A DNA stretch of 64,000 nt from Flavobacterium sp. (GTDB lineage Bacteria > Bacteroidota > Bacteroidia > Flavobacteriales > Flavobacteriaceae), in NCBI RefSeq assembly GCF_017744675.1, contig NZ_JAGIAV010000002.1:372001-436000 (forward strand), written 5' to 3'. Of the stretch, positions 1 through 64,000 are shown one piece after another. The notes under the pieces are model-generated. The model did no database searches. It was not told the DNA's origin and saw only the letters and a program-made list of their open reading frames with translations. The position numbers and the translations under genes were made by a program. The first letter of the stretch is position 1. Each line of letters begins with the position of its first letter.

Positions 1-306
1 GAGAATACTCCGAGAATGCAAAACACTCAAAGAGTAGAATATGGAAACAGCAATTCTTCTAATGCCTCAAGAGATTATTCTAACCGTGAAGCTTCTAGTC
101 CGAGAATAGAAAGAAGTTCAAGAAGTTATTCTGAAAACCAATCTAGCAATTCAAACAGAGATTATTCTGCAAGACCACAGCAAAGCCAGCGTTCAGAATC
201 TCCTAGAATGAGTCAAGAATCTCCTAGAATGAGCCAAGAATCAAGAGGTGGTCAAAACCAAAGAGATGGCGGTTCATACTCTAGAGGAAACGGCAGAAGA
301 GGTTAA
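1..306 (+). CDS. C-terminal end of a low-complexity Ser/Arg/Asn-rich protein (partial)
   Basis: The reading frame is open to the first base of the window, so this is the 3' end of a longer gene and the ATG at 16 need not be its start. The visible 101 residues are almost wholly Ser, Arg, Asn, Gln, Glu and Gly. A perfect short tandem repeat (SPRMSQE twice) sits near residue 70, and the tail is RGG-like (SRGGQNQRDGG...GNGRRG). No domain is recognisable. Such tails occur on exported or nucleic-acid-binding proteins, but nothing here decides between them. A strong terminator follows 29 bp downstream. Confidence 0.6.
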   Translation, partial: ENTPRMQNTQRVEYGNSNSSNASRDYSNREASSPRIERSSRSYSENQSSNSNRDYSARPQQSQRSESPRMSQESPRMSQESRGGQNQRDGGSYSRGNGRRG

Positions 307-334
307 TTTTAGAAATAAATAATATTCAAAAAGG

Positions 335-366
335 AAAGCACAATTTTACGATTGTGCTTTTTTTTA
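335..366 (+). terminator. Rho-independent terminator after the first gene
   Basis: Ten-base perfect arms (AAAGCACAAT at 335-344 and ATTGTGCTTT at 351-360) enclose a six-base loop and run into a T tract to 366. Confidence 0.85.
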
Positions 367-406
367 TCTTTTTAATTATAATTGCCGCTAATTTGTTTTA
401 AAACAG

Positions 407-414
407 TAAATTTG
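407..414 (+). promoter_or_regulatory. Bacteroidota -7 element for kup
   Basis: TAAATTTG matches the Bacteroidota consensus TAnnTTTG exactly. It lies 25 bp before the kup ATG, and a TTG at 382-384 is at a permissible -33 distance (22 bp spacer). Confidence 0.6.
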
Positions 415-439
415 CAACCGTCTTTTTATAAAATTATAC

Positions 440-2413
440 ATGAGCGCATCGCATAAAAACTTACATAGTAAGTTGTCTATTGGGGGTTTATTAATTACTT
501 TAGGGATTATTTATGGAGATATTGGAACTTCTCCATTGTATGTAATGAAGGCTATTTTAGGCGATCATACTATAAATGCCGATATTGTTTTAGGAGGTAT
601 TTCCTGTGTTTTCTGGACTTTAACACTACAAACTACAATAAAATATGTACTTATTACTTTGAGTGCAGACAACCATGGTGAGGGAGGAATTTTTGCATTG
701 TATGCATTGGTCAAGAAAACCAAAATTCAATGGCTCATTGTACCCGCCATTATTGGAGGTAGTGCCCTGCTCGCCGACGGAATTATTACTCCACCCATTT
801 CGATTTCATCTGCCGTAGAAGGAATTAGAGCATTCTATCCAACTATGGAAACCCAAACAATTGTATATATCGTAATTACAATTCTGTTTGTTTTATTCAC
901 CATTCAGCAGTTCGGAACTAAATTGGTTGGTAAATTCTTTGCTCCAATGATGTTAATTTGGTTCGTTATGCTAGGAACTTTAGGAGCAATTCAGGTACTT
1001 AATTATCCTGAAGTAATCAAAGCAATCAATCCGTACTACGCTTATCACTTATTATCGATACATCCTGACGGATTCTTTGTTCTTGGTTTCGTATTCTTAT
1101 GTACTACAGGAGCTGAAGCTTTATATTCTGACATGGGGCACTGTGGTAGAAAAAACATCAGAATCAGCTGGATTTTTGTAAAAGCAACCTTAGTTTTAAA
1201 CTACTTCGGACAAGCCGCTTATTTAATTCACCACGAAGGAAGCACATTGCAGCAATTAGGTGGAGAAAATGGAAATCCATTTTACTTAATCATGCCGCAT
1301 TGGTTCTTGCCATTCGGAATTGTAGTTGCAACTCTTGCAGCCGTAATTGCTTCTCAAGCACTTATTTCTGGTTCGTTTACTTTGATTAACGAGGCAATGC
1401 GTCTGAATTTCTGGCCAAAAGTAAAAATCAAATATCCAACAGAAGTAAAAGGTCAATTATATATTCCTTCTATTAACTGGCTATTGTTTTTTGGCTGTGT
1501 TGGAATCGTTTTACATTTCGAAAAATCAGGAAACATGGAGCATGCTTATGGTCTTGCCATTATCTTGTGTATGATTATGACAACCATTTTGCTAAACTAT
1601 TACTTAATCATGAAACGTGTAAAACTGTACTTTATGGTACCGCTTATCACTATTTATTTATTGATTGAGTTTAGTTTCTTGTTTGCTAATATTACCAAAT
1701 TTGCCGAAGGTGGTTACGTAACCCTGATTATAGCAAGTATGCTGATTTCTGTAATGACAATCTGGTATCTGGCTAAGAAAATCAACAAAAACTATACAAA
1801 AGTGGTTAAAATTGACGACTACAAACGTGTATTAGTTGAGTTAAGCCAAGATTTGTCTATTCCGAAATATGCTACTCACTTGGTTTATATGACCAATGCC
1901 AATCGCGTAGATGAGCTGGAGGAAAAAGTAATTTATTCTATCCTTCAAAAACGTCCAAAAAGAGCAGATATCTATTGGTTTGTTCACGTTAATATCTTGA
2001 CTGAACCATACAAAACGCAATACAAAGTAACCGAAATTGCAAAAGACGATATTTACAGAATTGATTTCAATTTAGGTTTTAGAGAACCAACCAAAATCAA
2101 TTTAATGTTTAGAGAAGTTATCAAAGACATGGTAAAACGTGGCGAAGTGGATATTACCAGCCGTTACGAGTCTTTGAACAAAAACAATATTATTGGAGAC
2201 TTTAAATTTGTATTGTCTGAGAAATTCCTATCCAATGACAACGACCTAAGATGGCATGAAAACATTATCATGAATTCTTATTTCTTCATCAAAAAACTGA
2301 GTTTGTCTGAAGAAAGAGCTTTTGGTTTAGACAGCAGCTCTGTAAAAATAGAGAAATTCCCAATGGTGCTTCATGCTCCAGAAAATATTGGATTAACGCG
2401 TATTACTAAATAA
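440..2413 (+). CDS. kup: Kup-family potassium uptake transporter
   Basis: A 657-residue KUP/HAK/KT (low-affinity K+:H+ symport) transporter of the inner membrane. The family signature GDIGTSPLY is at residues 26-34. About 12 hydrophobic segments follow to roughly residue 440, then a hydrophilic C-terminal domain of about 200 residues, the usual plan for Kup at the usual length (about 620-660). The membrane part keeps the charged family features, such as NHGEGG near residue 80. The gene stands alone between two strong terminators with its own promoter. The start is the ATG 25 bp after the -7 element. The family assignment is certain; transport mode is inferred from the family. Confidence 0.95.
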   Translation: MSASHKNLHSKLSIGGLLITLGIIYGDIGTSPLYVMKAILGDHTINADIVLGGISCVFWTLTLQTTIKYVLITLSADNHGEGGIFALYALVKKTKIQWLIVPAIIGGSALLADGIITPPISISSAVEGIRAFYPTMETQTIVYIVITILFVLFTIQQFGTKLVGKFFAPMMLIWFVMLGTLGAIQVLNYPEVIKAINPYYAYHLLSIHPDGFFVLGFVFLCTTGAEALYSDMGHCGRKNIRISWIFVKATLVLNYFGQAAYLIHHEGSTLQQLGGENGNPFYLIMPHWFLPFGIVVATLAAVIASQALISGSFTLINEAMRLNFWPKVKIKYPTEVKGQLYIPSINWLLFFGCVGIVLHFEKSGNMEHAYGLAIILCMIMTTILLNYYLIMKRVKLYFMVPLITIYLLIEFSFLFANITKFAEGGYVTLIIASMLISVMTIWYLAKKINKNYTKVVKIDDYKRVLVELSQDLSIPKYATHLVYMTNANRVDELEEKVIYSILQKRPKRADIYWFVHVNILTEPYKTQYKVTEIAKDDIYRIDFNLGFREPTKINLMFREVIKDMVKRGEVDITSRYESLNKNNIIGDFKFVLSEKFLSNDNDLRWHENIIMNSYFFIKKLSLSEERAFGLDSSSVKIEKFPMVLHAPENIGLTRITK

Positions 2414-2435
2414 TTCGCTTTTAAATAATTCAAAA

Positions 2436-2465
2436 AAAACACTCTAAATTAGAGTGTTTTTTTTC
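2436..2465 (+). terminator. Terminator after kup
   Basis: AAAACACTCT (2436-2445) and AGAGTGTTTT (2451-2460) form a perfect 10-bp stem with a five-base loop and T-rich tail. Confidence 0.85.
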
Positions 2466-2525
2466 TTTTAATGAGAGTTAGAACAAGATTCGCTATTAAA
2501 AATTTAACTTTCAATCAATTAATAG

Positions 2526-2533
2526 TACCTTTG
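2526..2533 (+). promoter_or_regulatory. -7 element for the RsmB-like gene; decides its start codon
   Basis: TACCTTTG fits TAnnTTTG. It lies inside the upstream extension of the reading frame that begins at the ATG at 2471, so a transcript from this promoter can only use the ATG at 2552. Confidence 0.6.
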
Positions 2534-2551
2534 CACCTTCAAATAAATAAA

Positions 2552-3766
2552 ATGAGATTACACAGAAATTTAGTTTATACGACAATCGATTCTTTGAACG
2601 CAATTTTCAACGAAGGGGAATATGCAGACAAAGTGGTAGCCAGAGCCTTAAAAAAAGACAAACGCTGGGGAAGTTCTGATCGAAAATTTGTTGCTGAAAC
2701 CATATACGAAATTGTTCGCTGGAAACGATTATACGCCGAAATTGCCGAAGTAAAAGAACCATATGACAGAGATAATCTATGGAGAATGTTTGCTGTTTGG
2801 GCTGTACTACGCGGCTATCCAATTCCAGATTGGAGACAATTGGAAGGAACTCCAGAAAGAAAAATAAAAGGCCGTTTTGACGAATTATCTAAAACCAGAG
2901 CAATTAAAGAATCTATTCCAGATTGGATGGATGAATTGGGAGTTAAGGAATTAGGAGAAAAAGTCTGGGCAAAAGAAATTGCAGCTCAAAATCAGCCTGC
3001 AAAGGTTATTCTTAGAACTAATACTTTAAAAGGAACAAAAGAAAGCCTTAGAAATACTTTAATGGATTTAAATATTGAAACTGAATATTTAAAAGACCAG
3101 CCAGATGCTCTTGTTTTGAAAGAAAGAGCAAATGTATTCTTGACAGACGCTTTCAAACAAGGTTTATTTGAAGTTCAAGATGCCAACTCACAATTAGTTG
3201 CGGGATTTTTGGATGTAAAGCCAGGAATGCGGGTAGTGGATACTTGCGCAGGAGCGGGCGGAAAAACATTGCACATGGCTTCTTTAATGCAAAATAAAGG
3301 TCAGCTGATTGCAATGGATTTGTATGAAAGTAAATTAAAACAATTGAAATTAAGAGCGAAAAGAAACGGCGCTTTTAATATTGAATACCGTATAATCGAC
3401 AGCACAAAGGTGATTAAAAAACTGCACGAAAAAGCAGATCGCGTTTTAATCGATGCGCCTTGTAGCGGATTGGGGGTTTTAAAACGAAATCCAGATTCTA
3501 AATGGAAATTGCAGCCTGAATTTATCGATAACATCAGAAAAGTTCAAAGCGAAGTTTTAGAAAGCTATTCCAAAATTGTAAAACCAGGCGGAAAATTGGT
3601 TTATGCAACTTGTTCAGTTTTACCTTCAGAAAACCAAGAGCAAGTAGAGAAATTCTTGAAAACAGAAATCGGAAAACAATTTACTTTTATTGAAGACCGT
3701 AAAATGTTAGCCTCAGAATCTGGTTTTGACGGATTCTATATGGCGCTTATGGAACGTAAAGCTTAA
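2552..3766 (+). CDS. RsmB/NOP2/Sun-family rRNA cytosine-C5 methyltransferase
   Basis: A 404-residue class I SAM-dependent m5C RNA methyltransferase of the RsmB/NOP family. The two family cysteines are present: PCSG (Cys304, motif IV) and TCS (Cys354, motif VI, catalytic nucleophile in the family). The SAM-binding stretch VVDTCAGAGGKTLH precedes them. An N-terminal helical RNA-binding region comes first, as in RsmB. The frame is open from 2471, but a promoter -7 element at 2526-2533 sits inside that extension, and the sequence from Met 2552 (MRLHRNLVYTTID) is the conserved beginning. The likely substrate is 16S rRNA (C967 in E. coli), inferred from the family. It converges on the ligase gene across a terminator. 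Confidence 0.9.
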   Translation: MRLHRNLVYTTIDSLNAIFNEGEYADKVVARALKKDKRWGSSDRKFVAETIYEIVRWKRLYAEIAEVKEPYDRDNLWRMFAVWAVLRGYPIPDWRQLEGTPERKIKGRFDELSKTRAIKESIPDWMDELGVKELGEKVWAKEIAAQNQPAKVILRTNTLKGTKESLRNTLMDLNIETEYLKDQPDALVLKERANVFLTDAFKQGLFEVQDANSQLVAGFLDVKPGMRVVDTCAGAGGKTLHMASLMQNKGQLIAMDLYESKLKQLKLRAKRNGAFNIEYRIIDSTKVIKKLHEKADRVLIDAPCSGLGVLKRNPDSKWKLQPEFIDNIRKVQSEVLESYSKIVKPGGKLVYATCSVLPSENQEQVEKFLKTEIGKQFTFIEDRKMLASESGFDGFYMALMERKA

Positions 3767-3843
3767 GGGGTAAAATTCCAATATTTTAAATTCCAAATTC
3801 CAATTAATAAAGAAATTCCAATTCTTGGAATTACTTAATATTC

Positions 3844-3887
3844 AAAATCCCAAATTTCAATCTTAGTTATTGAAATTTGGGATTTTT
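3844..3887. terminator. Bidirectional terminator hairpin
   Basis: Eighteen-base perfect arms (3844-3861 and 3869-3886) built from the AATTTGGGATTTT-type repeat common in this genome, with a seven-base loop, lie between two convergent genes. Confidence 0.7.
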
Positions 3888-3896
3888 ATTTCTAGT

Positions 3897-3942
3897 CCAA
3901 CTTTGTCAAAGTTTAAAACTTTGACAAAGTTCTAAACGCAAA
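3897..3942. repeat. 46-bp dispersed palindromic element, copy 1
   Basis: This 46-bp sequence recurs without mismatch at 9098-9143. Its core is an inverted repeat, ACTTTGTCAAAGTTT followed by AAACTTTGACAAAGT. Both copies are in 3' intergenic space beside AATTCCAAATTCC simple repeats. Confidence 0.85.
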
Positions 3943-3959
3943 GCTTGGAATTTGGAATT

Positions 3960-5003
3960 TTAAGCTTGTAAGCTTGGCTTTCGAAGCAATTTTCCGTTTT
4001 CATTTTCTTTAAATTTTGAAACAAAAACGACCTCTTTTGGTTTTTCATATTTTCCTAAACCATCAAAGAAGTCAGGCTCAAATTCTTGTTTTTCTCCTTC
4101 AATAACCAAAACCAATTTCTCACCTAAAGTAGTATCTGGGAGTCCGGTAACGAAAAATCTGTTGGCAATTTTCCCAATCAATTTAGCCTCAATCTGTTCT
4201 GGAATCAGCTTTACTCCCCCACTATTGATTACGTTATCAATTCGTCCTAAAAATTTAAACTGCTGTTCGTTCAGCAATTCAACCAAATCATTTGTTACAA
4301 TTGGTTCCTCTGAAATTGAAGCTACATTAATAACCAAACATTGGCGATCGTCTTGAGAAATTTTCACATTTGGCAGAATCGAAAAAACAGAATCGCCCAA
4401 ACGTTTTGCCGCAATATGCGTAATGGTTTCTGTCATTCCGTATGTCTCGTAGATTTCTGTTTTAAGTGGTAACAGTTTTTCTTCCAAAGCCGAATCTAAT
4501 TTAGCCCCTCCAATGATCAACTTGCGAACTTTAGAAAGCCCTTCAATTGAATTTTGTACTTGAAGCGGTACCATCGCTACAAAATCGTAAGTCGTTTTAT
4601 TGAACTCCAGCGGATTAAGACTTGGAGAAACCACATCCAATTCTAAGCCTAAAATTAAACTTCTTACCAACATCATTTTTCCAGCAATAAACTGGGTCGG
4701 AAGGCATAGTAAAGCTTTATCTCCTGGCTCTAAATCAAAAAAATCACCTGTTGCTAAGGCAGATTGAATCATTGCCTGCTTTTTTAGTCTGACTAATTTT
4801 GGAAGACCTGTTGTTCCAGAAGTGGTCATTTCGATATAATCTTTTTTATCAAACCAGTCCAAAAAGAACTCTCCAATAGATTGTTCGTAAGCATCTCCCT
4901 CTTTGATGAAACTATAAGCAACACGACACAGATCTTTGGCATTTAAATGATAACCATTTAATTTGAAATAATTGTGAACGTTATTTTGAGTTAAGTTTTG
5001 CAT
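3960..5003 (-). CDS. MenE-like AMP-forming acyl-CoA ligase (o-succinylbenzoate-CoA ligase type)
   Basis: A 347-residue member of the ANL (AMP-binding) superfamily, shorter than the 450-500 residues typical of MenE, as is common in flavobacteria. The phosphate-binding loop TTSGTTGLPK is at residues 60-69. The adenylate motif YGMTE is near residue 190. The hinge GRIDNVINSGG is present, and the C-terminal lysine of the NGK motif (Lys338) is kept, so both half-reactions should be possible. If it is MenE it makes o-succinylbenzoyl-CoA for menaquinone. No other men genes are visible, so the substrate is inferred. It lies 4 bp after the CPBP protease gene and is probably cotranscribed with it. Confidence 0.75.
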   Translation of the reverse strand: MQNLTQNNVHNYFKLNGYHLNAKDLCRVAYSFIKEGDAYEQSIGEFFLDWFDKKDYIEMTTSGTTGLPKLVRLKKQAMIQSALATGDFFDLEPGDKALLCLPTQFIAGKMMLVRSLILGLELDVVSPSLNPLEFNKTTYDFVAMVPLQVQNSIEGLSKVRKLIIGGAKLDSALEEKLLPLKTEIYETYGMTETITHIAAKRLGDSVFSILPNVKISQDDRQCLVINVASISEEPIVTNDLVELLNEQQFKFLGRIDNVINSGGVKLIPEQIEAKLIGKIANRFFVTGLPDTTLGEKLVLVIEGEKQEFEPDFFDGLGKYEKPKEVVFVSKFKENENGKLLRKPSLQA

Positions 5004-5007
5004 ATTC

Positions 5008-5940
5008 TTAAGCTTTTAATTCGACATTAGTAATATTTCCTGTTAACTTTTCTTTCCAATTTGTCCAACCGTATTTTTTACTGAAAATAAAAAGCAGAAT
5101 CGGATAAATAACCACAATTGGCAGAATTACATCTATTCCTGCCGAGGGTTCTGAAAGATCTTTAAATATAGAATTCGTTTGAAAAACGGTCCAATCTGAA
5201 GTAACTAACAATGCTCCAACAAGGTTATTTGCAGCGTGAAATCCAAGTGCAAGTTCCATTCCTTCATCCATCAAGGTTATCACCCCTAAAAACAATCCTG
5301 TTCCTATGTAGTAAATCATTATAATATTTCCCATTTTTTCCACTTCTGGATTGGTCCAGTGCATCGAGCCAAATATGATAGAAGTCATCAGGAGCGGAAA
5401 CCATCTGTTTTGAGCTAAATTGGCAAACCCCTGCATTAAATATCCTCTAAAAACATATTCTTCTGTACTGGTTTGAATTGGTATTAAAAGACAACCTAAA
5501 ACGGCTAATATCAAAAAAGGAACTAATTTAAATTGCAGCACAAATTGCTCTGGAGCTTTCAAATACACAAATAAAAAACTAAGCAGTGAGAAAAATGTCC
5601 AAAGGAAAAAAGAAAACCAAATCCGCTTCCAATCTACTTTTGCTCTTGAAGTGGTAATCGAAAGCAAAGTTTGATGATGAATAAATTTTATCACAAAATA
5701 AATTCCCACAAAAGCAAAAACAAAGGAAATCATTATCAGAAAAAGCGTCGTATTGGATTCGAACATATTCATAATACCTTCGTTAGTTGTTGGAAATGCA
5801 ATATGTTCGGTAAATGTTTTATAAAATACGGCTGCGGTAAGCGGAATTTGTCCTACAAAAGATGCTGAAATAATGAAGACAGATCCTAAAAGATATTTCC
5901 AAAATTTATTTTCAGGTTTAATTCCTTGTTCTAAAAACAT
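5008..5940 (-). CDS. CPBP-family intramembrane glutamic/metallo-endopeptidase
   Basis: A 310-residue multi-pass membrane protein of the CPBP (CAAX protease and bacteriocin-processing, formerly Abi) family. The catalytic motif EExxxR is present (Glu160, Glu161, Arg165). The two further family histidines are His194 in FGSMHW and His234 in GFHAANN. About eight hydrophobic segments surround them. Members cleave membrane proteins or prenylated peptides; the substrate here is unknown. Its stop is 4 bp from the start of the MenE-like ligase, suggesting one operon. The gene is divergent from the arsC-like gene. Confidence 0.85.
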   Translation of the reverse strand: MFLEQGIKPENKFWKYLLGSVFIISASFVGQIPLTAAVFYKTFTEHIAFPTTNEGIMNMFESNTTLFLIMISFVFAFVGIYFVIKFIHHQTLLSITTSRAKVDWKRIWFSFFLWTFFSLLSFLFVYLKAPEQFVLQFKLVPFLILAVLGCLLIPIQTSTEEYVFRGYLMQGFANLAQNRWFPLLMTSIIFGSMHWTNPEVEKMGNIIMIYYIGTGLFLGVITLMDEGMELALGFHAANNLVGALLVTSDWTVFQTNSIFKDLSEPSAGIDVILPIVVIYPILLFIFSKKYGWTNWKEKLTGNITNVELKA

Positions 5941-5989
5941 ACATTTAAAATTTTAAAAAAATGAGAATTCAAATTCGATAAGTTAATCT

Positions 5990-5997
5990 TACTTTTG
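5990..5997 (+). promoter_or_regulatory. -7 element for the arsC-like gene
   Basis: TACTTTTG fits TAnnTTTG, 60 bp upstream of the ATG at 6058. No clear -33 TTG was found. Confidence 0.4.
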
Positions 5998-6057
5998 GTA
6001 CTGCGAAAATACCCCTTTTTACATTATTAATATTTGAAACTATTAAATATAGCAAAA

Positions 6058-6402
6058 ATGATACAAATTTACCATAATCCGAGATGCGGAAAATCAAGAA
6101 ATTGTCTTGCTTTTATCGAAAAATCGAATCAAGATTTTGAAATTATACCTTACTTAACTGAAACTCCAACTTTTGAACAGCTAAAAACATTATTGGGCCA
6201 ATTAAATCTTGAACCAATTCAACTTATTAGAACCAAAGAAAAAATATGGGTTGAAAATTTTAAAGGCAAAACTTTGAGCAACGATGAGATTATTAATACT
6301 ATGGTAGAAAATCCTATTTTAATTGAACGTCCGATTGTTGTAAAAGACGGAAAAGCTATTATTGGACGAGATCCAGAATTGGTTGCTTTCTTTTTAGATT
6401 GA
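6058..6402 (+). CDS. ArsC/YffB-fold arsenate reductase-like protein
   Basis: A 114-residue thioredoxin-fold protein of the ArsC (glutaredoxin-dependent)/Spx group. The active-site segment HNPRCGKSRN with Cys10 aligns with the E. coli ArsC motif HNPxCGxSRN. The downstream ArsC arginine contexts (LIRTKE; ILIERPIVV) are also kept. It is shorter than E. coli ArsC (141 residues), lacking its C-terminal extension. The frame can be extended to a TTG at 6034, but the ATG at 6058 gives the conserved MIQIYHNP beginning. No other ars genes are nearby, so a general thiol-redox role is as likely as arsenate resistance. Confidence 0.8.
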   Translation: MIQIYHNPRCGKSRNCLAFIEKSNQDFEIIPYLTETPTFEQLKTLLGQLNLEPIQLIRTKEKIWVENFKGKTLSNDEIINTMVENPILIERPIVVKDGKAIIGRDPELVAFFLD

Positions 6403-6457
6403 TTCTAAAATATTCCTATTAACATTTTTTTGTGATTTCTCTCTTTAAACCAAAAAC

Positions 6458-6465
6458 TACATTTG
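6458..6465 (+). promoter_or_regulatory. -7 element for the TonB-dependent receptor gene
   Basis: TACATTTG fits TAnnTTTG, 28 bp before the ATG at 6494. Confidence 0.55.
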
Positions 6466-6493
6466 CCGTCTAAAGAGAAAAGAAAACCAGAAA

Positions 6494-8965
6494 ATGAAAA
6501 AAATCAAATTTGCTGTATTACTTGTATTCTTGTTTACAAGTTTTTACAATTACTCTCAACAAGGAAGCCCAGGAGGTAAAAACAAAGTGAAAGTCTCTGG
6601 AAAAGTCTTCGAAAAAGTAAGCAAACAACCATTAGAATATGCTACTATTTCGATTACTGCGCCAAATGATACAAAAGTTGTTGCAGGAGGTATTACAAAT
6701 CCAAAAGGAGAATTTGAAGTTGCTGTTGCACCTGGAACTTACGATATAAAAGTGGAATTTATTTCCTTTAAATCAACCGAAATTAAAGGGAAAAACATTC
6801 AAGACGACACCAATTTAGGCGTAGTAAATCTATCTGAAGATGCTGCTCAATTAAATGAAGTTGTAGTTCGTGCTGAAAAATCGACAGTTGAGATTAAACT
6901 AGACAAAAAAGTATATAGCGTTGGACAAGATATGATGGTAAAAGGAGGAACTGTAAGCGATGTTCTTGACAATGTACCATCTGTTTCTGTTGATACTGAA
7001 GGAAATGTAAGTTTAAGAGGAAGCGACAATATTCGAATTTTAATTGATGGACGACCATCTAATGCGATCAATATTGCCGAAGCACTGCGCCAGCTTCCTG
7101 CCGATGCGATTGACAAAGTAGAAGTTATCACTAACCCATCTGCGCGTTACGACGCAGAAGGAGGTTCTGGAATCATCAACATTATCCTTAAAAAAGGTAA
7201 AAATCAAGGTTTCAACGGAAGTGTAATTGCTTCAGGTGGTATTCCTGAAACTTATGGATTAAGCGGTAATTTAAATTATAAAACCGAAAAATTAAACTAC
7301 TTCACGACTTTAGGTTACAACCACAGAACCAACGAAGGAGCTGGATTAACTAATACTGAATATCTAAACGCAGATGGAACTCCAAAAGGATATTTGGACG
7401 AAGATCGTGACACCAAAAGAACATCTGATGGTTTTAACGGAAGAGCGGGAATCGAATGGACTGTCGCTCCAAACACCTACTGGACAAATGCCATTAACTA
7501 TCAAAAAAGTTCAGGCGATACGCGAGATCTGATTAATTACTATAATTATGATGCAGCACATGCTTTTACTGGAACTTCTTTCCGATTAAACAATGGAGAT
7601 ACTGGAAGCCAAAACGTAGAATATACTTCTAATTTAATCAAAAACTTCAACGACAAAGGACATAAGCTAACTGCCGATTTATCGATTTCAAAAAACAATG
7701 ACGATAACACCAGTATCATTACAGCTTCTCCAAATTACAACAATACATTAAACGATCAGGTTCAAAAGCAAGTATTATTTCAAGCAGATTACGTTTTGCC
7801 ATTAGGAAAAGGAAGCCAGTTTGAAGCGGGTTACAAAGGTAGTTTTGGAGATTTGAATAACGAATACTATGTAACTGACGAAAATGGTTTAAAAGATCCA
7901 AACTTGTCTAATACATTAGAATACAAAGAAAACATCAACGCTTTATATACGCAATATGGTTTCAAAGTAAATAAATTCTCTTACTTGTTTGGTCTTCGTT
8001 GGGAAGACACAGACATTCACGTAAACTTGCTTGAAACTAAAGATTTCAATACAAAAAAGTACAATAACTTGTTTCCAAGTGCATTTGTGAGTTATGAACT
8101 TTCAGATGAAAGCAGTTTTTCTGTAAGCTATAGCAAGCGTTTAACGAGACCTAGAGGACGTTTTATGAACCCAGCGGTAAACTATGCAAGCAATATCAAT
8201 ATTTTTCAAGGAAATCCTGATTTAGATCCGTCATTAACAGACAAATATGATATTGGATATATCAAACGTTGGAGTAAATTAACATTCAATACCTCTGCTT
8301 ATTTTGAAGACACAAAAGATGTTTTCAGTTTTGTGCGTACACCAAACGGAAATGTAGTAAATGGTATTCCTGTTATTTTAAACCGTCCTATCAACCTTGG
8401 AAGAGAACAAAAATTTGGTTTTGAATTTACCTTAAATTATACGCCATTCAAAATCTGGAGAATTAACAGTAACTTCAATTTTTATAACGTAAAAACAACT
8501 GGTGAAAACACTTATGTTGATTTCAACGGAAATACAGTAGTACAAAATCTTGATAATCAAGCCAACACTTGGTTTGCTCGAATCAACTCAAAATTGACTT
8601 TGCCGTACAAAATCGACTGGCAGTTAAGTGCAAACTATAATGGTTCACAAAAAACAGCTCAAGGAAAAAACTTAGATATGTTTGGTATGAATACAGCATT
8701 TAGCAAAGATGTTTTAAAAGACAAAGCGACTATTGCATTCAATATCAGCGATATTTTCAACTCTAGAATTATGAGATCGTATACCTATCTTCAAAATTCT
8801 ACAACGCTTGAAAGTCAAACTGCTTATAGCGAGTTCCAGTTCCGTAAACGTCAGTTCAATTTATCGTTCACTTATCGTTTCAACAAACCAAAAGGCGAAA
8901 GAGATAAAAACGCACAGCCTAAAAATGAAGGCGGCGGTGAAGGCGGTGGAGATTTTCCTGGATAA
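6494..8965 (+). CDS. TonB-dependent receptor, outer-membrane beta-barrel family
   Basis: An 823-residue outer-membrane protein. It has a signal peptide (MKKIKFAVLLVFLF... ending near YSQQ) and then a carboxypeptidase-regulatory-like domain at about residues 34-110 (VSGKVFEKVSKQPLEYATI...). A plug-like domain at about 120-235 holds LRGSDNIRILIDGRPS and the phrase VEVITNPSARYDAEGG, and a long barrel completes the protein. The Gly/Glu-rich tail (GGGEGGGDFPG) is unusual. The barrel belongs to the outer-membrane beta-barrel family 3 type rather than classical siderophore receptors. No SusD partner is adjacent, so the ligand cannot be inferred. It has its own promoter and a repeat-rich 3' region. 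Confidence 0.88.
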   Translation: MKKIKFAVLLVFLFTSFYNYSQQGSPGGKNKVKVSGKVFEKVSKQPLEYATISITAPNDTKVVAGGITNPKGEFEVAVAPGTYDIKVEFISFKSTEIKGKNIQDDTNLGVVNLSEDAAQLNEVVVRAEKSTVEIKLDKKVYSVGQDMMVKGGTVSDVLDNVPSVSVDTEGNVSLRGSDNIRILIDGRPSNAINIAEALRQLPADAIDKVEVITNPSARYDAEGGSGIINIILKKGKNQGFNGSVIASGGIPETYGLSGNLNYKTEKLNYFTTLGYNHRTNEGAGLTNTEYLNADGTPKGYLDEDRDTKRTSDGFNGRAGIEWTVAPNTYWTNAINYQKSSGDTRDLINYYNYDAAHAFTGTSFRLNNGDTGSQNVEYTSNLIKNFNDKGHKLTADLSISKNNDDNTSIITASPNYNNTLNDQVQKQVLFQADYVLPLGKGSQFEAGYKGSFGDLNNEYYVTDENGLKDPNLSNTLEYKENINALYTQYGFKVNKFSYLFGLRWEDTDIHVNLLETKDFNTKKYNNLFPSAFVSYELSDESSFSVSYSKRLTRPRGRFMNPAVNYASNINIFQGNPDLDPSLTDKYDIGYIKRWSKLTFNTSAYFEDTKDVFSFVRTPNGNVVNGIPVILNRPINLGREQKFGFEFTLNYTPFKIWRINSNFNFYNVKTTGENTYVDFNGNTVVQNLDNQANTWFARINSKLTLPYKIDWQLSANYNGSQKTAQGKNLDMFGMNTAFSKDVLKDKATIAFNISDIFNSRIMRSYTYLQNSTTLESQTAYSEFQFRKRQFNLSFTYRFNKPKGERDKNAQPKNEGGGEGGGDFPG

Positions 8966-9097
8966 ACTTGTTTAAATTCCAATATCAAAAATTCCAAATT
9001 CCAATTCTTTTTGGAAAACTCAATATTAAAATTCCAAATTCCAACTTTACAATTGGGATTTGGAATTTTTCTTTTTAAGCCTATTTTACTTAATTAT

Positions 9098-9143
9098 CCA
9101 ACTTTGTCAAAGTTTAAAACTTTGACAAAGTTCTAAACGCAAA
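9098..9143. repeat. 46-bp dispersed palindromic element, copy 2
   Basis: No mismatch to 3897-3942 over 46 bp, in the same orientation, and again adjacent to AATTCC-type repeats downstream of a coding region. Confidence 0.85.
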
Positions 9144-9177
9144 TTATATTAAATTGAATTTTTCATTTTACAAAGAA

Positions 9178-9209
9178 ACCCGACAGGTTTTTAAAACCTG
9201 TCGGGTTTA
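9178..9209. repeat. Palindromic element with CCCGACAGG arms
   Basis: The arms AACCCGACAGGTTTT and AAAACCTGTCGGGTT are perfect complements around a single central T. The G+C-rich core contrasts with the AT-rich surroundings, as expected for a REP-like element. Only one copy is in this window. Confidence 0.65.
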
Positions 9210-9337
9210 ATTAGATACGTTCCAATTTTGGAATTTAGAATTTTGATATTGGAATTTTGATATTGGAATTTCTTTTTTTTTGGCACAAAAAAAAAGGACT
9301 CGCAAAACGGTCCCTTTTTTATGACATCAATCTAAAA

Positions 9338-9511
9338 TTAAATAGATTGTTCTTCTTGTCTTTTTCTGGCTCTTTTTTCTTTAATCATTTCCCAGCTCGC
9401 TCCCGTAACCCAGTAAGATACGAAACCAACTAAGAAAAACATTAACCAAAACCCTATAGTTAGTATGGTTAAGAAAAGTAAAAAACCTAAGTACTGTGAA
9501 AATTCAAACAT
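9338..9511 (-). CDS. Small single-pass or hairpin membrane protein (57 aa)
   Basis: A 57-codon open frame starting MFEFSQYLGF. A hydrophobic core of about 25 residues (GFLLFLTILTIG...FWLMFFLVGF) is followed by a charged C-terminus (KEKRARKRQEEQSI), which suggests an N-out/C-in or hairpin inner-membrane peptide. A well-placed promoter supports it: TACATTTG at 9539-9546 on the same strand, with TTG 20 bp further upstream. No function can be assigned. The terminator-like hairpin at about 9288-9321 lies just downstream. Confidence 0.65.
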   Translation of the reverse strand: MFEFSQYLGFLLFLTILTIGFWLMFFLVGFVSYWVTGASWEMIKEKRARKRQEEQSI

Positions 9512-9538
9512 GTTTTCCGGAATTTTTGAATGTTACGA

Positions 9539-9546
9539 CAAATGTA
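9539..9546 (-). promoter_or_regulatory. Promoter of the 57-aa membrane protein
   Basis: On the minus strand, TTG (9569-9567), a 20-bp spacer, then TACATTTG (9546-9539) give a near-ideal Bacteroidota promoter 27 bp before the ATG. Confidence 0.65.
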
Positions 9547-9691
9547 GGCTATATATTTTTTTTCAGCAATAAAATCTAAATCAATTTTCGTTAAATAACA
9601 TTTATCCGTATATTTATACTCATTTTAAATAAGCTTTTTTTCAAACTTGAAGTCCTTTAAAATAAAGAGCTCAAAGAAATCATAATAATTT

Positions 9692-9791
9692 TCAGGAGCT
9701 ATTTCCTGCTGTCCGCTGTATTCCCGATAAACAAAAACTACGGCTAAAAAGCCTTGTTTTTCTAAATCGGGAGATGCCGCTCCCATCAGCT
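9692..9791 (+). ncRNA. Candidate structured RNA upstream of fumC
   Basis: This 100-bp intergenic segment is much more structured than its AT-rich surroundings. Nested complementary parts are visible: CCCGAT (9723-9728) with ATCGGG, an inner GGCT-AAAA-AGCC hairpin, and flanking GGAGC with GCTCC. The phrases GGAGCTATTTCCTGCTGTCC and GGGAGATGCCGCTCCCATCAG resemble a dispersed flavobacterial element I recall, possibly the Flavo-1 RNA motif. I cannot confirm that family. It ends 72 bp before the fumC start. Confidence 0.4.
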
Positions 9792-9863
9792 AAGAGACTC
9801 ATTTTCAAAAGAAGTTTAATTTACATCTTACATTTCACAAATAACATTTTTACATACAACATA

Positions 9864-11249
9864 ATGAAATATAGAATAGAAAAAGACACTATGGGCGAAG
9901 TTCAAGTCCCAGCCGATAAATATTGGGGTGCACAAACAGAACGTTCCAGAAACAATTTCAAAATCGGACCAGCGGCCTCTATGCCAAAAGAAATTATAGA
10001 AGGCTTTGCTTATCTAAAAAAAGCTGCCGCTTATGCCAATTACGACTTAGGCGTTCTACCAATCGAAAAAAGAGATGCCATTGCCGCAGTTTGCGACGAA
10101 ATTCTAGAAGGCAAACTAGACGATCAGTTTCCCTTAGTAATTTGGCAAACAGGTTCTGGCACACAAAGCAATATGAATGTTAACGAAGTAATTGCCAACC
10201 GTGCTCAAGTTCTTAAAGGTTTTGAAATTGGTGAAGGCGAACAATTCATAAAAGCCAATGATGATGTAAACAAATCACAATCATCAAACGATACTTTCCC
10301 AACCGGAATGCACATTGCAGCTTATAAAATGGTAGTAGAAACTACAATTCCAGGAGTTGAAAAACTTCATGCTACTCTAGCAAAAAAAGCAGCGGAATAT
10401 AAAGACGTTGTAAAAATCGGACGTACGCATTTAATGGACGCGACACCTTTAACGCTTGGACAAGAAATTTCAGGTTATGCAGCGCAATTGGCCTTCGGAC
10501 TGAAAGCTTTAAAAAACACTTTAGCCCATTTATCTGAAATCGCGCTTGGAGGAACAGCTGTCGGCACAGGATTAAACACTCCGAAAGGATACGATGTAAA
10601 AGTGGCGGAATATATTGCCAAATTTACCAATCATCCTTTTGTGACAGCAGAAAACAAATTTGAAGCTCTTGCTGCTCACGATGCCATTGTAGAAACTCAC
10701 GGCGCTTTAAAACAGTTAGCCGTTTCTTTAAATAAAATCGCCAATGATGTGAGAATGCTGGCTTCGGGTCCGCGTTCTGGAATTGGCGAAATTCACATCC
10801 CTGAAAACGAACCTGGTTCTTCTATCATGCCTGGAAAAGTGAATCCGACGCAATGTGAAGCTTTAACAATGGTGTGCGCTCAAGTTATCGGAAACGATAT
10901 GGCAATTGCTGTTGGAGGTATGCAAGGGCATTATGAGCTAAATGTTTTTAAACCTGTAATGGCTGCCAACTTTTTACAGTCGGCACAATTGTTAGGAGAT
11001 GCTTGTGTTTCTTTTGACGAACATTGCGCACAAGGAATTGAACCAAACCACAAAAGAATTAAAGAATTGGTAGATAATTCTTTAATGCTAGTTACAGCTT
11101 TAAACACCAAAATCGGATATTACAAAGCAGCGGAAATTGCTCAAACCGCTCATAAAAACGGAACGACTTTAAAAGAAGAAGCTGTTCGTTTGGGTTATGT
11201 AACTCCAGAAGATTTTGATGCTTGGGTGAAACCGGAGGATATGGTGTAA
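9864..11249 (+). CDS. fumC: Class II fumarate hydratase
   Basis: A 461-residue class II (iron-independent) fumarase that interconverts fumarate and malate in the TCA cycle. The superfamily SS-loop signature [11 protein letters not shown] begins at residue 318, with the catalytic Ser in this loop. The substrate-binding phrases [14 protein letters not shown] and [16 protein letters not shown] are intact. The frame is open from an ATG at 9774, but family members begin near [16 protein letters not shown], so Met 9864 is taken. A structured RNA-like element sits between 9692 and 9791, which would be inside the coding sequence if the upstream ATG were used; this is another argument for 9864. Confidence 0.95.
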
Positions 11250-11263
11250 ATAAGTTTTTTTTG

Positions 11264-11291
11264 TTTCATGTTTCATGTTTCATGTTTCATG
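11264..11291 (+). repeat. Heptamer array TTTCATG x4
   Basis: Four perfect tandem copies of TTTCATG follow the fumC stop. A related inverted heptamer array lies at 11367-11415 beyond a hairpin. Confidence 0.9.
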
Positions 11292-11325
11292 TTGGAAATA
11301 CTCAACGTATAAAAAAACTATATAA

Positions 11326-11364
11326 ATGAAAAAGGAGAAAATTAAAAATTTTCTCCTTTTTCAT
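11326..11364. terminator. Bidirectional terminator between convergent genes
   Basis: Eighteen-base perfect arms (11326-11343 and 11347-11364) with a three-base loop and A/T runs on both sides serve fumC on the plus strand and the dehydrogenase on the minus strand. Confidence 0.8.
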
Positions 11365-11366
11365 AA

Positions 11367-11415
11367 CTTGAAACTTGAAACTTGAAACTTGAAACTTGAA
11401 ACTTGAAACTTGAAA
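11367..11415. repeat. Heptamer array CTTGAAA x7
   Basis: Seven perfect tandem copies of CTTGAAA. It is the near-complement of the TTTCATG array on the other side of the terminator (CATGAAA versus CTTGAAA, one substitution). Confidence 0.9.
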
Positions 11416-11437
11416 CCTCAAGACATGAAACCAAAAT

Positions 11438-12640
11438 TTACTTCCCATCCACGTAATCCTGAAGATAGCTAAATCTTTCTGTCAGTTTTCCGTTTTCTGT
11501 GATTTTGGCACGTTTTAAGATTCCGTCTTTGTCTCCGTTGAAGAAAGCTGGAATTACATGTTCCATAAATTGCTCTCCAAAACCTTCGCTGGAATCTTTT
11601 GGGATTTCGCAAGGCAAATTATCAACCGCCATCACTGCAACAGCCGCTGGATGAAAGAAATCTACTTCGCGATCTTCTAATGGAAAATATCCGTACAACG
11701 GATCTTCAATTGTAGAAGAACGAACTGTACACGCAATTGGTCCGTTAACATCACAAGAAATATCGGCAACCACTTTCAATTTGCAGTCACTCGCATTCAG
11801 CATTTCTTTTGTTAAAATCATTGGAGCATTACTTGCATAAAAATGTCCTGCAAAATAAATATCCGACACTTTTGTGAATCTCTCAAAATCTGATTCATAT
11901 TCTTCTGGATGATTCACAAAATCAACAAAATCCAAAACTTGACCGTCTTTTCTTTTGTTATATTCTAAAACATCCAACTGCACATAAACCGCTTGAGCAT
12001 ATTTTTTAGTCAAATAATTATCTATCGTAATTTCTTTTACTTTTATAGCATCTAGAATTTCTTTTGCTCCGCTCCCTACCTTTCCAGTTCCCGTAACTAC
12101 AAATTTTAGAGCTGGCATTGTAATTCGTTTTAAATGCTTGATCAAATCTTCTTTTCCTGAAAGCGTTTCGGCTTTAGGAAGTTTGAACAATTCAAATTTA
12201 ATTCCGAAAGCTCTAATACCGTTATATACACCAACCATTCCGGCATATTTTCCAAAACCAATTAAACGATGGTCGTGTTCGTTTACAATAGTTTCATGAT
12301 CGTATAAATCGATATTTTTTTCTAAAATAGCTTGAAGCAATTTTCTATTATGAGGCTGTTTTTTAATCGTATGAGAAAAAAAGAAGTACGCTTTATTTGG
12401 AATCAAATTTTCTACAGGAACCTCTTTTACACCAAACAAAATATCACAATCAGATACATCATCGGTAATGGTAATTCCCATATTTTTATAATCATCATCA
12501 GAAAAAATTCTGATATCAGAGCTTTCAACTTTTACAGAGGCATCATGATAAAGTTGTTTTAGCTTTGTCAATTCATTTGGAGAAAATACTACTCTTCTAT
12601 CTGGCGGGTTTTTTCTCTCTTTTATGATTCCAAATTTCAT
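11438..12640 (-). CDS. LYS1/alanine-dehydrogenase-like NAD(P)-dependent oxidoreductase
   Basis: A 400-residue protein of the AlaDH/PNT superfamily, closest in pattern to saccharopine dehydrogenase (L-lysine-forming). The N-terminal signature is MKFGIIKERKNPPDRRVVFSP. KEVP at residues 72-75 and FFFSHTIKKQ near 87-96 correspond to the substrate-side motifs of LYS1. The Rossmann glycine motif GTGKVGSG is at 184-191. Bacteroidota carry this gene widely, but substrate specificity has not been settled from sequence, so lysine or saccharopine is a family inference. A -7 element for it is at 12703-12710. Confidence 0.75.
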   Translation of the reverse strand: MKFGIIKERKNPPDRRVVFSPNELTKLKQLYHDASVKVESSDIRIFSDDDYKNMGITITDDVSDCDILFGVKEVPVENLIPNKAYFFFSHTIKKQPHNRKLLQAILEKNIDLYDHETIVNEHDHRLIGFGKYAGMVGVYNGIRAFGIKFELFKLPKAETLSGKEDLIKHLKRITMPALKFVVTGTGKVGSGAKEILDAIKVKEITIDNYLTKKYAQAVYVQLDVLEYNKRKDGQVLDFVDFVNHPEEYESDFERFTKVSDIYFAGHFYASNAPMILTKEMLNASDCKLKVVADISCDVNGPIACTVRSSTIEDPLYGYFPLEDREVDFFHPAAVAVMAVDNLPCEIPKDSSEGFGEQFMEHVIPAFFNGDKDGILKRAKITENGKLTERFSYLQDYVDGK

Positions 12641-12702
12641 TTAAATTGATTTTTTAATATTAAATAATATAACTTTTTAAAACATATTTGTTTCAAATAT
12701 AA

Positions 12703-12710
12703 CAAATTTA
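12703..12710 (-). promoter_or_regulatory. -7 element for the LYS1-like gene
   Basis: TAAATTTG on the minus strand, about 62 bp before the start codon, within the AT-rich divergent region 12641-12881, which otherwise holds no gene. Confidence 0.45.
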
Positions 12711-12860
12711 GTTAAAATTTTGTTTTAAAAATTCTTTTTAAAATGTTTCAAAACCGTTAAAAGCTGAAAAACAAATGACTAAAATTTACTTTTCTTAAAA
12801 AAATGTTAAAAAACACAAATTAGAGCCCCAGAACCAAGAATACAACAAAATTGAATTCGA

Positions 12861-12868
12861 TATATTTG
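12861..12868 (+). promoter_or_regulatory. -7 element for the serine hydrolase lipoprotein
   Basis: TATATTTG fits TAnnTTTG, 13 bp before the ATG at 12882, which implies a short leader. Confidence 0.5.
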
Positions 12869-12881
12869 TTTTTAAAGAACG

Positions 12882-14084
12882 ATGCAAATGATTTTCCTTA
12901 AAAAAACAAAGATACCACAAATACTTTTTTCTATACTAGTTTTAAGTTCTTGCGGTGAAAACAAAAAAACAGCAACAGATACTACTCAAGCAGTCGAAGA
13001 TACCTTACCAAAAATGAAGCCGTTAGGAGCTGAAAAGCCCGTTTCGCAGGCTTATAAAAATTCGGTTGTCGGCAGAATAAATCACTTTTACAATAAAAAT
13101 TGGCCTAATAATACCATGAACGGAAGCTTCTTGGTGGCCAAAAACGGACAGATTTTATTTGAACGTTATAATGGTTTTGCCAATAAAAATGAAGGCACCA
13201 AAATAACACCGGAGACACCCGTGCAAATTGCTTCTGTAAGCAAGGTTCTAACAGCTACAGCGGTTTTAAAACTGGTTAATGCAGGTAAAATTGATTTAGA
13301 CCAAAAGGTAAATACGATTTTAAAAACTTTCCCATACGAAGAATGCACCATCAGAATGTTATTAGATCATCGCACTGGAATGCGTAATTATGCTTATTTT
13401 ACAGATCGCGATAAATCTATTTGGGACAGACACAATCAATTAACTAATAAAGATATTCTAGACATTTTAGCCACAAAAAATATTGGTTTAGAGTCTAGAA
13501 CCGGAACTCGTTTTAGCTACTGCAATACCAACTATGCGATGCTTGCTCTTATTATTGAAAAAATTACAGGTTTAAGTTATAAAGAAGCTATGTCTGAAAT
13601 GATTTTCAAACCGCTTGGAATGACTCATACGTATATTTTTGACGACGATAAAGACAGAAAGAAAATTGTTCCTTCTTATAAAGGTAACGGTGTAGAAATT
13701 GGTTTTGACTATCTTGATAATGTTTACGGAGATAAAAATGTTTTCTCTACAGCTAGAGATCTTTTAAAATTTGACAGAGCAAGACAATCGCCAGATTTCT
13801 TAAAACCTGAATTATTGAAACAGGTTTACACAGGTTACAGCAACGAACGCAAAGGAACTAAAAATTATGGTCTAGGAATTAGAATGATTAACTGGGAAAC
13901 AGGTCAGAATTTCTATTTCCATAATGGCTGGTGGCACGGAAACACCTCATCTTACATTACTTTGATGAAAGAAGGTGTAACAATTATTGCGCTTTCTAAT
14001 AAGATGACAAGAAACACTTATGCGGTTCGTAAACTAGCTCCGATCTTTGGAGATTATCCTTTTAATTTTAAAGACGAAGAATAA
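12882..14084 (+). CDS. Beta-lactamase-family serine hydrolase, lipoprotein
   Basis: A 400-residue class C beta-lactamase/penicillin-binding-fold protein. The lipobox LSSC (Cys24) marks it as a lipoprotein, exposed in the periplasm or on the outer membrane. The catalytic SxxK is Ser118-Val-Ser-Lys121. The second motif is Tyr213-Cys-Asn215 (YxN). The third box appears as HNGWWHGN near residue 347 in place of KTG. This set is typical of D-aminopeptidase, esterase or PBP4*-like enzymes rather than true resistance beta-lactamases. The start could be Met1 or Met3 (12888); the promoter allows either. It is followed by an inverted simple-repeat array and then ssrA. Confidence 0.85.
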   Translation: MQMIFLKKTKIPQILFSILVLSSCGENKKTATDTTQAVEDTLPKMKPLGAEKPVSQAYKNSVVGRINHFYNKNWPNNTMNGSFLVAKNGQILFERYNGFANKNEGTKITPETPVQIASVSKVLTATAVLKLVNAGKIDLDQKVNTILKTFPYEECTIRMLLDHRTGMRNYAYFTDRDKSIWDRHNQLTNKDILDILATKNIGLESRTGTRFSYCNTNYAMLALIIEKITGLSYKEAMSEMIFKPLGMTHTYIFDDDKDRKKIVPSYKGNGVEIGFDYLDNVYGDKNVFSTARDLLKFDRARQSPDFLKPELLKQVYTGYSNERKGTKNYGLGIRMINWETGQNFYFHNGWWHGNTSSYITLMKEGVTIIALSNKMTRNTYAVRKLAPIFGDYPFNFKDEE

Positions 14085-14091
14085 AATTATA

Positions 14092-14188
14092 GTCGCAAAG
14101 CCGAAAGTCAAAAGTCGTAAAGTCTTAAAAAACACTTGCCAATGCTGACTTTGGACTTTCGACTTTTGACTTTATGACTTTTTTTTAA
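14092..14188. repeat. Inverted array of AAAGTC/GACTTT-type repeats
   Basis: The left side has AAAGTCAAAAGTCGTAAAGTC. The right side has the complementary series GACTTTCGACTTTTGACTTTATGACTTTT. Together they can fold into one long hairpin after the serine hydrolase gene and may act as its terminator. Confidence 0.7.
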
Positions 14189-14219
14189 AAATTTTAGCAG
14201 AAAGTAATTTCAAATACTC

Positions 14220-14227
14220 TAAATTTG
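14220..14227 (+). promoter_or_regulatory. -7 element for ssrA
   Basis: TAAATTTG, 14 bp before the first base of the tmRNA acceptor stem. Confidence 0.55.
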
Positions 14228-14241
14228 CAGACTTATTTTTT

Positions 14242-14636
14242 GGGGTCGACTGGTTTTGACAGCGAGTCGAATTGAACAGTAAGCACGTCGAGCATTGAGA
14301 CCTTGCTCGTAAATATAAGATCTCAAACTTTTACACGGCGAAAATAATTACGCTTTAGCTGCATAATCCGAATCATAGTACGATTGCGCCACGTCTCTAC
14401 AAGGTAGAGAAGCTGGATTCTCCTGGAAAGCCTTGGTTTGTGGCGTTCCGTTCAGGGGAACCGTAAAAATAAACCTAGATTTCCATGAGCTTCGGGTGGA
14501 TTTCGAAAATTAAGAAGATAAGTGTTGGGTGGTTGTTTCTGGCCTAGCTCAACATCGAAAATCCAATCAGGAAATAAGCGTGTAGAAAGCTCTTTAGTTG
14601 CTCGTTTGGACCCGGGTTCGATTCCCGGCGACTCCA
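14242..14636 (+). tRNA. ssrA: tmRNA (transfer-messenger RNA)
   Basis: The 5' end GGGGTCGACTGG and the 3' end GGGTTCGATTCCCGGCGACTCC are the two halves of the alanyl tRNA-like domain. GGGGTCG pairs with CGACTCC in a 7-bp acceptor stem with one G-U, and the T-arm with its TTCGATT loop is clear. The tag frame runs at 14337-14366 and reads GENNYALAA then TAA, the Bacteroidota-type tag; the resume Ala comes from the charged tmRNA. The 3' CCA is not encoded, since the discriminator A is followed by CAGA. Pseudoknot regions with many short complementary runs lie between. It rescues stalled ribosomes with SmpB. It is an RNA gene; the tRNA class is the closest available type. Confidence 0.97.
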
Positions 14637-14640
14637 CAGA

Positions 14641-14674
14641 AAAGGAAGGTATTAAAAATACCTTCCTTTTTTTA
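14641..14674 (+). terminator. Terminator after ssrA
   Basis: AAAGGAAGGTATT (14641-14653), a three-base loop, then AATACCTTCCTTT (14657-14669) and a T run. Confidence 0.9.
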
Positions 14675-15470
14675 TTCCATTTGATTTTATTTTTCACTTC
14701 ACTTATATTCTAATCAAGCTTGAAACTATGCTTTATTGAAGCAGGAGATTTCTAAACAATTCCTTTAAAATTTTCTTGTTGAAAAAAGTTATTAAACAAG
14801 TACATGAAAAACAAACAACTAAATATCAACAAATTACAAGTAATTATTAAAATTTATTACATATTAAGATTTTTTCATTTTAACATATTCAATATATTTT
14901 TAGTACATTTTTTAATTTATGAAGTATTTTTTTGATAAATTAGTTAAAATTTTCTTAACAGGAATACTATGGCAGAAATAGGCTAATTTATTTTCAATAC
15001 AATTTGAAGTAAAGAAAATATTTCTCCATTTATAGATTCAACCAAAATAATCCTAAATAATACCACACAGTTTATGAAATGTTTGCATTCAATTAGGAAA
15101 ATTATTCTTACTACCTATTCAAGTAAGCATAAGAGACAGGTTCAATTTCTTATCAAATTTTACAGCCCTTGTAAAATCCTTCAAACCTAACCGCTTACAC
15201 AGCTAAAAATCTAAAGTCTTTTATTCAATAAATGATTACATGTTAATGGCTCTTTTTTATAGAAACGAATGCCAAAGCGCTACCTAAAAGCATTAATATC
15301 TTTATACTTTACACCAGCGTATTTTAGCATAATCATTATATGGAATATAAAAACTATTTGATTTTTAATTGAAATCAAAAAAGCATCGAATTCCTTAATG
15401 GAGTAACTCCGTTTGAACTTTATTTATGCTTTATTTTTTTTGAATATCATCTTACTTAAATCTAGTTATA
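14675..15470. other. Gene-free AT-rich region before the giant adhesin
   Basis: About 800 bp with no convincing coding frame on either strand, no clear TAnnTTTG promoter near its 3' end, and no recognisable repeat or RNA motif. It must hold the adhesin promoter or a long leader, but I could not locate either. Confidence 0.6.
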
Positions 15471-18400
15471 ATGAAAAAAAACTACACTCTCCTCTTATTG
15501 TTAATGTATTTATTTTTATTACCGGGATTTTCAGCCAATGCACAAACAGGTAATCCAGATTTTGAATTCTGGTTTGGCGTGCCGGGATGGGCTCCTGGGT
15601 ATAACTCACCTCAAAAGATCCATTTTACTGGGGTTGGTTTACCCTCGGCGACCAATTATTATACGATCGACATGCCTGCTGCCGCAGCGCAACCTGCAGG
15701 ATGGCCGCTATCGGGTTCTGTAGCAGGTGGTGGATCTGCTATTGTAGATCTGTCTTCAGTTATCAATAGCATCACAGTCGCCCCAGCCAACAGTGTAGAA
15801 AACAAAGGAATCCGCATTCGCATTTGGGGCAAAATGGGTGCCTATTATGCTAACGAAACAGGTAATAATTACGGTACTATTCCGTTACGCGGACCAAATG
15901 CTTTGGGTACTTCTTTTATTGTTCCAGGACAAAATTTATATGCCATTGGTAATGGATATGGCGGAGCAAATTCTGAAGCTGTAATTACAGCTACAGAAGA
16001 CAACACGATTGTTACCATAACACCTTCCGAGGCCATTGTCGGCCATGGCGCCAATGTGCCTTTTAGCATCACACTCAATAAAGGGCAAAGTTATAGAGCT
16101 GAAAGCATGACAAAAACGGGCAAACATTTGGCTGGTACTATAATTACTTCCACCAACCCTGTTGTGGTAACTTATAGTGATGATTTGCTACAGGCAGGTA
16201 GTGCAGCAGACAACGGAGGAGACCAGTTGGTTCCAATTAGTAAGCTAGGCAATGATTATGTACATGTACGCACCAATCTTACAACGGCATCAGAAAGCAT
16301 TTTTCTTACGGGAAGCCAAGATGGCACCACTATAACAGTTTTTGATGGTACTACTACAACGACGTTGGTAGTGGATAAAGCCCAAACCGTTCGATATGCT
16401 CTAGCAGCAGGAAAAAATGTGGCATATATACATTCAGACAAGCCTATTTCTGCCTATCAATTGGGAGGAAATGGAGGTGAATTGGGCTCAGGAATTCTTA
16501 CCCCTGCTGCAGATTGTAAGGGTATTGATTTTCTAGCATTTCAATATCCCAGCTCTGCATCTACGACTTTTTTTAATATAGTAGTTCCTAGCAGTGCTAT
16601 TGGAGGCTTTACAATAACTAGCAGCAGCGGCACTATGACAAGCCAGCCTATTACAGCGGCTGATTTTATTGATGTTCCTGGTTTTACGGGCTGGAAATAT
16701 GTGCGAAAACAGATCAACGGCTTTCCGGGCATTTCTCCTGGCAATACTTTAACCATACGAAATTCTATAGGCAAATTCCTTTTTTATCAAAATATGTATT
16801 CATCTGCCGGAGGTGGCGGTGGAGATTTTAGTAATTTCTCTGATTTTGGAAATATCGTTCTATTCCCTAAAGCTGAACATGTCTGCGGTTCTAATACTAT
16901 TGAGCTAAAAAGTGGCATTATAAAATACAATACCGATATTGCCAGTATCAGTTGGACTGGCCCGAATGGTTATACCAGCAGTGCCGCAGATCCAGTTTTG
17001 AGCAGTTACACGGCTGCTAATGCAGGCACTTATCATCTAACCGTTATTGATGCCAACGGATGTCCATATTCTGAAAATTTGATAGTAAATCTTCCAATAA
17101 CCGATATTACAGTATCTCCAAATAATCCAACGGCCTGTACTGGTGCAGCCGTTCATTTTAGTTCTGCAGCTGTTCCCGCAGAAGCCGTTCCAAGCAGCAT
17201 AAGCTGGACGGGACCAAATGGTTTTACCAGCACTGAGGCCAATTTCGATATCAATGCGCTCAATGCTTCACATTCGGGCACTTATACCAGCACATATATT
17301 GACAAATATGGCTGTCCAATATCCAAAAGCACTACCCTCACAGTAGATCCAAGTACAGTGACACCTTTTACCGTTACCGTATTAGGTTCCAATAAATTAA
17401 ACTGCGGCACGCCTTCTGTAACACTGAGTGCTGCAAGCTATACTGCTGGCTTAGATTATGAGACCTTTAGGCCTTATAATGCAACTTCACTTTTTGCCAG
17501 TGGAGATTTTAGCACTATAACTACTGGATTTTACAATCAGGCACCTACTAGCACAGGAGTGGCATCACAAATGAATCTTGCAGGACTTATTGGAATTACG
17601 CCAGCTTCTTCGACTGCTTATGGTGTAAAGTATAAAGGCTTTATTAATATTGCCACTGCAGGCACCTATATTTTTTACACCAATAGTAAGGACGGCAGCA
17701 ATTTATATATAGACGGATCATTGCGTGTAAGCAATGATGGCGGGCATGCTGCAACAGAGGTTGCCTCTGCTGCGTTTTCGCTATCGGCGGGCTATCATAC
17801 TATTGAGGTAAATTATTTTGACGGTCCATCAGGAGCTGGTTCATTAACGGTTTCTTACGAAAGGACTTCTGCCCCTCTCCTAGCAAAAGCAGCAGTGCCT
17901 GCATCTGTCTTGTTTCATCCAGGAGGAGCTGGACCATCACTCACCTATACATGGACAAATAACAATGATGCAAATGTGGTAAATGGAAGTTCAATCTCTG
18001 TTACAGCACCTGGTATCTATACCTTAACTGGTACTAGTGCTGGTGGAGGCTGTAGTTCATCTTACAACTATGAAGTAAAAAAGATTGAAGATTACGATTA
18101 TAGCGACTTAGCATCTCCATGGCCTGTAGCGCAGGCAAAAATTTTGAGCTGTGTGGCTGCAGGCGTGCCATCTGGCAATAATGGCGCTGTTTGGGCAGGA
18201 AATGGGATAAGCATTGAAACAAGTCCATTACGAAATGCAACAGGAACTGCCGATACATTTGATGATGGATTAAGTTTTCCTTTAGTTTCAGGAACATCTA
18301 TTACAGCCAATATAAGTTTGAACAGCAATACGCCAGGAACAGCAGTAAACTACGGTCTGTGGTTTGATTGGAATAATGACGGTGATTTTTCTAATGATGT

Positions 18401-21400
18401 TGACGGCAATGGCAATAATGCTTTTTATAGTGGCAGCGGTACTGCCGGAAGCACTGTTTCTAGAACAATTGTTGCGCCAGCTGGAGCTTCTTCAACATAT
18501 AAAGTCAGACTCATTGTGGCCAGCATACCAGTTGTATTCACTGGATTTGATGATATTTTTGATAATGGAGAGGTGGAAGATTATGCCAATTTACAAATAA
18601 GCGGCATTGTTTTTAATGATGCCAACGGCTTAAATGGAAGTCCTGCCAATACAGTAAACGGAACTGGCACCAATGCTGGCGGTTTGACAGCCGTATTGGT
18701 GAATAGTACAGGAAACGTAGTAGCCAATGCCTCAGTAGCCGCCAATGGCACCTATAATTTTTCTTTAGTAAATCCTGTTGTAGGAACATATAGCATTGTT
18801 TTGAGTACAGTAGCGGGAACCATTGGTTCTTCTGCTCCAAATGCCAGTTTACCAGCTGGCTGGGCAAACACAGGAGAAAACCTTGGAACTGCAGCTGGAA
18901 ATGATGGAACGGTAAATGGTGTTTTGACCAATGTTGTTATAGGCACAACTGCTATTGCCAATGCCAATTTCGGAATTGATAATATACCAGTGGCAAATAC
19001 CGCATCAGATTGTCAGGTTGATCCAGGCGGAAACACAAAAATGAATGTACCGGTTTTAACTGGTAGTGACATTGAGGATGGCACTTACAATGGCACAAGC
19101 AGTACCAATACTATAAAAATTGCTACTTTGCCTGCCAATGGAATTTTGTTTTATAATAATGTTGCTGTAACTGCAGGACAAATAATTTCAAATTACAACC
19201 CTAACCAATTAACTATTGATCTTAACGATGGTTTTGATACGGTATCATTTACTTTCAGCGAAATCGATGCAGCAGGTGTTGAAAGTGCTCCTGCAACTGT
19301 AACGGTATCTACTGCATACGCTGGACCAGATCAGTCAACTTTTCCTGGATCTCCTGCTACTATGGCAGCTGTTGGAACAGGTACATGGACGGCAGATGCC
19401 AGCAATCCTGATCCTGTAACGATTACTGACCCAACAAGTCCAACAACTACAATAACAGGTTTTGACACACCTTCTGGAGTTTATCATTTTACTTGGACAA
19501 GTTCTAATGGATGTACAGATACTGCTTTAGTGGGAACTCCCCTATCTGTAGTTATTGCCAACGATGATACAGGAAATACCGTAAACGGATTTACTGGCGG
19601 AACCTCATTTACAAATGTATTGTCTAATGACACTTTAAATGGAAATCCAGCAACAACGCTAAATGTAAATGTTTCTTTTGTCAGCTCGACCAATGCAGGA
19701 ATCAGTTTGTCGGGGACGAATGTTATAGTTGCTCCTGGCACACCTGCTGGAAATTATACCCTAACGTATAGAATTTGTGAAATTGCAAACCCAACAAATT
19801 GTGATGACGCAATAGTTACTGTTCCTGTAATAGGAGCTGATTTAGCAGTTGCTAAAACTGCTGACAATGCTACACCTACCGTTGGCACAAATATCACTTT
19901 TACGATAACTGCTACTAATAATGGTCCAGTTAACGCAACAGGTGTAAATGTTTCAGATGCATTGCCATTAGGATATACCTTGGTAAGCGCAACTCCAAGT
20001 ATCGGAACGTGGACAGCTCCAAATTGGGCTATTGGCAATTTACCTAATGGTGCAAGCGCAACCTTAGTTATAGTTGCCAAAGTCAATTCTAGCGGACCTT
20101 ATGCCAACACAGCTACTATTTCAGGAAATGAGTCAGATACTGTCCCAACAAATAATACAAGTACTTTTACTCCAACACCAGTATCAAGCAGTGATTTATC
20201 GGTTGTTAAAACGGTAAGTACAAGCTCTCCTACGGTCGGAGCAAATGTAACTTTTACAATAACGGCCACTAATAATGGTCCAAGTGATGCAACAGGAGTC
20301 AATGTTGCGGAAACATTGCCAGCTGGTTATACCTTGGCAAACTCAGTTCCTTCGATAGGAACATATAATGGGACAACTTGGTTTATAGGGAATTTGGCTA
20401 ATGGAGCAGCTGCCACTTTAACCATAACCGCTACTGTCAATGCTAGCGGTTCTTATGCCAATACGGCTACCATTTCAGGAAATGAACCCGATCCTACACT
20501 TCCAAACAATACAAGCACGAGCATACCAACACCGGTGGCAAGCAGTGATTTGTCGGTAGTAAAAACGATTAGCAATGCATCTCCTACAGTAGGCACAAAT
20601 GTAACTTTTACAATAACGGCAACCAATAACGGTCCAAGTAATGCAACAGGAGTAAACGTCACCGAAACACTGCCAGTGGGCTATACTTTTGTGAGTGCAA
20701 CCCCATCTGTCGGAACTTATAATGGCACTAATAATTGGGCAATAGGAAATTTGGCTAATGGTGCAAATGCAACTTTAACAATAGTTGCCACCGTTAATGC
20801 AAGTGGTCCATACGCCAATACCGCTACTATTGCAGGAAACGAGACAGATCCTGAACTATCAAATAATACAAGTACTGCTACCCCTTTACCTGTCTTTAGC
20901 TCTGATTTATCAATTGTTAAAATAATTAATACTGGTTCTCCAATAGTCGGTACCAATGTAACCTTTACCATAACAGCTACAAATAATGGCCCGAGTAATG
21001 CAACAAATGTAAATGTTGCAGAAACGCTGCCGTCTGGTTATACGTTTGTGAGTGCAACCCCATCTGTTGGAACTTATAATGGCACCACAAATTGGGCTAT
21101 AGGCAATTTGGCTAATGGTGCAAATGCAACTTTAACAATAGTTGCTACAGTTGTTCCAAGTGCCCCCAATAACTATGCTAATACGGTGACTATATCAGGA
21201 AATGAACCAGATCCAACAACGCCAAATAACACAAGTACAAGTACGCCAATACCTATAGCAAGTGCAGATTTATCGGTTGTTAAAACTGCGAATATAGCAG
21301 ACCCTATTGTGGGAACAAATATAACTTTTACCATAAGGGCTACCAACAATGGACCAAGTAACGCCACAGGAGTCAGCGTTGCAGAAACACTTCCTTCAGG

Positions 21401-24400
21401 TTATACCCTTGTGAGTTCAACACCATCAGTTGGCAGTTATAATGGCACAACTTGGAACATTGGCAACATGGCCAATGGAACAGTTGAAACCCTAACCATA
21501 ATTGCAACAGTTCTTCCAAGTGCGACCAACGATTACGCAAACACGGCTACCATTTCAGGAAATGAGTCCGATCCTTCATTGTCAAACAATACAAGCACAG
21601 TTACCCCAACGGCAACGCTAAATGCCGATATATCGGTTGTTAAAACGGTTAGCACTAACTCTCCAAGAGTAGGAACTAACGTAACTTTTACAATAACAGC
21701 TGCTAATAATGGACCAAGCGATGCCACAGGAATAATTATTGAAGAAATAATTCCGGCGGGATATACTTTTATAAGTGCAACACCAAGTATTGGGAATTGG
21801 ACAGCACCAAACTGGACGATCGGAAGTTTAACAAATGGATCCAGTGCCACTCTAACGATAGTGGCTAAAGTTAATGCTACTGGCCCATATGCTAATACAG
21901 CGTCTGTTACGGGAAGCGTCCCTGTCGATCTTGTACCGACAAATAATTCAAGCACAAGCACGCCAACTCCAGAAGCAAGTGCAGATTTATCGGTTGTTAA
22001 AACAGTTGACACCCATACTCCAATAGTTGGCACCAATGTAACTTTTACGATAACAGCTGTCAATAATGGTCCAAGTAACGCTACAAATGTAAATGTACAA
22101 GATATACTGCCGTCGGGTTATACTTTTGTAAGTGCTGCCCCAAGTACAGGATCATGGTCAGCGCCAAACTGGACAATTGCTAATTTAGCCGATGGCGCAA
22201 GTGCAAGCATAACAATTATTGCAACGGTCCTCCCAAGTGGCATATACGACAACACAGCCACGATTTCAGGAACTGAAACCGATCCAGTATTGTCAAATAA
22301 CGAAAGTACAGTCCAACCAATAGTTCCAATATTTAGATCTGACTTATCAGTGGTTAAAACGGTAAATACCAATTCTCCAATAGTTGGCTCGAATGTAATT
22401 TTTACAATTACTGCTACTAATAATGGCCCTAGTGATGCTACAGGAGTGAACGTTGCCGAAACATTGCCGGCAGGATATACTTTTGTTAATGCAAGCCAAT
22501 CGGCAGGTTTATATAATGGTGTAAATTCTTGGAATATAGGCGATTTATCAAGTGGAGCAACCGTTACTTTAACAATAATAGCTACAGTAAACGCAACTGG
22601 ACCTTATGCTAACACGGCATCTATTTCGGGCGACCAGCCAGATCCATCTACAGCAAACAATACTAGCATAAGCACGCCAATACCGGTGGCTAGCAGTGAT
22701 TTATCAGTCACTAAAACAGTTAATACCAGTTCTCCAATAGTTGGCTCTAATGTAATTTTTACAATTACAGCCACCAACAACGGGCCTAGTAATGCTACAG
22801 GAGTGAACGTTGCCGAAACACTGCCGTCAGGCTACACTTTTGTCAGCGCTACGCCATCAGCGGGAACCTATAACGGAACCGTTTGGACAATAGGAAGCCT
22901 TGCCAACGGAGCAAACGCCACCCTTAGCATTGTTGCAACAGTTAACGCGTCAGGATCGTATGCCAATACGGCAACGGCATCAGCAAACGAGCAGGATCCA
23001 AACCCGGCAAACAATATCAGCACGATTACTCCAATACCGGTTCCTGCTTCAGACCTGTCGGTAGTGAAAACAGCCGATAATGCTACGCCAGCCGTTGGAG
23101 CCAACGTGACTTTCACGATAACCGCCACCAACAACGGGCCTAGCGATGCTACGGGCATAAACGTTGCCGAAACACTGCCTTCAGGCTACACTTTTGTCAG
23201 CGCCACGCCATCAGCAGGAACCTATAACGGAACCGTTTGGACAATAGGGAGCCTTGCCAACGGAGCAAGCGCAACCCTTAGCATTGTTGCAACAGTTAAC
23301 GCATCAGGACCGTATGCCAATACGGCAACAGTCTCTGCAAATGAGCAGGATCCTACCCTAGCAAACAATACTAGCACAAGCACACCAATACCAATGGCTA
23401 GCAGTGATTTATCTGTTGCTAAAACAGTTAATACCAGTTCTCCAATAGTTGGCTCGAATGTAATTTTTACAATTACAGCCACCAACAGCGGGCCTAGCGA
23501 TGCCACAGGAGTGAGTGTTGCCGAAACACTGCCGTCAGGCTATACTTTTGTCAGCGCCACGCCATCATCGGGAACCTATAATGGAACAGTTTGGACAATA
23601 GGAAGCCTTGCCAACGGAGCAAACGCCACCCTTAGCATTGTTGCAACCGTTAACGCTTCAGGGTCGTATGCCAATACGGCAACGGCATCAGCAAACGAGC
23701 AGGATCCAAACCCAGCAAACAATATCAGCACGATCACTCCAATACCGGTTCCAAGTTCAGACCTGTCAGTAGTGAAAACAGCTGATAGCTCAGCGCCAGC
23801 CGTTGGAACCAACGTCACTTTCACGATAGCCGCCACCAACAACGGGCCTAGCGATGCTACGGGCGTAAATGTTGCCGAAACACTTCAATCAGGCTACACT
23901 TTTGTCAGCGCAACGCCATCAACTGGAACCTATAACGGAACCGTTTGGACAATAGGAAGCCTTGCCAATGGAGCAAGCGCCACCTTAAGCATTGTTGCGA
24001 CTGTTAACGCTTCAGGATCGTATGCCAACACGGCAACGGCATCAGCAAACGAGCAGGATCCGAACACAGCAAACAATACTAGTACAAGCACGCCAATACC
24101 AGTGGCTAGCAGTGATTTATCAGTTACTAAAACAGTTAATACCAGCTCTCCAATAGTTGGCTCGAATGTAATTTTTACAATTACAGCCACCAACAACGGG
24201 CCTAGCGATGCCACAGGAGTGAGTGTTGCCGAAACACTGCCGTCAGGCTACACTTTTGTCAGCGCAACGCCATCATTGGGAACCTATAACGGAACCGTTT
24301 GGACAATAGGAAGCCTTGCCAATGGAGCAAGTGCCACCTTAAGCATTATTGCGACTGTTAACGCTTCAGGATCGTATGCCAACACGGCAACGGTATCTGC

Positions 24401-25814
24401 AAACGAGCAGGATCCGAACCCGGCAAACAATATCAGCACGATCACTCCAATACCGGTTCCGAGTTCAGACCTGTCAGTAGTGAAAACAGCTGATAATGCG
24501 GCTCCGGCCGTTGGAGCCAATATCACTTTCACGATAGCCGCCACCAACAGCGGGCCTGGCGATGCCACAGGAGTGAATGTTGCCGAAACACTGCCGTCAG
24601 GCTACACTTTTGTCAGCGCCACGCCATCAGCGGGAACCTATAACGGAACAGTTTGGACAATAGGAAGCCTTGCCAACGGAGCAAGCGCAACCCTTAGCAT
24701 TGTTGCAACAGTTAATGCTTCCGGATCGTATGCCAATACAGCAACGGTATCAGCAAACGAGCAGGATCCGAACCCGGCAAACAATGCCAGCACCAGTACT
24801 CCGGCACCGATAGCAACTCCTCTTAAACAAGCCGATTTAAGTGTTGCAAAAACTGTAGATAACGCTTTCCCAAATGTTGGAGATACTGTTATTTTTACTC
24901 TTACGGCCTCTAATTTAGGGCCTAATGATGCGACAGGAGTTCAAGTGACCGAGTTATTGCAATCGGGTTACACTTTTGTAAGTGCCACGGCAGCAACAGG
25001 TACTACTTATAACAGCACTTCGGGACTTTGGACTATTGGAAATCTTGCCAACGGAGGCATTGCAGTGCTAACTGTAACAGCCAAAGTAAATGCAAGCGGG
25101 AACTATACCAACAGCGCTGCCATCTCAGGCAATCAGTCTGATCCTGTAAATACCAATAACAATCAAAGTGTTACCCCAATTCCGGTCAATAAAATAGTAG
25201 CTGTTAAAGATGATTTTACAGCCAATCCGGTTAGCACTTTAGGAGGCATTCTGTCAAATGTAATAAGCAACGATTTATTTAATGGCCAGCCGGTGAATCC
25301 AGCCAATGTAACCATTTCGCTGGTAAATGCTCCTTCTGGTTTTTCAATTGATGCCAACGGAAATATAACTATTCCAGAGGGGTTAGATATCGGCAGCCAT
25401 TCTATTGAGTATCAAATATGCGACAAACTAAATCCAAACGTTTGCAGTACTTCTATTGTAGAATTTAGAGTAGCTGATGCGTGCGATTTTGACGATTCGC
25501 CAGTAAACTGCGATATTATTGTTCACAATGCCTTTACTCCTAACGACGATGCGGTAAACGATTATTTTTATATAGAAAATATCGAACGATATAAAGACAA
25601 TAGAGTGCAGATTTATAATATATGGGGTGTTTTAGTTTATGAACAGCACGGATATGATAACAAAGCAGTTGCTTTTAAAGGATTCTCTGAAGGAAGGACC
25701 ACAATCAACAAGTCAGAAGGACTGCCTGATGGGACTTATTATTATGTAATCGAATATGTCAAATCTAATAAAAAGGCCAAAAATGCTGCTGGCTATTTGT
25801 ATTTAACCAGATAA
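15471..25814 (+). CDS. Giant T9SS-exported adhesin with 15 DUF11 repeats (3447 aa)
   Basis: The signal peptide ends near FSANAQ. Domains in order: an IgGFc-binding-type N-terminal region (about 28-450); two Ig/PKD-like modules with SISWTGPNG (about 470-635); a PA14-like domain (about 640-800); a GEVED-type domain (about 873-1043, FDWNNDGDF and DNGEVEDYANL); an SdrD/CNA-B-like module; an Ig-like module with VLSNDTLNG; then 15 DUF11 repeats of about 118 residues (about 1456-3240), each starting [SA]DLSVxKT. A second SNDLFNG module precedes a type B gliding-motility-associated C-terminus (about 3346-3447, starting NAFTPNDDAVNDYF). It is predicted to be exported by T9SS and surface-bound, acting in adhesion or gliding like SprB. 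The PorP/SprF gene 32 bp downstream supports this. The binding target is unknown. Confidence 0.93.
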   Translation: MKKNYTLLLLLMYLFLLPGFSANAQTGNPDFEFWFGVPGWAPGYNSPQKIHFTGVGLPSATNYYTIDMPAAAAQPAGWPLSGSVAGGGSAIVDLSSVINSITVAPANSVENKGIRIRIWGKMGAYYANETGNNYGTIPLRGPNALGTSFIVPGQNLYAIGNGYGGANSEAVITATEDNTIVTITPSEAIVGHGANVPFSITLNKGQSYRAESMTKTGKHLAGTIITSTNPVVVTYSDDLLQAGSAADNGGDQLVPISKLGNDYVHVRTNLTTASESIFLTGSQDGTTITVFDGTTTTTLVVDKAQTVRYALAAGKNVAYIHSDKPISAYQLGGNGGELGSGILTPAADCKGIDFLAFQYPSSASTTFFNIVVPSSAIGGFTITSSSGTMTSQPITAADFIDVPGFTGWKYVRKQINGFPGISPGNTLTIRNSIGKFLFYQNMYSSAGGGGGDFSNFSDFGNIVLFPKAEHVCGSNTIELKSGIIKYNTDIASISWTGPNGYTSSAADPVLSSYTAANAGTYHLTVIDANGCPYSENLIVNLPITDITVSPNNPTACTGAAVHFSSAAVPAEAVPSSISWTGPNGFTSTEANFDINALNASHSGTYTSTYIDKYGCPISKSTTLTVDPSTVTPFTVTVLGSNKLNCGTPSVTLSAASYTAGLDYETFRPYNATSLFASGDFSTITTGFYNQAPTSTGVASQMNLAGLIGITPASSTAYGVKYKGFINIATAGTYIFYTNSKDGSNLYIDGSLRVSNDGGHAATEVASAAFSLSAGYHTIEVNYFDGPSGAGSLTVSYERTSAPLLAKAAVPASVLFHPGGAGPSLTYTWTNNNDANVVNGSSISVTAPGIYTLTGTSAGGGCSSSYNYEVKKIEDYDYSDLASPWPVAQAKILSCVAAGVPSGNNGAVWAGNGISIETSPLRNATGTADTFDDGLSFPLVSGTSITANISLNSNTPGTAVNYGLWFDWNNDGDFSNDVDGNGNNAFYSGSGTAGSTVSRTIVAPAGASSTYKVRLIVASIPVVFTGFDDIFDNGEVEDYANLQISGIVFNDANGLNGSPANTVNGTGTNAGGLTAVLVNSTGNVVANASVAANGTYNFSLVNPVVGTYSIVLSTVAGTIGSSAPNASLPAGWANTGENLGTAAGNDGTVNGVLTNVVIGTTAIANANFGIDNIPVANTASDCQVDPGGNTKMNVPVLTGSDIEDGTYNGTSSTNTIKIATLPANGILFYNNVAVTAGQIISNYNPNQLTIDLNDGFDTVSFTFSEIDAAGVESAPATVTVSTAYAGPDQSTFPGSPATMAAVGTGTWTADASNPDPVTITDPTSPTTTITGFDTPSGVYHFTWTSSNGCTDTALVGTPLSVVIANDDTGNTVNGFTGGTSFTNVLSNDTLNGNPATTLNVNVSFVSSTNAGISLSGTNVIVAPGTPAGNYTLTYRICEIANPTNCDDAIVTVPVIGADLAVAKTADNATPTVGTNITFTITATNNGPVNATGVNVSDALPLGYTLVSATPSIGTWTAPNWAIGNLPNGASATLVIVAKVNSSGPYANTATISGNESDTVPTNNTSTFTPTPVSSSDLSVVKTVSTSSPTVGANVTFTITATNNGPSDATGVNVAETLPAGYTLANSVPSIGTYNGTTWFIGNLANGAAATLTITATVNASGSYANTATISGNEPDPTLPNNTSTSIPTPVASSDLSVVKTISNASPTVGTNVTFTITATNNGPSNATGVNVTETLPVGYTFVSATPSVGTYNGTNNWAIGNLANGANATLTIVATVNASGPYANTATIAGNETDPELSNNTSTATPLPVFSSDLSIVKIINTGSPIVGTNVTFTITATNNGPSNATNVNVAETLPSGYTFVSATPSVGTYNGTTNWAIGNLANGANATLTIVATVVPSAPNNYANTVTISGNEPDPTTPNNTSTSTPIPIASADLSVVKTANIADPIVGTNITFTIRATNNGPSNATGVSVAETLPSGYTLVSSTPSVGSYNGTTWNIGNMANGTVETLTIIATVLPSATNDYANTATISGNESDPSLSNNTSTVTPTATLNADISVVKTVSTNSPRVGTNVTFTITAANNGPSDATGIIIEEIIPAGYTFISATPSIGNWTAPNWTIGSLTNGSSATLTIVAKVNATGPYANTASVTGSVPVDLVPTNNSSTSTPTPEASADLSVVKTVDTHTPIVGTNVTFTITAVNNGPSNATNVNVQDILPSGYTFVSAAPSTGSWSAPNWTIANLADGASASITIIATVLPSGIYDNTATISGTETDPVLSNNESTVQPIVPIFRSDLSVVKTVNTNSPIVGSNVIFTITATNNGPSDATGVNVAETLPAGYTFVNASQSAGLYNGVNSWNIGDLSSGATVTLTIIATVNATGPYANTASISGDQPDPSTANNTSISTPIPVASSDLSVTKTVNTSSPIVGSNVIFTITATNNGPSNATGVNVAETLPSGYTFVSATPSAGTYNGTVWTIGSLANGANATLSIVATVNASGSYANTATASANEQDPNPANNISTITPIPVPASDLSVVKTADNATPAVGANVTFTITATNNGPSDATGINVAETLPSGYTFVSATPSAGTYNGTVWTIGSLANGASATLSIVATVNASGPYANTATVSANEQDPTLANNTSTSTPIPMASSDLSVAKTVNTSSPIVGSNVIFTITATNSGPSDATGVSVAETLPSGYTFVSATPSSGTYNGTVWTIGSLANGANATLSIVATVNASGSYANTATASANEQDPNPANNISTITPIPVPSSDLSVVKTADSSAPAVGTNVTFTIAATNNGPSDATGVNVAETLQSGYTFVSATPSTGTYNGTVWTIGSLANGASATLSIVATVNASGSYANTATASANEQDPNTANNTSTSTPIPVASSDLSVTKTVNTSSPIVGSNVIFTITATNNGPSDATGVSVAETLPSGYTFVSATPSLGTYNGTVWTIGSLANGASATLSIIATVNASGSYANTATVSANEQDPNPANNISTITPIPVPSSDLSVVKTADNAAPAVGANITFTIAATNSGPGDATGVNVAETLPSGYTFVSATPSAGTYNGTVWTIGSLANGASATLSIVATVNASGSYANTATVSANEQDPNPANNASTSTPAPIATPLKQADLSVAKTVDNAFPNVGDTVIFTLTASNLGPNDATGVQVTELLQSGYTFVSATAATGTTYNSTSGLWTIGNLANGGIAVLTVTAKVNASGNYTNSAAISGNQSDPVNTNNNQSVTPIPVNKIVAVKDDFTANPVSTLGGILSNVISNDLFNGQPVNPANVTISLVNAPSGFSIDANGNITIPEGLDIGSHSIEYQICDKLNPNVCSTSIVEFRVADACDFDDSPVNCDIIVHNAFTPNDDAVNDYFYIENIERYKDNRVQIYNIWGVLVYEQHGYDNKAVAFKGFSEGRTTINKSEGLPDGTYYYVIEYVKSNKKAKNAAGYLYLTR
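22692..24815 (+). repeat. Three tandem copies of a 708-bp two-domain unit inside the adhesin
   Basis: DUF11 repeats 9-14 form three dimers at 22692-23399, 23400-24107 and 24108-24815, each exactly 708 bp. Odd units begin SSDLSV[TA]KTVNTSSPIVG and even units SDLSVVKTADxxxPAVG. Long stretches are near-identical at nucleotide level, whereas repeats 1-8 have diverged. This points to recent in-frame amplification of a dimer. Confidence 0.9.
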
Positions 25815-25846
25815 AAATCCTTTTATCATAAAATAAATTCTACACT

Positions 25847-26773
25847 ATGAAAAATATAAAATATATGAAAATAAGGGTACTATCATACGTTTTGCTCGTA
25901 ATTGGCTGTTGCAGTTATGCCCAGCAAATTCCACAGTACACACAATATATGTATAATACAGTCACTATCAATCCAGCTTATGCAGGCACTAGAGAAGCTA
26001 TCAGCATTTTTGGATTGCATCGTACCCAATGGGTTGGATTGGATGGTGCTCCAAAAGATAACGTTTTCTCAATAAATGCCCCTTTTAAAAGTGAAAGTCG
26101 CCTTGGGATTGGTTTTACTTTTGAAAATCACAAAGTAGGTCCAACTACTCAGAATAATTTTTCTGGAGATATTTCATATTCAATACCAGTTTCAGAAGAT
26201 TCCAAACTTTCTTTTGGTATTAAAGCATCGGCCAACCTGTTTAATTTGGATGTCTCAAAATTAAACCCAGAACAAAGTAATGATACCAGATTGTATAACT
26301 ACAATGAGTTTTCTCCTAACATTGGAGCAGGAGCCTATTGGTACTCTGACAAAGCTTATGTTGGTTTCTCGGTACCTTATTTTCTAGAAACCGAACGTTC
26401 TACAAACGAGGTAGCTGTTTATAAAGAAAAGATGCATTATTACTTGATAGGCGGATATGTATTTGATCTTTCCGATTCGGTAAAATTCAAGCCAGCCACT
26501 CTAGTCAAAATGGTTCAAGGAGCACCTTTGCAGGTTGATGTATCAGCCAATTTTCTTTTCAACGAAAAATTTGTTTTAGGAGCCGCTTATCGTTGGAGTG
26601 CGGCCGTAAGCGCCATGGCAGGATTTCAAATTTCCAACAGTATGTATATAGGATATGCCTATGATCATGATACTACTAATTTGGGCAATTACAATTCGGG
26701 TTCACACGAAATATTCCTGCGTTATGAAATATTTCCAAGGATAGTTAAAATCATAACTCCAAGATTCTTCTAA
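25847..26773 (+). CDS. PorP/SprF-family T9SS outer-membrane protein
   Basis: A 308-residue PorP/SprF-family protein. It has a signal peptide (hydrophobic MKIRVLSYVLLVIGCCSYAQ) and then the family's characteristic opening QQIPQYTQYMYN and INPAYAGTRE. The rest is a beta-barrel ending in an aromatic residue (RFF). In Flavobacterium johnsoniae, SprF is needed for secretion and attachment of SprB, a protein with the same type B tail as the adhesin upstream. The neighbour relation therefore indicates a dedicated partner. The start could be Met 25847 or Met 25865, which leaves a tidier signal peptide. It is cotranscribed with the OmpA gene 12 bp downstream. Confidence 0.92.
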   Translation: MKNIKYMKIRVLSYVLLVIGCCSYAQQIPQYTQYMYNTVTINPAYAGTREAISIFGLHRTQWVGLDGAPKDNVFSINAPFKSESRLGIGFTFENHKVGPTTQNNFSGDISYSIPVSEDSKLSFGIKASANLFNLDVSKLNPEQSNDTRLYNYNEFSPNIGAGAYWYSDKAYVGFSVPYFLETERSTNEVAVYKEKMHYYLIGGYVFDLSDSVKFKPATLVKMVQGAPLQVDVSANFLFNEKFVLGAAYRWSAAVSAMAGFQISNSMYIGYAYDHDTTNLGNYNSGSHEIFLRYEIFPRIVKIITPRFF

Positions 26774-26785
26774 TACTGAAAGATT

Positions 26786-28705
26786 ATGAAAAGCAAGCAA
26801 TTTATTTATATAGCAGCACTCCTTTTATTGGCAAACCCAGATTTGTCGGCTCAAAAAATTAAAGTTGCCAAAGCAGACAAAACCTATGATCGTTTAGGAT
26901 ATATGGATGCAATAAAGGTTTATGAACATGTAGCCGAAAAAGGTTACGAATCGAAAGAAATCTTTGAAAAATTGGCCAATTCTTACTATTTCAACGGAGA
27001 ACTCCCAACAGCTGCAAAATGGTATGACAAATTATTTGCAGCGGGAGCTCCAGCGCAGCCTGAATATTATTACCGTTATGCCCAAAGTCTTAAAGCTACG
27101 GGAGATACTGTAAAGGCTGACGCAATAATGGCGCAGTTTAGCAATTTGGCGCCTAATGATTCCAGAGCCATCGAGTTTTTAGGAAAGAGAGATTACTTGG
27201 CTGAAATTAAGGCCAATTCTGGAAATTATGAAGTAATGAATGCAGGCACAGCAATTAACACGGAGCAGTCAGATTATGGTGCGATTTATTTTGACAAAAA
27301 GATAATTTTCACTTCCACTAAAGACGATAGTTCTGTAAAGAATAAAAAGCAAAACTGGACGGGACAAAACTATTCTAACCTGTTTGCCGCGAATGTAAAT
27401 GAAGACGGAACTTTTAGCGACACTGAATTATTTTCTAAAGAAATTAGCAGCAAATACAATGAGTCAACACCTGTTTTTACTAAAGATGGGCAAACGGTTT
27501 ACTTTACGCGAAATAATTTTAATAATGGAAAAAGAGGTAAAGATGAAACCCAAACAACCCTTCTTAAGATCTATAGAAGTAAAAAAGTAAATGGAAAATG
27601 GGAAGATATTATCGAATTGCCGTTTTGTTCAGAGAATTACAGCGTAGCGCATCCAACTTTGAGTCCAGACGAAAAAACGCTTTATTTTGCCTCTAATATG
27701 CCTGGAACCATTGGCCAGTCTGATATTTTCAAGGTAGCGATCAATTCAGACGGAACTTTTGGGAAACCAGAAAATTTAGGCAAATCGATTAATACCGAGG
27801 CTCGTGAGACTTTTCCGTTTGTTACTTCAGACAACCAATTGTATTTTGCTTCAGATGGGCATTTGGGATTGGGAGGATTAGACATTTTTACCGCTAATCT
27901 AAATGAGAATAATGCTACTGTAACAAACATTGGTATGCCAATCAATACGCAAATGGATGATTTTGCTTTTTTTCTTAACGAAAATAAGACTGACGGACTT
28001 CTAAGCTCTAATCGTGAAGGAGGCAATGGTTCTGATGATATTTATAAATTTAAAAAATGCATCGTAAATGTAAAAGGACAAGTTCTTGACGAAAACAAAA
28101 ATACGCCGCTTGCAAATGCTACTGTTTACATTTTTAACAAGATGCAAAAACAAATTTTAAAAACAACGGCAGATGATTTTGGCAGATTTGAGTTTAAAGC
28201 AAATTGCAATGAGCAGTATTTTGTAAGAGCAGAAAAAGAAAATTTTGAAACTGCTGAAGTGCCACTTAAAACAGATCAATCTCAAGAAAAACAGGTTACA
28301 ATAGCCTTAAAACCTATCGTTATACCTCTTGACGAAGGAACCGATTTGGCCAAAGTACTAAATATACCTATTATTTATTTTGACCTTGACAAATCCAACA
28401 TCCGCAAAGATTCGGAAATTGAATTGCAAAAAATATTAACTGTTCTTGAAGAAAATCCAACTTTAAAAATCGGAATCCGTTCGCATACCGACAGCAGGGC
28501 TTCTAAAGAATACAATATTAAATTATCGGATAGAAGAGCCCAATCGACCCGAAATTACTTAATTGCGCATGGCATTGCCGCTAATCGATTAACCGCTAAA
28601 GGTTATGGCGAATCTCAATTGGTAAATAATTGTTCTGATGGGGTAAAATGCTCTGAAGAAGAACATCAAAAAAACAGACGAAGCGAATTTATTATAATTA
28701 AATAA
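26786..28705 (+). CDS. OmpA-family protein with TPR, PD40 and regulatory-like domains
   Basis: A 639-residue secreted or periplasmic protein. It has a signal peptide ending at LSAQ, TPR-like helices (about 25-130), PD40/WD40-like beta-propeller blades (about 150-425, with repeated TPVFTKDGQTVYFTRN and PTLSPDEKTLYFASN phrases), a carboxypeptidase-regulatory-like domain (about 430-510, VKGQVLDENKNTPLANATV), and a C-terminal OmpA peptidoglycan-binding domain (about 525-639, IYFDLDKSNIR and HTDSRASKEYN). This domain order is common downstream of porP/sprF genes. It probably links the outer-membrane adhesin assembly to peptidoglycan, as proposed for PorE-like proteins. It ends at a strong terminator. 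Confidence 0.9.
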   Translation: MKSKQFIYIAALLLLANPDLSAQKIKVAKADKTYDRLGYMDAIKVYEHVAEKGYESKEIFEKLANSYYFNGELPTAAKWYDKLFAAGAPAQPEYYYRYAQSLKATGDTVKADAIMAQFSNLAPNDSRAIEFLGKRDYLAEIKANSGNYEVMNAGTAINTEQSDYGAIYFDKKIIFTSTKDDSSVKNKKQNWTGQNYSNLFAANVNEDGTFSDTELFSKEISSKYNESTPVFTKDGQTVYFTRNNFNNGKRGKDETQTTLLKIYRSKKVNGKWEDIIELPFCSENYSVAHPTLSPDEKTLYFASNMPGTIGQSDIFKVAINSDGTFGKPENLGKSINTEARETFPFVTSDNQLYFASDGHLGLGGLDIFTANLNENNATVTNIGMPINTQMDDFAFFLNENKTDGLLSSNREGGNGSDDIYKFKKCIVNVKGQVLDENKNTPLANATVYIFNKMQKQILKTTADDFGRFEFKANCNEQYFVRAEKENFETAEVPLKTDQSQEKQVTIALKPIVIPLDEGTDLAKVLNIPIIYFDLDKSNIRKDSEIELQKILTVLEENPTLKIGIRSHTDSRASKEYNIKLSDRRAQSTRNYLIAHGIAANRLTAKGYGESQLVNNCSDGVKCSEEEHQKNRRSEFIIIK

Positions 28706-28757
28706 CTTTAGGTAACTAAAATAAACAGATCAAATTACGAGTGTATCCAATTCTACA

Positions 28758-28795
28758 AAAAAAGCCTGTAAACTTGATGTTTACAGGCTTTTTTA
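28758..28795 (+). terminator. Terminator of the adhesin operon
   Basis: The AAAAGCCTGTAAAC and GTTTACAGGCTTTT arms enclose a five-base loop (28774-28778) and run into T's. Confidence 0.88.
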
Positions 28796-28908
28796 TTTAA
28801 TCAATCTTAAGAGTCTTTTTTATAGATTAGCGCAATTTGCCATAAACGACAAATACGGCTTCTCTACAAAGAAGACCGCATCTATCAAACTAATTCAAAT
28901 TAAAAAAA

Positions 28909-29181
28909 CTATAAACTTGCTTTTACTTCGCCGCAGGTTAACATGTTTTTTGGATAGTATGGATTTTTGATTTCTTTACTATCGCTTGTCCACATTGCAC
29001 CTGTCATGGGGCAAACTTGCAAATATAAGGTCTCGTCAAGAGGTTTAAATTTCGAAGCCTGATCCCAGTATTTTACAGAAAGGGTTTCAAAAATTTTACG
29101 CTGCTTATTAATGTTTTTGGTTGCTGCAATCTGAGTTGCCAATTCGATAATTTCTTTTCTAGATATAGTCGCCACATTCAT
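28909..29181 (-). CDS. Small Cys-containing protein resembling the C-terminal part of DUF3347
   Basis: A 90-residue protein without signal peptide or membrane segment. Its C-terminal half (YLQVCPMTGAMW...NPYYPKNMLTCGEV) matches the pattern I know from DUF3347 domains in copper/RND-adaptor-associated proteins (CPMA...W.S....NPY.G..ML.CG). The Cys-Pro-Met and Cys-Gly pair could bind a metal. The N-terminal half is helical and unlike the usual DUF3347 start. An unusually strong AAGGAGG (29207-29201) precedes the start, but 19 bases away. No metal-transport gene is adjacent, so the role is unknown. Confidence 0.6.
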   Translation of the reverse strand: MNVATISRKEIIELATQIAATKNINKQRKIFETLSVKYWDQASKFKPLDETLYLQVCPMTGAMWTSDSKEIKNPYYPKNMLTCGEVKASL

Positions 29182-29343
29182 ATCATTTTATTTTTTTCAA
29201 CCTCCTTATTTTTTTGCCCTTTTGCGCTAACTTTAAGGCTAACTATAAATTTTATAATACTACTGGAAAATTATATAAAACAAGTAGCGGTCTTTGAAAG
29301 TAATTTTAGAATTAGATACAATTATTCTTTAAAATTATTTTAT

Positions 29344-29634
29344 ATGAGATCAGGAAATTATATGTCAGAAGAATTTGGATTTGAAATGGATTCTTATCAG
29401 GAACAGCTATTATTAAATTATGACGATTATCTAGAAGTTGAATATGCAAATAGGCTGACAGCTTCTAACCACTACAATCTAGAATTGGGAGAATTGGAAG
29501 ATAATCTTGAATATGATTTCCAATCGGAATATGATGAAAATGACTGGGAAGAAGAAGAAGATTTAAATGATAATCTTGCGGGAGAATATGACGAGAACGA
29601 AGAAAAACCTGGAAGTTTTGAAATGATAAACTAA
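29344..29634 (+). CDS. Highly acidic small hypothetical protein
   Basis: A 96-residue soluble protein, about one third Asp or Glu, rich in Tyr and Asn, with no signal peptide and no recognised domain. The stretches DENDWEEEEDLNDN and GEYDENEE are typical of disordered acidic tails. Met7 (29362) is an alternative start. The next gene, a lipoprotein, begins 12 bp after its stop, so the two are likely one transcription unit. I do not recognise a family. Confidence 0.55.
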   Translation: MRSGNYMSEEFGFEMDSYQEQLLLNYDDYLEVEYANRLTASNHYNLELGELEDNLEYDFQSEYDENDWEEEEDLNDNLAGEYDENEEKPGSFEMIN

Positions 29635-29645
29635 AACATGGTACT

Positions 29646-30113
29646 ATGAAAAATTGGCTTATACTAATACTTTCAATTTTCTTTTTCTCATGCCAGCAGA
29701 AGGGAAATAATAAAACTGCTACAGATTCTCCAAAACCTACTGTTCAAAGAGAAAACAAGCAAGAAAATAAGCAAACAGGAGATACAATTGCTATGAATTT
29801 TAAGAATGAAGAAAATGTGTTTTCAGCTGAAGGCCATTTAGATTCTCTGAATTCAAAAGTCTATGTCCAATTCAAAAATGAAGATCTGGGCGAATTAAAT
29901 GCTCAAATTATTACAGATACCGGAAAAGGAAATATACGATTCAATCAGATTATTTTTCCTGATAAAACTTCTGACGGACCTTTTGGAATGGACTTAAAAA
30001 TTCCACTTCAACAAAAAGGAACTCATATTTTAATTATAGGACATTCTTTAATGGCTGATAATCCGTATTATGGCAATTTCAAAGTGAAGTTAAAAAAGAA
30101 TAAGGCACAATAA
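29646..30113 (+). CDS. Lipoprotein of unknown function
   Basis: A 155-residue lipoprotein with a clear type II signal (MKNWLILILSIFFFSC, lipobox FFSC, Cys16). A low-complexity linker rich in Lys, Asn and Gln follows, then a beta-rich domain of about 100 residues. No catalytic motif is visible. It is the second gene after the acidic protein. It converges on the MFS gene with a single base between the two stop codons and no hairpin, so the two transcripts probably overlap. Confidence 0.65.
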   Translation: MKNWLILILSIFFFSCQQKGNNKTATDSPKPTVQRENKQENKQTGDTIAMNFKNEENVFSAEGHLDSLNSKVYVQFKNEDLGELNAQIITDTGKGNIRFNQIIFPDKTSDGPFGMDLKIPLQQKGTHILIIGHSLMADNPYYGNFKVKLKKNKAQ

Positions 30114-30114
30114 A

Positions 30115-31293
30115 CTATGCCTTAATTTTCTTTTTATTTCTTGTCCAATAAGTAAGATATACAACTCCTATAACTAGTGCCAGAATATCAAACCTAATGA
30201 TTTGAGGTATACGGTTGATTTGATCGTTATAGTAAGTTCCTCCTAAAAGAGCTCCTAAACCAATTCCAAGTTCCATCGAAATATACATCGTGGCAACCGC
30301 TTTTCCTCGGTGCTCAGGATTGCTCAAATCAATAGTCCAAGCGCTAATTGCTGGCGATAAAATACCAGTACCAACTCCGTAAATTGCCGCACCAACCAAT
30401 AACATCTGCACATCTCTTCCTCCACTGATTACAAAAAGTGCAGAAGCCGTTATGATTAATCCTGCGAATATCACTTTTGGTCGTCCGTATCGGTCTGAAA
30501 CTTTTCCTGCACCAAAACGAACCATAACCGAAGCTACTGTAAAAGCCGTAAAAAATATACCTTTATTGGTTGCTCCCACATGTTCGCTCCAATCTGGAAT
30601 TAAAGTCAAAATAAGTCCAAATGCGGTGTACGAAAGGAAAGTGATAATTCCTGCTGGGAAAACATTTTTATCTACAATATCGTTTCGACCAATAATAAAC
30701 ATAGATCGGTTCAACTTTTCTTTTGTGGCAAGGGTTTCTTTCATGTTCAGAACAATAATGATTGAAAAAAACGCTAAGAAAGACGAGCAATAAAACATGA
30801 CATTTATTCCGTACAAATTCACAATCATACTTCCTAATGCTGGGCCAAGCGCGCCTCCAATACTAAAACACAGTCCGTGCATTCCAAGTGCTTCTCCCCA
30901 TCTGTGCTGCGGAATAATATCGGCCACATAAGCCGATGTCGACGTAGGCTTAAATCCGGTAGAAAAACCATGAACCAAACGCAGCAATAAAAATCCTGAA
31001 ACAGAACTCAATATTGGATACAAAAATCCGCAGACTACACAAACCGAAGATCCAATTGCCATAACAGGAACTCGTCCCCATTTGTCGGTTAGCTTACCGC
31101 TGAAAGGTCTCGAAATGGCTGCTGTTAAGGTAAATAAGGAAATAATAAGTCCTTTATATTCAGCTCCTCCCAAACTGCTTAGATAGTTGGGAAGTTCCGG
31201 AATCATCATATTAAAACTTGATGAAAACAGTAAAGAACTCAAGCAAAGTAAAATGAATTGTAAGGTGTAAATTGATTTTTTGGTCTGTGGCAT
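30115..31293 (-). CDS. MFS transporter
   Basis: A 392-residue, 12-segment major facilitator of the drug/sugar exporter type. The cytoplasmic loop motif GKLTDKWGRVPV (motif A) lies between segments 2 and 3, a degenerate copy AGKVSDRYGRPKV lies between 8 and 9, and the motif-C-like GGALGPALGSM is in segment 5. The substrate cannot be deduced. It follows the DUF763 gene by 45 bp on the same strand and may be cotranscribed with it. Its stop is one base from the stop of the convergent lipoprotein gene. Confidence 0.88.
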   Translation of the reverse strand: MPQTKKSIYTLQFILLCLSSLLFSSSFNMMIPELPNYLSSLGGAEYKGLIISLFTLTAAISRPFSGKLTDKWGRVPVMAIGSSVCVVCGFLYPILSSVSGFLLLRLVHGFSTGFKPTSTSAYVADIIPQHRWGEALGMHGLCFSIGGALGPALGSMIVNLYGINVMFYCSSFLAFFSIIIVLNMKETLATKEKLNRSMFIIGRNDIVDKNVFPAGIITFLSYTAFGLILTLIPDWSEHVGATNKGIFFTAFTVASVMVRFGAGKVSDRYGRPKVIFAGLIITASALFVISGGRDVQMLLVGAAIYGVGTGILSPAISAWTIDLSNPEHRGKAVATMYISMELGIGLGALLGGTYYNDQINRIPQIIRFDILALVIGVVYLTYWTRNKKKIKA

Positions 31294-31338
31294 TATGGTA
31301 TTTTTAAATAACTAAAGGCTGATAAGAAATTATAATTT

Positions 31339-32559
31339 TTAGAATAATTCCAGCTGATTGTTTGGGTTTATAGGTTTCTTTTTAGGAGGTTTTGCATCTC
31401 CAAAAACGGTTCTTCCTCCGTATTTATGCGATTCTTCTCTTTCTCTCTGTATCAATGCATCAAAATTGGAATTTGGAGTAAAGCTTTCTTCTGCTTTCCG
31501 CGAAATTTCAGATAGCTTTTGAATGGCGCTCAGTTTATCGCTGTTGCCAATTTTAGCGCGATGAATAGCTCTTTGAAGCGTATCGATGGTTTCGTCGTAA
31601 ATTTTTACAGGAACAGGAAACGGATGTCCGTCTTTTCCGCCATGAGCAAAAGAAAAACGAGCTGGATCTTCAAATCGTGTCGGAGTTCCGTAAATGATTT
31701 CGCTTACCAATGCTAAAGATTGTAAAGCCCTTGGTCCCATTCCTTTTAAAAGCAGCAATTCTTCAAAATCTTCCGGTTTATTTTCGTGAGTAGTCCAAAG
31801 CATGGCGCCCAGTCTTTTCATATTGACATCTTCCATTCTCACATCATGATGCGTGGCCATAGAAAGATGCTGCATTTCTTTTATGATTTTAACGGGCGAT
31901 TCTTTTACCAATTCTAAAATTCCTTCTCGAGATTTTGTCGCCGCATTGGCAGTAAGATTTAAAATAGTGCCTTGGTTTTCGCCATAAATAAATGTATGAG
32001 GTTCGTTTATAAAAGATTTTAAATCTTGCGAATGCCAATGGTATCTTCTCGCAGTTCGAGAATCAGGATTCATTCCTTGCTGAATAACAGCCCATTGTCC
32101 CTTATTATCCACAATAAAATTATGTTGATACAATTGAAATCCGTCCTGAATGGCGGTGTTATCTACTTTTGCGGTAAGTCGGCTGCAGCTCGCAAGATTA
32201 ATTCCATCAAGACCTGTTTTTTCGCCAACAAACAGAAGTTCCTGTGGCGTTGCCATAGAATGCTTTCCTTTGCCTCCGCAAATATAAATTCCCAGTTCTT
32301 TTGAATGCGGATTAACCGATTTTTTTAAAGCTCCAAGCACCGAAGTGGTAATTCCAGACGAATGCCAGTCCATTCCCATAACTGCTCCAAAACTTTGAAA
32401 CCAAAACGGATTACTTAATTTGCTGATAACTTCAGCAGTAGAAAATTCCATGGCAATGGTTTCAACAATAGCAAAACCAAGTTTAGACATTCGTTCAGCA
32501 AGCCATAACGGAACATGTCCATAATGTAGAGGAAGATCTGCCGTGCCTGAACGTTTCAT
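31339..32559 (-). CDS. DUF763-family protein with C-terminal QLELF
   Basis: A 406-residue member of DUF763, an uncharacterised family best known from archaea and thermophiles. The opening MKRSGTADLPLHYGHVPLWL is the family start, so Met 32559 is preferred over Met 32583. Conserved-looking blocks include GGKGKHSMATP, RRYHWHSQDL and a helix-hairpin-helix-like GMGPRALQSLALVSEIIYG near residue 280. These suggest DNA binding and perhaps a metal site. The protein ends NQLELF, which resembles the QL(S/D)LF motif that binds the DNA polymerase sliding clamp. A role in DNA repair or replication is an inference. It is upstream of the MFS gene. Confidence 0.85.
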   Translation of the reverse strand: MKRSGTADLPLHYGHVPLWLAERMSKLGFAIVETIAMEFSTAEVISKLSNPFWFQSFGAVMGMDWHSSGITTSVLGALKKSVNPHSKELGIYICGGKGKHSMATPQELLFVGEKTGLDGINLASCSRLTAKVDNTAIQDGFQLYQHNFIVDNKGQWAVIQQGMNPDSRTARRYHWHSQDLKSFINEPHTFIYGENQGTILNLTANAATKSREGILELVKESPVKIIKEMQHLSMATHHDVRMEDVNMKRLGAMLWTTHENKPEDFEELLLLKGMGPRALQSLALVSEIIYGTPTRFEDPARFSFAHGGKDGHPFPVPVKIYDETIDTLQRAIHRAKIGNSDKLSAIQKLSEISRKAEESFTPNSNFDALIQREREESHKYGGRTVFGDAKPPKKKPINPNNQLELF

Positions 32560-32593
32560 TTGCGAGGAATTATAATCCTGCAAAAATACTTCT

Positions 32594-32755
32594 TTTAATT
32601 GTTAATTGTAAATGGTGAATTGTTAATTCAAGTGTAAAATGTGAAATGTGAAAAGTAAAAGGTACTCTCATTTCACATTTCACATTTCACAATTAACCAT
32701 CAACAATTAACCATCAACAATTAACCATTTACAATTAACAATTAACAATTAACTA
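32594..32755. repeat. Nested inverted arrays of TTAATTG and GTGAAAT repeats
   Basis: Left arms of TTAATTG-type and then ATGTGAAATGTGAAA repeats are answered on the right by TTTCACATTTCAC and then CAATTAACCAT/CAATTAA repeats. The whole can fold into one long hairpin between the AI-2E-family gene and the DUF763 gene, and overlaps the end of the former. Confidence 0.75.
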
Positions 32756-33843
32756 ATCTCAATATCTTCTGCTGGTTCTGCAACGGGTTCTGCATTGTCG
32801 TCTAGCCAAGCAATAAACAGTTTATACCCTATTGAAAATACGATTGGACCAACAAACAGACCGATAAAACCAGACATGATAAAACCTCCAATTACACCTA
32901 AAAAAATGACAAGCATTGGCACAAGAGCACCTTTTCCTAGTAGTAGTGGTTTTAAAACGTTATCTGATAATCCGCTAATGATGAAGAATACCGTCCAGAA
33001 AAGAGCATAACCAGAATCTCCGGTTGAGAAAAGATAAATAATAACTCCGATATTAATGATAATAGGGCCAATCTGTAAAATAGAAAATATGAGGCAGATT
33101 AAAGTCAAGATTCCCGCGTACGGAATATCAGCACAAAACAATCCGATTGCCTGAATAAGGGTCTGAATAACCGCAACACCCAATATTCCTTTTACGACTT
33201 GATAAATGGTAGAAACCGAAATCGTCATAATTTCTTCTGCTTCATTTCCTGCAATTTTTTTAAGGAATTTCATGAAAAATGCTTTTGAACTTGGAGATAC
33301 CAATAAAATACCCGCAATAATAATTGACAAGATAAACTGTAGAAATGCGGCACCCGAACTCAAAATACTGCCCATAATTTTAGTGGTCAATTCTTTTATC
33401 TGATCTTGGTATTTCACAACGCCTTGTTCTAAATCTGTCGACATCGAAAGTAAAAACTCGTAAAGCGGTTTACCAATTATTGGCCATTCTTTTATGGAAG
33501 GCCCAGGAGGGCTAATCTTTAAAGTCCCTGCCTCAAAACTCTCTTTCAATTCTAAGAAATTCCCCGTTGCCGCTTTCAAGAAATAAATCAGCGGAACTAG
33601 CATTATAGCGATAATCAATATGGTAATAACCACCGAAGCTAATGCTTTACGCCCTTTTAATATTTTCTGCAAGGAATTAAACAGCGGATAAAATACCACC
33701 GACAGAATCACAGCCCAAAGAATAGGCATAAAGAAAGGCAACAGCAGTTTAAGGCAAAATCCAACAATGAGAAAAATAAAAAATAACTGTAAAATCGTTT
33801 CAAAGAGCTCTTTTCGCTTATTCGAAGTAGTTGTTGTTTTCAT
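32749..33843 (-). CDS. AI-2E-family (TerC/YdiK-type) membrane permease
   Basis: A 364-residue inner-membrane protein of the AI-2E transporter superfamily. An N-terminal pair of segments (LFFIFLIVGFCLKLLLPFF...ILWAVILSVVFYPL) is followed by an amphipathic, charged central domain and then a block of about five segments. These include the family phrases GIPYAGIL-like DIPYAGILTLIC, GPIIINIG, and LGVIGGFIMSGFIGLFVGPI. Members have been linked to autoinducer-2 export and to ion exchange; none of these is specific enough to choose here. It is flanked by simple-repeat arrays. Confidence 0.88.
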   Translation of the reverse strand: MKTTTTSNKRKELFETILQLFFIFLIVGFCLKLLLPFFMPILWAVILSVVFYPLFNSLQKILKGRKALASVVITILIIAIMLVPLIYFLKAATGNFLELKESFEAGTLKISPPGPSIKEWPIIGKPLYEFLLSMSTDLEQGVVKYQDQIKELTTKIMGSILSSGAAFLQFILSIIIAGILLVSPSSKAFFMKFLKKIAGNEAEEIMTISVSTIYQVVKGILGVAVIQTLIQAIGLFCADIPYAGILTLICLIFSILQIGPIIINIGVIIYLFSTGDSGYALFWTVFFIISGLSDNVLKPLLLGKGALVPMLVIFLGVIGGFIMSGFIGLFVGPIVFSIGYKLFIAWLDDNAEPVAEPAEDIEIS

Positions 33844-33956
33844 GGTTATATATTTTAATTGTGAATGTTTTTTTTAATTGTGAATTGTTAATGGTAAATT
33901 GTTAATTATCAAAGTTTACTTTACACTCTTGCTTCTTTCTTCTTTCTTCTCACTTC

Positions 33957-34646
33957 TCACTTCTTACCAGTCCCAAAATTCGCATCCGAGACTAGTCTTC
34001 CAATCAAGATAACAGGATATAGAACACCCGTAAGCACTTCAATCTGAACAAGAGAACGCGCCAAAGGATGCAGAGGCACTATTTCTCCAAACCCTGTTGA
34101 AGTCATGCTGATATAGCTGAAATAAATAAAACTAGCCTGATTGCTATTACTGGCAAATTTTGACTCGGCAATCTGAAAAGAACCCTCAATATGTTCGTAC
34201 ACAAATAGATAAAGCGTTGACCAAAAATGAACTAAAAGCATGTATACGACAATTGACCCGATAATGCGATAGGTTGTTACTGGACCTGGCTCTAAAACTT
34301 TGACTAAAACCAAAGTAATGAGAAGCAGCATAATCGCAACCGAAAAAATAAGATCGGCAAATAGAATAAAGACATTATGATTTAAATAATTGATCCATTG
34401 CACGATAAGAAATAAAACAGGAATTATGGAAAGACTAACAGCCTGCTTTTTATGTTTGGATAATGCTAAAATCCCCGCAAAGAGAAAAAGCATCCAAAAT
34501 ATATTGACCGCCACCATAAAATGAGATTTGCTTCCAAAAAACGGAATAGCAATAAAATGCATAATACAAAGCAGTATTAACATGCCGCTAAGTCCTTTTT
34601 CTTGAGTCCAAAAGCGATATAAAAAACGGTCTTTTTTTGCTATCAT
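33957..34646 (-). CDS. Two-segment potassium channel protein
   Basis: A 229-residue membrane protein with about five hydrophobic segments before a pore loop. The selectivity-filter-like TSTGFGEI (TGFGE) is near residue 190, and a final segment is VEVLTG-like IEVLTGVLYPVILIGRLVS. This is the ion-channel-2 (KtrB/KcsA-type pore) architecture seen in flavobacterial potassium-channel-family proteins. The frame extends 11 codons upstream to Met 34679, but that part is translated from the adjacent AATTCCAA repeat, so Met 34646 is the real start. No RCK/TrkA regulatory domain is fused. Confidence 0.82.
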   Translation of the reverse strand: MIAKKDRFLYRFWTQEKGLSGMLILLCIMHFIAIPFFGSKSHFMVAVNIFWMLFLFAGILALSKHKKQAVSLSIIPVLFLIVQWINYLNHNVFILFADLIFSVAIMLLLITLVLVKVLEPGPVTTYRIIGSIVVYMLLVHFWSTLYLFVYEHIEGSFQIAESKFASNSNQASFIYFSYISMTSTGFGEIVPLHPLARSLVQIEVLTGVLYPVILIGRLVSDANFGTGKK

Positions 34647-34691
34647 AATTTTTAAATTCCAAAAATTAAAAAATTCCAAAAACTAAATTCC

Positions 34692-34940
34692 AAATTCCAA
34701 TCTCGAAGCCTAAAAGGCAAATTCCAAAAAACCAAATCCCAAATTCCAATCCGAAAGCCTGAAGGCAAATTCCAAAAACCAAATCCCAAATTCCAATCCG
34801 AAAGCCTGAAGGCAAATTCCAAAAGCTAAATTCCAAATTCCAATCCCAAAGCCTGAAGGCAAATTCCAAATATTAAACTCCAAATTCCAATTCCGAAACC
34901 AAAAGGGCAAATTCCAAATTCCAATCTGGAAGCCTCAGAA
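34692..34940. repeat. 47-bp minisatellite with embedded hairpins
   Basis: Six units begin AAATTCCAAT: 34692-34740 (49 bp), 34741-34787, 34788-34834 and 34835-34881 (47 bp each), a 34-bp unit at 34882-34915, and a partial copy from 34916. Units 2-4 contain GCCTGAAGGC, a small 4-bp-stem hairpin, and unit 1 a variant with a longer loop. On the minus strand the array is accidentally open in two frames, giving repetitive Gly/Ile/Trp/Phe peptides that are not genes. Confidence 0.9.
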
Positions 34941-34967
34941 AAAATTCTACATTCTTTAATCTTGCCT

Positions 34968-35066
34968 CTTACTTCTTACTTCTTACTTCTTACTTCTTTC
35001 TTCTTACTTCTTTCTTCTTACTTCTTTCTTCTTACTTCTTTCTTCTTACTTCTTTCTTCTTACTTC
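34968..35066. repeat. Pyrimidine-rich TTCTTACTTCTTTC array
   Basis: Tandem TTACTTC heptamers pass into a longer unit of about 14 bp, TTCTTACTTCTTTC, giving an almost pure polypyrimidine strand of about 95 bp just after the EmrB-like gene's stop codon. Confidence 0.85.
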
Positions 35067-35073
35067 TCTAATC

Positions 35074-36642
35074 TCAAATCGGTATCGGCTCCACTTCTAC
35101 TCTTCCTATTGGTCTACGCCAAAGTTTGAAAAGCAGAATAATCAAAATGGGCAGAAAACAAATTGCCGACATGACGAGATAAATATCTTTGTACGCCAAT
35201 AAAATAGAGGCTTGAGAAGTTTGATTGGAAAGGCTTTTTTCTGCTTTTTTCTGCGCCTCTGCATCGGATAAACCCATAAACAAAAACTTCTTTTTTGAAT
35301 TTTCCAGCTGATTTTCGGCTTGCTTGTTTATGGCGCTTAACTGCTGACTTAAACCTGTTTTATGCTGTACATTCATATTCGAAATAAAAGTTCCTAAAAT
35401 GGCTCCACCCAATAAAGAAGCAAAAATGGCCTGAGCAATAATTCCGGTCATCATGCGTGAAGTACTTAATTGCGGAGGGACACCTTCTGAGATATAAAGC
35501 AGTGAGACAGGAAAAATAAATCCCATTCCTAATCCTTTAAAAATTAAGGGCAGATAAAAATCAGAAGCATCAATTCCTGGATAAAATCTGAAAAAGAGCG
35601 TAATATGATAAATTCCATAACAGGCAAAACCAATCACCCAAATCGTGGCCAGATAAATGCGTTTGTATAAAAGGTAAGTTGAAAGCGGAATCGAAATACA
35701 CAATCCAATCAGCAATGAAAGATGTGTTACTGCTCCAAGAACGGGATCAAAGCCTAAAACATTTGTCATATAACCTGTAACCACGCTTCCCGTACCGTTC
35801 ATGATTCCGATATAAAACATTAAAAAAGCGCCTGCAATAACGTTTTTAAACTTATAAACATCTGGATTAATTAAGGGTTCTGCCGTAAAACGAACATGAA
35901 GCATATAAATTCCTGCCGTAATAAATAAAAATGCGAAAGCCAGATTTATTTTAGGATCGTTAAACCAATTTCTAGTCTGTCCTTCTGCACATAAAAAGAG
36001 AATGATCGTAAAAAATAAAATCAGGATCATCCAACCTCTCCAATCAAACTGAAATTTGGTTTTAAGAGGCGCAACATCGGCTTTATAAAAATACCAAGCC
36101 AGAATAATGCAGATTAAAAAATTGGCATTTAAGAAATAAACTCCGAACGTCCAGTTATGAAAACTCACAAAATGTGCTCCCAAATATTGATACAAATGCT
36201 GACTCCCTTTTTGTATAAACTGAAAAATGCCATACATCAAAGCCATATTTAATGCTGGATTGTATTTTAATAAAATAGGCACCATCGAAGCAAATATTCC
36301 AATAATCGAAACAATTGCCAAAAGAGAGCGGCACAAAACAAACCATGCGATAGTAGGCGCAAACAATGAAGCGGTATTAAATAGCAATGATAAAAATGAA
36401 ACCGATAAAATCATGGTGCGCACTTTGATTTGTTTTCCTAATTTTAATCCTAAAGGCAAAAAAGCCAACATTGCAAAAATGGGAATGTAAACGGCATAAC
36501 TAAAAGCAGTTGTAGAAGGTCCGAAATGGCCTAAAATCTGCGAGTTATCATAAGTCGTAACATTGAGCCCGTTAAAAAAAGGAATCGTCAGGATATACAA
36601 TCCTGTTAGGGTAAAAAGACTCCTTTTTTTTCCTGCAAACAT
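35074..36642 (-). CDS. EmrB-like MFS drug exporter (DHA2 type)
   Basis: A 522-residue MFS protein with about 14 hydrophobic segments, the DHA2 drug:H+ antiporter plan. A long loop rich in Gln, Glu and Lys lies before the last segment (about 430-480). It is the inner-membrane pump of the tripartite system encoded with the HlyD-type adaptor 3 bp upstream and the TolC-type channel before that. Motif A is poorly conserved (LPLGLKLGKQIKVRT), as is common in the Bacteroidota branch. The substrate is unknown. Confidence 0.85.
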   Translation of the reverse strand: MFAGKKRSLFTLTGLYILTIPFFNGLNVTTYDNSQILGHFGPSTTAFSYAVYIPIFAMLAFLPLGLKLGKQIKVRTMILSVSFLSLLFNTASLFAPTIAWFVLCRSLLAIVSIIGIFASMVPILLKYNPALNMALMYGIFQFIQKGSQHLYQYLGAHFVSFHNWTFGVYFLNANFLICIILAWYFYKADVAPLKTKFQFDWRGWMILILFFTIILFLCAEGQTRNWFNDPKINLAFAFLFITAGIYMLHVRFTAEPLINPDVYKFKNVIAGAFLMFYIGIMNGTGSVVTGYMTNVLGFDPVLGAVTHLSLLIGLCISIPLSTYLLYKRIYLATIWVIGFACYGIYHITLFFRFYPGIDASDFYLPLIFKGLGMGFIFPVSLLYISEGVPPQLSTSRMMTGIIAQAIFASLLGGAILGTFISNMNVQHKTGLSQQLSAINKQAENQLENSKKKFLFMGLSDAEAQKKAEKSLSNQTSQASILLAYKDIYLVMSAICFLPILIILLFKLWRRPIGRVEVEPIPI

Positions 36643-36645
36643 CTT

Positions 36646-37710
36646 TTATTTTTTTACTTCAACTGTTACATTCATTCCTGGCCGTACTTCCTGAAGCTCT
36701 TTTGACGGAGTTTCAAATTCAATTTTAACGGGAATGCGCTGTGTGATTTTTACAAAATTCCCTGTTGAGTTATCTGGCTCCACCATAGAAAATTTGGCTC
36801 CCGTAGCAGGAGAAAAACCAGCTACTTTTCCTTTAAACTCTTTTCCGTCCAAAGCATCGATGGTAATGGTCACTTCTTGTCCTTGTTTGATTTTTTCGAT
36901 TTGGGTTTCTTTAAAATTGGCCGAAATCCACAACTTTTCAGTCAAAACCATTGTAGCAATAGTCTGGTTGGCATTAATTAATTCGCCAATAGACAAATTT
37001 CGTTCGCCAACAAAACCATCTGCAGGTGCCAGAATTGCGGTATAAGAGAGCTGCAATTTTGCCGCGTCTAAATCTGCTTTCTTTCTAGCAACCGTTGCTG
37101 TGGCTGCTTCTAGATTAATCGAACTTTGTTTGGTAATCGAACTGCTGGCTTCCAAGCCTTTTCTTCCCGCATTTACATAAGCTTCTTCCGATTTCAATTT
37201 AGAAATAACCTGATCGTACTGATTTCGTGTTACGGCCGAATCGGCATACATATTCTTGAAACGCTGGTAATCTTTTTGAGCTTTTTCTAAACTTGCCAAA
37301 TCTCCCGCCAGTCTTTCTTTTCCCGAAGCCTGATTAGAAACCGATGTGGTGATGTTTTGCTGCAGCGAATGCAGATTTCCTTCGGCAATGGCCAAATCTG
37401 CTTCTGCTTGTTTTACTTTAATGCGATATTCTTCATCGTCTAAAACAACCAATGTGTCACCTTTGCGGACATGCTGATTAGACTCAAATCGTATTTCCTT
37501 GATATGTCCCGTAGCTCTTGCGGCGATATTGTTTAGATAAGCTTCTACTTGAGCATTATTTGTAGTTTCATAAGAACTAAAATCAAAGAATAAACTTAAA
37601 ATCCACAATCCGCCTGCAATTAAAAAAACAAAAGACAGTATGGTGAGAACGCTGTTTCTCCTTTTTTCACTTTTCTGAATGGCTCCGTTTTGTGTATCTG
37701 CTTCGCTCAT
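36646..37710 (-). CDS. HlyD/EmrA-family periplasmic adaptor
   Basis: A 354-residue membrane-fusion protein. One transmembrane helix (about 23-42) is followed by a biotinyl-lipoyl half (ATGHIKEIRFESNQHVRKGDTL), a long coiled-coil hairpin (about 100-215, rich in Ala, Lys and Gln), the second lipoyl half (LAPADGFVGERNLSIGELI) and a beta-barrel domain. It bridges the EmrB-like pump and the TolC-like channel. Gaps of 11 bp and 3 bp to its neighbours show one operon in the order channel, adaptor, pump. Confidence 0.92.
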   Translation of the reverse strand: MSEADTQNGAIQKSEKRRNSVLTILSFVFLIAGGLWILSLFFDFSSYETTNNAQVEAYLNNIAARATGHIKEIRFESNQHVRKGDTLVVLDDEEYRIKVKQAEADLAIAEGNLHSLQQNITTSVSNQASGKERLAGDLASLEKAQKDYQRFKNMYADSAVTRNQYDQVISKLKSEEAYVNAGRKGLEASSSITKQSSINLEAATATVARKKADLDAAKLQLSYTAILAPADGFVGERNLSIGELINANQTIATMVLTEKLWISANFKETQIEKIKQGQEVTITIDALDGKEFKGKVAGFSPATGAKFSMVEPDNSTGNFVKITQRIPVKIEFETPSKELQEVRPGMNVTVEVKK

Positions 37711-37721
37711 AACAAGATATA

Positions 37722-39068
37722 TTAAAGTTTTCCCATTGCGTATTGAAGGGAGTAATATTGAATAATCAAATCTAAATTGGCATTTACCAGTGAAATTCGG
37801 GAGTTATTCAATTGTAATTCTGCATCGACAATTTCGCTGATTAAAGCAAAATCGTTGTCATAACGGCTTTTTACAATTTTATAATTGCTCATAGAGAGCT
37901 CGACATCTTTTTTGTAGGTTTTGATGTTTTCTTTGCTTTCAGCATATCGCACATAAGCGTTTTTAACCTCTGTAGAAATCTGATCTTTGGTAACTTCTAG
38001 GGCGATATTGCTCTTATCAATTTCTAGTTTATCGCCACTTATGCGATGCTTTAAAGTATAGAAACTAGAAATATCCCAATTAAGAGAAAGCCCTGCCGCC
38101 CAGTAATTCAATACATTCACATAATTAGGCCATTGTGCCGGATATTCGGTGTTCAGAATAAGATTTGCATTTAGATTGGGTTTAAATCCGCTTTTGGTCA
38201 AGCTCAATGACGATTCAGACAACTTGATTTTTACAGCCGCACGTTTTATCTCTTCTCGGTTCTGAAAAGCTTCTTCCAGACTTTGCTGCAGATTCATGTT
38301 TTCTGTCGGAATCATACTTTCTGCCACTTCTGGTTTCAGAATCGTATTATTTGGAAAACCGATTAAGATATCAAGATAATTGCTGATGAGCTCAATAGTA
38401 TTGGTGCTTCTAAAAACCGAAACCTTAAAATTGGACTGCTGCAATTCGGTTCTTAAAAGGTCGCTCGTCAAGTTTTGGCCATTCTTTACACGAGATTTCA
38501 ATTGATTGATTCGTATATCGGTATTTATAATATTCTGTTTGGTAACCTCAATCTGACGGTATAGTTTTTCGAGCGTGAAATATTGTTCTGTTATGGCGTT
38601 TTTAACGTCAGCTTCAGTCATTTTTACAGCAGATTCCTGCATCTGATGAATTAATTCCTGTTGATTAATTCTGGTGTTAATGGCATTTCCTGTATAAATA
38701 GGGAGAGACGAAATGATATTGGCAAATGCTTGATGGTTGTAATAATCGACCGTAATCTGGTTTTTATAAAATCCTTCATACAGTTTAGGATCGCCGATGT
38801 AATTGTATCCGCCATTTAAACCAATTCTTGGCATTTTTGCAATTTTAGCCTGATCGACATTTTCATTGGCAATAGCCAAATCGGCATTAGCCAGTTTCAA
38901 TTGCCGGTTGTTTTTAATGCCCAATAAAATTGCCTCGTCGAGCCTTATTTTTTTTGCAGAAGACAGACTGACGGTATCTTGCTGCGAAAAGCTTAAGTTA
39001 CCGCTACAGCATAATAAAATTAGAGCTAAATATTTTACATTTAAAACTCTACATTGCCAATAACTCAT
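37722..39068 (-). CDS. TolC-family outer-membrane efflux protein
   Basis: A 448-residue outer-membrane factor. The signal peptide ends near LSFSQQ, and two OEP repeats have the typical helix starts (LDEAILLGIKNNRQLKLANADL near residue 42, SLEEAFQNREEIKRAAVKIKL in the second half). It is the first gene of the efflux operon. Met1 is retained as start, although Met-less alternatives inside the signal region cannot be excluded. No dedicated regulator is adjacent. A 40-bp perfect palindrome lies 186 bp upstream. Confidence 0.88.
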   Translation of the reverse strand: MSYWQCRVLNVKYLALILLCCSGNLSFSQQDTVSLSSAKKIRLDEAILLGIKNNRQLKLANADLAIANENVDQAKIAKMPRIGLNGGYNYIGDPKLYEGFYKNQITVDYYNHQAFANIISSLPIYTGNAINTRINQQELIHQMQESAVKMTEADVKNAITEQYFTLEKLYRQIEVTKQNIINTDIRINQLKSRVKNGQNLTSDLLRTELQQSNFKVSVFRSTNTIELISNYLDILIGFPNNTILKPEVAESMIPTENMNLQQSLEEAFQNREEIKRAAVKIKLSESSLSLTKSGFKPNLNANLILNTEYPAQWPNYVNVLNYWAAGLSLNWDISSFYTLKHRISGDKLEIDKSNIALEVTKDQISTEVKNAYVRYAESKENIKTYKKDVELSMSNYKIVKSRYDNDFALISEIVDAELQLNNSRISLVNANLDLIIQYYSLQYAMGKL

Positions 39069-39253
39069 TCGATTATATTGATTTAATTTTGCTTTTTTGG
39101 GAACTTGTAATCAATATTGTTTAGCAAATATTTCAGGGAAATTTTAAAATTCACCTGCTTAAAAGTATCGGTATGGCTTTGAAATTTGCTTTAAGGCAGT
39201 TATTTAAGAATTAAATTTAAACAATTATTAACCAACATTTTAAGGTATAAATA

Positions 39254-39293
39254 CTCAAAGTGGTTTCATTTTATAAAATGAAACCACTTTGAG
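39254..39293. repeat. Perfect 40-bp palindrome without spacer
   Basis: CTCAAAGTGGTTTCATTTTA is followed directly by its exact reverse complement. It lies between the cupin operon's terminator and the efflux operon, 186 bp before the TolC start. It could be an operator, a REP-like element or a secondary terminator; it lacks a T run in the minus direction. Confidence 0.85.
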
Positions 39294-39321
39294 ACGTTTT
39301 TAAGAATATCCTAAGACAAAA

Positions 39322-39356
39322 AAAATTGCAACAATCCTAAAGTTCATTGCAATTTT
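39322..39356 (-). terminator. Terminator of the quinone reductase-cupin operon
   Basis: AAAATTGCAA and TTGCAATTTT arms enclose a 15-base loop. On the minus strand the stem runs into a stretch of eight T's. Confidence 0.75.
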
Positions 39357-39391
39357 CAATTAAATCAAAATCTAACTATCGGCGTATAATT

Positions 39392-39865
39392 CTATTTTTC
39401 CGTTTTTGCATCTAGTAAAATAGCCAACTGAATACACGGTGTATTTGACCGATTGCTCCAAGCATGATTAGTTCCGCGCTGAATTACAATATCTCCAGCT
39501 TTCAGGAGCGTTTCTTCTTCCTCAACAATCAGATAAATTTCGCCCGAAATGATGATGATATAATCTAAAGTATCAGTCTGATGCATTAAAGGATGTGGTT
39601 CTCCTTCTGGAGCTATCACTCCTAAATCTTTATCGGGCGGAATCTGCACATAGCGAAAATAACTTCCGCTTTTGGGCGTATTTGGAAATGCGGTATTTTC
39701 AATAATTTTTTCTTCAAATTTTGCTGGTGTTGAATCTGTCGACCAGATATCTGAGATAATCAGTCCCGGAAAATGCTCTGAAACATTCGTCACAATTTCA
39801 TCTTGCTCTATAATAGATTTTCCGTTTCGTAAGCCTGTTACAATTCTTCTCGGTATCGTTCTCAT
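39392..39865 (-). CDS. Cupin-domain protein
   Basis: A 157-residue single-domain cupin. The first cupin motif is represented by HPLMHQTDTLDYIIIISGE and the second by GDIVIQRGTNHAWSNRS. Two or three of the usual metal-binding His and Glu positions are present, so metal binding is possible but not certain. The start overlaps the stop of the preceding reductase gene by 4 bp, indicating translational coupling. It probably acts with that enzyme on the same small molecule, for example a quinone or aldehyde. That role is inferred from context. Confidence 0.82.
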   Translation of the reverse strand: MRTIPRRIVTGLRNGKSIIEQDEIVTNVSEHFPGLIISDIWSTDSTPAKFEEKIIENTAFPNTPKSGSYFRYVQIPPDKDLGVIAPEGEPHPLMHQTDTLDYIIIISGEIYLIVEEEETLLKAGDIVIQRGTNHAWSNRSNTPCIQLAILLDAKTEK

Positions 39866-40860
39866 TCTTTATCAATCTGCATTATTAATTTTCTGCCATT
39901 GGTTTTGTTTTCTCTCAAGATAGAAAGCGCCTTATCAACCGTTTCTTTATTTAATTCGCCAACTACCGAAATATTTGGCGGACTAATTGTTTCGTTTTCT
40001 AGCAAATGGCTCAATTCTGTCAATCCATTTTTATAGTAATCGTATTGTTTTTCAATTCCATACGCATAATTTGAAATATTATAAATGGAAGCTCCTCTCG
40101 AAAAAAGAATTCCACGAGATTCTGGAGTTGAAAAATTCGTGACATCAATATAAATTCCGTTTACTTTCAACAGTTTTGCTGCAATTTCAACAACCTTATT
40201 TCCAACCAAATCAACTGCAATATCAAATTTTTGATTTTCGTTTAAAGAAAGTGCTGTTTCATAAATATCGTCTTTTTTGTAATTGATGATTTGTTCTGGT
40301 TTTACTCCGAGATTTGTCAAAGAAATTATACTTTCTTCGTTTCCAGCTGTAACTACAAAATTGGTAAAACCTTTAGCGACAAGCAGTTTAACAAAAATGC
40401 TTCCCACTCCGCCAGCCGCGCCTGTAATCAATATCGAATCGGTCAAAGAAGCATTCATTCGTTTAAAAACCTGCAAAGCAGTAAGTCCAGCCGATGGAAT
40501 TCCGGCTGCTGCTTCAAAAGAAATATTCTGAGGTTTCTTAACTGCAATGTCTTCTGGAACACAAATATATTCGGCATACGTTCCGTTCGAACCCATACTC
40601 CCCGATCCGCAGAAAACGGCATCTCCAATTTTCAATTGGGTTACCTCAGCGCCAACTGCTGTAATTATTCCCGAAAATTCACGGCCTAGAATCGGCGAAT
40701 GAATGAGCTTTCTTTCAGAGCCGTTTTCGGTCATTTGATAATCTATCGGATTAAAACCTGAAGCCATAATCCGTACCTGAATCTGATGGGCTTCGGGCAA
40801 TGGAATTTCTACTGTTTCCAATCTAAATTCTCGATTTTCCTGTAATACTATTGCTTTCAT
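39862..40860 (-). CDS. Zinc-independent MDR/quinone oxidoreductase-like dehydrogenase
   Basis: About 332 residues from Met 40860 (MKAIVLQENREF, the usual family start; Met 40869 is an alternative). It is a medium-chain dehydrogenase/reductase of the quinone-reductase branch: a GroES-like N-terminal domain (IMASGFNPIDYQM), then a Rossmann domain with GAAGGVGSIFVKLL. The structural and catalytic zinc cysteines of alcohol dehydrogenases are missing. It is expected to reduce quinones or enones with NADPH. It is first in an operon with the cupin gene and divergent from an HxlR regulator, a common arrangement in electrophile responses. Confidence 0.88.
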   Translation of the reverse strand: MKAIVLQENREFRLETVEIPLPEAHQIQVRIMASGFNPIDYQMTENGSERKLIHSPILGREFSGIITAVGAEVTQLKIGDAVFCGSGSMGSNGTYAEYICVPEDIAVKKPQNISFEAAAGIPSAGLTALQVFKRMNASLTDSILITGAAGGVGSIFVKLLVAKGFTNFVVTAGNEESIISLTNLGVKPEQIINYKKDDIYETALSLNENQKFDIAVDLVGNKVVEIAAKLLKVNGIYIDVTNFSTPESRGILFSRGASIYNISNYAYGIEKQYDYYKNGLTELSHLLENETISPPNISVVGELNKETVDKALSILRENKTNGRKLIMQIDKE

Positions 40861-40878
40861 TTTTATCATTTTAGTTTA

Positions 40879-40886
40879 CAAAAGTA
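40879..40886 (-). promoter_or_regulatory. -7 element for the MDR-cupin operon
   Basis: TACTTTTG on the minus strand fits TAnnTTTG, 18 bp before Met 40860. The palindromes at 40912-40938 lie upstream of it at about -33 to -60. Confidence 0.5.
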
Positions 40887-40900
40887 TCGCCGTAATATTT

Positions 40901-40908
40901 TATTTTTG
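40901..40908 (+). promoter_or_regulatory. -7 element for the hxlR-type gene
   Basis: TATTTTTG fits TAnnTTTG on the plus strand. Transcription would start at about 40914, inside the first palindrome. Confidence 0.45.
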
Positions 40909-40911
40909 TTA

Positions 40912-40938
40912 TGGGTTAACCCAAGGTAACCGGTTACC
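40912..40938. promoter_or_regulatory. Double palindromic operator in the divergent hxlR/MDR region
   Basis: Two adjacent perfect palindromes, TGGGTTAACCCA (40912-40923) and GGTAACCGGTTACC (40925-40938), share the half-site GGT(T)AAC. Their position between two divergent promoters suits binding by the dimeric HxlR regulator encoded at 40953. Confidence 0.7.
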
Positions 40939-40952
40939 AAAGAGAAACTAGT

Positions 40953-41330
40953 ATGGCAAAAATTAATGATAATGGAGTGCTTCGCGAAGCCAATTGCTCT
41001 GAAGAACTAATGGCAATGCGTGACAGCCTTGATGTTTTAGGCGGAAAATGGAAATTGATGATTCTAAGGTTTTTAACCAATAGAACGCATCAGGTTATTC
41101 ATTTTAAAAAAATGCAGCGCGAAATTGACGGCATTTCGGCTAAAATGCTCAGCAAAGAACTTAAAGAATTAGAAACCAACTTACTTATCTCCAGAACCGA
41201 GCAAGATACTAAACCAGCGACCGTAATTTATGCTATTACCGAATATGGCAAATCTGTTCTTCCAGTTACAGAAACTTTAGTCAATTGGGGATTGACCCAC
41301 CGAGAAAAAATTATAGAATCGCATAAATAA
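40953..41330 (+). CDS. HxlR-family transcriptional regulator, probable thiol sensor
   Basis: A 125-residue winged-helix regulator of the HxlR family. The core LGGKWKLMILRFL and the wing region ISAKMLSKELKELETNLLISRTE are characteristic. A single N-terminal cysteine (Cys15, in REANCSEE) lies just before helix 1, at the position of the sensing cysteine in B. subtilis YodB and HypR. This suggests control by quinones or disulfide stress. It is divergent from the reductase-cupin operon, and paired palindromes between them are the likely binding sites. Confidence 0.9.
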   Translation: MAKINDNGVLREANCSEELMAMRDSLDVLGGKWKLMILRFLTNRTHQVIHFKKMQREIDGISAKMLSKELKELETNLLISRTEQDTKPATVIYAITEYGKSVLPVTETLVNWGLTHREKIIESHK

Positions 41331-41570
41331 TGGGATTTTAAAATTGAATTTCATTTTATATTTAGTGTCACTACTTGCTATTCTACAAAAAGCCTTACAC
41401 TGCTTAACATTCTTGTAATTCCCTAAAGCTCCATTCATTACCAAAAAAATCAATTCTTAAAAATAATTACACAATCGGTTGTTTAATTTACTTTAATTGT
41501 TAAATTAGCAGTAAAAAACTTACTCATAGTGAGTAAGCATATTTACTAACTAGTTAAAACCATTTAAGTT
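41331..41570. promoter_or_regulatory. Upstream region of the GH5 gene with an inverted repeat
   Basis: No gene is seen. CTTACTCA-TAG-TGAGTAAG (41519-41537) is a perfect 8-bp inverted repeat 33 bp before the ATG. Just upstream, TTG and TAAATTAG (one mismatch to TAnnTTTG) are spaced like a promoter, so the repeat would lie at or after the transcription start. Confidence 0.45.
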
Positions 41571-43493
41571 ATGAAAAGATTTCAAAAATTATTTTTTCTT
41601 TTTTTAGTGCTTATTCCCTTTACGCAATTGTTTGCGTGGCCAGGAATGCCATTGCCTCCTCTGCATATAGAAGGCAAAAATTTAAAGGATCCGTGCGGAA
41701 AAAACGTTCTACTGCATGGTGTTGCCATAACTCCTAGTCCTTGGTTTAATGGCTGTTCGTACAACCAATGCCGTTGGGACAATTACAATGTTCAAGGCTG
41801 TCTAAATTACAATAATGCTGTTATGGACGCGCTTACCAACACAAGTAACGGATGGAAATTAAATTATATAAGGCTTCATATTGATCCTTATTGGACCAAT
41901 ACGCCAGGCTGTTCGGCAGGAGAAAACGACATTTCGTGCTTTGATTACAATAGATTGGTAACGTATGTAAATCAGGTTATAATTCCTTTAATTGATCATG
42001 CTAGAAGCAGAGGACTTTATGTTGTGCTTCGCCCTCCTGGAGTATGCCCTAATCGAATTGCTTATGGAGACAATTACCATAATTATTTAAGAACGGTTTG
42101 GCAATATTTATCGAACCATCCTAGTTTAAAAAATGTAGATAATGTAATGTTTGAATTAGCCAATGAGCCTGTAGAAATACTGGGAACAAATGGAAATTGG
42201 GGCGCTACTGGCGATGAGCATTTTGCCGCTTTACATAATTTCTTTCAAGATTTAGTAAATAAAATTAGAGCCAATGGCGCAAATAATGTTTGCTGGATAC
42301 CAGGAACAGGATATCAATCTAATTACCAAGGATATCCAAATCATTTGATAACAGGAGGCAGTATAGGCTATGCTGTTCATGTTTATCCAGGATATTGGGG
42401 AGCTAATGCAGAAAATACCACTAGTTTTAATAATGCCTGGAATGCTAACGTGCAACCAATTGCTAACGTAGCACCTATTTTGATAACAGAAACAGATTGG
42501 TCTCCTAATGGTGTCGGAACATGGGCTACTGGCACAACAAGTGGTTTTGGTGTTAATCTAAAAGGCAGAATTGATGCTACTGGAAATTGCGGTTGGAATT
42601 TACTTAAACCAGAAGAGTTAATAACTAACGGGGATCCATATAATGTTACAACTGCTTTCAACAACAATTGGGAGGCTTGCGCTGCGCCAGCTAAACAGTG
42701 GTTTTCTGAATATGCCAATAGCAATATTCCATCTCTAAGCTGCAACACCTTAACAAACAATACCGTTTATGAAATTGAGTTTAAAACAAACTCTAGCAAA
42801 GTATTAGATCTTAAGTATGGAACTAACGCAAATGGCACAGTGATTCGTCCTTGGGATAGATTAGGCGGAACACCACAGCAATGGATTGCTGTTGATGCTG
42901 GAAACGGCTATTGGCGTTTTAAATCGAATGCAAGTTCTACAGGACGTGTAATCGATCTTGAGAGCGCAGATGCAACAAATGGAAAATCGATAAGACTTTG
43001 GGATGATTATAGCAACGATGCACAAAAATGGCTGGTAACCGATGTTGGAAATGGCTATTATAGCATTAAATCGGCTGTAAATACATCAAAAGGTTGGGAC
43101 ACTGCCAATTGTAATATGGACGGCACAGCAAATCTTCAGCTTTGGGATTATTACGGGACTTCATGCCAATTATTTAAGTTCAATAAAGTAGGAACTACTG
43201 CAAAAAGTGCCATTGAGCAAAACATTGCAGCAAATGATAATCAAACCGTTACTGATGTTCAAGTATATCCAAATCCATCTAGAGGCGGAGAATTTAATAT
43301 TTATGTTCCTTCGCAATCAGAAGAAAATTATTCTCTAGTGGTATACTCAAGTACTGGTGAGGTATTATACGAAACAAAAAATCTAAAATCGAATACTAAT
43401 CAAGCCGTTAAAACTAGACTTCCTAAAGGGGTTTATTTGGCTAAGATTTCTCAAAATTCGACCGCAACAACCAAAAAGATCGTAATTGAATAG
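41571..43493 (+). CDS. Secreted GH5-like glycosidase with ricin-type lectin domain and T9SS tail
   Basis: A 640-residue exported protein. The signal peptide ends near LFAWP. The glycoside hydrolase family 5/cellulase-like domain (about 35-385) has the acid/base in FELANEP (Glu199) and the nucleophile in LITETDW (Glu307). A ricin-type beta-trefoil lectin domain (about 398-545) shows three QxW-type repeats (PQQWI, AQKWL, CQLFKF). A type A T9SS sorting domain follows (about 565-640, VQVYPNPSRGGEFNIYV...KKIVIE). It probably cleaves a beta-glucan or mannan outside the cell. The substrate cannot be chosen from sequence. It is monocistronic. Confidence 0.92.
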   Translation: MKRFQKLFFLFLVLIPFTQLFAWPGMPLPPLHIEGKNLKDPCGKNVLLHGVAITPSPWFNGCSYNQCRWDNYNVQGCLNYNNAVMDALTNTSNGWKLNYIRLHIDPYWTNTPGCSAGENDISCFDYNRLVTYVNQVIIPLIDHARSRGLYVVLRPPGVCPNRIAYGDNYHNYLRTVWQYLSNHPSLKNVDNVMFELANEPVEILGTNGNWGATGDEHFAALHNFFQDLVNKIRANGANNVCWIPGTGYQSNYQGYPNHLITGGSIGYAVHVYPGYWGANAENTTSFNNAWNANVQPIANVAPILITETDWSPNGVGTWATGTTSGFGVNLKGRIDATGNCGWNLLKPEELITNGDPYNVTTAFNNNWEACAAPAKQWFSEYANSNIPSLSCNTLTNNTVYEIEFKTNSSKVLDLKYGTNANGTVIRPWDRLGGTPQQWIAVDAGNGYWRFKSNASSTGRVIDLESADATNGKSIRLWDDYSNDAQKWLVTDVGNGYYSIKSAVNTSKGWDTANCNMDGTANLQLWDYYGTSCQLFKFNKVGTTAKSAIEQNIAANDNQTVTDVQVYPNPSRGGEFNIYVPSQSEENYSLVVYSSTGEVLYETKNLKSNTNQAVKTRLPKGVYLAKISQNSTATTKKIVIE

Positions 43494-43566
43494 CCTATTC
43501 TAAAAACAATACCTATAGATTTGAGATTAACTTTATAATCTTATTCAACAAATAATGTTGAATACA

Positions 43567-43605
43567 AAAACCACTATTTTAATCTTAAATTAAAATAGTG
43601 GTTTT
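43567..43605. terminator. Bidirectional terminator
   Basis: Seventeen-base perfect arms (AAAACCACTATTTTAAT and its complement) with the loop CTTAA lie between the GH5 gene and the convergent HxlR gene. Confidence 0.85.
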
Positions 43606-43647
43606 ACTTTTCTAACTAATGTACTTTCGATGCGAGAGCAAGTCATA

Positions 43648-43995
43648 CTATTGGCTTATGATTTCTTTTCTGAAATGACTGCCCCAGCTAATCAATTCGT
43701 CTAACATTTTTCTCATAGACATTCCTAATGGCGTTAGAGAATATTCAACCGTTATTGGCATACTGTCATAGAGGGTACGCGTAATTATTTTATTCATTTC
43801 TAAGGCTTTTAATTCCTGTGATAACATTTTTGGAGAAATATCAGATATATCTCTTTGTATTTCACCAAATCTTTTATTCCCACCTATTAATGAAATAATA
43901 ATTGGCAACCGCCATTTTCCTTGGATTATTTCTAATGCATCTCTCGAAACCATTAACTTAAACTGGCAAACTTCTTCCTTTTGACTCATATCCAT
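43648..43995 (-). CDS. HxlR-family transcriptional regulator
   Basis: A 115-residue HxlR-type winged-helix protein. The core IQGKWRLPIIISL and ISPKMLSQELKALEMNKIITR are present. A cysteine at position 10 (EEVCQFK) again precedes helix 1, as in redox-sensing members. Met3 (43989) is an alternative start. It is divergent from the yceI gene. The inverted repeats between them (44030-44061) are likely operators, so this regulator probably controls yceI and itself. Confidence 0.88.
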   Translation of the reverse strand: MDMSQKEEVCQFKLMVSRDALEIIQGKWRLPIIISLIGGNKRFGEIQRDISDISPKMLSQELKALEMNKIITRTLYDSMPITVEYSLTPLGMSMRKMLDELISWGSHFRKEIISQ

Positions 43996-44029
43996 CTGAT
44001 TTACAACACACTTTCCTGAATGTAACTAC

Positions 44030-44061
44030 TTACCAATAGGTAACTGCTATCTTATAGATAG
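44030..44061. promoter_or_regulatory. Operator-like inverted repeats between hxlR and yceI genes
   Basis: TTACC-AATA-GGTAA (44030-44043) and CTATC-TTATA-GATAG (44047-44061) lie directly upstream of the yceI -7 element, where a repressor would block the -33 region. The GGTAA half-site also occurs in the operator of the other HxlR locus at 40925-40938. Confidence 0.6.
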
Positions 44062-44071
44062 TAAAACTAAT

Positions 44072-44079
44072 TAATTTTG
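44072..44079 (+). promoter_or_regulatory. -7 element for yceI
   Basis: TAATTTTG fits TAnnTTTG, 23 bp before the ATG. Confidence 0.5.
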
Positions 44080-44102
44080 TGTAATAAATAAAATTATAAA
44101 AA

Positions 44103-44639
44103 ATGGAAAATTCAAAATCTTGGGTTATAGACCCTTTGCACTCTGAAGTGCTTTTCAAAATTAAGCATTTGGCTATTTCAACTGTTACTGGTTCTTTCAG
44201 AACATTTGAAGGAACTATCGTTACTGAGAAATCCGATTTTAACAACGCCAAAGTATTCTTCACAATTGATGTTAAAAGTATTGATACTAATCAATCGCAA
44301 CGAGATGAGCACTTACAAAATGATGACTTCTTCTCTTCTGATTTATATCCGAAAATAAATTTTGAATCCACTTCATTTATAAATACTAATGGAAATAATT
44401 ATAAAATGAGCGGTGATTTAACAATGAAAGGCATCACTAAAAATGTAGAATTAAATGTAGAATACGGTGGCTCAGAATATAGTGCCCAAGGGCAATTAAA
44501 GCATGGTTTCGAAATTACTGGAGTTATCGATCGAAAAGAGTTTGGAATAGCTTGGAACATTCCTATAAGATCAGGAGTTTTGGGGCTGGGAGAAGACATC
44601 AAACTGGCAGCAAACATTCAAGTCTCTGAATTAGCGTAA
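44103..44639 (+). CDS. YceI-family lipid/isoprenoid-binding protein
   Basis: A 178-residue YceI-like lipocalin-fold protein. It opens WVIDPLHSEVLFKIKHL and has the family phrases GDLTMKGITKNVELNVEYGG and ITGVIDRKEFGIAWN. There is no signal peptide, so unlike E. coli YceI it should be cytoplasmic. Family members bind polyisoprenoids or quinones, which fits with control by an HxlR regulator that responds to electrophiles. It is transcribed alone and ends at a bidirectional terminator. Confidence 0.92.
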   Translation: MENSKSWVIDPLHSEVLFKIKHLAISTVTGSFRTFEGTIVTEKSDFNNAKVFFTIDVKSIDTNQSQRDEHLQNDDFFSSDLYPKINFESTSFINTNGNNYKMSGDLTMKGITKNVELNVEYGGSEYSAQGQLKHGFEITGVIDRKEFGIAWNIPIRSGVLGLGEDIKLAANIQVSELA

Positions 44640-44718
44640 TCGGAAATTAATTAAATTACTTGAAAACAGTGAGCCTTTGTAAAAGCAAAAAATCACGAAA
44701 GGATTTTTCCAAGCATAA

Positions 44719-44752
44719 AAAAAGCCTGAGAATATGGATTCTCAGGCTTTTT
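44719..44752. terminator. Bidirectional terminator
   Basis: AAAAAGCCTGAGAAT and ATTCTCAGGCTTTTT, with a four-base loop, lie between yceI and the convergent aminotransferase gene. Confidence 0.88.
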
Positions 44753-44760
44753 AGATTAAC

Positions 44761-46239
44761 TCAAACTAACTTAAACCATTCATTTACTTCTTTTTCGATA
44801 GTATCTTCAATTTTCGGATTTTCAAATTCATTTGAAACGGGATTATATTCATAATCTTTTTTCCATTCTTTATAATTCAAAGCCACTTTTTCAATGGCAT
44901 CGCAGATATAAAAAAGCTCTTCATTACTCATGATCGGATGCAATGATAAACGAACCCATCCTGGCTTATTAGTCTGATTACGCTTTAGTAATTCAGTTGT
45001 AATTTCTGCCGATTTCTCTTCGCTGATGTTGAACAGATAGTGCGCATAAGTGCTTGCGCAAGACCAGCCTCCGCGAACTTGAATGCCAAAACGGTCATTC
45101 AAAAGTCTAACGATCAAATTATAATGAATATCTTCAATTACAAAAGAAACGCAGCCTATTCGCTCTGTGGTTAAATCTCCCAAAATAGACAATCCTTTTA
45201 TTTTTTGAAGTCTCGAAAAACAAAGATCAAGGAGTTCGTTTTCTCTTTTTTTGATATTCTCCACTCCCATTTGTTCTTTTAATTCTAAAGCCAGTGCGGT
45301 TCTAATAACTTGCAAAAAACCAGGAGTTCCTCCATCTTCTCTCACTTCTATCACATCGCTGTAACAATATTTTCCTAGCGGATTGGTCCATTTTACATTT
45401 CCTCCGCCTGGATTATCAGGAAAATCAGATCGGTATAATTTTTCATTGAAAACCAAAATGCCACAAGTTCCAGGGCCACCCAAAAATTTATGAGGCGAAA
45501 AGAAAATCGCATCCAATTGTTCTTCTGGGTCTTTTGGATGCATATCGATTTTGACATAAGGCGCCGAAGCGGCAAAATCAACAAAACAAAGTCCGCCGTT
45601 TTGGTGCATTATTTTGGCTAATTCATGATAAGGCGTAATAATTCCCGTAACATTCGAACAGGCTGTAAACGAACCTATTTTTAAACTTCTATCAGCATAT
45701 TTTTTAATTTCATTTGAAAGAACTTTTGGATCGACTAAATTGTTTTCGTCGGGAGAAAGAATCACAACATCTGCATTAATTTCATACCATGGAACTTGAT
45801 TGGAATGATGCTCCATGTGGGTGATAAAAACGACTGGTTTATCGGTTTCTGATTCGTAATTTTTTCTTACTCCAATAATACGCTGCAATTTGGATAAAGC
45901 TGCCGTCATTCCGCTTCCCGTTGTCACCAAAACATCCGATTCGCTGGCATTAACCGATTTTTTAATAATTTCTCTCGAATGCTGATAAGCATAAGTAGAC
46001 GTTTTTCCTGTCTGACTTGAAAGAGAATGCGTATTGGCAATCATTGGACCAATTTTGTTGAGCATAATTTCTTCGATTGGGGCGTATAATCTTCCGCTGG
46101 CAACCCAGTCTGCATATACTAGATTTTGTTCTCCGTAAACCGATTCGAAAGTATGATCAATTCCTACTGTATTTTCTCTAAATTTAGAAAAGTAACACTC
46201 AGGCTCTGTTGGTTTTGTTGTTGGCTCAATAGCATTCAT
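44761..46239 (-). CDS. Class V aminotransferase/cysteine desulfurase-like PLP enzyme
   Basis: A 492-residue fold-type I PLP enzyme of the class V (SufS/Csd-like) group. The phosphate-binding TTGSGMTAAL is at about 106-115. The cofactor aspartate is in FVDFAASAPY (Asp221). The Schiff-base lysine is Lys251 in SPHKFLGGPG, and the C-terminal RGGWSCASTYAHYL carries a Cys at the position of the desulfurase active-site loop. It is longer than SufS (about 410), with an extra C-terminal tail. No suf genes are adjacent, so it may act on another amino acid. Confidence 0.82.
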   Translation of the reverse strand: MNAIEPTTKPTEPECYFSKFRENTVGIDHTFESVYGEQNLVYADWVASGRLYAPIEEIMLNKIGPMIANTHSLSSQTGKTSTYAYQHSREIIKKSVNASESDVLVTTGSGMTAALSKLQRIIGVRKNYESETDKPVVFITHMEHHSNQVPWYEINADVVILSPDENNLVDPKVLSNEIKKYADRSLKIGSFTACSNVTGIITPYHELAKIMHQNGGLCFVDFAASAPYVKIDMHPKDPEEQLDAIFFSPHKFLGGPGTCGILVFNEKLYRSDFPDNPGGGNVKWTNPLGKYCYSDVIEVREDGGTPGFLQVIRTALALELKEQMGVENIKKRENELLDLCFSRLQKIKGLSILGDLTTERIGCVSFVIEDIHYNLIVRLLNDRFGIQVRGGWSCASTYAHYLFNISEEKSAEITTELLKRNQTNKPGWVRLSLHPIMSNEELFYICDAIEKVALNYKEWKKDYEYNPVSNEFENPKIEDTIEKEVNEWFKLV

Positions 46240-46298
46240 ATCCTTATCATTTTTTAATTAACTAAATTGTATTGTTGTATTCTTCTTCTAGGGCTGTC

Positions 46299-47288
46299 TT
46301 AAATTTTATTCTCCAAAAGATTCTTTAATGTCGATTGCAATTCCTCGCCATGAAGGTTTTTGGCAACGATTACTCCTTTAGGATCAATTAGATAATTGCC
46401 AGGAATTGCTCTCACGCCGTATAATTTGGCAACCGCGCTATTCCAGAAAAGCAAATCAGAAACATGTGTCCAGGTCAAATTATCGTCTTTAATTCCTTTA
46501 ACCCAGTTTTCTTTCTTTTTGTCTAAAGAGATTGCCACAATGTTGAATCCTTTATCATGAAATTCTTTGTAAGCAGCTACAATATTCGGATTCTCTTTTC
46601 GGCATGGCCCGCACCAAGAAGCCCAAAAATCAACCAAAGTATACCCTTTTAAATTGTCATAAAGTCGAACTGGTTTTCCATCAGGATCTTTGGCAGTAAA
46701 ATCAGGGGCTTTTTTACCGACCGCTAATCCGTCTAAAACGGTAACCAGTTCTTTTAATTCTTTCACGTAAGTGATGTTTTGAAGGCTTTTATCTAATAGG
46801 GCAATATTTTGTGTAATCTGTTCAGGAGTTAATCTATACGACCAGTTTCGGTACAGCACATAAGCAGAAACAATAGATTTTGGATTTTCTGTTATGAATT
46901 TGCTGATTTCTACATCTTTGGTCTTTTTATAGGTTTCAAACAAATTCTGAGAAGCCGAACCTTCGACCACAGAAGCAGTATAATATTTCTTTGGACTTAG
47001 TTTTACCGTAATGGGATCTTTTTCAAGGAAAATATATAATGGCGAACTTTCAGTATTCACGCTTAATCCGTATAATTCTGGCGTTTTTACTTTCGTTTTA
47101 AAACTAAAATTTCCATCTTTTACTTTTACCGAATCAATTGTGGTAAACATTTTATTATGAAACTTCTGCAAGTAAACGTATTGCGCCACGGTATCGACAA
47201 CAGTTCCTTTTAATTGCAAATTATTTTCCTGAGCTTGAGTTTGAAAAGCTCCAAGGAACAAAGCAAAACCTAATAGTATTTTTTTCAT
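46299..47288 (-). CDS. TlpA-family thioredoxin with DUF4369-like N-terminal domain
   Basis: A 329-residue exported protein. The signal peptide MKKILLGFALFLGAFQTQAQ defines Met 47288 as start; the frame runs nine codons further up without signal character. The DUF4369-like beta domain occupies about 25-115, followed by helices. The AhpC/TSA-thioredoxin domain begins near KKAPDFTAKD and has the redox motif WCGPC (Cys226, Cys229). It is expected to handle disulfides in the periplasm, as in cytochrome maturation or oxidative repair. The only promoter seen upstream is the SAM-riboswitch promoter at 47653, so the gene may be under S-adenosylmethionine control. Confidence 0.88.
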   Translation of the reverse strand: MKKILLGFALFLGAFQTQAQENNLQLKGTVVDTVAQYVYLQKFHNKMFTTIDSVKVKDGNFSFKTKVKTPELYGLSVNTESSPLYIFLEKDPITVKLSPKKYYTASVVEGSASQNLFETYKKTKDVEISKFITENPKSIVSAYVLYRNWSYRLTPEQITQNIALLDKSLQNITYVKELKELVTVLDGLAVGKKAPDFTAKDPDGKPVRLYDNLKGYTLVDFWASWCGPCRKENPNIVAAYKEFHDKGFNIVAISLDKKKENWVKGIKDDNLTWTHVSDLLFWNSAVAKLYGVRAIPGNYLIDPKGVIVAKNLHGEELQSTLKNLLENKI

Positions 47289-47397
47289 TTTATTTTTAGT
47301 TTTAGAATTAGACAAAAGATTTTCAGGCCAATGTCAAAAGCCATTAGCGTAATTGTTATTTTATAAAAGGAATCTGGGATAACTAGTGTTTTCGCAT

Positions 47398-47478
47398 TCA
47401 GAAAAAGGCAAAGCTGTTTTCTTCAAAAATGGAATTCAAAAGTTCATAACCGGCGTACAAAATGGATTCTGCTTTCAT
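47398..47478 (-). CDS. 26-codon open frame following the SAM riboswitch
   Basis: On the minus strand, ATG at 47478 opens MKAESILYAGYELLNSIFEE then NSFAFF and TGA at 47398. It is the first open frame after the riboswitch, 52 bases downstream, and lies before the TlpA gene. It has no clear Shine-Dalgarno sequence and no recognised family. It could be a leader peptide, a small protein or the 5' remnant of a lost gene. Confidence 0.35.
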   Translation of the reverse strand: MKAESILYAGYELLNSIFEENSFAFF

Positions 47479-47529
47479 AATAAAAATTTTAAATTGGATG
47501 ATCTTAAACAGATTTACGGAGAAATCTTT

Positions 47530-47627
47530 CTTATCTGCCCGCCTATAGCGGAAGGATTTAGCACCTTATTCGGCAACAGGTTGCTAAGACTTCAATGGGC
47601 CTATTCCCTCAGTCTTTCTGGATAAGT
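47530..47627 (-). ncRNA. SAM-I (S-box) riboswitch
   Basis: On the minus strand, P1 is CTTATC (47626-47621) with GATAAG (47535-47530). Between them are the invariant S-box blocks in order: AGAAAGACTGAGGGA, GGCCC, TGAAG, TTAGCAACC, GGTGCTAAATCC and GGGCAGATAAG. It senses S-adenosylmethionine. No T-rich terminator stem is obvious after P1; AGATTT...AAATCT (47527-47510) is the only nearby hairpin, so the control mechanism is unclear. Downstream lie the 26-codon frame and the TlpA gene rather than a methionine gene. Confidence 0.95.
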
Positions 47628-47652
47628 ATCATTATATAAATTTTCTTCGATA

Positions 47653-47660
47653 CAAATATA
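47653..47660 (-). promoter_or_regulatory. Promoter of the SAM riboswitch transcript
   Basis: On the minus strand, TTG (47684-47682), a 21-bp spacer, then TATATTTG (47660-47653). Transcription would start about 20 bases before P1. Confidence 0.65.
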
Positions 47661-47848
47661 TATTAATTCTACCGAATTAGTCAAGTTTAAAATGTGTTTT
47701 TTTAAAATATTTTATTCCGTTGTATTTAAATCGCTATAAAACAATACAAATCAATGCATTAAAACAGAAAAGTATTTTAGCTTCTTTTTCATTTTATAAA
47801 AGAAATTCACACTTTTTAGAATTTAAAGAAGAAGTATCATTTTTGTTC

Positions 47849-48295
47849 TTAAAGAAAAACGTGCAGGTATTTATTTTTTTCCAGATTTGGAAGAGTCACT
47901 TTTAGTCCGTTTTCTAGATTTGAGGCAAATAATTGCAGTACTTGTTTTAGGTCGTTAAAATTATTGGGTTTCACAAAATAACATAATGCACCAAGATTGG
48001 CGGCTTTGTCCATATCATTTTTGTGTGAAGAAGTAGAGATCATAATTACAGGAATCTCTTTGTAGCGCGCATCCAATTTTAGCTCTTTCAGACATTCCCA
48101 CCCATTCATTATGGGCATATTTAAATCTAAAAAAATAACCTCTGGAATTTTATCTTGCTTTTTCAGTGTTTTCAGCGCTTCACTTCCATTTTCTGCACAA
48201 TGGCAAATAATATTTTGGTCTATATCAGCCAATGCTTCACAAAACATTTCTGCATCGTCTCTATCATCGTCAGCTAATAAAATTATCTTTTTCAT
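47849..48295 (-). CDS. Single-domain response regulator (receiver only)
   Basis: A 148-residue CheY-like receiver with no output domain. The acidic pocket is Asp10/Asp11, the phospho-acceptor is Asp57 (VIFLDLNMPIMNG), the switch residue is Thr88 (MISTSS) and the conserved lysine is Lys109 (FVKP). It resembles the RcpA-like receivers paired with PAS or phytochrome kinases. The kinase gene ends 5 bp upstream, so this receiver is its likely phosphorylation target. The last 25 residues are less conserved and run into an AT-rich region. Confidence 0.92.
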   Translation of the reverse strand: MKKIILLADDDRDDAEMFCEALADIDQNIICHCAENGSEALKTLKKQDKIPEVIFLDLNMPIMNGWECLKELKLDARYKEIPVIMISTSSHKNDMDKAANLGALCYFVKPNNFNDLKQVLQLFASNLENGLKVTLPNLEKNKYLHVFL

Positions 48296-48300
48296 TCTAA

Positions 48301-50970
48301 TTAAATGTCTTCTATATTTTGTTCAAATGGCAATGTTATAATAAAAACAGCGCCTTTATTTGAAATTCCGGTTGCTCTAATAGTTCCTCCGTGGCGTTCG
48401 GCTATTTTTTTACAGAGTGACAAGCCTAAACCTGTTCCTTCATAACGATCTTTAGAATTTAAACGGGTAAACGTTTCGAAAATGCGTCCTGTTTGGTCAA
48501 GATCAAAACCAATTCCGTTATCTTCTACCGTAATTCTGGCAATTCTGTTTCCATTTTCTATTTCTTCTGTTGCTGTAATGCTAATTTGTGGCGGAGTATC
48601 TTCTTTAGCAAATTTAATAGAATTATTAATCAGGTTATAAAACAGCTGATACAGCAATACAGAAGCTCCTTCTATAATTGGGAGTTCTTCAAAGTGAATT
48701 GTGCCTTTTGCTTCTTGGAGCGCAATTTCAAGGTCGTTTTGTATATTTTTAATAACCTCATTTAAATCGACGATTGTTGTTTTTTGCGAATCGGCATTCA
48801 TTTTAGAATAAGCCAAAACGCCATCAATCATATTAAACATTCGATCTGCCGCAACATGAATTCGCTCAATATATTTTGATGAAGATTCGTCAAGCTGATT
48901 CGCCATATGATCTTCTAGTCGGCTTAAAAATGTTTTTATTTTTCGAACAGGTTCTTTTAGATCGTGCGAAGCAACATGTGCAAATTGCTGCAAGTCGTCA
49001 TTAGATCTCTGCAATTCTTTGGTACGTTCTGCTACTAAAATTTCGAGTTTTTCGGTTATCGATTTTTGTTCATGAATATCGGTGCACGTGCCAAACCAAT
49101 TGATAATTACACCTTCTTTATCTCTAATAGGAACTGCTTTGCTTAAAAACCAGCGGTATTCTCCAGTGTTGGCATTTCTTAAACGAAATTCAAGCTGATA
49201 GGAAAGTCCTGCATGTACACTTTCGTACCAAGTTTTTGACACTAGATAAACATCATCGGCATGCAATTTTGAAATCCAGCTTAAATCTCCAAATTCGCGT
49301 TCTTCAAGACCTGTATATTCATACCAACGACTGTTGTAATAATCAACAAAACCGTCTGAATTGGCTGTCCAAATAATTTGAGGAACCAAATCTGCTAGCT
49401 GTCTAAATCTTTCTTCACTTTCTGCTATAACGTTTTGAAGTTCTTTCTGCGAAGTAATATCACTCGATGCTCCAAACCATTCAATTATCTTTTCTTGATC
49501 GTCTAATATCGGCACCACTCTGGAGAAAACCCATTTGAGGGTATCATCCTTAAAAATCCGATGCTCCATTTCAAAAATAGATTTTTCTACTATAGATTTA
49601 GAAATAAGATGAACTGCCATCTGCAAATCGCTGGCATGAATAAATTTATCCAACCAATTGATGCCTCGTTCTCCTGAATTAGACAAGCGTCCGTCTCCTT
49701 CTAGATTTTGCATAATCATCCAGTCGGCATCGAGTCGGTAAACCAAATCAGATGACGCGTTGACTAAAGCTCGAAAACGGCTTTCGCTTTCTTCCATTTT
49801 CTGGCGTGCCAGAACCTGCTGTGTAACCTCAACTGCTACTTGTATCATTCCGGTTATCTGTCCGTCTTCAATCAACGGGCGATAAGCCAAATTGTAATAA
49901 TAGTTTTTTAATTTTCCTGTACGATTATGCGGAACCAAAACCTCGCTTTGGTCAAAAGGAATTCCTTCGTTATACACCTTTAGAACCTGCTCCCAAACAT
50001 ATTGTCCTTCAAGTTCTGGCAATACATCAATCATTCTCATGCCAATAACTTCTTCTCCGCGACCTATCATTTGCAGCATGTGTTTGTTGATCTGTTCAAT
50101 GACAAGATCATCACCTTTAAGGACTAATGTTGGCGCTGGGGTTTGATGAATCATTTTACGGAAACGATTCTCGCTTTGCTGTAATCTTTCTTCTGCCTGC
50201 TTGCTTTCGGTTATATCTCTTGTAGTTCCGGCGACAAGCTCCACTTCTCCTCTTTCATTAAAAACTGGAACTAAAATATAATCGTAGATTCGTCGTCCAA
50301 GTTCAGCATGCGGAAAAGAAACTGTTCCCCTAATCGTTTTTTTTTCGGAAACAACCGTATCTATTTCACGTTCGTGCATTTCGGCGTGCCATTCTTCATA
50401 ACCATTTTCTCTTAATCCTCGTCCGATAGCCTCTTCTCCCGATTTGCCCCACATGGTCAATAAAGCTTTATTGGCATAAGTAAATCTATAATCGAGATCA
50501 AATACATAAACCAGGTCGGGAGTTCCGTTTATTATAGAATTGTATAATCTTTTTTGTTTTTCTGCAGCTATCAATGCATTGTTTAGTGCGGTTTCGGCCT
50601 GCTTCTTTTCGGTGATATCTTCCATTGTTATCACCAATACTTCATCTTGTTTTACAGCTGTAAATCTAAAACAGTATTTTCTCTTTTCATTTTCATACCA
50701 CTCTTCAAAGTTGACTGCAATTCCAGTTTCTGCAGCTTCAATAAACTGTTCTAGAATATTTGTTTCTTTAATTTTAGAAAAAACCTTGCTAAGCGGTTTG
50801 CCTTTGTAATCTCTGTTATTGATCCAGTTTATAATGTAGTCATTAAATAACAATACTGAAAAATCTTCTACCTTATTTTTAGTATTGTATAAAGATTTTA
50901 AAACTGCAATACCATTTGGCGCAGCGTTAAAAACGGTTTGAAAAAGGCCCAAATTATTTATTAGCTCCAT
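48301..50970 (-). CDS. Cytoplasmic multi-PAS sensor histidine kinase
   Basis: An 889-residue kinase with no signal peptide or membrane segment. About five PAS/PAC units lie between residues 1 and 640 (for example EAIGRGLRENGYEEWHAEMH and the repeated WFGxxxDI PAC ends). A short coiled coil, a HisKA domain with His669 (VASHDLKEPVRK) and a HATPase domain follow; the latter has the N box NLINNSIKFA, G1 DNGIGF and G2 GTGLGL. The HisKA type is the phytochrome-like SHDLxEP group. It phosphorylates the receiver gene that follows by 5 bp. A -7 element is at 51045-51052. The signal is unknown. Confidence 0.92.
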   Translation of the reverse strand: MELINNLGLFQTVFNAAPNGIAVLKSLYNTKNKVEDFSVLLFNDYIINWINNRDYKGKPLSKVFSKIKETNILEQFIEAAETGIAVNFEEWYENEKRKYCFRFTAVKQDEVLVITMEDITEKKQAETALNNALIAAEKQKRLYNSIINGTPDLVYVFDLDYRFTYANKALLTMWGKSGEEAIGRGLRENGYEEWHAEMHEREIDTVVSEKKTIRGTVSFPHAELGRRIYDYILVPVFNERGEVELVAGTTRDITESKQAEERLQQSENRFRKMIHQTPAPTLVLKGDDLVIEQINKHMLQMIGRGEEVIGMRMIDVLPELEGQYVWEQVLKVYNEGIPFDQSEVLVPHNRTGKLKNYYYNLAYRPLIEDGQITGMIQVAVEVTQQVLARQKMEESESRFRALVNASSDLVYRLDADWMIMQNLEGDGRLSNSGERGINWLDKFIHASDLQMAVHLISKSIVEKSIFEMEHRIFKDDTLKWVFSRVVPILDDQEKIIEWFGASSDITSQKELQNVIAESEERFRQLADLVPQIIWTANSDGFVDYYNSRWYEYTGLEEREFGDLSWISKLHADDVYLVSKTWYESVHAGLSYQLEFRLRNANTGEYRWFLSKAVPIRDKEGVIINWFGTCTDIHEQKSITEKLEILVAERTKELQRSNDDLQQFAHVASHDLKEPVRKIKTFLSRLEDHMANQLDESSSKYIERIHVAADRMFNMIDGVLAYSKMNADSQKTTIVDLNEVIKNIQNDLEIALQEAKGTIHFEELPIIEGASVLLYQLFYNLINNSIKFAKEDTPPQISITATEEIENGNRIARITVEDNGIGFDLDQTGRIFETFTRLNSKDRYEGTGLGLSLCKKIAERHGGTIRATGISNKGAVFIITLPFEQNIEDI

Positions 50971-51044
50971 TCTAGTTGTGAGTGAAAATAATTTCTAATT
51001 GATATAATGCGGTAGAAGGCATCGAAATTTGCTCAATTCTTTCT

Positions 51045-51052
51045 CAAATATA
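51045..51052 (-). promoter_or_regulatory. -7 element for the kinase-receiver operon
   Basis: TATATTTG on the minus strand fits TAnnTTTG, 74 bp before the kinase ATG. Confidence 0.5.
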
Positions 51053-51141
51053 GAGAAAAACGAAGTTACTTTTAACATTTTTTTAAGTGAATTTAAATTA
51101 ATCAAATGCTCTTTAAGTTCTCTATTTCGTTTCTGAGCATC

Positions 51142-51174
51142 AAAAAAGCCGAATCTTTGCGATTCAGCTTTTTT
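51142..51174 (-). terminator. Terminator of the 67-aa lipoprotein gene
   Basis: On the minus strand, GCTGAATC-GCAAA-GATTCGGC with flanking A and T runs. Confidence 0.8.
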
Positions 51175-51194
51175 GCCAATTTAATTAGAAATAA

Positions 51195-51398
51195 TTATTT
51201 TGCAATAGTATCTGTTTTAACTGTTGCTGTTGTATCAATATTTACAGTATCTACTTCTGGCCCAACTGTATCTATAGTATTTCGAATACTATCATTTTCG
51301 TATGAATCTCTTGTAGTGTTTTCGTTCTTTTTACAAGAAAATGCTAATCCTGCCAGAAGAATTAAGAAAGCTGCTTTAGTTTTTATTTGCGTTTTCAT
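51195..51398 (-). CDS. Small Thr/Asp-rich lipoprotein
   Basis: A 67-residue protein with a type II signal (MKTQIKTKAAFLILLAGLAFSC, lipobox AFSC, Cys22). The short, disordered mature part is rich in Thr, Asp and Asn, with repeated DTV/DTT. No domain is known. It is separated from the next lipoprotein gene by 103 bp. Similar small lipoproteins cluster around stress genes in flavobacteria, but no function can be assigned here. Confidence 0.6.
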   Translation of the reverse strand: MKTQIKTKAAFLILLAGLAFSCKKNENTTRDSYENDSIRNTIDTVGPEVDTVNIDTTATVKTDTIAK

Positions 51399-51501
51399 AA
51401 TTATATATTTTTAAATGAATATTTCTTTTTTAATACTTATAAAATTACTCCTTTTAGAAATGTAGCTATTACACAATTTTTAAAACTTATTACATAATGA
51501 G

Positions 51502-51843
51502 TTAACGTTTTTTACCTTTTACACTATCTTTTTTAAGTTTCACACTGTCTTTTTGCACACCAGATTCGCTTGTATAGGTTGCGCCATCAACGGCGCTTGC
51601 GCTAGGTCCACTTCCTTGTCCTGCAGTACTTTTCGAGGCATTACGGTCAGATTGCTGTACTCCTGGATTTTGTGTATTTGAGCTAGGATCAACTGGCGTA
51701 TTGGTGCTGTCTTTTGCTTTACTGGTAGAATCAAGCGGTGTTTGATTTGTTTCTATCTCGTCGCTATAACCATCATTGTTGTTTTTACACGAGGTTATTA
51801 TTCCCATAAAAAGTATGAGAATGGCAATTTTTAGTGTTTTCAT
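51502..51843 (-). CDS. Small low-complexity lipoprotein
   Basis: A 113-residue protein with signal MKTLKIAILILFMGIITSC (lipobox ITSC, Cys19). A disordered region rich in Ser, Thr, Asp and Asn follows, ending in a basic DSVKLKKDSVKGKKR repeat. The basic tail could bind peptidoglycan, lipopolysaccharide or nucleic acid. It has no recognised domain. It is divergent from the FAD/Rieske gene across 193 bp. Confidence 0.6.
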   Translation of the reverse strand: MKTLKIAILILFMGIITSCKNNNDGYSDEIETNQTPLDSTSKAKDSTNTPVDPSSNTQNPGVQQSDRNASKSTAGQGSGPSASAVDGATYTSESGVQKDSVKLKKDSVKGKKR

Positions 51844-51991
51844 AATAATTCGTTTTTACAATTTCAAACAAGGAACTACTATTCAGCAAATTACGTTTAC
51901 AGTATTTCTTCTGATTCTTACATAAAATCGTACTGGAAATCCTATAAAATTTCTAAATCAAAGCTGTAAGCCATCTCTGCTTTTTAGGTAG

Positions 51992-51999
51992 TAGCTTTG
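51992..51999 (+). promoter_or_regulatory. -7-like element for the FAD/Rieske gene
   Basis: TAGCTTTG fits TAnnTTTG, 37 bp before the ATG. No TTG at -33 was found. Confidence 0.35.
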
Positions 52000-52036
52000 A
52001 AATGAATGTTTTATACATCATATAAAGAATAAAAAA

Positions 52037-53617
52037 ATGGAAAACTCAACTCAAAATATAAACGAAGGAAGCCTAACTTCTGGCGATAATGTTTCTTTCT
52101 GGATTGATTCTACAGATATAATTGCCTTCGAAAAGCCAAATCAAGATATTCATACGGAAGTTCTGATTATCGGAGGCGGTATTGCCGGACTTACTACTGC
52201 TTACAAACTTTTGAAAGCAGGAAAAAAAGTAGTTCTGGTTGAAGATGGTTTTATAGGTAGCGGAGAAACAGGCAGAACTACAGCACACTTAACATGTGCA
52301 TTAGACGATCGATACTATTATCTTCAGAATACTTTTGGAAAAGACAACGCAAGACTTGCTGCCGAAAGTCATTCTGCCGCAATTGATGAAATCGAAAGAA
52401 TTGTCAATGAATTACAGATCGATTGCGATTTTGAAAGAGTAAACGGGTATTTGTTTCTTCACCCAAATGATAAAGAAAAAAATCTCGATAAAGAATTTGA
52501 AGCGACTCAAAATGCAGGATTAGACACTGCTCTTTTAAATCATACTCCTTCTTTGGCAGAAGCGCAAGACCAAAGATGTCTTGCTTTTAAAAATCAGGCA
52601 CAGTTTCATGTTTTGCATTATTTAAAAGCTCTTGCTAAAGCCGTTACAGATTTGGGCGGAACGATTTATACCGAAGCTCATGCAGAAAATATTACCGAAA
52701 AAGGAGCCACTGTAAATGGTTTTAATTTTGGAGCCGAATATATTGTAGTCGCAACCAATACGCCAATTAACGATGTATTGACTATGCATACCAAACAGCA
52801 CGCTTATAGAACGTATGTTATTGCAGGAAAAATTCCGAAAGACAGTCTGCCACATGCTTTGTGGTGGGATACGGGTGATCCAGAATCGAAATGGGTTTCG
52901 CAACCGTATCATTATGTGCGAGTGCAAAATTTTGATGACGAATACGATCTGCTAATTGTTGGCGGTGAAGATCATAAAACAGGTCAAGCAGATGAGGAAG
53001 GCGTTTCTGCATTTTCTCGTTACGAAAAATTAGAAATCTGGGCCAAAAAATATTTTCCTTTATTAGACGAAATCAGTTATAAGTGGTCGGGACAAGTGAT
53101 GGAACCTTTTGATTCTTTAGGCTTTTTAGGAAGAAATCCAGGAGATCATAATGTGTTTATTATAACGGGAGATTCTGGAAACGGAATGACGCATACTACT
53201 ATTGGAGCCATGATTATTTCTGATATGATTCAAGGAATTGAGAATAAATGGCAAGATTTATATAGTCCGTCGCGAATTACTTTTAAAGCAATTGGCGATT
53301 ATATGAAAGAAGCCGGAAATATGGCCTCGCAATACCTGGATTGGATTACAGGATCTGATCTTACTAATACTGCCGATCTCGAAATTGGAGAAGGCGGAAT
53401 TCTCTCTTTCGGATTGCGGAAAATTGCAGTTTATAGAGATTACGATAAAACATTGCATGCCTTTTCTGCTGTTTGTCCGCATTTGGGTTGTATCGTGCAA
53501 TGGAATCCAGACGAAAAATCGTTTGACTGTCCTTGCCACGGTTCAAGATTTGCAGCCGACGGCACTGTCATGAATGGTCCTGCCGAAACCAATTTAAACC
53601 CCATCGAAATCAAATAA
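52037..53617 (+). CDS. FAD-dependent oxidoreductase fused to a Rieske [2Fe-2S] domain
   Basis: A 526-residue cytoplasmic flavoprotein. The DAO-type FAD domain starts with the dinucleotide-binding IIGGGIAGLTTAYKLL (about 34-49), followed by ETGRTTAHL and a C-terminal FAD contact GDSGNGMTH. A Rieske domain occupies the last 90 or so residues, with ligands Cys480-x-His482 and Cys498-x-x-His501 plus the disulfide pair Cys485/Cys500. The substrate is unknown; such fusions pass electrons from an amine or hydroxy-acid oxidation to the cluster. The SDR gene 46 bp downstream may be cotranscribed. Confidence 0.9.
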   Translation: MENSTQNINEGSLTSGDNVSFWIDSTDIIAFEKPNQDIHTEVLIIGGGIAGLTTAYKLLKAGKKVVLVEDGFIGSGETGRTTAHLTCALDDRYYYLQNTFGKDNARLAAESHSAAIDEIERIVNELQIDCDFERVNGYLFLHPNDKEKNLDKEFEATQNAGLDTALLNHTPSLAEAQDQRCLAFKNQAQFHVLHYLKALAKAVTDLGGTIYTEAHAENITEKGATVNGFNFGAEYIVVATNTPINDVLTMHTKQHAYRTYVIAGKIPKDSLPHALWWDTGDPESKWVSQPYHYVRVQNFDDEYDLLIVGGEDHKTGQADEEGVSAFSRYEKLEIWAKKYFPLLDEISYKWSGQVMEPFDSLGFLGRNPGDHNVFIITGDSGNGMTHTTIGAMIISDMIQGIENKWQDLYSPSRITFKAIGDYMKEAGNMASQYLDWITGSDLTNTADLEIGEGGILSFGLRKIAVYRDYDKTLHAFSAVCPHLGCIVQWNPDEKSFDCPCHGSRFAADGTVMNGPAETNLNPIEIK

Positions 53618-53663
53618 TTTGCAGTAAAAATTACATTTTGTTACAATCTCAAATAAATACAGT

Positions 53664-54422
53664 ATGGAAATCTTATCAAACTATTTCAGCGATAATATCT
53701 GCCACAAAAAAATTGTTATTACAGGCGGTACAACAGGAATCGGAAAAGCTATTGCAGATCTGCTGGTTTCTCTAGGCGGTCGAGTGCTTATTTTTGGAAG
53801 AGACGAAACCGACTTTTATCATGCTATGGATGATATTAAAGCAAAATCATCTAAAGGAGAAATCTTTGGCGAAACGGCAGACATCACCAAAAAAGAAGAC
53901 ATTACCCGAATTTGGGAAAGAGTAGACAATGTTCTTGGTGGCGTAGATATTTTAATTAATAATGCTGCTTTGCCTGCACGTGGTATTATTGAAGGCGAAT
54001 ACGAAGATTGGAAGTACATTTTAGAAACTAATATTCTGGGATATATTGCTTTTACGAAAGAAGCCGTCAACAGAATGAAAGAACAGCAATCTGGGCATAT
54101 CGTAAATATTGGTTCAATGAGTGCAGAAGTAAAAGAAAAAACAGGCGTTATTTATGTAGCAACAAAAAGTGCCATAAGAGGTTTTAGCACTGCGCTTCGT
54201 AAAGAAATTAATCCGTTAGGGATTAAAGTTTCACACGTAGAGCCTGGCGCGGTCACCAGCGATATGCAGCCAGCACCAAAAGAAGTTCAAAAACAAAAAA
54301 TAAAAGAAATGGAAATGCTCGAAGCAAAAGATATTGCCATGAGTGTTTTATTCTGTTTATGTCAACCCAAACGCTGCGATATTGTAAGCATGCAGGTAAG
54401 ACCTCATCTTCAGATCATTTAA
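53664..54422 (+). CDS. Short-chain dehydrogenase/reductase
   Basis: A 252-residue classical SDR. The cofactor motif TGGTTGIG is at 20-27, the structural NNAAL at 99-103, the catalytic Ser near 151-153, and the pair Tyr164/Lys168 in YVATK. Arg46 after beta-2 (FGRDE) suggests NADP(H). The substrate is unknown. It follows the FAD/Rieske gene and ends at a strong terminator, so the two may act in one detoxification or oxidation route; that is inferred from order only. Confidence 0.9.
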   Translation: MEILSNYFSDNICHKKIVITGGTTGIGKAIADLLVSLGGRVLIFGRDETDFYHAMDDIKAKSSKGEIFGETADITKKEDITRIWERVDNVLGGVDILINNAALPARGIIEGEYEDWKYILETNILGYIAFTKEAVNRMKEQQSGHIVNIGSMSAEVKEKTGVIYVATKSAIRGFSTALRKEINPLGIKVSHVEPGAVTSDMQPAPKEVQKQKIKEMEMLEAKDIAMSVLFCLCQPKRCDIVSMQVRPHLQII

Positions 54423-54461
54423 AAAACACCCTCTCACTACTTTTTCATTTTTTTAATTGGA

Positions 54462-54496
54462 AAACATCTGTACAGTTATCTGTACAGATGTTTGTT
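54462..54496 (+). terminator. Terminator after the SDR gene
   Basis: Fourteen-base perfect arms AAACATCTGTACAG and CTGTACAGATGTTT with loop TTAT, followed by TGTTT. Confidence 0.8.
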
Positions 54497-54536
54497 TCAT
54501 AATTCAAGAAGCAAAAGTTTTAGATTCAGCATAAAA

Positions 54537-54560
54537 AAAGAGCGGGTAATTCCGCTCTTT
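54537..54560 (-). terminator. Terminator of the 86-aa hypothetical gene
   Basis: AAAGAGCGG and CCGCTCTTT arms; on the minus strand the stem runs into seven T's. Confidence 0.8.
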
Positions 54561-54563
54561 GTT

Positions 54564-54824
54564 TTAATCTGTTTTAGTAGCATCATTTTCTGCAATATCT
54601 CTTCTAAAATTATTTTTATGTCTCAATTCTTCATAATCGGCATCATCTCCCCAATCTCCAGTATTTTGTGTTGGCGTAAGATTGTCCTTTTCGTCTAAAT
54701 GCTGATCCTTATTTTCATCATTCGGAAAGTACATATGATACCCCAAAATAGGATCCCAATTTGCTTCTTGCGTACGATCTATACCTTTTTGGAATAAATC
54801 GTTTTGTTGATTTCTTGTATCCAT
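54564..54824 (-). CDS. Small hydrophilic hypothetical protein
   Basis: An 86-residue soluble, Asp/Asn/Glu-rich protein without signal peptide or cysteine. The only distinctive part is a central aromatic stretch (ANWDPILGYHMYFPND). It has its own terminator and a plausible start, and sits within the stress-like cluster. I do not recognise a family. Confidence 0.55.
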   Translation of the reverse strand: MDTRNQQNDLFQKGIDRTQEANWDPILGYHMYFPNDENKDQHLDEKDNLTPTQNTGDWGDDADYEELRHKNNFRRDIAENDATKTD

Positions 54825-54933
54825 TTGTTTACTTTTTGTATACGATCAGAAACAGAAGAAACTGAAAGTATGATTATTACCTTGTTTTCATAGATCCGTA
54901 AAATTCAACAAATTAAGCCAAGTAGTTGTTACA

Positions 54934-55410
54934 TCATTTTCGAGAATGTTTATATGATTCTTTTGCAGCGTTTTTAATTTTGTTTTTCCATTTTAATCTG
55001 TATTGATCTGCAGAATGTTTGGAAGACCAGTATTCAATAATGGTTTGCACTGCATTTTTAAATTTTTCGTCACTATAAGGTGTTATAAAATAACTTTTAG
55101 AAGGCGCTGCATAAGTATCTATCAAAAACGAACTAGTAAATAGAATGGAGTAAAAAATACAGGGGCATTTCATTTTCAGCAGAATTCCTTTTTTATAATT
55201 AGACTGCCTGTCATCTTCATTAAACTGCAACACATTTGAAAAGAGCAAAAAAGGCATGTTTTTTTGAGAAGCTAAATGGGCTAAAGCTTCTGCAAAAGTA
55301 TTGAAGAAAAGAAGATCACCCTGTAATTCCAAATCTGAAATAATGTCCTGAAATAGCTGGCGATTTTCTTTGTTTTCTTCTATTAAAATAATGTTTCCTT
55401 TTATATTCAT
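54934..55410 (-). CDS. Receiver-like protein lacking the phospho-acceptor (pseudo-receiver)
   Basis: From Met 55410 (MNIKGNIILIEENKENRQLF) this is a 158-residue protein with the outline of a CheY receiver: an opening beta strand and acidic turn (IILIEENKEN) and a closing FITPYSDEKFKNAVQTIIEYW like the KP-loop and helix 5. The site for phospho-Asp is replaced (FSNVLQFNEDD) and the usual lysine is missing. A basic C-terminal tail (KWKNKIKNAAKESYKHSRK) is added. The frame is open 16 codons further up to 55458, but without receiver-like sequence. A phosphorylation-independent binding role is an inference. Confidence 0.6.
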   Translation of the reverse strand: MNIKGNIILIEENKENRQLFQDIISDLELQGDLLFFNTFAEALAHLASQKNMPFLLFSNVLQFNEDDRQSNYKKGILLKMKCPCIFYSILFTSSFLIDTYAAPSKSYFITPYSDEKFKNAVQTIIEYWSSKHSADQYRLKWKNKIKNAAKESYKHSRK

Positions 55411-55483
55411 AGTACAATCTTTTGGGGTTAGACATTCTGAATATTTACTATTTTTCAAAGTTCTTGTTTTAAAAATCTTCTGT

Positions 55484-55606
55484 TTATATAATTTTCTTCC
55501 GCATTTATATAATTCCCATATTCAAATTTGTAAATGCATGATTTTCAAACCAATTAACTTGATATAAGAAATGCGAATTATATAACTATCCCAAACAATT
55601 ATATAA
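55484..55606. promoter_or_regulatory. Four TTATATAA sites in two 21-bp-spaced pairs
   Basis: TTATATAA, itself a palindrome, occurs at 55484, 55505, 55578 and 55599. Within each pair the spacing is exactly 21 bp (two helical turns). One pair lies upstream of the minus-strand pseudo-receiver and the other upstream of the plus-strand lipoprotein. They may be binding sites of a shared regulator, but AT-rich octamers also arise by chance. Confidence 0.35.
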
Positions 55607-55666
55607 GTGCCAGCAAATCGATCGATTTACTTTTCGAAAAGAATTAATCATAAAAACCCCATCCAC

Positions 55667-55825
55667 ATGAACAGTTTTTCTACAAAAATTTTAGGAGTCA
55701 TTATTTTAATAAGCTTAAATTATAGCTGTGATGCACTTTGTAATGACGAAGATACCAATCGCAATCAGAAAGAAGCAGCAGTGCATCAGAAAACAGACAG
55801 CTTAAATGTTTCTACAATGGATTAA
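55667..55825 (+). CDS. Small lipoprotein (52 aa)
   Basis: From Met 55667 the protein is MNSFSTKILGVIILISLNYS then Cys: a type II signal with lipobox NYSC (Cys21) and a short mature part of about 32 hydrophilic residues (DALCNDEDTNRNQKEAA). The frame runs 20 codons further up, but only this start gives a signal peptide. A second Cys follows at position 25. No domain. It ends at a terminator (55833-55860). Confidence 0.6.
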   Translation: MNSFSTKILGVIILISLNYSCDALCNDEDTNRNQKEAAVHQKTDSLNVSTMD

Positions 55826-55832
55826 AAAAATA

Positions 55833-55860
55833 AAAACGCCTCGTAAAAGGCGTTTTCTAT
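55833..55860. terminator. Bidirectional terminator
   Basis: AAAACGCC and GGCGTTTT arms with an eight-base loop lie between the small lipoprotein and the convergent sulfatase gene. Confidence 0.82.
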
Positions 55861-55861
55861 T

Positions 55862-57502
55862 TTAATCTAGTCCGATTTGTTTTTTTGGCGGATATTTTTT
55901 CAATACTTCCAAGTATCTTAAATATTCTGCCTGAAGCGGAATTCCCATAGGGATATGTCTAATTCCTATTGTTTCATCTTCTTGAGGATTTGTATAAAGA
56001 TTAAACATATTTGAACCTGCAGATTGCTGTACCGTACCGCTAAAACCTCCAATATGTCCTGCTTGAACTACTGAGTTTAAGATTTGAGGAAGTGCTACAA
56101 ATTTAAATTCGTCAACGCGAACAGCAGCAACTTTTTCATTCCAGCAGTAGAAAACGCTTCTACGATTAGAAACTCCATTTGGATCAAGCAAGAAAGAAGC
56201 CTGGTCAATACCATCTATATAAGTGCTTGCTGGAACTAATTTAGCTAAATCGGCACCTGGTTTTCCTGCAAGTGATAAACTTGTATTGAAAAGATCTGAA
56301 AAATCAAAAAGTCCATCAGATTTGCGAGGTTCAATTACCCCTTTCCAATAAACAAAAGCAGGACTTCTAACTCCGCCTTCCCAAGTCGATCCTTTAGCAC
56401 CTCGGAAAGGCGTACGCCCATGCGGCGCAACTTCTGCTTCTGGTCCGTTGTCTGAAAGGAAGAAAACAATTGTATTTTCTGCTTCTCCAGTTTCTTCTAT
56501 AGTTTTCATTAGATTATTAAAAATATCATTCATTTCAACTATACAATCGCTATACGAGGTTCTGGCTGCAGATCTTCCTTTATAATAATCATTTGGATAA
56601 TTGTCAAAGTGGCATCCTCTTGTACCGTAGTAAAGAAAAAACGGCTTTTTGCTGCCTTTTTGCTTTTTAAGAAACTCAACTCCATACTGCATCCATTTCT
56701 GGTCTAGATCTTGAATATTATCAGTGGTAATCTCATAGAGGTTTTCTACTTTTCCGCCTTTCACCGCATGAACATCCGATTTATTAAAAGGCAGTTTATT
56801 GATATAATCGTAACGTTCTGGACTCAAGACAACTTCAGGATTAAAAGCTTCATCTCTCCATTCGGTATACATGTCTGATACAGAAAGAAATCCTCTAAAA
56901 TCATCAAATCCTACATTCTGAGGCTGTGATCCGTCATTTTCTCCAATATGCCATTTTCCGATAGCTTGAGTAGTGTAACCTTGGCCAGACAATAATTTGG
57001 CTATGCTGGTTAATCCTTCTAAACCTCCTGGCTGTCCATACATTGGAGGAGATTGAATCCCGTGATGAATTTGATTTTGCCCTGTCATAATAGTCGCTCT
57101 TGTTGGAGAACAGCTTGGCTGAGAATAAGCCGAACTTAATATTAAACCATTATTAGCGTAACGATCAATTGCTGGAGTTGCATTTCCAACAGCAGTTCCG
57201 CCTCCATTAAAACCAAAATCAAGGTAGCCAACATCATCTAAAAGAAAAATTACAATGTTAGGTTTCTTACCATATTTTTTCTCCAGATCAGCAAGTTTTT
57301 TCTTCACATTGCTATTCTGTTGCTCGTTTACCATTACCGGTTCCATATTAGGTGCAAGAACAGTACTCTTTTTTACCAAATACTGATTTGGCTGATCGTA
57401 TCCTTTTTTTCCGGTGACTTTTACAGGTTCTTGCGCTTGCAGGAAACCAGTAAAACAAATTCCGCAAATAAATGTAATCCAATTTGTAGTTTTCATAAGC
57501 AT
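55862..57502 (-). CDS. Exported arylsulfatase-family enzyme
   Basis: A 546-residue sulfatase. The signal peptide ends at LQAQ; Met 57496 is an equally good start. The metal-binding Asp89-Asp90 lies in [11 protein letters not shown]. The sulfatase signature CSPTR has Cys131 as the formylglycine position and Arg135. Later family blocks are GKWHIG and the DNGPE segment ([15 protein letters not shown]). The anaerobic maturase of Cys-type sulfatases is not in this window. The preceding 50 residues after the signal are an unusual extension. The substrate, a sulfated glycan or aryl sulfate, cannot be inferred; no polysaccharide locus is adjacent. Confidence 0.92.
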
Positions 57503-57520
57503 ACTAATTATAATTTCCTA

Positions 57521-57528
57521 CAAATCTA
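57521..57528 (-). promoter_or_regulatory. -7 element for the sulfatase gene
   Basis: TAGATTTG on the minus strand, 18 bp before Met 57502 and 24 bp before Met 57496. Confidence 0.5.
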
Positions 57529-57827
57529 TAGGTTACATAACGCCAAGCCGAATAAAATGCCTTGTTTTATGTTTCATATTGCAAAATGAAACCTTTTTAA
57601 TTTGCAACATCCATAAGAAATCTTGATTATAAAATCCCCAAAATGGTAAGGGTTACGCAGAGGTCACCAAGATTTTTTTTAGACTATATTGATAAAGCGC
57701 AAAGTCCGCAAAGCCATACACAATAAGCTTAGCGACCTTTTTAGTCATAAATCAACAAAAAAATATTCTTAGCGAACTCCGCGTAAACCTTTGCGACCTT
57801 TGCGGTTAAAAAAAATAAACTTAAAAA

Positions 57828-57860
57828 AAAAACCTGCAAGCAAAAAGCTCACAGGTTTTT
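57828..57860 (-). terminator. Terminator of the BtuB-like receptor gene
   Basis: AAAAACCTG and CAGGTTTTT arms; the stem is followed by T's on the minus strand. Confidence 0.75.
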
Positions 57861-57893
57861 AAACAATCTAAAAATATCTAAAAAAAAATCTCT

Positions 57894-59756
57894 TTAAAAA
57901 GTAACTAACTTCACTCCCAATGTAAACCATCTTGAAGGCAACGGAACTGCTCCTACTTCATAATAAGTGGCATTGAATATATTTTGTCCGTCCAAGAAAA
58001 TGGTAAACTTATTAATCGTCTGACTTACTCTAAAATCATTCACCCAATAAGATGGTCCTGTAATTCTCTCATTAAAACGAGTGGCAAACATTACAGATAA
58101 ATTTTTAAACTGATAATCTATGGTATTAGTAATTTGATGTTTTAGCGAAGAAATGGCATATTTTGAATACGTTTCTGTACGGTCAGTTTTGAATTCAGAA
58201 TCTAAATACGTGTATCCTAAAAGAATGTTCAATCTAGAATCTTTAGAGAAATCAAATCGGTAAGTTCCACGTAAATTAATTCCGTTGGTGTTCAAATCTC
58301 CCTTATTTTGGCTTTGCCAAGGCTGCGTTGTAAGATTACGCATCCAGTCGATATAATTGTCAATTTTTCTGTAGAAATAATTCGCATTAAAGCTCAAAGC
58401 TCTTTTGTTGTATTTAAATCCAATTTCGCTCTGAAAAGCATTTTCTGACTCTAAATCCGGATTTCCGATATTTCCTGTCTGTTTCAAATACAAATCTGTA
58501 AACGATGGAATTCTTTGGCTTGTTCCCACATTTCCGATAATTTTAAAAGCATCGGTAATTGCATAACTGGCATCGATTCCTGGATAAATCTGCCATTTAT
58601 AATCGGAGTTGTAGTTTAAATACGTCCCGATGTTTACATCTAATTTTTCTGTAAAACTTCTTCTGTATTCGGCGTAAAGACCAACATTTTCGCGGTCATG
58701 ATCGCCAATGTTTGAAGAGTGAATATTTTCGTTTCTAAATTCGGCTCCAAAACCAATTTCTCCTTTAGATAATTTAACCGTAGAGTTCAATTCTCCTGCA
58801 ATAGAATTGGTGTAATGCTGACTTCTTCCAACTGCGAGATTTGAATTTCCTAAATATCGGTAATCGTCATAATTGTATCGGTACGTCACTCTTGGCATAA
58901 TTTTCCAACTATCTGTAATTTGGTGGTTAGATTGAATATTGGCAAAAGTTGTCTGAACAATTTCTGTAGAATTTTTATCTCCAGGAGCCGCGTAAAAACC
59001 GTTGGCTCCAAAACCGTTTTTGATGTAACCTGCAGAACCTTGAATTTCATTTTTATCATTGATCTGCACATTTCCTTGATAGAAAATTTTATTGTTTTCG
59101 AATGCTGTGTTGTAGCGGTAACCGTTGCTTTTATCGTGCGAAGCAAAGATTAAATGCTGCTGTTTTTCTTTTCCTAAAACCGCTCCTGCTTGAACTCCAG
59201 CTCCGTAAAAAGTATCTCCGGTGTCTTGTGTATCTTTTTCGAAATTAGAACCTGCGTAAGTGCTTACCAAGAATCCAGAATCAGTTGGCTTTTTTGTAAT
59301 AATGTTAATAGCTCCTGTTAAACTGTTGATTCCGTAAATTCTTGCTGCTGGACCACGAACTACTTCAATTCTTTCAATTGCCTCAACCGGAAGAGGAAGA
59401 TTCAGCATATTATGGGCAGTTTGCGAATCGATTACTTTTGCTCCGTTTAATAAAACTACAGTCTGCTCAAAACTTCCCCCATCAACGCTGATGTCAGCTT
59501 GAGTTCCAAAAGGCCCTCTTTGTCTAATATCTACTCCGTTGGCATATTGCAAAACTTCTTGTAAAGTTCTTCCTGGAAGTTTTTTTATGGTTTCGCTTGA
59601 GATAACATAAACATTTCTGTTTTGTTTAGAAATTGGCGTATTAAAACGTCCTTCGTTGATAATGACTTCATCCATTTGGTTAATGGAATCTTTTTTGGTC
59701 TGTGCGTAAAAATTGGTACAAATCACTGTAAAAACAGCAAAATAGATTTTTTTCAT
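57894..59756 (-). CDS. BtuB-like TonB-dependent receptor
   Basis: A 620-residue outer-membrane receptor with a signal peptide ending near FYAQ. The TonB-box region MDEVIIN is followed by a plug domain (about 40-155, LPGRTLQEVLQYANGVDIRQRG and VEVVRGPAARIYGINSLTGAINI-type phrases) and a 22-strand-type barrel ending in VTF. Size and plug sequence are closest to the BtuB/cobalamin and small-ligand group rather than SusC. No cobalamin riboswitch was found upstream, only an ordinary promoter, so the ligand stays open. It lies 142 bp after the NamZ gene on the same strand. Confidence 0.88.
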   Translation of the reverse strand: MKKIYFAVFTVICTNFYAQTKKDSINQMDEVIINEGRFNTPISKQNRNVYVISSETIKKLPGRTLQEVLQYANGVDIRQRGPFGTQADISVDGGSFEQTVVLLNGAKVIDSQTAHNMLNLPLPVEAIERIEVVRGPAARIYGINSLTGAINIITKKPTDSGFLVSTYAGSNFEKDTQDTGDTFYGAGVQAGAVLGKEKQQHLIFASHDKSNGYRYNTAFENNKIFYQGNVQINDKNEIQGSAGYIKNGFGANGFYAAPGDKNSTEIVQTTFANIQSNHQITDSWKIMPRVTYRYNYDDYRYLGNSNLAVGRSQHYTNSIAGELNSTVKLSKGEIGFGAEFRNENIHSSNIGDHDRENVGLYAEYRRSFTEKLDVNIGTYLNYNSDYKWQIYPGIDASYAITDAFKIIGNVGTSQRIPSFTDLYLKQTGNIGNPDLESENAFQSEIGFKYNKRALSFNANYFYRKIDNYIDWMRNLTTQPWQSQNKGDLNTNGINLRGTYRFDFSKDSRLNILLGYTYLDSEFKTDRTETYSKYAISSLKHQITNTIDYQFKNLSVMFATRFNERITGPSYWVNDFRVSQTINKFTIFLDGQNIFNATYYEVGAVPLPSRWFTLGVKLVTF

Positions 59757-59778
59757 TTTGGTTTACTATTTTTTTTGG

Positions 59779-59786
59779 CAAAAGTA
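59779..59786 (-). promoter_or_regulatory. Promoter of the BtuB-like receptor gene
   Basis: TACTTTTG on the minus strand with TTTG 17 bp upstream (59807-59804), 22 bp before the ATG. Confidence 0.6.
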
Positions 59787-59898
59787 ATGGCTTACCGTAC
59801 CAACAAAGTATACCGGTTCAATAATTATAAGTGGTCCGGTTTGTTTTCTATTGTATTTGGTGTAAAATTAAATAAAACGAATAAAAACCTGAAAGATA

Positions 59899-61038
59899 TT
59901 ACTTATAAATCAAATATTTAGCTCGCATTTTTTTAAATTCAGCCAAACCTGTTTTCCAGCTGTTTCTAATTTCTTCTTCAGAAATTCCTGCTTCAATTTG
60001 CTGTTGCAGTTTTTCATTTCCAGCGCGAATGGCAAATTTTCTTTTGTCGAAGAACTTAGATTTATCCGATGTTGTCTGATAGGCTTTTATCAGCCATTTA
60101 ATCTCTAATCTGTTTACTCTTGGAATAGATGACAAATCTTCTCCATTGCATTCTACGCCATTGTATAAAGGATCTTTGTCTCCAAAATTAGGTTTTGGAG
60201 TAAATGCAAAATTACTTTTTGGAAGATATGGCGAGCCATAAATTTGAAACTGCTTTTCCGTTCCGCGTCCCATACTCACGTTAGTCCCTTCAAAAAGACA
60301 TAAACTCACATATAAATTGATTGCTTGGTCGTTTGGCAAATTGGGTGAAGGACGAACAGGCAAACTATACGAACTTTTTCTGGTATAATTTAAACACGGA
60401 ATTACCGTCAGTTTACACTGAATTCCATCTTTTAGCCATTTTTGTCCGTTGATCATTTTAGCTTCTTCGCCCAAAGTCATTCCATGAAGCAAAGGCGTTG
60501 GATGCATACCGATGCCGCTTTTAAAAGCAATGTCCAAAACTGGACCGTCTACAATCGCAATATTCGGATTCGGACGATCCAGCACAATAAGTGGAACATT
60601 GTTCTCAGCGCACGCTTCCATAATGCGGTGCATGGTAGAAACGTACGTATATAATCGTGTTCCAACATCCTGCAAATCAAAAATCATAATGTCGATTCCT
60701 TTCAATTGCTCGGGAGTTGGTTTGTTGTTTTTTCCGTAAAGCGAAATAATAGGCAAGCCTGTTTTTGAATCTATTTCGTCAGATACATTTTCTCCTGCAT
60801 CGGCCGTTCCTCTAAAACCGTGTTCTGGTGCAAAAATGCTTTTGATTTTTACTTTTTGTTCTACTAAAAAATCGACTAAATGTTTTTCTTTAGTAATAAT
60901 TCCGGTTTGATTGGTTACGATTCCAATGGTTTTCCCTTTCAATAAAGGCAGATATTTCGTCGAATTTTCAGCTCCTGTTTTGATTTGCTGCGCAAAAGAA
61001 ACCGCTGAAATCAGTATGCAGATTATTATATTTTTCAT
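59899..61038 (-). CDS. namZ: NamZ-type exo-beta-N-acetylmuramidase (DUF1343)
   Basis: A 379-residue exported enzyme with signal peptide MKNIIICILISAVSFAQQ. The DUF1343/NamZ family phrases are intact: GIVTNQTGI, IFAPEHGFRG, FDLQDVGTRLYTYVSTM and LDRPNPN. B. subtilis and Tannerella NamZ release terminal N-acetylmuramic acid from peptidoglycan fragments. Here it is the third gene after a GH20 hexosaminidase and an AmiE-like serine hydrolase, the same set of activities as in the B. subtilis NamZ-NagZ-AmiE locus. The 153-bp gap to the serine hydrolase holds repeats, so it may have its own promoter. Confidence 0.88.
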   Translation of the reverse strand: MKNIIICILISAVSFAQQIKTGAENSTKYLPLLKGKTIGIVTNQTGIITKEKHLVDFLVEQKVKIKSIFAPEHGFRGTADAGENVSDEIDSKTGLPIISLYGKNNKPTPEQLKGIDIMIFDLQDVGTRLYTYVSTMHRIMEACAENNVPLIVLDRPNPNIAIVDGPVLDIAFKSGIGMHPTPLLHGMTLGEEAKMINGQKWLKDGIQCKLTVIPCLNYTRKSSYSLPVRPSPNLPNDQAINLYVSLCLFEGTNVSMGRGTEKQFQIYGSPYLPKSNFAFTPKPNFGDKDPLYNGVECNGEDLSSIPRVNRLEIKWLIKAYQTTSDKSKFFDKRKFAIRAGNEKLQQQIEAGISEEEIRNSWKTGLAEFKKMRAKYLIYK

Positions 61039-61053
61039 GGTATTCTTTTTTCT

Positions 61054-61192
61054 GCCACGAATTCACGAATTATTTTTTATAATCTGTGTGAAAAATTACG
61101 TGCTGAATTACACTAATTTATTTAAAATAATTCGTGAATTCGTGGCATATTATAGACAATGTATTGAAATTAAAAATTCGTGAATTCGTGGC
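61054..61192. repeat. AATTCGTGAATTCGTGGC element, three arms
   Basis: GCCACGAATTCACGAATTATTTT (61054-61076, 23 bases) pairs perfectly with 61124-61146, enclosing 47 bases. A third arm of the same sequence is at 61175-61192 and touches the stop codon of the AmiE-like gene. It resembles a REP-like family of flavobacteria. Confidence 0.85.
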
Positions 61193-62502
61193 TAATAAAC
61201 CTTGTTAATCTGTCTCCAGATCTTTGCACTAAAATCATCTTTGTACATTAATCTGTTGGTTCTTGTTGGATTAACTCGATTGGTTAGAATAATTAAAAAT
61301 CGGTTTGTGTTTTTATTCATAAAGAAAAACGTTCCTGTAAACCCCGTGTGTCCGAAATCGTCTTTGGTGAAAAACTCGTCTGGTTTTCTTTTGTCAAAAC
61401 CTAAACCACGATAAATGCCGTTTTTCGCAAGTGGCGAGTCCGTAAACTCTTTTACAACATTGGCTTTTAAAATTTGTTTCTCTTTATAATTTCCGTTATT
61501 CATCAACATTTTACAGATTACAGCAATCGATTCTGCGTTGGCGAACAAACCTGCGTTTCCTGAAACACCTCCAAAAATCGCCGCCGCTTCATCGTGCACA
61601 TAACCTTTAATCGTATCTTTTCTAAAAAAATTATCCACTTCTGTTGGCATTACATTATCAATCGAAGTCCATTTTAGCGGATTATAGCCAATTTTTGAAA
61701 TGCCTAATTCGGTATAAATTTCATTTGTAAACTGATTTAATTTTTTCCCTGTTTTGGTTTCGATCATTTGTTTCACCAAAAGCAAGTTTAAATCACTGTA
61801 CAAGTATTTGCCTCTCGGATTTGTATTTGCTTTCGCAATCCTATCATAAACTGACGGATAAAACTCTGGATTCAGCCACATGTTTTTATAAATCTGAACC
61901 CAATTTTCTTTTGGCTGAAAAACAATATATTTTGAATCGTAAACAATGTTTTTGTTCACATACATGTTATCAAATGGCTCAACATATTGCTCCGATTTTT
62001 GATTGCTCAACAAAGGCGAATTATCTGGTGTAGAAAGCAATGCCTGATAAAAAGTGATACTTGGCGTTAATCCAGAAGTATGTGTTAGCAATTCAAAAAG
62101 CGTCAAATCGGAAATTGCTGTGCTTTTATACATTGGAACAATTTCGCCTACTTGATCTGTCAATTTTAGTTTTCCATCTCCCACCAAACGCATGGTCACC
62201 AATGTTGCTCCCAAAACTTTTGACATCGAAGCCAAATCAAAAACATCTTCTGATTTTACAGCCTGTTTTTTATAGTAATCATGAAAACCGTAGTTTTTAG
62301 AAATCAGAATTTCATCTTTCGTTCCAACAATAATTTGCGCGCCAGGAAAAAATCCTTTTTCGAGTGCGTTGGTCATCATCGAATCAATGTACACTTCATT
62401 TCGTTTAACATCAAAAGACTTCTTAGAATTTTTCTGGGCATAACCATTTATCCCCAAAAAAATCAAGCCAACCACTAAAAACTTAGCCAAGATATTTTTC
62501 AT
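61192..62502 (-). CDS. AmiE-like serine hydrolase (beta-lactamase fold)
   Basis: A 436-residue exported protein with a signal peptide ending at GYAQ. The beta-lactamase/PBP-fold motifs are SxxK at Ser92-Met-Ser-Lys95, a YSDLN motif in the second position and HTG (GHTGFTGTFFF) in the third. The length is close to B. subtilis AmiE (YbbE), an N-acetylmuramyl-L-alanine amidase of this fold encoded with namZ and nagZ. The adjacency to namZ makes that activity the best guess here, but an esterase or D,D-peptidase is not excluded. Its start is 4 bp after the GH20 stop, so the two are cotranscribed. Confidence 0.82.
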   Translation of the reverse strand: MKNILAKFLVVGLIFLGINGYAQKNSKKSFDVKRNEVYIDSMMTNALEKGFFPGAQIIVGTKDEILISKNYGFHDYYKKQAVKSEDVFDLASMSKVLGATLVTMRLVGDGKLKLTDQVGEIVPMYKSTAISDLTLFELLTHTSGLTPSITFYQALLSTPDNSPLLSNQKSEQYVEPFDNMYVNKNIVYDSKYIVFQPKENWVQIYKNMWLNPEFYPSVYDRIAKANTNPRGKYLYSDLNLLLVKQMIETKTGKKLNQFTNEIYTELGISKIGYNPLKWTSIDNVMPTEVDNFFRKDTIKGYVHDEAAAIFGGVSGNAGLFANAESIAVICKMLMNNGNYKEKQILKANVVKEFTDSPLAKNGIYRGLGFDKRKPDEFFTKDDFGHTGFTGTFFFMNKNTNRFLIILTNRVNPTRTNRLMYKDDFSAKIWRQINKVY

Positions 62503-62506
62503 ATTG

Positions 62507-64000
62507 CTACGGATTAATTTTTAAGTCTTGTCCTGCCATTAAAGGCTCATTGTTTGTTCCTGTAATTTGAATTCGAACCGCTTTTACAGGCTGTTTCGGA
62601 TAAATGGATGCATTTCCGTAATCAAAATCATCGCCTTTTATAAAATCAGTTCCATTGTATGAATACTCTACAAAACCGTTATTGATGATAAATCTTGGAT
62701 GATGCGGAATTCCAGTCAAAATATCTATTTTAGAAGAAGTTACAGGATTCGTAAAGGTATACAAAATCCAATCGCCGTCTTTGCATGCCACATCGGTGCG
62801 TAAATACGTTTCTTCATTATAATCTTGCAGATTCGCAATTGGAAACTTCGGATTTTCTGCCATCGACGAAGTCACTTTCACTTCTGGTTCCTGATAAGGC
62901 GAACAATTGAATTTTACATTTGCAGCAGACTTTTTCTCTTCTTTATTTTCAACTGTAAAATCTAATCTATACGTATTTTTTTCGTTGTAATTGTCAATCA
63001 CAAATCTCAACCTCGGTTTTGATTTCAACCCTTTTTCGTCTGAATACGTCTGCACTAATTTATCATTTTCAAAAAGGGAAACGTTTTTAATTATTCCATT
63101 TGCGCTATCATCCGTTGGATTAAAGCTCAAATACCAGATTCCCTTTTTATCCACATGTTCAGTGATATTTTCTGAAATGGTTAGAACTTCCGCTTTTGAA
63201 GTATTCCAATTGGCAACTGGCAATTTTTCTGCTTTCACCGCAGGGCTTGCCGAAGTTTCGTTAAAGAAAACCCTAAAACTATACTGCTCGTAATCTTTCG
63301 TCTGAATAGGTCCTGTGTACAATGGCGACTGCCTTGTCGGCTCATTTCCATCTTTGTCATAACGAACAATAGCATTATCGTAAGGTGGAGTTACGGTAAT
63401 CGTTCCTTTTTTATAAATTGCTGTTGGAGGAAAATCTCTAAAGGCAACTCCCATATCGGCCAAACGCTGCAAATGGCTGCTGGTTAATCTTCCGTAAAAA
63501 TCATCCCAATTTTTATCTTCTTTTTTAGACCAGCCAATTTCAGACAAAGCACAAATTCTTGGATAACTTTGGTATTCCATAATTCTTGCTGGACGATCTA
63601 AATATTCGCTCCACAAAGCGCCTTGAACTCCTATTATATTCTTTTGCTCTTCTGGCGTTAACTCAGCATCTGGAATTGGCTCAAACGAATAGGCTCTTTT
63701 TGTATCGGTAATTGCCGCCCAACGGTGACCTCGTTCTGTTTCAGATTGCGCCATATCGTAATATGTAAACTGACCTGGCATCATGATGGTTTTATACCCC
63801 TTTTTAGCCGATTCAATTCCGTAACTAATTCCCTGCCAAGCAGAAATCAGCGTATTTGGGTTGACTTCTCCGCCTTTCAGAATTTCATTCCAGCCGTCTG
63901 TTTTTTTATGGTATTTGTCTACAATTTTTTGAACTCTTTTAAAGAAATAATTCTGAAGCTGAAAACTATCCGTAAAACCTTCTTTCGCCATTAAAGCTTG
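62507..64000 (-). CDS. GH20 beta-N-acetylhexosaminidase, C-terminal part (cut by window edge)
   Basis: The frame is open to the last base (QALMAKEGF... at the edge), so the gene begins outside the window. The visible 497 codons start in the GH20 barrel after the catalytic Asp-Glu pair: the family blocks WNEILKGG, LISAWQG, YDMAQ and GVQGALWSEY are present. A chitobiase-type C-terminal domain (RYDKDGNEPTRQSPLYTGPI), a beta-sandwich linker and a discoidin-like domain (about the last 130 residues, SSKIDILTGI...AVRIQITG) follow. It removes terminal GlcNAc; with the two genes after it, it would expose MurNAc ends for NamZ. Confidence 0.88.
   Translation of the reverse strand, partial: QALMAKEGFTDSFQLQNYFFKRVQKIVDKYHKKTDGWNEILKGGEVNPNTLISAWQGISYGIESAKKGYKTIMMPGQFTYYDMAQSETERGHRWAAITDTKRAYSFEPIPDAELTPEEQKNIIGVQGALWSEYLDRPARIMEYQSYPRICALSEIGWSKKEDKNWDDFYGRLTSSHLQRLADMGVAFRDFPPTAIYKKGTITVTPPYDNAIVRYDKDGNEPTRQSPLYTGPIQTKDYEQYSFRVFFNETSASPAVKAEKLPVANWNTSKAEVLTISENITEHVDKKGIWYLSFNPTDDSANGIIKNVSLFENDKLVQTYSDEKGLKSKPRLRFVIDNYNEKNTYRLDFTVENKEEKKSAANVKFNCSPYQEPEVKVTSSMAENPKFPIANLQDYNEETYLRTDVACKDGDWILYTFTNPVTSSKIDILTGIPHHPRFIINNGFVEYSYNGTDFIKGDDFDYGNASIYPKQPVKAVRIQITGTNNEPLMAGQDLKINP

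Follow-up and report, generated by a model that had tools for sequence, protein, structure and literature searches.

A candidate SAM-I riboswitch with a predicted competing P1 partner and a conserved leader reading frame ahead of a TlpA/PLP-enzyme cassette in Flavobacterium

Intrinsic terminators are a common, though not universal, platform of SAM-I riboswitches, and to our knowledge the readout of terminator-less riboswitches in Bacteroidota is largely open. Several published systems lie close to the one described here. SAM riboswitches are known from genes through which sulphur enters methionine and cysteine (PMC9971707). In Mycobacterium tuberculosis a B12 riboswitch and a translated uORF precede ppe2, with a tight stop/start overlap reported there (PMC11260477), and in Sinorhizobium meliloti metA a SAM-II element is combined with a terminator between two in-frame start codons (PMC9373788). 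Long 5' UTRs with sORFs have been noted in Bacteroides thetaiotaomicron (PMC7366714), and a riboswitch-regulon survey that covered Bacteroidaceae does not, in the excerpt available, describe a [SusC-SusD]-TlpA-PLP cassette (PMC3766115). Among the publications listed by a search of open-licence PMC full text, whose silence is not proof of absence, none dealt with a SAM-I riboswitch with a leader ORF or with a TlpA-PLP cassette.

Here we analyze a stretch of 64,000 nucleotides of Flavobacterium sp. DNA (hereafter the window). The locus of interest resembles SAM-I/S-box elements (RF00162) in having a full-length aptamer, well above threshold, 5' of a sulphur-looking operon, and differs from them in that no intrinsic terminator was found, the P1 5' strand has a distal partner and a conserved leader ORF lies before the first gene. 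With ppe2 (PMC11260477) it shares the order of riboswitch, short ORF and target gene, including a conserved short ORF under coding selection; unlike ppe2, it has another ligand and aptamer, 109 nt in place of a stop/start overlap (the leader stop ends at 47398 and tlpA starts at 47288), and a leader whose translation was shown there but which we infer here. As in S. meliloti metA (PMC9373788), a SAM riboswitch would act on translation at a distance, although the aptamer class is different and the excerpted description of metA has no separate leader ORF. Riboswitches paired with a uORF are already known (B12, M. tuberculosis), and what is new here is that a SAM-I element is combined with a predicted anti-P1 strand and with a leader ORF under selection. 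Our main reading, to which we give a probability of roughly 0.65, is that this riboswitch controls a two-gene version of a larger sulphur-scavenging cassette.

Aptamer, promoter and alternative fold

Infernal (cmscan, RF00162) placed a full-length SAM-I (S-box) aptamer at window positions 47528-47628 on the minus strand (model positions 1-108), scoring 80.6 bits against a gathering score of 44.4 (E = 2.2e-17, or 1.6e-19 with 451 bases scanned). This confirmed the SAM-I element that the first-pass annotation had noticed on the minus strand; the range given there, 47398-47660, runs from the promoter through the small ORF, while the aptamer proper occupies 47528-47628. Given a covariance model match over its whole length, we regard the element as a genuine candidate SAM-I riboswitch. 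The features of the locus are as follows:

47653-47684, minus strand: promoter, with -33 TTG at 47684-47682, a 21-nt spacer and -7 box TATATTTG at 47660-47653 (sequence and conservation)
47528-47628, minus strand: SAM-I aptamer (RF00162, 80.6 bits, full length)
47626-47621 and 47535-47530, minus strand: P1 strands of the aptamer, 5' CTTATC and 3' GATAAG
47617-47632, minus strand: 5' strand of the predicted anti-P1 helix, ATGATACTTATCCAGA (folding, RNAalifold, duplex z)
47498-47512, minus strand: 3' strand of the predicted anti-P1 helix, a distal copy of the P1 3' strand, TCTGTTTAAGATCAT (motif conservation, RNAalifold)
47510-47527, minus strand: short hairpin AGATTT/AAATCT, possible when P1 is formed (93% of cells paired)
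47398-47478, minus strand: leader ORF of 26 codons, MKAESILYAGYELLNSIFEENSFAFF* (ORF call, profile, codon tests)
47327-47348, minus strand: hairpin GCTAATG/CATTGGC, after the leader and before the first gene (conserved stem prediction)
47307-47324, minus strand: conserved GGAATTCTTWTGTCCAAT-like block, also in Pedobacter sp. MC2016-15
46299-47288, minus strand: first structural gene, DUF4369 plus AhpC/TSA thioredoxin-fold protein (TlpA/ResA-like), 329 aa (Pfam, NCBIfam)
44761-46239, minus strand: second gene, encoding a SufS/cysteine-desulfurase-like class-V aminotransferase of 492 aa (Pfam, NCBIfam)

The window's genome has three RF00162 matches, the other two standing before a homocysteine S-methyltransferase-domain gene read as metH (L003) and an alpha/beta-hydrolase-fold gene read as metX (L002); we call the element at 47528-47628, with its orthologous loci, the third type. 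That another known RNA lies between the aptamer and tlpA was rejected, as cmscan at E <= 1 gave only two other matches, both far under the cut-off. Elsewhere in the window lies a tmRNA (14242-14639, plus strand, 145.6 bits).

Two samples of relatives underlie the comparisons below. When 301 nt from the window were searched against 199 genus genomes, 28 orthologous third-type loci emerged, a count that may miss diverged ones, while RF00162 itself was matched in 171 of the 199. A second, named set came from a scan of 84,980 species genomes, in which 86 TlpA relatives were confirmed; it comprises the best 80 of 86, at 73 loci.

The good promoter reported upstream of the aptamer holds as a conserved box: TAnnTTTG lies 24-26 nt 5' of the aptamer in 24/28 orthologous loci and only 5 nt 5' of it in two more (G102, G091), is absent at both distances in G185 and G004, and is part of a complete TTG-17/23-TAnnTTTG pattern in 11/28. 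It does not hold as a consensus match alone, which is at chance level (8 sigma-70-like sites found vs. 6.3 expected). The promoter is therefore credible because spacing and box are conserved across loci, not because of its fit to the consensus.

P1 of the third-type aptamer is invariant in all 26 aligned loci, and a downstream copy of its 3' strand (TCTGNNTAAG) is predicted to be able to capture the 5' strand, giving a mutually exclusive fold. In free folding, the P1 5' strand and its flank paired with this distal copy in 10 of 12 loci, in all 10 of which forcing P1 cost energy. Over 26 loci anti-P1 was favored over P1 by a mean of 3.3 kcal/mol (range -3.6 to 8.2), a modeled preference that ligand binding could reverse. 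The anti-P1 duplex had a mean z of -3.3 against shuffles in the 28 loci (weak in G004, G102, G091 and G052, z -0.9 to -1.75), and the RNAalifold consensus on 26 loci picks the same helix. Because the strands are invariant, covariation lends no support: 0 of the 32 consensus pairs changed on both sides, the pairs being invariant or altered on one side, and the short AGATTT/AAATCT hairpin likewise showed no covariation. In the two loci with a -7 box 5 nt from P1 (G102, G091), ATCAT, the partner of ATGAT, is lost, and L283 resembles them by eye in this loss together with a near -7 box; judging from the box position in these three, the upstream ATGAT can hardly be transcribed.

The distal copy, written as TCTGNNT[AG]AG, is present in 28/28 third-type loci, including G004, where everything 3' of the motif is lost, and in 57 of the 59 TlpA-led loci of the named set (best 80 of 86), the exceptions being L234 and L261. 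Among other SAM-I loci in the genus, 19 were compared by match position and 17 were usable, two being truncated; the motif occurs in none of the 17. A strict pattern of P1 plus distal copy, which would miss variants, was found in 2/395 class genomes, both of the genus. The metH SAM-I leaders of the genus (L064-L067, L077, L080) have distal P1 copies in different letters (duplex z -2.6 to -4.1), which makes the capture principle more credible and at the same time less special to the third type. These leaders share with our locus the order of aptamer and distal P1 3' copy (in L077, GGCGTTATCA / TGATAACGCC); they differ in being without such a leader ORF, and in L077 the distal copy has a second counterpart, GTTATCAG, adjoining the start codon of metH, which hints at a translational switch there. 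On these folding models, capture of the P1 5' strand is probably the switch of the third-type element.

The cassette and its relatives

A TlpA-type thioredoxin had been named as the first real gene about 240 bp downstream, and indeed tlpA starts at 47288, 239 nt 3' of the aptamer. The product of the second gene is closest to SufS, though far under the SufS cut-off (Pfam/NCBIfam). In its full form the cassette reads [SusC-SusD]-TlpA-[M14, S9 peptidases]-cysteine-desulfurase-like PLP enzyme, with SusC/RagA (above cut-off), SusD, M14 carboxypeptidase and S9 peptidase domains identified by Pfam and NCBIfam. The window holds a two-gene version, lacking SusC-SusD and the two peptidases of the long cassettes; a search of the window's genome for an M14 gene, run without a positive control, found none. 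Judged by its domains, the cassette probably serves to scavenge sulphur, from peptides or thiols.

The PLP enzyme lies inside the cassette in 26/28 loci, adjoining tlpA in 23, one gene further on in G175 and closing the long cassette in G015 and G114, and the 26 highest-scoring orthologs in the 199 genomes all stand at third-type SAM loci. A second paralog (72-77% identity) belongs to SusC-like/SusD/TlpA operons at three loci (G066, G103, G185; L194, L195, L196), with SusD-like, two TlpA-like (one scanned), M16 peptidase and DsbD genes in the G066 operon (Pfam, L194 only), and the G000 paralog lies outside any such operon.

The first gene is a TlpA-type protein in 24/28 third-type loci, an intact SusC in G015 and G114, a broken SusC in G185 and neither in G004, a decayed locus in which leader, hairpin and TlpA are gone beyond the distal copy. 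Flavobacterium makes up nearly the whole of the named set (best 80 of 86), including F. anhuiense, F. tistrianum, F. johnsoniae CI04 and F. hydatis; two Pedobacter and one distant Zeaxanthinibacter complete it. Among its 73 loci, still within the best 80 of 86, the aptamer stands 239-497 nt 5' of tlpA in 59. In 13 of the remaining 14, SusC and SusD-family genes directly precede tlpA; the fourteenth (L268) is a 34% relative. All 13 genomes with susC-susD-tlpA have RF00162 matches, each including a third-type element with SusC as its first ORF of >= 100 aa, and one genome (G599) has two elements, one TlpA-led and one SusC-led. Variation in the associated parts was also seen: in L272 (P. yulinensis) an aptamer stands before susC without a distal copy or a recognizable leader, a further aptamer in G596 (L288) also has neither distal copy nor leader, and in L271 (Pedobacter sp. 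MC2016-15) an aptamer with a distal copy, and without a leader, stands straight 5' of another class-V aminotransferase.

This linkage (59/73 in the best 80 of 86, and tlpA first in 24/28) supports the earlier suggestion that the thioredoxin gene has come under SAM control, and the cassette is very probably SAM-controlled, as far as gene order can tell. A further suggestion, that a met gene was lost here, and with it the reading of the aptamer as a relic controlling nothing now, agree with the lack of a following met gene and with the fact that decay does occur, as in G004. Relatives with a met gene directly after the element were looked for, and none was found in 72 loci (59 TlpA-led and 13 SusC-led, best 80 of 86); tlpA or susC comes first after the element in the examined loci (neither in the decayed G004), and the loss of a met gene is not supported. 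An invariant P1, a full-length aptamer before tlpA in dozens of species and a promoter spacing kept in 24/28 loci also make a relic exceedingly improbable, and the third-type element is real and probably functional.

Upstream of the riboswitch, the window has a response regulator and a multi-PAS histidine kinase (47849-50970, minus strand). This pair is found in 8/28 loci and other genes in the rest, indicating that the cassette has changed neighbors.

The leader reading frame

The first downstream frame is, as the first-pass annotation had it, a 26-codon ORF (47398-47478, minus strand). An intact leader ORF of 26-32 codons, starting 49-63 nt 3' of the aptamer, is present in 25/28 loci, the frame being broken in G054 (same contig as L239) and G185 and the leader absent in G004. 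In the named set (best 80 of 86) it is intact in 57/59 TlpA-led loci, counting L216 and L246, which fail a rule demanding an M-K start, as intact and L262, which is frame-shifted, and L239 as broken; it is also kept in 11/11 SusC-led Flavobacterium loci read.

A profile of 18 leaders gave 25 strong matches (E < 1e-8) in the 199 genus genomes, all at a third-type element. Among 397 family genomes there were three matches at E <= 0.001, two at a third-type element and one a chance match (G284, E 8.9e-4), so that no leader was found outside the genus at this threshold. In the 18 aligned leaders M1, K2, L7 and M28 are invariant and F-R nearly so. The end usually reads ..FRM.., shortened to ..FF* in the window's clade, where the stop falls at the position of the R of FRM in relatives and is TGA, TAA or TAG (7 TGA and 3 TAA of 10, with TAG in G109). 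What persists in truncated or diverged leaders is their position and length, not the residues.

Codon tests, run without G054, G185 and G004 (leader broken or absent), gave an omega of 0.343, 30 lnL units better than omega 1. We counted 71.9 synonymous vs. 127.1 nonsynonymous changes in 11 path-disjoint pairs (p 1e-7 to 0.007, depending on the assumed transition bias), 19 vs. 6 in the three window-clade pairs among them and, against an expected synonymous share of 0.20-0.28, 133.8 vs. 210.2 in 27 disjoint named pairs (p 2e-15 to 6e-6) and 62.5 vs. 60.5 in the 18 near pairs of the named set (p 1e-7 to 1e-13). Single pairs scatter, some with a nonsynonymous excess (e.g., 3 to 13 and 1 to 4, synonymous to nonsynonymous). 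By these tests the leader ORF is under purifying selection, and we hold with high confidence that selection acts for its translation. Of the earlier idea that the small ORF is a functional peptide, a selected ORF has thus been borne out by conservation and codon tests; the peptide itself and the act of translating it are not separated by them.

Readout and competing explanations

No terminator-like site was found in 46100-47900 (1.1 expected), in line with the earlier remark that no classic terminator stem follows. A hairpin stem between leader and first gene is predicted in 24/26 loci at <= -4.2 kcal/mol (z -1.2 to -4.9, mononucleotide shuffles); its arms differ yet remain complementary among relatives (GGCC/GGCC, GACC/GGTC, GGTC/GACC), and it is absent in G054 and no better than shuffles in G075. 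Since no terminator was found, the readout would most likely run through leader translation, and the conserved hairpin arms and the block that follows them likewise point to leader translation as a part of the output; as a model of the readout we put this forward tentatively, at somewhat less than even odds.

Accessibility of the leader start is nearly equal in the two folds (0.46 with P1, 0.48 with anti-P1). Pairing of the freed distal strand with the leader start (mean z -0.5, permutation p 0.04) is not general, with z of -1.3 to -2.0 in 6/7 window-clade loci and +0.9 in G006, and of -2.1 to -2.9 in G054, G102 and G091. The leader codons TTTTCC against the GGAATTC block gave a permutation p of 0.009, but the sequences are related and the mean z against shuffles is -0.47; G054 was left out of this test and at least one row (G091) was wrongly anchored. 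Pairing of the leader 3' end with the stretch 5' of the hairpin was unsupported, duplex z being scattered around 0.

In the mechanism that we propose, the P1 5' strand would be captured by the distal copy when SAM is absent, leaving the operon on, and SAM binding would lock P1 within the aptamer, freeing the distal strand and lowering expression. The readout may then pass through leader translation, by control of initiation or by coupling to Rho, decay or re-initiation, and the metabolite sensor and the translated leader probably act together. A more specific version, in which SAM gates whether or how fast the leader is translated and the nascent ..VFRMR.. end or the ribosome position then sets the downstream hairpin, we consider unlikely. 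If it were true, a single mRNA leader would sense both a metabolite and, through the ribosome, the status of sulphur amino acids, and the Cys/Met-rich leader of Pedobacter would be a form of this device in which codon supply is still read.

The element could alternatively be an ordinary SAM-I riboswitch of a sulphur operon whose small ORF is incidental and has no regulatory part. SAM riboswitches on sulphur-assimilating genes are known (PMC9971707), pairwise leader omega is modest (0.45-0.68), and the ORF is frame-broken in three loci; its integrity in 57/59 TlpA-led loci (best 80 of 86) and 11/11 SusC-led Flavobacterium loci, its synonymous excess and the stop-to-stop changes in the window clade argue the other way, and we judge an incidental ORF rather doubtful. 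That the leader is a micro-protein, a free peptide working in trans and not a cis-regulatory ORF, would suit its conservation at the protein level (M1, K2, L7, M28 and nearly F-R in 18 leaders), but all 25 strong matches in the 199 genomes lie directly 3' of a third-type riboswitch, the three matches in 397 family genomes (E <= 0.001) comprise two at the element and one by chance, and truncated or diverged leaders keep position and length, not residues; such a role seems improbable.

A leader peptide that counts Met or Cys codons by attenuation is less probable still. It has a possible example in Pedobacter sp. MC2016-15, whose 35-aa leader at the same place (L284) contains, beyond its start codon, 4 Cys and 4 Met and ends in MSMRMR, together with the same kind of aptamer, a distal P1 copy and a GGAATTCTTATGTCCAAT block, then susC; another lies in metNIQ, with its Met/Cys-type leader and terminator-like stem. 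Features of an amino-acid attenuator are nevertheless missing from the window, where the leader has no Cys and no further Met after its start codon and no terminator follows in 46100-47900. Under our preferred reading, of a SAM-I riboswitch controlling a sulphur-scavenging cassette, the thioredoxin, PLP-enzyme and SusCD genes gain a functional lead for poorly characterized families, and the locus offers dozens of natural variants, in which the leader is truncated or frame-broken or the promoter has moved.

Taken literally, it is correct that the riboswitch is not attached to a methionine gene, yet metN stands 3' of the cassette in 7/28 sampled loci, with metI and metQ in six of them within the fetched stretch; the G108 set comprises MetN (above cut-off), MetI and MetQ. 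In the window's genome metN is 47 kb away, with metI and metQ, beside three genes that precede the riboswitch in G015 (83-90% identity). Because metN has its own -7 box, leader and terminator-like stem, it is probably outside the SAM transcript. These three features, with a leader ORF of 22-31 codons containing S/A-[MI]-M-C-[CR], were present in 8/8 sequences (L161, at G000 C11:464.9-467.5 kb, and L100, L102, L106, L108, L109, L110 and L120). The metN leader is likely, from its sequence, a Met/Cys attenuator, its run being exactly SMMCC in 6/8.
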